Source of the DNA: Phycisphaerae bacterium
GTDB lineage: Bacteria > Planctomycetota > Phycisphaerae > UBA1845
Assembly: GCA_021604825.1 (NCBI GenBank)
Contig: BQJS01000095.1
Coordinates: 1 to 17,215 of the forward strand
Length of the DNA: 17,215 nucleotides
Direction: 5' to 3'
Position 1 is the first letter of the stretch. The number at the start of each line of letters is the position of its first letter. The translations under genes and the position numbers were made by a program. Below, in pieces: positions 1-17,215 of this stretch. The notes beneath the pieces are model-generated. The model made no database searches, was not told the origin of the DNA, and worked only from the letters and a program-made list of their open reading frames with translations.

Positions 1-1
1 G

Positions 2-775
2 GGCGATTCACCGCGAGCGCTGTTTCTTGGTGGATACCTGCCCGGCCCGATGGGTGGTCCAGCCCCTTATGAGTTTGCGGATTACCTGAATGACGAATGG
101 GGCATCGAAGCGGAGAGCGATCGGGCGCTGCTGTTTATCGAACCGATGGAGCCTGGCAAGTATCGATTCGTGCGCGACCCGCTCAAGATGCTTGACGGCA
201 CGTTCGGCGAACACCCAATCACCGATACCATGTCGGCGATGCGGACGATGTTTCCGTTGGTCGCGCCGATCAGCCTATCCAAAACACCACCGGACAACGT
301 AACCCATCATCGGTTGGCGTGGATGGAACGGTCCGACTCGGTCTGGAGTATCAGCGAAATTCAGGCATACTTCGATCAACAGGCCAATGAGTACATCGTT
401 CCTGCCGACGGCGATTTCCAAGGCGAGTTTCTGATCAGTGCGGCTGCCGAGAAGGACGAATCGAAAATCGTCCTGATCAACGCCACGCAATTCGCAACCG
501 ACCGCATCGCCCAGGCCCGACAGTTGGCCGCGACACCGCAGGGGTTGTCGGTGATTCCGGTCAATCCGGGAAACCCGACGCTCTTTATCAACGCACTCCA
601 TTGGCTGAACGACAACACCGAGTGGATGAATCTCGGTTCACCGATTGACTACTCAACGCTCAACATCAAGAAAGGCGCGTCGTCGACGCTGGCCGTTCAG
701 GTCTTCGCCACGGCGGTTTGGCCGCTGCTGGCTGCGATCTGCGGTTTGGGCGTGTACTTCGCGCGGCGGAGATAG
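2..775 (+). CDS. GldG-like ABC transporter auxiliary protein, C-terminal part (5' truncated by window)
   Basis: The reading frame is open from the first bases, so the ATG at 50 is internal and the true start lies outside the window. About 257 residues are visible. They look like the soluble ABC-auxiliary (GldG-type) domain, then a stretch with an N-A-L-x-W-L pattern near 'INALHWLNDNTEWM', a single hydrophobic segment in the last 25 residues and a terminal Arg-Arg-Arg. This tail is typical of GldG proteins: a large extracytoplasmic domain held by a C-terminal membrane helix. Only 6 nt separate it from a DUF4340 gene, the usual partner of GldG in planctomycetes and other phyla, so the rest of the ABC transporter (ATPase and permease) is probably just upstream. 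In gliding bacteria the complex has been linked to motility; elsewhere its substrate is unknown. Family assignment rests on the C-terminal architecture and the neighbour, not on a full-length view. Confidence 0.7.
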   Translation, partial: GDSPRALFLGGYLPGPMGGPAPYEFADYLNDEWGIEAESDRALLFIEPMEPGKYRFVRDPLKMLDGTFGEHPITDTMSAMRTMFPLVAPISLSKTPPDNVTHHRLAWMERSDSVWSISEIQAYFDQQANEYIVPADGDFQGEFLISAAAEKDESKIVLINATQFATDRIAQARQLAATPQGLSVIPVNPGNPTLFINALHWLNDNTEWMNLGSPIDYSTLNIKKGASSTLAVQVFATAVWPLLAAICGLGVYFARRR

Positions 776-781
776 GCTTCA

Positions 782-3157
782 ATGAATTTCAAAACCACCG
801 GAATCCTCTTCGTCCTCGTCGCGGTTGTCGCGGTTGTCATCTTCGCATTGCCAGAACAGAAGATCACCGCGCCAGAAAAACCGTCACCGATCGCGTCCGC
901 TCAGGTTGAACTCGAAAAACTAATCGACGACGAGTTTGGCCAAGCCGTTCGAATCGAAGTATCGCAGCCCGAGTTGCCGGATTGGAAATTCGAGCAAGCA
1001 AAGGGCGAGAATGACGACGATGCCACCTGGACGATGACGTCACCTTACGCCTGCGCCGTGCAGAAATGGCAGGTCGAATCGATCGACAAGCAAATCCGCA
1101 AGCTTCAGTACACCAGCAAACACGATGGGCAATCGGGCGACGTGACGGCGGCCAGTTGCGGACTGAAACCGCCGCGAGCCACCGTGTCATTGGCCGACGA
1201 CTCGGACAAAACCATTCGCGTCCACATCGGTCGCGATGAGGGAAGTCGCGAGGCCTATGTGTCAATAAACGACGACCCGACCATCTATCGGGTCAATGCT
1301 TCGCTTAAGAATGTGTTGAAGGACAACGCCCTCGCCTACCGCGATCAGAAAATGTTCGACGTCGAAACCGGCGAGATCGTCCGCATTGAAATTCGCGAGC
1401 CAAATGCAGACGGTGGCAGCGACTCGTATGTGATGGTCAAGACAGGCGCGGAATGGCGCTTCGAGGAGCCCACCCCTGCCAAAGGACACGCCGACCAAAT
1501 CCGGAAACTGTGCAGCACGTTTGCGGCACTGCGATCGCAGGAATGGGTCGCGGGCAACGTCAGCAACATGTCGCAATACGGACTCGACGCCAGCGCCCGA
1601 ACGATCATCGCCACCGGTGAGAAACTCGCCAAGCCCGCAAACGACGCCAACACCAACGGAGCAACTCCCGAACCTAAGTCGGTGGTGACCGAGTATGTGC
1701 TTCGTCTGTCCAGCGCCAGCCCCATTGGCGAAGACACCAAGGTCTATGCCAGTCGAGGTGACGAAAAGATCGTCGGCACGGTGGCCAAGAATCTCGCCGA
1801 CACCTTCTCCCCGAATCTGAAAGACTGGCGCGACAACCGCCTCATCGAACGCGACACGACCACAGCCCGATCAATCACATTGACCCAAGGCGGACTGACC
1901 ACGCAGTTTGAACGCAGCGGCAGCGATTGGCGCTTTGCTGAATCGCAGGCGCTGGCTGACAAGATTGAAATCCACAGCCTTCTAAGCGCGATCAAGGATC
2001 TCAAAGCCGTCAACTTCATCGCCGGTTCATCGGACGGTGACGCGGGGTTCGGCTTCGATAATCCTAAAGGAATCGTCGAGCTGAAATTCGACGGCGACAA
2101 TGACAGTGTGAAATTCACGATCGGATCACTCACCGATTCAGCTTCCAAGCGGCTGACTTACATTCGCGCGAACGATACGATCGCCAAGATCAACACTGTC
2201 GATATCGCAAAACTGCTTCGCAGCGCCGCGGTCTATCGCGACTCAACCGTCGTCGCACAACCCAAAGAGCGCATCCAATCAATTACCATCGCCCGGGCCG
2301 CCGGCGCGCTGGGCGGATCCGAAGCGGCGATGTCGGTCACGTTAACGCAAACCGATGGCGCATGGTCGATGACCGCACCCGTCGAAAGCAAGGTGGATGA
2401 AGTCCAGTTGCAGCGACTGCTGAGCATGCTTTCCAGCCTGCGGGCCAAGAGCATTCTGGATGTCGCGGAGGGCGCAGACTTATCCGAATTCGGTCTCGAC
2501 AATCCGGCGGTGCGTTTCGCGTACACGATCCTCCCGCCAAAGACGTATCGCGTCTTGCCCGATGACGTCAACAGCAACGGGTCGAACCGTGTCGAGCCCA
2601 TTCAACCGCCGGCTGAAACCTACGAGTTGTTGATTGGACAAGCGAGCGGGAACGCCTACGTCCAACGCGTGGGCACGCCCGAACATGTATACATCATCGC
2701 CAGTACGCTGCTGCCCGACTTCCTCGCCGAGTATCGCAAGAAGCAAATCTTCGCGTTTGAAGCCGACGATGTGACCGCCGTTTCGTTCACCGATGGCAGC
2801 ACGACGCTCGGGCTCAACAAGGAAGATGGCAATTGGTTGTATGCCCAAGAAGCCGACGTGCCGCTCGATCAGGCGAAGGTGGCCAACTATGTGCTGCGGG
2901 TCAAGAATGCGTCGATCTTCCGGGTCGTCGCGTATGGGGCAGCCGATGTTGCGGCATACGGTTTGGAAGAACCGCGTTATCGATTGAACGTAACCTTGGC
3001 GGCGGGCGAACTGCCGGCATTGCTCATCTCTGAAAAAACGGACGGCCAGGGCAACCACTTCGCGGCATCGGAAGGCAGCAGCGACGTGTTCACGGTTCCG
3101 GCTGAAACGATTGCTCAGGTGGCCATCAACGTTGATGAATTCGCGCAGGGCGGTTAG
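782..3157 (+). CDS. DUF4340 domain protein with five repeated units
   Basis: 791 residues. Residues 6-23 form one N-terminal membrane helix, so the bulk is probably extracytoplasmic and membrane-anchored. The body contains a recurring unit with the signature aromatic-or-Cys, Gly, Leu/Phe, x, x, Pro, seen at about residues 126 (CGLKPP), 266 (YGLDAS), 423 (FGFDNP), 570 (FGLDNP) and 726 (YGLEEP). Each is followed by beta-rich segments and a phrase like 'YRD' or 'YRKK' in front of an Asp/Glu-V-x-x-I motif. The spacing is 140-157 residues, so the protein is a string of five DUF4340-like units. It starts 6 nt after the GldG-like gene and is followed 33 nt later by metG. DUF4340 proteins commonly accompany GldF/GldG ABC transporters; their biochemical role is not known. 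Family confidence is high, functional confidence low. Confidence 0.85.
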   Translation: MNFKTTGILFVLVAVVAVVIFALPEQKITAPEKPSPIASAQVELEKLIDDEFGQAVRIEVSQPELPDWKFEQAKGENDDDATWTMTSPYACAVQKWQVESIDKQIRKLQYTSKHDGQSGDVTAASCGLKPPRATVSLADDSDKTIRVHIGRDEGSREAYVSINDDPTIYRVNASLKNVLKDNALAYRDQKMFDVETGEIVRIEIREPNADGGSDSYVMVKTGAEWRFEEPTPAKGHADQIRKLCSTFAALRSQEWVAGNVSNMSQYGLDASARTIIATGEKLAKPANDANTNGATPEPKSVVTEYVLRLSSASPIGEDTKVYASRGDEKIVGTVAKNLADTFSPNLKDWRDNRLIERDTTTARSITLTQGGLTTQFERSGSDWRFAESQALADKIEIHSLLSAIKDLKAVNFIAGSSDGDAGFGFDNPKGIVELKFDGDNDSVKFTIGSLTDSASKRLTYIRANDTIAKINTVDIAKLLRSAAVYRDSTVVAQPKERIQSITIARAAGALGGSEAAMSVTLTQTDGAWSMTAPVESKVDEVQLQRLLSMLSSLRAKSILDVAEGADLSEFGLDNPAVRFAYTILPPKTYRVLPDDVNSNGSNRVEPIQPPAETYELLIGQASGNAYVQRVGTPEHVYIIASTLLPDFLAEYRKKQIFAFEADDVTAVSFTDGSTTLGLNKEDGNWLYAQEADVPLDQAKVANYVLRVKNASIFRVVAYGAADVAAYGLEEPRYRLNVTLAAGELPALLISEKTDGQGNHFAASEGSSDVFTVPAETIAQVAINVDEFAQGG

Positions 3158-3190
3158 GCTTCCTGTCGAAATCATCAACGAGGCCCCCTA

Positions 3191-4912
3191 ATGAGCAACC
3201 GACAATTCCTGGTCACTTCCGGACTGCCCTACTCGAACAATCGCCTGCACGTTGGGCATATCGCCGGTGCGTATCTGCCGGCTGACATCTACGTGCGGTA
3301 TCTGCGCGCCAAGGGCGACAACGTTCGCTTCATCTGCGGTAGCGATGACAACGGGGTAGCCGCCCTCAAGAGCGCCCGCGAAGAAGGCATCAGCGTCGAG
3401 GAACTGACCGCGAAGTACAACGCCTCGCAGCAGGAATCGTTCAAGGGCCTCGGCATCGAGTTCGACATCTTCGGCGGCACGCATCAGCCAGAATTCGTCA
3501 AGACTCACGAACGTCTCAGCCAAGCGTTCTTCATGAAAATTCATGACAAGGGTTTCTTCACCAAGCGAACCACCAGCCAACTGTACGACACCGAGGCGAA
3601 ACAGTTCCTGCCAGACCGATACGTCAAAGGCACCTGCCCCACTTGCAAGTCTGACAGTGCGTTCGGTGATCAATGCGAGAATTGTGGCCGGGCGATGGAT
3701 CAGATCGATTTGATCGATCCCGTCAGCACAATGACCGGTACCACGCCGGAACCTCGCGAGACGACACACTGGTTTTTAAGGCTCGATCAACTTCAGGAAC
3801 CGCTCGCGGGCTGGCTCCGCAACAAAAAAGACGGCAGCGGCGGTGCGCGGTGGCGCGACATCGTCATCAATCAATCACTCGGACGCATCGAAGCCGAAGG
3901 CCTGCCCGAACGGGCGATGACCCGCGACATGAGTTGGGGCATTCCCGTCCCGCTCGACGACCCCGATGCCGAGGGCAAGGTGCTTTATGTGTGGTTTGAT
4001 GCGCCAATTGGCTACGTTTCGTTCACCGAGGAATTGTGCCAGCGGCTTGGCGAAGGTGAAGACGGATACAAACATTGGTGGCGTAATCCCGATTGCAAGA
4101 TCGTCAACTTCATTGGCGAAGATAACATTGTGTTCCATGCGATCACTTTCCCCGCAATGCTACTAGCCACCCACGACAGCGACAACGTGCAGGGCGACGC
4201 CGGCGAATTCCAACTTCCGCACAACGTGGTGGCCAACGCCTTTGTTAATTTTAAGATGCCCGGCAAAGACGAAGAGAAGATGAGCAAGTCGCGCGGGACA
4301 GCCGTCTGGATCGAAGACTATCTTGAGAACTACGATCCCGACCCGCTCCGCTACTACTTAACAGCCATCGCACCAGAACAGCAGCGGTCGGCGTTTGAAT
4401 TTGACGACTTCATCACCCGCAACAATGGCGAACTACTAGCCGCATTGGGCAACTTCGTGAATCGCACCATGACGTTCGCCAACAAGTACTTCGACGGAAA
4501 GGTACCATCCGCCGGCAATCGCGAGCAAATCGACCTCGACCAATTGCAAGCGTGCAAAGACATCGCCAAGCGGACAGCCGACGCCCTGGAGGAGTGCCGA
4601 TTCAAGTTCGCACAGGAAGAAATGATGAGCCTCGCCCGCGCCGGCAACGGTTACTTCGACAACACCAAACCCTTCCAAACCAGAAAGACCGACATGGAAG
4701 CCTGCGGCCGAGCAGTCAACGTCTGCCTGCAAACCGTAAGAACGCTAACCACAATAATGGCCCCCTTCCTGCCAAACATCGCAAGCAAATGCCGAGAGAT
4801 GCTTGGCCTGGACGAAGCGGCGAAGACATGGGCGACTTCGTGCGACGCCCTGCCTGATGGACACGCCCTAGGCGATGCTCAATATCTGGTGCAAAAACTC
4901 GAACCGCTCTAA
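3191..4912 (+). CDS. metG: Methionine--tRNA ligase
   Basis: Class I aminoacyl-tRNA synthetase that charges tRNA-Met with methionine using ATP, in the cytoplasm. The HIGH signature is H20-V-G-H23 and the KMSKS loop is intact at residues 363-367. A four-cysteine zinc knuckle is present at C149, C152, C162 and C165 (CPTC...CENC), placing it with the zinc-containing MetRS forms. The anticodon-binding helical domain follows to the end. At 573 residues it lacks the C-terminal EMAP/Trbp111-like dimerisation domain that makes the E. coli enzyme 677 residues long. The ATG at 3191 is preceded by GAGG 7 nt upstream. It probably shares a transcript with the preceding DUF4340 gene (33-nt gap). No terminator lies immediately after the stop; the first good one is at 5091-5125. 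Confidence 0.97.
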   Translation: MSNRQFLVTSGLPYSNNRLHVGHIAGAYLPADIYVRYLRAKGDNVRFICGSDDNGVAALKSAREEGISVEELTAKYNASQQESFKGLGIEFDIFGGTHQPEFVKTHERLSQAFFMKIHDKGFFTKRTTSQLYDTEAKQFLPDRYVKGTCPTCKSDSAFGDQCENCGRAMDQIDLIDPVSTMTGTTPEPRETTHWFLRLDQLQEPLAGWLRNKKDGSGGARWRDIVINQSLGRIEAEGLPERAMTRDMSWGIPVPLDDPDAEGKVLYVWFDAPIGYVSFTEELCQRLGEGEDGYKHWWRNPDCKIVNFIGEDNIVFHAITFPAMLLATHDSDNVQGDAGEFQLPHNVVANAFVNFKMPGKDEEKMSKSRGTAVWIEDYLENYDPDPLRYYLTAIAPEQQRSAFEFDDFITRNNGELLAALGNFVNRTMTFANKYFDGKVPSAGNREQIDLDQLQACKDIAKRTADALEECRFKFAQEEMMSLARAGNGYFDNTKPFQTRKTDMEACGRAVNVCLQTVRTLTTIMAPFLPNIASKCREMLGLDEAAKTWATSCDALPDGHALGDAQYLVQKLEPL

Positions 4913-4977
4913 TCGTATGAAAGTTAACTGCCACTTGAGCCCGTAGACTTTTAAGGCGTCATGGACCCTGCCAACCC

Positions 4978-5006
4978 TTGATTGCGCCTGACGCGACTGA
5001 TAGTGT
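4978..5006 (+). promoter_or_regulatory. Possible weak sigma-70-like promoter upstream of the hairpin leader
   Basis: TTGATT at 4978-4983, a 17-nt spacer and TAGTGT at 5001-5006. The -35 box matches four of six consensus positions and the -10 box three of six. If used, the transcript would start near 5013 and run through the hairpins at 5041-5125 before reaching the PEP-CTERM gene. This is a weak match that could arise by chance. Confidence 0.25.
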
Positions 5007-5040
5007 GAATCACAAGGTCATTCAGTAAGGTACAGAAATC

Positions 5041-5068
5041 AAGAGGGCACCAGGGAGACTGTCCTCTT
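5041..5068 (+). promoter_or_regulatory. Leader hairpin 1 (possible anti-antiterminator)
   Basis: AAGAGGGC (5041-5048) pairs with GTCCTCTT (5061-5068) as an 8-bp stem with one G-U pair and a 12-nt loop, followed by two more T. Its 5' arm can also pair with the 3' arm of the next hairpin (5109-5117), so the two folds exclude each other. It could equally be a first, weaker terminator for metG. Confidence 0.45.
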
Positions 5069-5090
5069 TTGAGTTTATCGCAAGAATCGA

Positions 5091-5125
5091 GAGAGACGCC
5101 CGCTGCCGGGTGCCTCTCTTTTTTT
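5091..5125 (+). terminator. Rho-independent terminator
   Basis: GAGAGACGCCCG (5091-5102), loop CTGC, CGGGTGCCTCTC (5107-5118), then TTTTTTT (5119-5125). The stem is 12 positions long with a single A-C mismatch and one G-U pair, directly followed by seven T. This is the clearest intrinsic terminator in the window. It lies about 180 nt after the metG stop and about 90 nt before the next gene, so it may end the metG operon or act as a conditional terminator in a leader. Confidence 0.85.
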
Positions 5126-5133
5126 GTGTGCCA

Positions 5134-5154
5134 ACTACCAGTACTCCCGGTAGT
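5134..5154 (+). promoter_or_regulatory. Small hairpin between the terminator and the PEP-CTERM gene
   Basis: ACTACC (5134-5139) pairs with GGTAGT (5149-5154) around a 9-nt loop. Two further C-G pairs could form outside a single mismatch. Function unknown. Confidence 0.35.
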
Positions 5155-5201
5155 GGGCCACTGAATTTCAAGACACTCCACGCTGTCCAAACCGGCTGAC
5201 C

Positions 5202-5208
5202 AAAGGAG
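5202..5208 (+). promoter_or_regulatory. Strong ribosome binding site for the PEP-CTERM gene
   Basis: AAAGGAG ends 8 nt before the ATG at 5217. It fixes that ATG as the start even though a second Met codon follows three codons later. Confidence 0.8.
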
Positions 5209-5216
5209 AAGTTGGA

Positions 5217-5921
5217 ATGAAGCACATGATTGCAATTGCAATGAGTTTCGGGTTTGCTCTTTCAGCGGATGCCGCGCGTTTGGCGATTCGATTCGCCCCC
5301 GGGGACTCCCACACCGTTAACGATCAAAATGCTTCTGTAGATATTGGCGACACAGTCTCTGTTGAAGTGCTTTGGACTTTCACGCCCGATGATGTTGCGG
5401 TTAATGATCTTGCGGGGTTCTCATTCAACCTTACTTCGGTGCCGGAAGATCCAAGCCTTGGTATTCAAGGCGATCGAGTAGAAGATCCAAACTTGTTCGT
5501 CGACAACGATATCGCATTTCTTCCCGACTGGGGAACGTCAAACGCTCCGGGAACAGTTGGCGGAGATTCCAATCAGATTGGAGGATTTGCGCAGTTTCAA
5601 ATCGCATCGCTCGACCAAGCCGGAACTACGTTAGTGAGTTCTTTTGACGTCACCGTCACTGGAGGATCAATCGGTGATGTGCGGAACTTTTACATTCAAC
5701 GACTACCCTTCGCCCTGTCGCCCAGCGCAGGTGATTCCAGCGGTTCGGAATTCACTCTTAGCCCATCACCAAGCGGCTACGACGAATACGACATCGGCAC
5801 CGGATTTGCTGGATTCAATGACGGAACAGGAGCGCTCCCACTGACAATTAACGTTACGCCCGAACCTGCCGCTGTTGCTATTTTGGCATTGGGCATCGTT
5901 TTTGTTCGGCGTACGCAGTAA
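5217..5921 (+). CDS. PEP-CTERM sorting domain protein
   Basis: 234 residues. A short signal peptide (MKHMIAIAMSFGFALSADA, cleavage expected near residue 19) is followed by an acidic, Gly/Ser/Asp/Asn-rich beta-type domain. The C-terminus has the sequence TPEP, a hydrophobic segment (AAVAILALGIVFV) and RRTQ. That is the layout of PEP-CTERM sorting signals, which in exopolysaccharide-producing bacteria are processed by an exosortase during export. The mature domain has no motif I can name; its alternation of short strands vaguely recalls cohesin-like folds, but this is only an impression. It is preceded by a structured leader and a strong ribosome binding site, and by eye it is less GC-rich than its neighbours. 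It is convergent with arsC. No exosortase or polysaccharide genes lie in the window. Confidence 0.85.
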   Translation: MKHMIAIAMSFGFALSADAARLAIRFAPGDSHTVNDQNASVDIGDTVSVEVLWTFTPDDVAVNDLAGFSFNLTSVPEDPSLGIQGDRVEDPNLFVDNDIAFLPDWGTSNAPGTVGGDSNQIGGFAQFQIASLDQAGTTLVSSFDVTVTGGSIGDVRNFYIQRLPFALSPSAGDSSGSEFTLSPSPSGYDEYDIGTGFAGFNDGTGALPLTINVTPEPAAVAILALGIVFVRRTQ

Positions 5922-5964
5922 ACTAGGTCGGTCGCCATTTGTGTTATTGGCGCAATCCCCAGAA

Positions 5965-6441
5965 TCATAAGTCCCGAAGCTGCGCAAGCTGTGTCGTGAG
6001 TTCTTCGGTCGACAACGATGCTCGATCAATGGCGGCCATCCGCTCGATTTTCAGTTGGATGCGGGCGGCGATTCTTTTGCAGAATTCGAGTTGTTCTTCT
6101 TCATCGCCGGGATACTGCGACGGATCTGGCAGGGGCCAATGGACTTTGACGCCACCGCCGGGGAAGACCGGGCAGGTTTGGGCGGCTGAGTCGCAGACGG
6201 TGATGGCGATCGCGATGTCTTGTTCGAGGAATTTGTCCCAACTCTTGGATTCCAAATCGCCCGTGGGAATGTCCATCGACTTTAGCGTGTCCAGCGACAG
6301 CGGGTGAACGAAGCCTGCCGGGTTGCTCCCGCAGCTTAAAAATTCAAACTGATCCCCCGCCACACTTCGACCGATTGCCTCGGCCATCTGCGATCGGCAG
6401 CAGTTCCCGGTACACACAAAAAGCACTTTTGGCTTTGTCAT
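5965..6441 (-). CDS. arsC: Arsenate reductase / low-molecular-weight protein tyrosine phosphatase family
   Basis: 158 residues from the ATG at 6441. The P-loop is C10-T-G-N-C-C-R16-S (the CX5R phosphatase loop). C83 and C90 lie in the resolving pair region (TVCDSAAQTCP), and the general acid is D106 in HWPLPDP. C10, C83, C90 and D106 match the thioredoxin-coupled arsenate reductase pattern of the S. aureus type (C10, C82, C89, D105) almost position for position. It would reduce arsenate to arsenite in the cytoplasm. The ATG at 6441 was chosen because GGGGGA lies about 8 nt upstream; an in-frame GTG at 6456 would add five residues. No arsR, acr3 or arsB gene is nearby, so it is an orphan reductase, and a role as a protein tyrosine phosphatase cannot be excluded. 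Position 14 is Cys where the classical enzyme has Ser. Confidence 0.88.
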   Translation of the reverse strand: MTKPKVLFVCTGNCCRSQMAEAIGRSVAGDQFEFLSCGSNPAGFVHPLSLDTLKSMDIPTGDLESKSWDKFLEQDIAIAITVCDSAAQTCPVFPGGGVKVHWPLPDPSQYPGDEEEQLEFCKRIAARIQLKIERMAAIDRASLSTEELTTQLAQLRDL

Positions 6442-6456
6442 ATTTGAGTCCCCCAC

Positions 6457-6714
6457 CGACTATCTCTGATTGAGTGGTTGTCGATTCAAAACAGTCTGCA
6501 AACCGTCGGAGCGTTGGAAGCTTTCCTGCCGCACACCGACCTGCTCGCGAAACGCGGATTCTACCACCGATGTGTTTGGTTCGCATTAAGGCCGCCGACC
6601 AAGCCAACCACCCTCTTTAGCACTCGCGGGGTTGATTTCCCGCCGGGTGTTGAATAGCTTGCCTGATCGCGTTTGTGAGATGCAAGCAGGCTGGCACTTG
6701 GCGGGAGAATCACG
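6457..6714. other. Divergent intergenic region between arsC and ispF
   Basis: 258 nt. It carries the start signals of both divergent genes, including GGGAG at 6703-6707 for ispF. I see no strong promoter pair and no RNA gene. A loose inverted repeat, GCTTGC and GCAAGC separated by 19 nt, lies about 40-60 nt upstream of the ispF start. Nothing else stands out. Confidence 0.5.
6703..6707 (+). promoter_or_regulatory. Ribosome binding site that decides a TTG start for ispF
   Basis: GGGAG lies 7 nt before the TTG at 6715. No ATG or GTG in frame nearby explains the conserved N-terminus, so TTG is the likely initiator. Confidence 0.7.
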
Positions 6715-7212
6715 TTGGCAACGACTGACGGGCTTCGGATTGGCGTTGGATACGACATTCATCGGTTGGCCGAGGGACGCGAACTGGTCCTGGGCGGGGT
6801 GAAGATTCCATCGAACAAGGGACTGGTGGGCCATAGCGATGGCGATGTGGTGCTGCACGCCATCACCGATGCGATGCTCGGCGCGTGTAGCCTGCCCGAC
6901 ATCGGCGATCTGTTTCCCGACACCGATCCGGCATACAAGGGAATCGACAGCAAAATCCTGATGCAACGGGCGATGGAAAAAGTGAAAGCGGCTGGCTATC
7001 GACCGCGAAACATCGATTGCGTTGTTCATGCGGAAAAGCCCAAACTCACCGCGTTCAAAAAAGCGATGGCCGAATCGATCGCGAAGATTGTCGGAATTCC
7101 CGTGGACACCGTAAACGTCAAAGCAAAAACCAATGAAGGCATGGGGCCAGTCGGTTCGTTCGACGCCATTGCAACGACGGCTGTCGCCACCGTGGTCAAC
7201 CTCAGCCAATAA
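6715..7212 (+). CDS. ispF: 2-C-methyl-D-erythritol 2,4-cyclodiphosphate synthase
   Basis: 165 residues, normal length for the family. It catalyses cyclisation of CDP-methylerythritol 2-phosphate to MEcPP in the non-mevalonate isoprenoid pathway, as a cytoplasmic trimer. The metal ligands are visible as D14 and H16 in GYDIHR and H48 in GDVVLH. The GHSDGD loop (H40) and the C-terminal KAKTNEGMG segment are also conserved. The numbering is offset by six from the E. coli enzyme (D8, H10, H42). Translation probably starts at TTG. cysS follows after a 36-nt gap; an ispF-cysS order is common in bacteria and suggests co-transcription. ispD is not fused to it and does not lie next to it here. Confidence 0.96.
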   Translation: MATTDGLRIGVGYDIHRLAEGRELVLGGVKIPSNKGLVGHSDGDVVLHAITDAMLGACSLPDIGDLFPDTDPAYKGIDSKILMQRAMEKVKAAGYRPRNIDCVVHAEKPKLTAFKKAMAESIAKIVGIPVDTVNVKAKTNEGMGPVGSFDAIATTAVATVVNLSQ

Positions 7213-7248
7213 GACGCCAACTTTGAATAACCAATCAGCGAGACAAAC

Positions 7249-8946
7249 GTGCCGATCCGCATCTACAACAGTTTGAGCAATTCCAAAGAATCGTTTGAGA
7301 CCATCGAACCCGGAAAGGTGGGGATGTACCTCTGCGGGCCAACGGTTTACAAACCGTCGCACATTGGCCATGCGGTGGGCCCGGTCATCTTCGATACGAT
7401 CAAGCGATACCTCACGATCTTCCACGGATACAAGGTCAACTGGGTCGTGAACATCACCGATGTGGAAGACAAGCTCATCGCCGAAGCCAACGTCCAAGGC
7501 ATCGGCGTATTCGAGTTGGCCCAGCGCGTCGAACAAAACTATCACGATGCGCTCGCAGCCCTCGCCGTTGATGGCGTGGATCACTTTCCAAAAGCGTCAG
7601 AAAACATCGCCGAAATCATATCGATGATCGAAACGTTGATATCGACGGACTACGCTTACGTGGTTGGCGGCGACGTATACTTCAACGTCACCAATGACGA
7701 CGATTACGGCAAGCTTTCTAACCGCAACCCGGACGACCAGACCGGTCACCGCGAACTCGCGAGCGGGCCTAAGAAGCATCCCGGCGACTTCGCCCTATGG
7801 AAACAGGCCCGCGAGGACGAGCCGGATGCCGTCAAGTACGATTCCCCATGGGGTAAAGGCCGACCCGGATGGCACATCGAATGCTCGGCGATGTCGAAAA
7901 GGATTCTCGGCGATTCGTTTGACATCCATGGCGGCGGATTGGATCTGATCTTCCCGCATCATGAAAACGAAATCGCTCAGTCGGAATCCTGCACGCACAA
8001 ACCGTTCGCCAAGTACTGGATGCACCATGGCCTAACACGCTTCAACACAAAAAAGGTCAGCAAGTCCGACCCCGAAATGCAAGCCGCGTTGGCCGCGATG
8101 ACGCTCAGCAAATTGCTTGAGGAATACTCGGGCGAGTTGCTGCGGTTCTTTATCATCTCCACGCAATACCGTAGCCCCATCGAATATTCGCCAGCAGAGT
8201 TGGCCGGCAAGAAAAAGGGGCTGACGTCGTTCCACCGATTGTTCAAACGAGTCAACGATCTTGGCGCAGGCGATGTTTACGATGCACCGTCAGCCGCCGA
8301 CACAAGCACGTTCAAAATCGACCCGCAAGATCTCGGTGATCCAGCGATCGAGTTAGCCGCCTCAGTGGCCCACGCCCGTGACCGATTTCAAACGGCGATG
8401 GACGATGACTTCAATACTGCGGCTGCGACAGCGGTCCTGTTTGAACTGACCAACGATGTAAATCGCTTCATCGAAGTGAAGGGGCTGGAATCCTCCGATG
8501 ATAGTGCGGGCAAACAATTTGCGTTGAAAGCGGCACATGCTCTCGCCGCATTGGGGCAATCATTGGGGGTATTCTTGTCAGCGCCCGAGGTGGCGGCTGG
8601 TGGCGACGCACTGGTTGGCCAACTGATCGACGCTCTGCTGGAAGTCCGAAGCGCCTGCCGCACCGAAAAATGCTTCGAGCTAGCCGATCAGGTCCGCGAT
8701 CAGCTAAACGCACTCAACGTGTTGGTCGAGGACAAACCCTCCGGGGCGACGTGGTCGATTGAGAAGTCGTCGGACGATCTTCAATCGAAGCTCGTCGAAG
8801 CCCACATCCAGACACGATTGGCAAGCAAAGCCGCCAAGAACTTCACGTTGTCAGATATGATCCGCGATCGCCTGGCGAGCATCGGAGTGACGTTGGAAGA
8901 CCGAGCCGGCGGCACGACTTGGGAGTTGACCGAAAGCCAATCGTAG
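7249..8946 (+). CDS. cysS: Cysteine--tRNA ligase with a duplicated C-terminal segment
   Basis: 565 residues from a GTG start. It charges tRNA-Cys. Zinc ligands are C29, C212, H237 and E241, matching the E. coli set (C28, C209, H234, E238). The HIGH motif is H38-I-G-H41. The KMSKS loop reads KVSKS (269-273), with Val replacing Met. The enzyme is about 100 residues longer than the usual 460. Part of the excess is a C-terminal tandem duplication: residues 475-502 and 531-558 are two 28-residue copies of the segment that normally ends CysRS (F-x-L-x-D-x-x-R-D-x-L ... V-x-x-E-D ... G-x-T-W), 12 of 28 identical and 56 residues apart. The TAG stop (8944-8946) lies in the GTAG head of a REP palindrome. 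No strong Shine-Dalgarno sequence precedes the GTG. Confidence 0.96.
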   Translation: MPIRIYNSLSNSKESFETIEPGKVGMYLCGPTVYKPSHIGHAVGPVIFDTIKRYLTIFHGYKVNWVVNITDVEDKLIAEANVQGIGVFELAQRVEQNYHDALAALAVDGVDHFPKASENIAEIISMIETLISTDYAYVVGGDVYFNVTNDDDYGKLSNRNPDDQTGHRELASGPKKHPGDFALWKQAREDEPDAVKYDSPWGKGRPGWHIECSAMSKRILGDSFDIHGGGLDLIFPHHENEIAQSESCTHKPFAKYWMHHGLTRFNTKKVSKSDPEMQAALAAMTLSKLLEEYSGELLRFFIISTQYRSPIEYSPAELAGKKKGLTSFHRLFKRVNDLGAGDVYDAPSAADTSTFKIDPQDLGDPAIELAASVAHARDRFQTAMDDDFNTAAATAVLFELTNDVNRFIEVKGLESSDDSAGKQFALKAAHALAALGQSLGVFLSAPEVAAGGDALVGQLIDALLEVRSACRTEKCFELADQVRDQLNALNVLVEDKPSGATWSIEKSSDDLQSKLVEAHIQTRLASKAAKNFTLSDMIRDRLASIGVTLEDRAGGTTWELTESQS

Positions 8947-9008
8947 GGTGGGCCGTGCCCACCAAGTTGGTAAACATGCGTACGGCGGTGGGCACGGCCC
9001 ACCCTACG
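8942..9008. repeat. REP/iREP palindrome (BIME-like), copy 1
   Basis: Two perfect 22-bp arms (8942-8963 and 8987-9008) surround a 23-nt loop. Each arm, read inward, is C, then GTAG, then a 17-nt mini-hairpin: GGTGGGC, loop CGT, GCCCACC. A GTAG tetranucleotide followed by a short GC-rich hairpin is the known layout of REP units recognised by REP-associated tyrosine transposases (RAYT, TnpA-REP); two in inverted orientation form a BIME. The element sits between convergent genes, gives cysS its stop codon and may work as a bidirectional terminator, although there is no T tract. The same arms recur at 14224-14289. Confidence 0.85.
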
Positions 9009-9027
9009 GGCATTCACGCGACATCGA

Positions 9028-9771
9028 TCAACTACGCCGGATACTCTCCCTCAGCGTCCACGCTTCTTTGAACGCCCGAATAATCACCCGAAGATTGCCG
9101 CCAGTACTTTCGCCAGATTTGCGCGGATAATGCGTCACACCTGTTTGCACGATGTCATAACCCTGTCGCTCCGCGCGGGCGAGCATCTCCGTATCAATCA
9201 ACGCACCGTCGCTCTTGAGTTCGATCTGATCAATTAAGGCTTTGGGATAGAGCTTAAACGCGCAATCAATGTCCTTAATCCGCAAACCAAACATCACCCG
9301 CATCAATCTGCCCCAAAGCCAACCATTGAGCTTACGAAGGGTCGTGTCCTTCCGATTGACACGGTACGGGCTGACAACCCGTTCTTCAGACGCCAACGCG
9401 ATCACGCGATCTAACTCATTCAAATCAAACTGCCCGTCACCATCGGTGTAGAAAATCCAGTCCTTCGTCGCACTGCGAAAACCGAGCTTCAGCGCCGATC
9501 CGTACCCGCCGTTCGTTTCGTTGTGTACCGCCCTGATTATATCCCGATGCTCAGCCGCCAACCGATCGATCAACTCGGCCGTCCCATCTGAACTGCCGTC
9601 GTCAACCAGAATCACTTCGAGGTCATCGGTAAACCGTCGCCCCACTTCAATGGCAGACGCAGCCAATGCTTCGACGTGATCCACTTCATTGTAGAAGGGA
9701 AAGAAGATCGTCAGGCTATCAAGATGCAATGGCTCGGTGTTTGTCAAAGATGGACCTGTCGGCTGAAACAT
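9028..9771 (-). CDS. Family 2 glycosyltransferase, dolichyl-phosphate mannose synthase-like
   Basis: 247 residues, with a GT-A fold catalytic domain only and no membrane helix in view. Motifs in order: N-terminal strand 'LTIFFPFYNE' (19-29), VDDGSSDGT (56-64) for nucleotide-sugar binding, GGYGSALKLGF (88-98), the metal-binding DxD as TDGDGQFD (109-116), and DIDCAFKLY (167-175), which is typical of the DPM1-like subgroup. It probably transfers a sugar from a nucleotide donor to a polyprenyl phosphate or another acceptor at the membrane; donor and acceptor cannot be read from the sequence. The ATG at 9771 has no clear Shine-Dalgarno sequence. It lies 62 nt downstream of the zinc-ribbon bactofilin gene on the same strand and converges on cysS, with the REP palindrome just past its end. 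Confidence 0.9.
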   Translation of the reverse strand: MFQPTGPSLTNTEPLHLDSLTIFFPFYNEVDHVEALAASAIEVGRRFTDDLEVILVDDGSSDGTAELIDRLAAEHRDIIRAVHNETNGGYGSALKLGFRSATKDWIFYTDGDGQFDLNELDRVIALASEERVVSPYRVNRKDTTLRKLNGWLWGRLMRVMFGLRIKDIDCAFKLYPKALIDQIELKSDGALIDTEMLARAERQGYDIVQTGVTHYPRKSGESTGGNLRVIIRAFKEAWTLRESIRRS

Positions 9772-9803
9772 GGAAACGAATTCTGAGCGTTTCGCATGTT
9801 AAC

Positions 9804-9815
9804 TGACGATCGTCA
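9804..9815. promoter_or_regulatory. 12-bp perfect palindrome TGACGATCGTCA
   Basis: It lies between the end of the zinc-ribbon bactofilin gene and the start of the glycosyltransferase gene, about 33 nt before the latter. The size and perfect symmetry suit a dimeric DNA-binding protein; as RNA it could form only a 4-bp stem. No second copy was noticed in the window, so its role as an operator is a guess. Confidence 0.3.
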
Positions 9816-9833
9816 CGCGTGGTAGTTGCAAGC

Positions 9834-10125
9834 TTACTTGGATGCAGCAGCGGATTTGCGGCGGGTGCTGATCGCCTTGACTGTTGTGGATTTAACTTTG
9901 GTGGATTTGGTTTTTGCGGTGGATTCGCTGGTTGACGACTTGGCCGCAGATCTTGTGGTGATTTTCTTGACTGGCGTTTTCTTTGTTTCCGTTTTCTTGG
10001 CGGCGACCTTTCTCGTCGTCACCTTCTTGACGCCGTCTTTTTTTGCGGCCACTTTCTTCGTTGCGACTTTTTTCTTGGTAGTTTTCTTGGCGGCGGTCTT
10101 CTTCGCTGGTAGCTCTATTTCCAAA
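9834..10125 (-). repeat. Low-complexity coding tract (Lys/Ala/Thr repeats)
   Basis: The 3' third of the zinc-ribbon bactofilin gene consists of degenerate repeats of Lys-Lys, Ala-Ala-Lys-Lys and Thr-Lys-Lys codons, seen on the + strand as recurrent ttctt/cttgg-like runs. Such tracts are prone to length variation by slippage or recombination. Confidence 0.7.
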
Positions 10126-10655
10126 GCGTCTGCCGTCGCAATTGTCGTTTTCTTAATAGCGCTCGTCGTGCTGACTTTCTTGACACCATTGGTGGACGTG
10201 GTTCGGGTGCTTGATTGAGCGGGAACAGCCAATTCCGCGGGCTTCGGTTCTTCGGGTGCAACGGTGGTTGGGCGAATTTCGCAGTAACCATCGAACTGCG
10301 CGCCTTGCACGACAATCAACGACGTCGCTTTCAAGCTGCCTTCGAGCGATCCTGTTGATGTGACTTCAACCTTGCCTCGGGCTTCGACTTTGCCGTTGAC
10401 TTTGCCTTTGACGGTGAGACTGTTGGATTGAATGGGTGCGGCGACACGCCCGCGTTTCTCGACTGAAACATCACCGCAGGTCGCGTAACCTTTGACGGCT
10501 TGGTACGACTTGATGATGTAGTTTTCGAGGATTAAGCGTTTACGACAGTGGGCGCAAAAGACCGACATCGCTCGGGCAGCAACCTCATTGGCACCGCCGC
10601 AATGCGTGCAATTGACGATCTTCGTCTTGGCTTTCCTTAGCCCATTCACCGGCAT
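9834..10655 (-). CDS. Zinc-ribbon/bactofilin protein with a histone H1-like Lys/Ala tail
   Basis: 273 residues from the ATG at 10655. An in-frame TTG at 10673 would add six residues but has no ribosome binding site. There are three parts. Residues 16-37 form a zinc ribbon (C16-T-H-C19, C34-A-H-C37). Residues about 56-128 are a bactofilin-type repeat region (GDVSVEKRGRVAAPI, LTVKGKVNGKVEARGKVEV, GSLEGSLKA), expected to form a short right-handed beta-helix that polymerises. From about residue 157 to the end comes a basic, low-complexity tail rich in Lys, Ala, Thr and Ser with many AAKK/TKK repeats and no aromatic residue. Such tails resemble bacterial histone H1-like proteins that bind DNA. A separate canonical bactofilin lies upstream. 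I infer a cytoskeletal scaffold that may bind nucleic acid or the nucleoid. Domain calls are from motif reading only. Confidence 0.8.
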   Translation of the reverse strand: MPVNGLRKAKTKIVNCTHCGGANEVAARAMSVFCAHCRKRLILENYIIKSYQAVKGYATCGDVSVEKRGRVAAPIQSNSLTVKGKVNGKVEARGKVEVTSTGSLEGSLKATSLIVVQGAQFDGYCEIRPTTVAPEEPKPAELAVPAQSSTRTTSTNGVKKVSTTSAIKKTTIATADALEIELPAKKTAAKKTTKKKVATKKVAAKKDGVKKVTTRKVAAKKTETKKTPVKKITTRSAAKSSTSESTAKTKSTKVKSTTVKAISTRRKSAAASK

Positions 10656-10727
10656 CCATTCCGGGTACGGCAATGTCGTTTACGCGCCGAAACGCGACCG
10701 TCCTTTACGTCTTCAAATCTGCCCAAC

Positions 10728-10761
10728 CTGGCTCAGGGAACTGATTCGCTGGCTCAGGGAA
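10728..10761. repeat. 13-bp direct repeat, period 21
   Basis: CTGGCTCAGGGAA occurs at 10728-10740 and again at 10749-10761, exactly 21 bp (two helical turns) apart. It lies upstream of the zinc-ribbon bactofilin gene, downstream of its possible promoter. Same-face spacing would suit a protein-binding site; chance or a decayed duplication is also possible. Confidence 0.6.
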
Positions 10762-10822
10762 ACCACTTGCCCATTCGCCGGAAACCCAGCAACTGGCCCA
10801 TTCCCCATACCTAGCCCATTTA

Positions 10823-10851
10823 TCAATAGCAGGGATAAATCCACATGACAA
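10823..10851 (-). promoter_or_regulatory. Possible promoter for the zinc-ribbon bactofilin gene
   Basis: On the - strand: TTGTCA (10851-10846), a 17-nt spacer, then TATTGA (10828-10823) preceded by TGC, an extended -10-like context. The -35 matches five of six positions, the -10 only three. It would leave a leader of about 160 nt that includes the 13-bp direct repeat. Confidence 0.35.
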
Positions 10852-10938
10852 GAAGAATCTTCCCGCCATAAGGCCAAACTGCCGAATTTCTGCCCATCGA
10901 TTCCACCCGCGTGCAATCAGGGCAAAGACCCCAGCGAG

Positions 10939-10956
10939 TTTGCTTGGCCGAGCAAA
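10939..10956 (-). terminator. Hairpin just after the small bactofilin gene
   Basis: TTTGCT and AGCAAA form a 6-bp perfect stem (a seventh G-T pair is possible) with a short GC-rich loop. It begins 10 nt past the stop codon. There is no T tract, so it would be a weak terminator or an mRNA 3'-end stabiliser. Confidence 0.35.
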
Positions 10957-10965
10957 TTCTAACGC

Positions 10966-11382
10966 CTAGCGTTTGCCAGCCATTGCGGGTTCCGGAGTCG
11001 CTGATTTGCCCTTGGGAGCGGGAGCCGCTTGCCCGTTGGACTTGCTGTCCTTGGCACCGACCACAACGTGGCCGCTGAACATCGCACCGTCAGCCACTTC
11101 CAAACGTGCGGTTCGCATGTCACCTTCGAGATGGGCTGACGCGCTCAGCTTCACCTTGCCAGTCGCTTCGAGGTTCCCGGTCATCACGCCGTCGATCTTG
11201 ACCGTGCCTGCTTTGACATCGCCAGCCAGGTTCGCACCTTCGGCAATGAGCAAGTCACCCTTGCTGTCGATCTCGCCCTCGAACTTGCCAAGCAGACGCA
11301 TGCCCTTTTGAAACTTAAGCTCGCCTTTGAACGAAGCATCGGGACCAATGACGGTGGGATAGTCGTTGTTCGGATCAGCCAT
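10966..11382 (-). CDS. Bactofilin (polymer-forming cytoskeletal protein)
   Basis: 138 residues, typical for the family. After a short N-terminal segment, a run of beta-helix-type repeats covers residues about 12-110 (GPDASFKGELKF, GKFEGEIDSKGDLLIAEGANLAGDVKAGTVKIDGVMTGNLEA...). The tail is flexible and Ala/Pro/Lys-rich. Bactofilins self-assemble without nucleotide into non-polar filaments that act as scaffolds for cell-wall or polar proteins. The ATG at 11382 is set by a near-perfect ribosome binding site (AAGGAGG, about 9 nt upstream). A good promoter lies at 11497-11468, giving a leader of roughly 75-80 nt. The larger zinc-ribbon bactofilin gene follows on the same strand 310 nt downstream, so the two may co-assemble. 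Confidence 0.95.
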   Translation of the reverse strand: MADPNNDYPTVIGPDASFKGELKFQKGMRLLGKFEGEIDSKGDLLIAEGANLAGDVKAGTVKIDGVMTGNLEATGKVKLSASAHLEGDMRTARLEVADGAMFSGHVVVGAKDSKSNGQAAPAPKGKSATPEPAMAGKR

Positions 11383-11467
11383 GTCTTCAAACCTCCTTGT
11401 TTGGAGTTGCGTTGTCGGTGTGTGGGCCAGTCAACCAGACCCGTTGGCGTTGCTGCCCAAGAGTTCA

Positions 11468-11497
11468 TTTATATCCCGCTCCACCACCTTACGTCAA
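11468..11497 (-). promoter_or_regulatory. Sigma-70-like promoter of the bactofilin gene
   Basis: On the - strand: TTGACG (11497-11492), an 18-nt spacer, then TATAAA (11473-11468). Each hexamer matches five of six consensus positions. The transcript would start near 11461, about 79 nt before the ATG. This is the best promoter match I found in the window. Confidence 0.7.
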
Positions 11498-11503
11498 CGC
11501 CTT

Positions 11504-11557
11504 AGACACACCAACTTCGCGCGATCGCTCTGCAAAAAAGAGCAAAGACACACCAAC
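11504..11557. promoter_or_regulatory. Two 12-bp direct repeats upstream of the bactofilin promoter (possible activator sites)
   Basis: AGACACACCAAC lies at 11504-11515 and again at 11546-11557 (GTTGGTGTGTCT on the - strand). The period is 42 bp, four helical turns. The nearer copy sits just upstream of the -35 box. Centres fall at about -48 and -90 from the predicted start, positions typical of activator binding. A small inverted repeat (GCTCT/AGAGC) lies between them. Confidence 0.5.
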
Positions 11558-11641
11558 AAATTGAACTCTCGATTCAACCTGACGTGAAGCGCGCTGTGAG
11601 TTGTTTTGAACAGGAAACTAAGTGTCGCGATCGTGGCGGTA

Positions 11642-12148
11642 TTAACCGGGATTTGGGTCGCCACCGCTTTGTTGCGGCGTGCCGGGGTTGGGCGGATGGG
11701 GTCGCGGTTTGGCACGCATCACATGCAAACGGGCCTCGCGAAGCAATTCACCGTTGGAGAGCAATTGCACGCGGTATTGGCCGGCTTCGGGGAAGACCAG
11801 CCCATGAAATTGCAGTGCCAGATTTGCGACGGCCAGCGGTGATTGGAATTCGACCTTCCCTTGTCCCTGCACGAGCGGCTGACGGTTTTCGTTGGAATCG
11901 ACGATGCGAATCATCAAATCTACCGAACCGTGCCCGCTGGTCAGCGACGTATACACCGACAATTGCGGGTGATTCACCGGGAAGTTTGAGGCATGGATGG
12001 CGCTGAATATCCCAATCAACGACTGCTTGCCCGTCACACGATCGGTGATGATCTGGTCGCACACGACCAATGACAGGACTTCGGGTTGGGGTTGGATCTC
12101 TTCCACGGGTCCGATTCTACGGAATCTCCGGGAAATTGCACATGCCAT
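11642..12148 (-). CDS. DUF6941-like family protein
   Basis: 168 residues from the ATG at 12148, where GAAGGGA lies about 9 nt upstream; an internal GTG at 12106 would give 154 residues. The frame stays open up to 12346, but that extension would overlap the divergent sucC start and shows no family-like sequence. The conserved body begins with 'VLSLVVCDQIITDRVTGKQSLIGIFSAI' in pattern, continues with a predicted beta-sandwich (YTSLTSGHGSVDLMIRIVD, PEAGQYRVQLLSNGELL) and ends in a Pro/Gly-rich tail. This resembles DUF6941-type proteins that I associate with planctomycetes: small, cytoplasmic, of unknown function. It is divergent from sucC. Recognition is from memory of the family pattern, and no function is claimed. 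Confidence 0.72.
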   Translation of the reverse strand: MACAISRRFRRIGPVEEIQPQPEVLSLVVCDQIITDRVTGKQSLIGIFSAIHASNFPVNHPQLSVYTSLTSGHGSVDLMIRIVDSNENRQPLVQGQGKVEFQSPLAVANLALQFHGLVFPEAGQYRVQLLSNGELLREARLHVMRAKPRPHPPNPGTPQQSGGDPNPG

Positions 12149-12330
12149 TCGGGTGTCCCTTCGTCGCGGACACCGTGCCCTTGCATTGGTCGCGGGTGGC
12201 CCGTTGCGTTGTGGGCTATTCTTGTCAGAATGCGGGTCGGCCAAGCCACACCCCAACGGCGGAATGCCCAATTTTGCGCTGCAGGGCAGCTTGGACAACG
12301 ATACCGACACCACGAAACCCTCCATCGATC

Positions 12331-12336
12331 GAGGAG
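12331..12336 (+). promoter_or_regulatory. Ribosome binding site that decides the sucC start
   Basis: GAGGAG ends 8 nt before the ATG at 12345. The frame is open back to 11997, but this site and the conserved MKIHEYQA N-terminus mark the real start. Confidence 0.8.
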
Positions 12337-12344
12337 CGATTGCC

Positions 12345-13508
12345 ATGAAGATTCACGAATACCAGGCCCGAGACCTTTTGAGCGATGCTGGCGTCCCTGT
12401 TCCACCCTCATCCGTGGTCGAAACGGTCGCGGAAGCCGTCGATGCCTTCAAGAAAATCGGCTCCACCGTCGTGGTCAAAGCCCAGGTCTTCGCTGGTGGA
12501 CGCGGAAAAGCCGGTTTCGTGAAACTCTGCAAGACGGCTGACGAGGTTAAGGATGCGGCTCAATTCATGCTGACCAATCGCATGGTGTCGAATCAGACCG
12601 GTGCGGAAGGTATCGCCGTCAAGAAGCTTTTGATCGCCGACGCGGTTGATATTGAGTCGGAGTACTACGTCGCGGTCGTGCTGGATCGGGCCAAGCGTGC
12701 CCCAGTGGTAATGGTGTCGCGTGAAGGTGGCGTCGAAATTGAGGTGGTGGCCGAGCGCAATCCGGATGCGATCGTCAAGAAGTGGTTGGACCCGCACCTT
12801 GGACTGATGAACTTCCAGACGGCGCAATTGGTCGAAGCGTTGGGCTTTACCGACAAGCAGCAAGCCAAGGACGCGGCCAAGGTCATTCGCGGGCTCGTCA
12901 AAGTCTTCCTGAATAACGACTGCAGCCTCGCCGAGATCAACCCGCTGGTCCGCACAACTGATGGCAAAGTGCTGGCGATCGACGCGAAGATGAACTTTGA
13001 CGACAGTGCCCTTTTCCGTCATCCGAACTTGACCGAAATGCACGACAAGTCGGAAGAAAACCAAGCCGAACTTCGGGCCAAGGAACATGACCTGACGTAC
13101 ATCGCCCTCGATGGCAATATCGGCTGTCTTGTCAACGGTGCCGGCCTGGCGATGGCCACCATGGACATCATCAAACTCCACGGCGGCGAACCGGCCAACT
13201 TCCTCGACGTCGGCGGCAGCGTCACCAAAGAGGGCGCGGTCGAGGCGTTTAAGATTATCCTCGCCGACGACAAGGTCAAAGGCATCCTCGTCAACATCTT
13301 TGGCGGCATCGCCAAGTGCGACACGATCGCCGAAGCCCTCATCGCCGCCGCCCGCGAAATCGGTTTCAAAGTGCCAGTGGTCGTGCGACTGGAAGGCACC
13401 AACGTAGAACGAGCCCGCGAATTGCTAGCCGAAGCCAACATCGACGTCCTCGTTCCAGCCGACGACCTGACCGACGCGGCCAAGAAGGTCTGCGCCCAAG
13501 TGGCGTAA
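12345..13508 (+). CDS. sucC: Succinate--CoA ligase (ADP/GDP-forming), beta subunit
   Basis: 387 residues, normal length. In the TCA cycle it interconverts succinyl-CoA and succinate with ATP or GTP as a complex with the alpha subunit SucD. The N-terminus [12 protein letters not shown] is the family hallmark. The ATP-grasp region follows ([21 protein letters not shown] with metal-binding Asn; [10 protein letters not shown]). The C-terminal CoA-ligase half includes [26 protein letters not shown] and [17 protein letters not shown]. sucD, which normally follows directly, is absent: the next gene, 21 nt downstream, encodes a queuosine-precursor transporter. sucD must therefore be elsewhere. It is divergent from the DUF6941-like gene across about 196 nt. 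Confidence 0.97.
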
Positions 13509-13529
13509 TCAATCGCGCACACGCACACG

Positions 13530-14228
13530 ATGATGGCGTCAAACGAATTCCTGTTCTTCCTGCACGCAATCATCGGCGGCATTGTGTTGCTCATCGCCGC
13601 GCGGTTGGGCCGCCTTTATGTCGTCGGCGCGATCGTCACCTGCACCATCCTGATGAACATCGCAGTCCAGAAGCAGATGACGCTGTTCGGCATGACCGTG
13701 ACCGGCGGGAATGTCCTGTTCGGGCTGGTGTTTCTGGGCGTGGATATTCTCAACGAGCACTACGGTAAACACGTCGCCCGCCGCGCCGTGTTCGTCGGGT
13801 TCGCAGCCAACCTCTTCGTCGTATTGATGATGCAGTTCGTGCTGCGGTACAAACCCATCGAAGGCGACCCCGCACAAGAACCGATGATGTTCTTCTTCAA
13901 CGCAACAGCCTACCCCCGCATCGTCGGCGCATCGATGGCCAGCTACCTACTCTCGCAACTTCTGGACGTGCAAATCTATCAAGCCCTGCACATTCGAACC
14001 GGCGAGAAGAAGCTGTGGCTAAGAACCAACGCATCGACATGGCTAGCCCAGGCCTTCGACACCACGTTCTTCACCTTCGCCGGCCTATGGGGAACGGTCA
14101 TAACAACATGGCCCGAATTCCGCGATGCCGTTATCTTTGCTTACATCATCAAGATAGCAGTCGCGCTGCTCGCCACGCCGTTCTTATATCTGACCAAGTA
14201 CGGGCTAATGCGTCCGAAAGATTCGTAG
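13530..14228 (+). CDS. yhhQ: Queuosine precursor transporter (YhhQ/VUT family)
   Basis: 232 residues, almost wholly membrane-embedded with about six hydrophobic segments. Family signatures are visible: DILNEHYGK near residue 75, SYLLSQLLDVQIYQALH near 140 and LRTNASTWLAQAFDTTFFT near 170. The family (DUF165) imports queuosine precursors such as preQ0, preQ1 or queuine for wobble-base modification of tRNA. It starts 21 nt after sucC and probably shares its transcript. The ATG at 13530 is directly followed by a second ATG, and no clear Shine-Dalgarno sequence is seen, consistent with translational dependence on sucC. The TAG stop (14226-14228) is part of the GTAG head of REP palindrome copy 2. 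Whether it carries preQ0, preQ1 or queuine cannot be told. Confidence 0.93.
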   Translation: MMASNEFLFFLHAIIGGIVLLIAARLGRLYVVGAIVTCTILMNIAVQKQMTLFGMTVTGGNVLFGLVFLGVDILNEHYGKHVARRAVFVGFAANLFVVLMMQFVLRYKPIEGDPAQEPMMFFFNATAYPRIVGASMASYLLSQLLDVQIYQALHIRTGEKKLWLRTNASTWLAQAFDTTFFTFAGLWGTVITTWPEFRDAVIFAYIIKIAVALLATPFLYLTKYGLMRPKDS

Positions 14229-14289
14229 GGTGGGCCGTGCCCACCGCAGTTTGAACCACAACGACATGGTGGGCACGGCCCACCCTACG
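14224..14289. repeat. REP/iREP palindrome (BIME-like), copy 2
   Basis: The 22-bp arms (14224-14245 and 14268-14289) are identical to those at 8942-9008; the 22-nt loop is unrelated. Again each arm is GTAG plus GGTGGGC-CGT-GCCCACC. The left GTAG supplies the TAG stop of yhhQ, and the right one, read on the - strand (14287-14285), supplies the TAG stop of the convergent unknown gene. Identical arms with different loops show that the arms are the conserved unit. Confidence 0.87.
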
Positions 14290-14710
14290 TAATCCTCCCA
14301 GACCATTTGAACTCAACGCACTCGTCACTGGAATCCAATGTGAGCGGGCCCTCGCTGTATTCCGGATTCCAACTTGAACCAGAGATACATCGACCGTTTC
14401 GAAACTCATTCCGAAAGACAATCTGGTCATCAAGGATCGCCTGAACCCACTCAAGTGAATGCTCAGCCGCAAGGCGCTCACGAACCTCTTGCGTACCTTC
14501 TTCGCAGAACGCCTCAAAGTGACAATGGTCGTTTGGCTCAACGAGAACCGTCAATTCAACATCATCGTCGCGGACCACAAGGTCTCCAACGCCGTTCTCG
14601 CAGGCGGGAACTCGAAGTATCTCTGTGCCTTCTTCTATGGCAAAGGCCTTCAACGATTGTGGCAGTAGGCGCATAAATGTCTGTGCAAGGCTTGATCGCG
14701 CCGTTGTCAT
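14285..14710 (-). CDS. Hypothetical protein, 141 residues
   Basis: I do not recognise the family. The ATG at 14710 has a strong ribosome binding site (GGAGG, 7 nt upstream), which is the main reason to accept it as a gene. The product is soluble and acidic, with a Cys/His-containing middle (EPNDHCHFEAFCEEGTQEVRE), a segment LEWVQAILDDQIVFRNEF and a Trp-containing C-terminus ending in SGRIT. There is no signal peptide or membrane helix. Its stop is the TAG of the REP palindrome, so its original C-terminus may have been changed by the repeat. It starts 36 nt after the prolyl isomerase gene on the same strand and could be the last gene of that unit. Size and composition would fit a small immunity-like or regulatory protein, but nothing shows that. 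Confidence 0.65.
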   Translation of the reverse strand: MTTARSSLAQTFMRLLPQSLKAFAIEEGTEILRVPACENGVGDLVVRDDDVELTVLVEPNDHCHFEAFCEEGTQEVRERLAAEHSLEWVQAILDDQIVFRNEFRNGRCISGSSWNPEYSEGPLTLDSSDECVEFKWSGRIT

Positions 14711-14746
14711 TGTGAACCTCCAAAAGGTGCGGCAAATCGAACCCTA

Positions 14747-15973
14747 CTACGATGCCAACTGGCCCGGTTTTGGGGCGGCTTCTACTACTGCTCTCAGGAA
14801 CCGGCCGGGGTTGGTGGGTTTTACGTCGGCGTTTTCGTATTGTTTCGCTATTAGTTCGCGGGTTAGGAAGTCGAACTGGCGGTTTTTGAATTTTTGGATG
14901 AGGTCTTTTTGGATTTCGACAAAGCTTTTTGGCTGGCTGCGTTCTGCGTCGGTGCATTTGACGATGAAGAATGCGCCTTCGGTTTCGATGACTTCACTTG
15001 TTCCGCCGGCGCTTAGGGAATAAAGGGCGTCGATCGCTGGCTGCCATCTCTCACGGGCGCCGTCTTTGGATACCCAATCCCAATCGCCCCCCTTAGCCGC
15101 GTTGATTCCCTTTGACACATCCTTCGCTACGCCTGCGAAATTCTCGCCGCCTTTGACGCGACGCAGTGCCGCTTCGATCGCCTGCCTGGCGTCGGCTTTC
15201 TTGACGGCTGGGAACAATCGCTGGCCAACCGCATCGACGCGGCCGAATGGAATGTCAATGAGTGACATCCGTCGACGATTGCCAAGTTTCAATTCCGCGA
15301 GGTACTGCTCGTAGAATTCTTCGATTTCGCGACGGGTCGGCTCAGCCACCTTGTGCCCTACCGATCGCTGAAGGTGGGCGATGATCATCATGTCGCGGCG
15401 GATGCGTTGGCGGTCTTCCAGCATCGATACGCCTCGATCGCGCAGCCATTCTTCGTATCTCGTCTGCCGGCCACCATGGTCCTTGTTGATGATCTCGCGG
15501 ATGCGGGCATCGACGAACTGTTCGAGCTTCTTCATCTCCTCGTCTTGCAAACGGCGACGGGCGACTTGTTCCAAAAGCGTGCTCTCCGCCTCCGAGCGCA
15601 CCTGCCGGCGAAGAACTTCAACCAACTGCCGCTGATACTCCTGCGGGGGAAGTTCGCGGGCCATCTTCGCCAAATCGTATCGCACCCATTTGAGCACATC
15701 GTCCACACGAATCGCCACGCCGTTGACGAACAACGTCGAAACTGACGACACGTCGTTAATGTCTTCGTTCTCAGCGTCGAGCATCGCTTCGGACTTAGCC
15801 AACCGAATCGCCCGTTCGTCTTTCGGCAATGTCTTGGTCTTGAGCTTGTTGGGATCGCGACCATAACGGGACTGATAGCTGCAACCGCACATGACGAGAG
15901 CGAGCGTCATGCAAAGAAGCGTGCGAAATGAGCTGGAGCAATTCGATGGGAACGTTGTTTTGATAAGCATCAT
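14747..15973 (-). CDS. Parvulin-type peptidyl-prolyl isomerase lipoprotein (SurA/PrsA-like)
   Basis: 408 residues from the ATG at 15973, which overlaps the mfd stop as ATGA. An upstream in-frame ATG at 16024 would lie deep inside mfd and precede the signal peptide. Residues 16-31 form a lipoprotein-type signal with Cys31 as the likely lipidated residue (VMCGC). A long, charged helical region (about 75-230) resembles the chaperone domain of SurA/PrsA proteins. The PpiC/rotamase domain covers about 233-343 (MSLIDIPFGR, RVKGGENFAGVAKDVSKG, GGDWDWVSKDG, SEVIETEGAFFIVKCTD), and another helical stretch ends the protein. It would help fold proteins in the periplasm, anchored to a membrane. Translation is probably coupled to mfd; GGAAG lies 8 nt before the ATG. 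Confidence 0.9.
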   Translation of the reverse strand: MMLIKTTFPSNCSSSFRTLLCMTLALVMCGCSYQSRYGRDPNKLKTKTLPKDERAIRLAKSEAMLDAENEDINDVSSVSTLFVNGVAIRVDDVLKWVRYDLAKMARELPPQEYQRQLVEVLRRQVRSEAESTLLEQVARRRLQDEEMKKLEQFVDARIREIINKDHGGRQTRYEEWLRDRGVSMLEDRQRIRRDMMIIAHLQRSVGHKVAEPTRREIEEFYEQYLAELKLGNRRRMSLIDIPFGRVDAVGQRLFPAVKKADARQAIEAALRRVKGGENFAGVAKDVSKGINAAKGGDWDWVSKDGARERWQPAIDALYSLSAGGTSEVIETEGAFFIVKCTDAERSQPKSFVEIQKDLIQKFKNRQFDFLTRELIAKQYENADVKPTNPGRFLRAVVEAAPKPGQLAS

Positions 15974-17214
15974 GTAGCCGCTTCCGTGGTGGCTTGGGTT
16001 TTTGATAACAGTTTGCGCAGACATGCCAGCAGCGTCGGCCCTTCAAAGTAACTGGATCGCAGCCGGACGTAAATGGTTTTCGGGTCGGGCATTCGCACGG
16101 AGCCCGGAGCGTCTGCGAATGCGGCTTGTGCGATGGACAGATCACGGACCGAGAAAATCAGATCCGGCTCGTCAGCGACGATCGAACGAATCTCCCACCG
16201 GCGGGCCAACACGCGGATTTCGGCTAGATCGAGCAGCGTCGCAACCGACTTGGGGCTTGGCCCGTACGCGTCGGCAAGGTCGGCGGCTAGCCGTTCCAGC
16301 TCTTCGAGTTTCTGGCAAAGCACCACACGGCGGTAAATGTCGATGCGGGCGCGGGCACTGGGGATGTAGCTCTTGGGGATGAACGCGCTGACGCCGATTT
16401 CCAGATGCACGGGCGCGAGGTCCGGTTGCGGTTCACCGCGCAGGTCGCACACAGCCCGCTCCATGAGCTTGCAATACATTTCATACCCGACGGCTGCGAT
16501 GTGCCCGCTTTGCTGCGGACCGAGGATGTTGCCCGCGCCACGGATTTCCAGGTCGCGCATGGCGATACGAAAGCCCGCCCCCAACTCACTGAATTCCTCG
16601 ATGGCCTTCAAGCGTCGGGCGGCTTTCGGCGTAATGGTTCGTTTCTTGGGCAGCAACAAATAGCAATACGCCCGATGACTGCCCCGCCCGACGCGACCGC
16701 GCAATTGGTGCAAGTCGGACAATCCGTAGCGATCGGCGATGTTGATGAAGATGGTGTTGACCGATGGCAGGTCGATACCGCTTTCGATGATCGTCGTCGC
16801 AACGAGGACGTCGGCGTCTCCGTTGATGAAGCGGCGCATCACATCTTCAAGTTCGCGGTCCTTCATCTGACCGTGCCCGACGAGGACGCGACAATCCGGA
16901 ACGATACGGCGGATGTCGTCGGCGACGCTTTCGATATCGCGCACGAAGTTGTGGATGAAGTATACCTGCCCGTCGCGGCTGAGTTCGCGGATGATGCCCT
17001 GGCGGATGAGGTCTTCGTTGTAATGACAGACTTCGGTGGCGATGCTGCGACGATCGACCGGTGGCGTTTGCAGAGACGAGATGTCACGGATGCCAAGCAT
17101 TGACATATGCAACGTACGCGGGATGGGTGTCGCGGAAAGCGTCAGCACTTCAACCGTCGATCGCATCGATTTGAGGCGTTCCTTGTGTTCAACGCCGAAG
17201 CGCTGCTCCTCGTC
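15970..17214 (-). CDS. mfd: Transcription-repair coupling factor, C-terminal 414 residues (truncated by window)
   Basis: The frame runs off the window's right edge. The first residues seen are DEEQRFGV, the helicase motif II (DEEQ) of the Mfd translocase. Downstream are [12 protein letters not shown] (motif III), [16 protein letters not shown] (motif V), QLRGRVGRG (motif VI), [31 protein letters not shown] (the TRG region specific to RecG/Mfd) and the C-terminal TRCF domain D7. Mfd is an ATP-driven translocase that removes RNA polymerase stalled at lesions and recruits UvrA. The TRG segment ending in GxQQSGH and the D7 domain separate it from RecG. Its stop overlaps the next gene's ATG (ATGA), linking DNA repair and envelope folding genes in one transcript. 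Confidence 0.97.
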
Positions 17215-17215
17215 G

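Follow-up and report, generated by a model that had tools for sequence, protein, structure and literature searches.

GTAG-headed REP elements and the TAG stop codons of adjacent genes in a Phycisphaerae bacterium

Genes and REP arms of the window

The window, i.e. the whole analysed stretch of 17,215 nucleotides from a Phycisphaerae bacterium, contains cysS (7249..8946, + strand, 565 aa), which is convergent with a glycosyltransferase family 2 gene (9028..9771, - strand) ending at its own TGA. Further downstream are yhhQ, encoding a queuosine precursor transporter (13530..14228, + strand, 232 aa), and a small gene with no assigned function (14285..14710, - strand, 141 aa). The small protein has no match in Pfam or NCBIfam and its gene was not found in 6 relatives. 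A protein search returned four matches including the window's own copy; as one of them, P0001, is 79% identical and ends at the same residue, the small gene is real. In a weaker comparison, its protein is 8 residues shorter than a homologue with 48% identity.

Two head-out dimers were found at the ends of these genes, at 8943-9007 (65 nt) and 14225-14288 (64 nt). The arm of both dimers reads GTAG-GGTGGGC-CGT-GCCCACC, having a 7-bp stem and a 3-nt loop. The original prediction of identical palindrome arms was borne out, and the exact arm GTAGGGTGGGCCGTGCCCACC was located at four sites, 8943-8963 (+, arm 1), 8987-9007 (-, arm 2), 14225-14245 (+, arm 3) and 14268-14288 (-, arm 4). Allowing up to 3 mismatches, 6 matches to GTAGGGTGGGCCGTGCCCACC were present in the window against 0.01 expected. 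The arms are 22 nt long once the flanking C is counted and are 100% complementary. The first spacer covers 23 nt (8964..8986), and the second covers 22 nt (14246..14267) and is of the GCAGTTTG...CAACGACAT type. Each dimer is predicted to fold as a single hairpin (-52.1 kcal/mol with z -7.5, and -50.3 kcal/mol with z -7.7). Dimers were found only in '+-' orientation, 32 in relative G001, 56 in relative G003 and 2 in the window, and no '-+' dimer was found in any of the three. In the same three the spacers of the arm family are mostly 22-23 nt long and diverse in the middle. With inverted REPs and a short diverse spacer, the two window elements fit the description of REPINs, putative non-autonomous dimers of a GTAG-headed REP. 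A role as intrinsic terminator (a hairpin followed by a T run) was rejected; none of the 6 terminator-like sites in 8800-14600, where 6.7 are expected by chance, coincides with a REPIN.

The coordinates agree with the prediction that three of the four arms double as stop codons. The GTAG of arm 1 (8943-8946) contains the cysS stop TAG (8944-8946), arm 3 supplies the TAG of yhhQ (14226-14228) and arm 4 that of the small gene (14287-14285). The TAG of arm 2 is unused, the TGA of the glycosyltransferase gene ending 24 nt before its TAG end (offset -24). Orthologues of this gene use a REP TAG in G002 and G003 and the TAG of a decayed REP in G001. The shared phase (TCG TAG, TCG TAG, ACG TAG) is present as described but adds no weight, since the C preceding GTAG is common to all four arms and the phase is automatic once the TAG is in frame.

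The exact arm pattern occurs 142, 182, 208 and 86 times in relatives G001, G002, G003 and G004, against 0 for a control pattern, and is absent from relatives G005-G008. GTAG placed 5' of a short perfect hairpin in many dispersed copies, as counted in these relatives, identifies the arms as GTAG REPs at the sequence level. At L126 (G001) and L127 (G003) the same arms, in inverted orientation, enclose a RAYT gene, and both RAYTs match NCBIfam NF047646 (REP-associated tyrosine transposase) at 186.5 and 179.2 bits, the cut-off being 80. The predicted REP/RAYT relationship is thus supported, the search for a RAYT gene proposed with it having found a cognate transposase in relatives, and the window arms fit its RAYT-associated (REPtron) family. 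In G001 as well as in G003, a sister RAYT with GGTCCGC arms has its own reading frame closed by the TAG of the REP that follows it.

Position of the arm TAG relative to gene ends

The position of arms was counted in stretches of two relatives, with genes predicted by a simple gene caller. The sample holds 320 GTAG hairpin arms, 173 of them no more than 60 nt from the end of a gene on the same strand. In 47 of the 173 the arm TAG is the gene stop (offset 0), while the 27 neighbouring offsets from -30 to -4 hold 93 arms together, 3.44 each, and the biggest other bin holds 8. Offset 0 is therefore 13.7 times as populated as a neighbouring offset, confirming the predicted excess of in-frame TAG use in two relatives. 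The rate in the window (3/4 arms) exceeds the overall rate of the relatives (47/320 arms, or 47/173 of those facing a gene end within 60 nt). Three of the four REP families show the excess (A 25, B 6 and C 15 arms at offset 0); family D (GTCGGGT) does not, with 1 of its 12 arms. Exact family A arms at stops numbered 14 and 12 in the first count, and 13 and 12 without the arms at the very ends of the stretches.

Away from offset 0 the three phases are roughly balanced (36/38/50 over offsets -60 to -3). REP TAGs as general in-frame backup stops were ruled out, as the unused TAGs are spread about evenly over the phases. Among the 320 arms the hairpin follows the stop at 0 nt in 47 and at 1-15 nt in 54, and only 3 arms lie within a called same-strand gene, showing that read-through is rare. 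The base preceding GTAG is C or T in 176/202 non-stop arms compared to 17/26 stop arms (Fisher p 0.008). This may reflect a different type of junction at stops, though coding constraint could produce the same difference.

GTCA-headed hairpins (family TTCCCGC/CTCCCGC) gave no case at offset 0; 10 genes were at -41 and 6 at -10. The genes at these offsets mostly end with TAG, in many cases as CTAG, on the border of another dispersed repeat (19 rows). A second dispersed repeat thus also supplies TAG stops, and TAG lending is not confined to the RAYT tetranucleotide.

Protein ends in orthologues

Protein ends were shifted by 4 codons or less in 19/19 orthologue pairs and were equal in 9; genes without REP are much alike, with 95% of ends within 4 codons. 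Replacement of the native C-terminus, suggested earlier, is not supported by these small shifts. Among the 14 pairs whose partner stops without a REP, the REP-stopped protein is longer in 6 (+1 to +4), unchanged in 5 and shorter in 3. The same stop position in orthologues lacking the element had been named as a sign against the original prediction, and the outcome is divided: 5 of the 14 partners share the stop position, in 4 cases with a TAG or TAA that has either no REP or a displaced one, while the rest differ. The sucC gene, outside the 14 pairs, is one more same-stop case.

The cysS protein is 4 residues longer than its G003 orthologue, which ends at TGA, and the outgroups G005-G008 stop where G003 does. 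In G001 cysS also ends at a REP TAG and in G002 at TAA two codons earlier. YhhQ, an additional case beside the 19 pairs, has 7 residues fewer than its G001 counterpart and is equal in length to three other close homologues. Altogether 86 site pairs were compared, some counted twice because of overlapping loci, and the alignments of 15 chosen sites were inspected. Few clean empty sites were available because relatives share most alignable sites, and no transposition event was observed. No target consensus emerged among the 15 inspected sites, as many held a diverged REP, N gaps or poor alignment.

Origin of the stops and relation to known systems

We consider it probable (roughly 0.7) that REPINs settle behind genes, that their TAG head ends translation when in frame, and that such stops are gained by several routes and then kept. 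A RAYT of the IS200/IS605 type, reading GTAG as a guide, would spread the REPINs, which would come to rest just 3' of genes. Where the frame of a gene enters the REP head, the TAG would terminate translation, so the junction would leave the protein almost normal. One frame would be tolerated close to the old stop, at a distance of a few codons; the other two would append a REP-coded tail, and such junctions are rarely seen. An old TAA or TGA may be lost and the REP TAG captured a few codons downstream, as suggested by cysS (+4); a REP may be joined to a pre-existing GTAG stop; or one REP family may be exchanged for another at the same stop, as yhhQ hints. Once acquired, a REP stop could persist across species. 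We infer that tolerance, i.e. selection, is the main cause of the excess. A model of random insertion with a tolerance of -3 to +4 codons gave 4.2 times the neighbouring offset against 13.7 observed, and 2.9 read-throughs for every case at offset 0 against about 0.04-0.06 observed. Since this model falls short, simple tolerance would be insufficient unless read-through junctions were lost in addition or more junctions were gained at stops.

Longest-frame prediction could by chance make one third of the arms in or behind a frame resemble stops, and the simple gene caller did overlook one real gene, the small gene of the window. Such an artefact is very improbable, as the excess persists in orthologue-backed genes (20 at offset 0 against 1.70 per offset) and six control hairpin heads gave 0 at offset 0. 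REPs might instead insert randomly behind genes and serve only as a fallback, the in-frame TAG lying 1-4 codons beyond an old stop that is later lost. Such lengthening is seen in cysS and five further proteins of the 14 pairs, but the five unchanged and three shorter proteins do not agree with it and offset 0 stands far above any in-frame downstream position, making capture quite unlikely as the sole process.

The stop might also predate the REP, with the RAYT system inserting REPs at existing GTAG so that NNG TAG stops survive. Partners without a joined REP that have a GTAG stop in the same place, or one codon away at most, number 4 of 15 (the 14 pairs and sucC). The partner of a gene on G003:C2 reads AAG TAG AGCC in G001; the S9 peptidase gene, REP-fused in G003, ends with AAG TAG in G001, where a REP lies 3 nt on, and in the more distant G004, which has no such REP; the phospholipase-D-like gene ends with CTG TAG in G001 and G002, with a REP about 22 nt further, and is fused in G003. 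The yhhQ stop codon carries family B in G002 and G003 and family A in the window, the different base before GTAG at stops points the same way, and the excess is above the random-insertion prediction. However, GTAG stop contexts occur in 40/292 (13.7%) and 38/307 (12.4%) orthologue-backed genes, and against this 12-14% background 4/15 is not significant (binomial p 0.10 at 12%, 0.18 at 15%). Moreover, the stop is TAA or TGA in 10/15 partners, the fusion seen in G003 is equally explicable by deletion between two GTAG copies, and the published account of the REPtron describes GTAG as a guide inside the element, cleavage taking place at CT (or CA) sites (PMC8266576). A stop that served as landing site is thus unlikely. 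It is likewise doubtful that GTAG-guided RAYT systems join REPs preferentially exactly at NNG TAG stops, families being swapped there with the last codon fixed as in yhhQ.

The preferred reading, settlement behind genes with stops gained by several routes, explains how an element can sit flush against genes. About a quarter of the GTAG REP arms near a gene end are the stop of that gene in the stretches of two genomes, at almost no cost in protein length, and gene ends are suggested as a record of REP insertion and exchange. The reading predicts a hairpin whose first base directly follows the stop, which is the position where E. coli REPs reportedly stall ribosomes.

That GTAG REPs supply TAG stops is already published; Di Nocera, De Gregorio and Rocco (2013, PMC3733652) remarked that the termini of GTAG REPs "often provide" the TAG stop, and the count and the orthologue comparison are what is new here. 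Their elements share the GTAG head, short hairpin, high copy number, dimers and location downstream of genes; the present family belongs to a Phycisphaerae group, and the available part of that paper holds neither an offset count nor an orthologue comparison of stops. The REPIN or REP doublet hairpin, as described in the available text of PMC8049555, has two inverted REPs and a short diverse spacer in one hairpin, with no difference found from ours. The REPtron (TnpA-REP; PMC8266576) shares a RAYT bordered by inverted REPs and GTAG 5' of the palindrome, and the Stenotrophomonas REP described there, with an 8-bp palindrome and 3-nt loop, resembles the present REP with its 7-bp stem and 3-nt loop. 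The Haemophilus influenzae REP GTAGGGTGGGCTTcAGCCCACC (PMC2817692) shares the head and the initial bases of the stem, GTAGGGTGGGC, while the loop and the host phylum differ. In E. coli, REPs lying no more than 15 nt from a stop reportedly stall ribosomes (Liang 2015, cited in PMC12306157); there too the hairpin lies just behind the stop, but in the present family the stop is inside the element.

REPINs, neighbouring genes and relatives

Four exact copies of GTAGGGTGGGCCGTGCCCACC are present in the window, forming two head-out dimers (REPINs, i.e. two inverted REP arms with GTAG heads and a spacer). One (8943-9007) lies between the convergent cysS and glycosyltransferase genes, the other (14225-14288) between the convergent yhhQ and a small gene. 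Three of these genes, cysS, yhhQ and the small one, take their stop codon from the TAG of the outer GTAG, so the three arms of four originally predicted to double as stops do so. The TAG of the fourth arm is situated 3' of the glycosyltransferase gene's own TGA (offset -24, minus denoting a TAG past the gene's own stop and 0 a TAG that is the stop). The small gene has no match in Pfam or NCBIfam, was not detected in the six relatives searched and gave four protein-search matches, including the window's own shorter prediction. It shares its end residue with homologue P0001 (79% identity); P0004 (48%) has 8 more residues, and P0003 stops sooner.

Gene order from cysS to mfd is conserved among the window, G001 and G003 except for a variable interval (14225-14746) from yhhQ to a peptidyl-prolyl isomerase-like gene. 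In the window this interval is occupied by the REPIN and the small gene. G001 has a Y1 transposase gene there (stretch L001, about 9400-9930; also G001:C126:9670-9930), and G003 a REP of another stem family, B, with other sequence.

By CysS, the nearest relatives are Phycisphaerales UBA1845 (G001), Phycisphaerae 8_bin.52 (G002), Phycisphaerae OFTM112 (G003) and Planctomycetota M_MetaBat.71 (G004), at 90, 90, 83 and 78% to the window's protein. The exact arm pattern occurs 142, 182, 208 and 86 times in G001 to G004, respectively, and was not found in relatives G005-G008. Searched as the family of G003, the arm matched in 19 of 51 genomes. The stretches analysed hold 97 of the 142 arms of G001 and 131 of the 208 of G003; paired arms there are head-out without exception, and their spacers, mostly 22-23 nt, are alike at the ends and vary in the middle among copies. 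Orthologous REPIN sites of the two genomes show identical arms with species-different spacers, in places of reversed orientation (ATGTCGTTG... vs GCCGTTTG...), suggestive of exchange, inversion or renewed insertion at one site.

In-frame use of the REP TAG

TAG is the amber codon in general usage. That GTAG REP termini frequently supply a TAG stop is stated as a remark, with the term 'opal', by Di Nocera et al. 2013 (PMC3733652), so the main point of the original prediction was already published in that form. A literature search, with subscription papers and supplements outside its scope, found no count or orthologue test of such stops.

Gene ends were taken from a simple codon-usage gene caller, and the offset of each arm's TAG from the nearest same-strand gene end was recorded for GTAG hairpin arms in stretches of G001, picked around listed sites, and of G003, partly continuous. 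A gene end was found within 60 nt of 173 of the 320 arms, and 47 of these lie at offset 0. Together, offsets -30 through -4 (27 positions) account for 93 arms (3.44 per offset), and the fullest non-zero offset holds 8. The predicted excess of in-frame TAG use is thus borne out in these stretches; the Poisson value of 2e-36, taken against the mean, is a guide only, since the related genomes have some sites in common. Restricted to genes with a reciprocal orthologue, the counts were 20 at offset 0 and 1.70 per offset. Family A, that of the window, showed 25 of 118 arms at offset 0, family B (GGTGCGG) 6 of 11, family C (GGTCCGC) 15 of 29 and family D (GTCGGGT) 1 of 12. Six control hairpin heads gave no case at offset 0 in the same count. 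Unused TAGs were spread over the phases as 36, 38 and 50, and arms rarely lay within a called gene (3/320 on the same strand, 4/320 on the other).

Among called genes no shorter than 450 nt, over a third end in TAG (203/580 in G001, 402/1105 in G003), an unusually high share. Another dispersed repeat is present in the stretches of G001 and G003 (e.g. L236, L237 and L276); in G001 it is composed of an upstream part of about 40 nt and a GTCATTCCCGC hairpin, and G003 has a shorter form. It often begins with CTAG, which gives the preceding gene its TAG stop, and is a second mobile repeat lending stops.

Protein ends and routes to a REP-borne stop

Replacement of the native C-terminus by the element, also raised originally as a possibility, is not supported. 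In 19 distinct orthologue pairs at least one member has a REP-TAG stop. None of the 19 shows protein ends more than 4 codons apart (9 equal, 7 longer, 3 shorter), which is the ordinary range because 95% of the pairs lacking a REP in the nearest 60 nt (251 and 257 by direction) stay inside that limit too. The yhhQ protein has 232 residues in the window, in G003 (P0006) and in P0008 and P0009. The G001 type (P0007) has 239, and most of the more distant homologues are longer.

The cysS stop is the REP TAG in the window and G001, a TAA two codons before it in G002, and a TGA four codons before it in G003, at the same place as the stops of G005-G008. As the REP TAG is in the cysS frame in all four, the original stop was lost and the REP TAG took its place, adding four residues. 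The S9-type peptidase gene ends in AAG TAG joined directly to the REP in G003, in AAG TAG CCC GTAG in G001 and in AAG TAA, followed after a few nt by the REP, in G002. Its TAG is probably older than the joining, because AAG TAG stands in G004 without the REP found in G003. A phospholipase-D-like gene ends in CTG TAG in three relatives (G001, G002 and G003), of which only G003 has the REP fused to the stop, and in TGA in G004 and G005. At one codon, the yhhQ stop belongs to a family B REP in G002 and G003, and in the window to a REPIN of family A.

When a consensus REPIN was placed randomly around 1185 G003 gene ends and changes of -3 to +4 codons were accepted, offset 0 reached 4.2 times its neighbours, with 2.9 read-through cases per offset-0 case. 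The ratio observed is 13.7, and for 47 offset-0 cases there are 2 read-through cases up to 60 nt away (3 at any distance); therefore, read-through junctions are deficient and stop junctions in surplus. The evidence falls short of proof that REPs land on native GTAG stops. Fourteen pairs have a partner not ending at a REP head, with 5 TAA, 4 TGA, 4 GTAG and 1 TTAG stops, and sucC is a fifteenth case, where one codon is TAG (family B REP) in G001, TGA in G003 and TAA in the window; the resulting 4 GTAG stops in 15 partners have to be set against a background of 12-14%. A pyrimidine (C or T) precedes GTAG in 176 of 202 non-stop arms vs 17 of 26 stop arms (p 0.008), a difference that is suggestive only. 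Tolerance of the single safe frame, capture, joining at GTAGs already present and the loss of junctions with read-through could jointly explain the pattern.

RAYT genes and known REP systems

RAYT (REP-associated tyrosine transposase) genes in stretches L126 (G001) and L127 (G003) carry the same arms on both sides in inverted orientation and score 186.5 and 179.2 bits, respectively, against NCBIfam NF047646 (cut-off 80 bits). In G001 and G003 alike, the stop of a sister RAYT is the TAG of its own family C REP. The L126/L127 gene adjoins apparently the same flanking gene end in both genomes, in opposite orientation to it, and looks as if flipped between inverted REPs or inserted twice.

In E. 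coli, REPs reportedly stall ribosomes when they lie no more than 15 nt from a stop (cited in PMC12306157). Here 47 arms lie at distance 0 and 54 at 1-15 nt. The arm dimers and RAYT-flanking arms agree with the picture of REPINs and REPtrons in the literature (PMC8049555, PMC8266576, PMC2817692).
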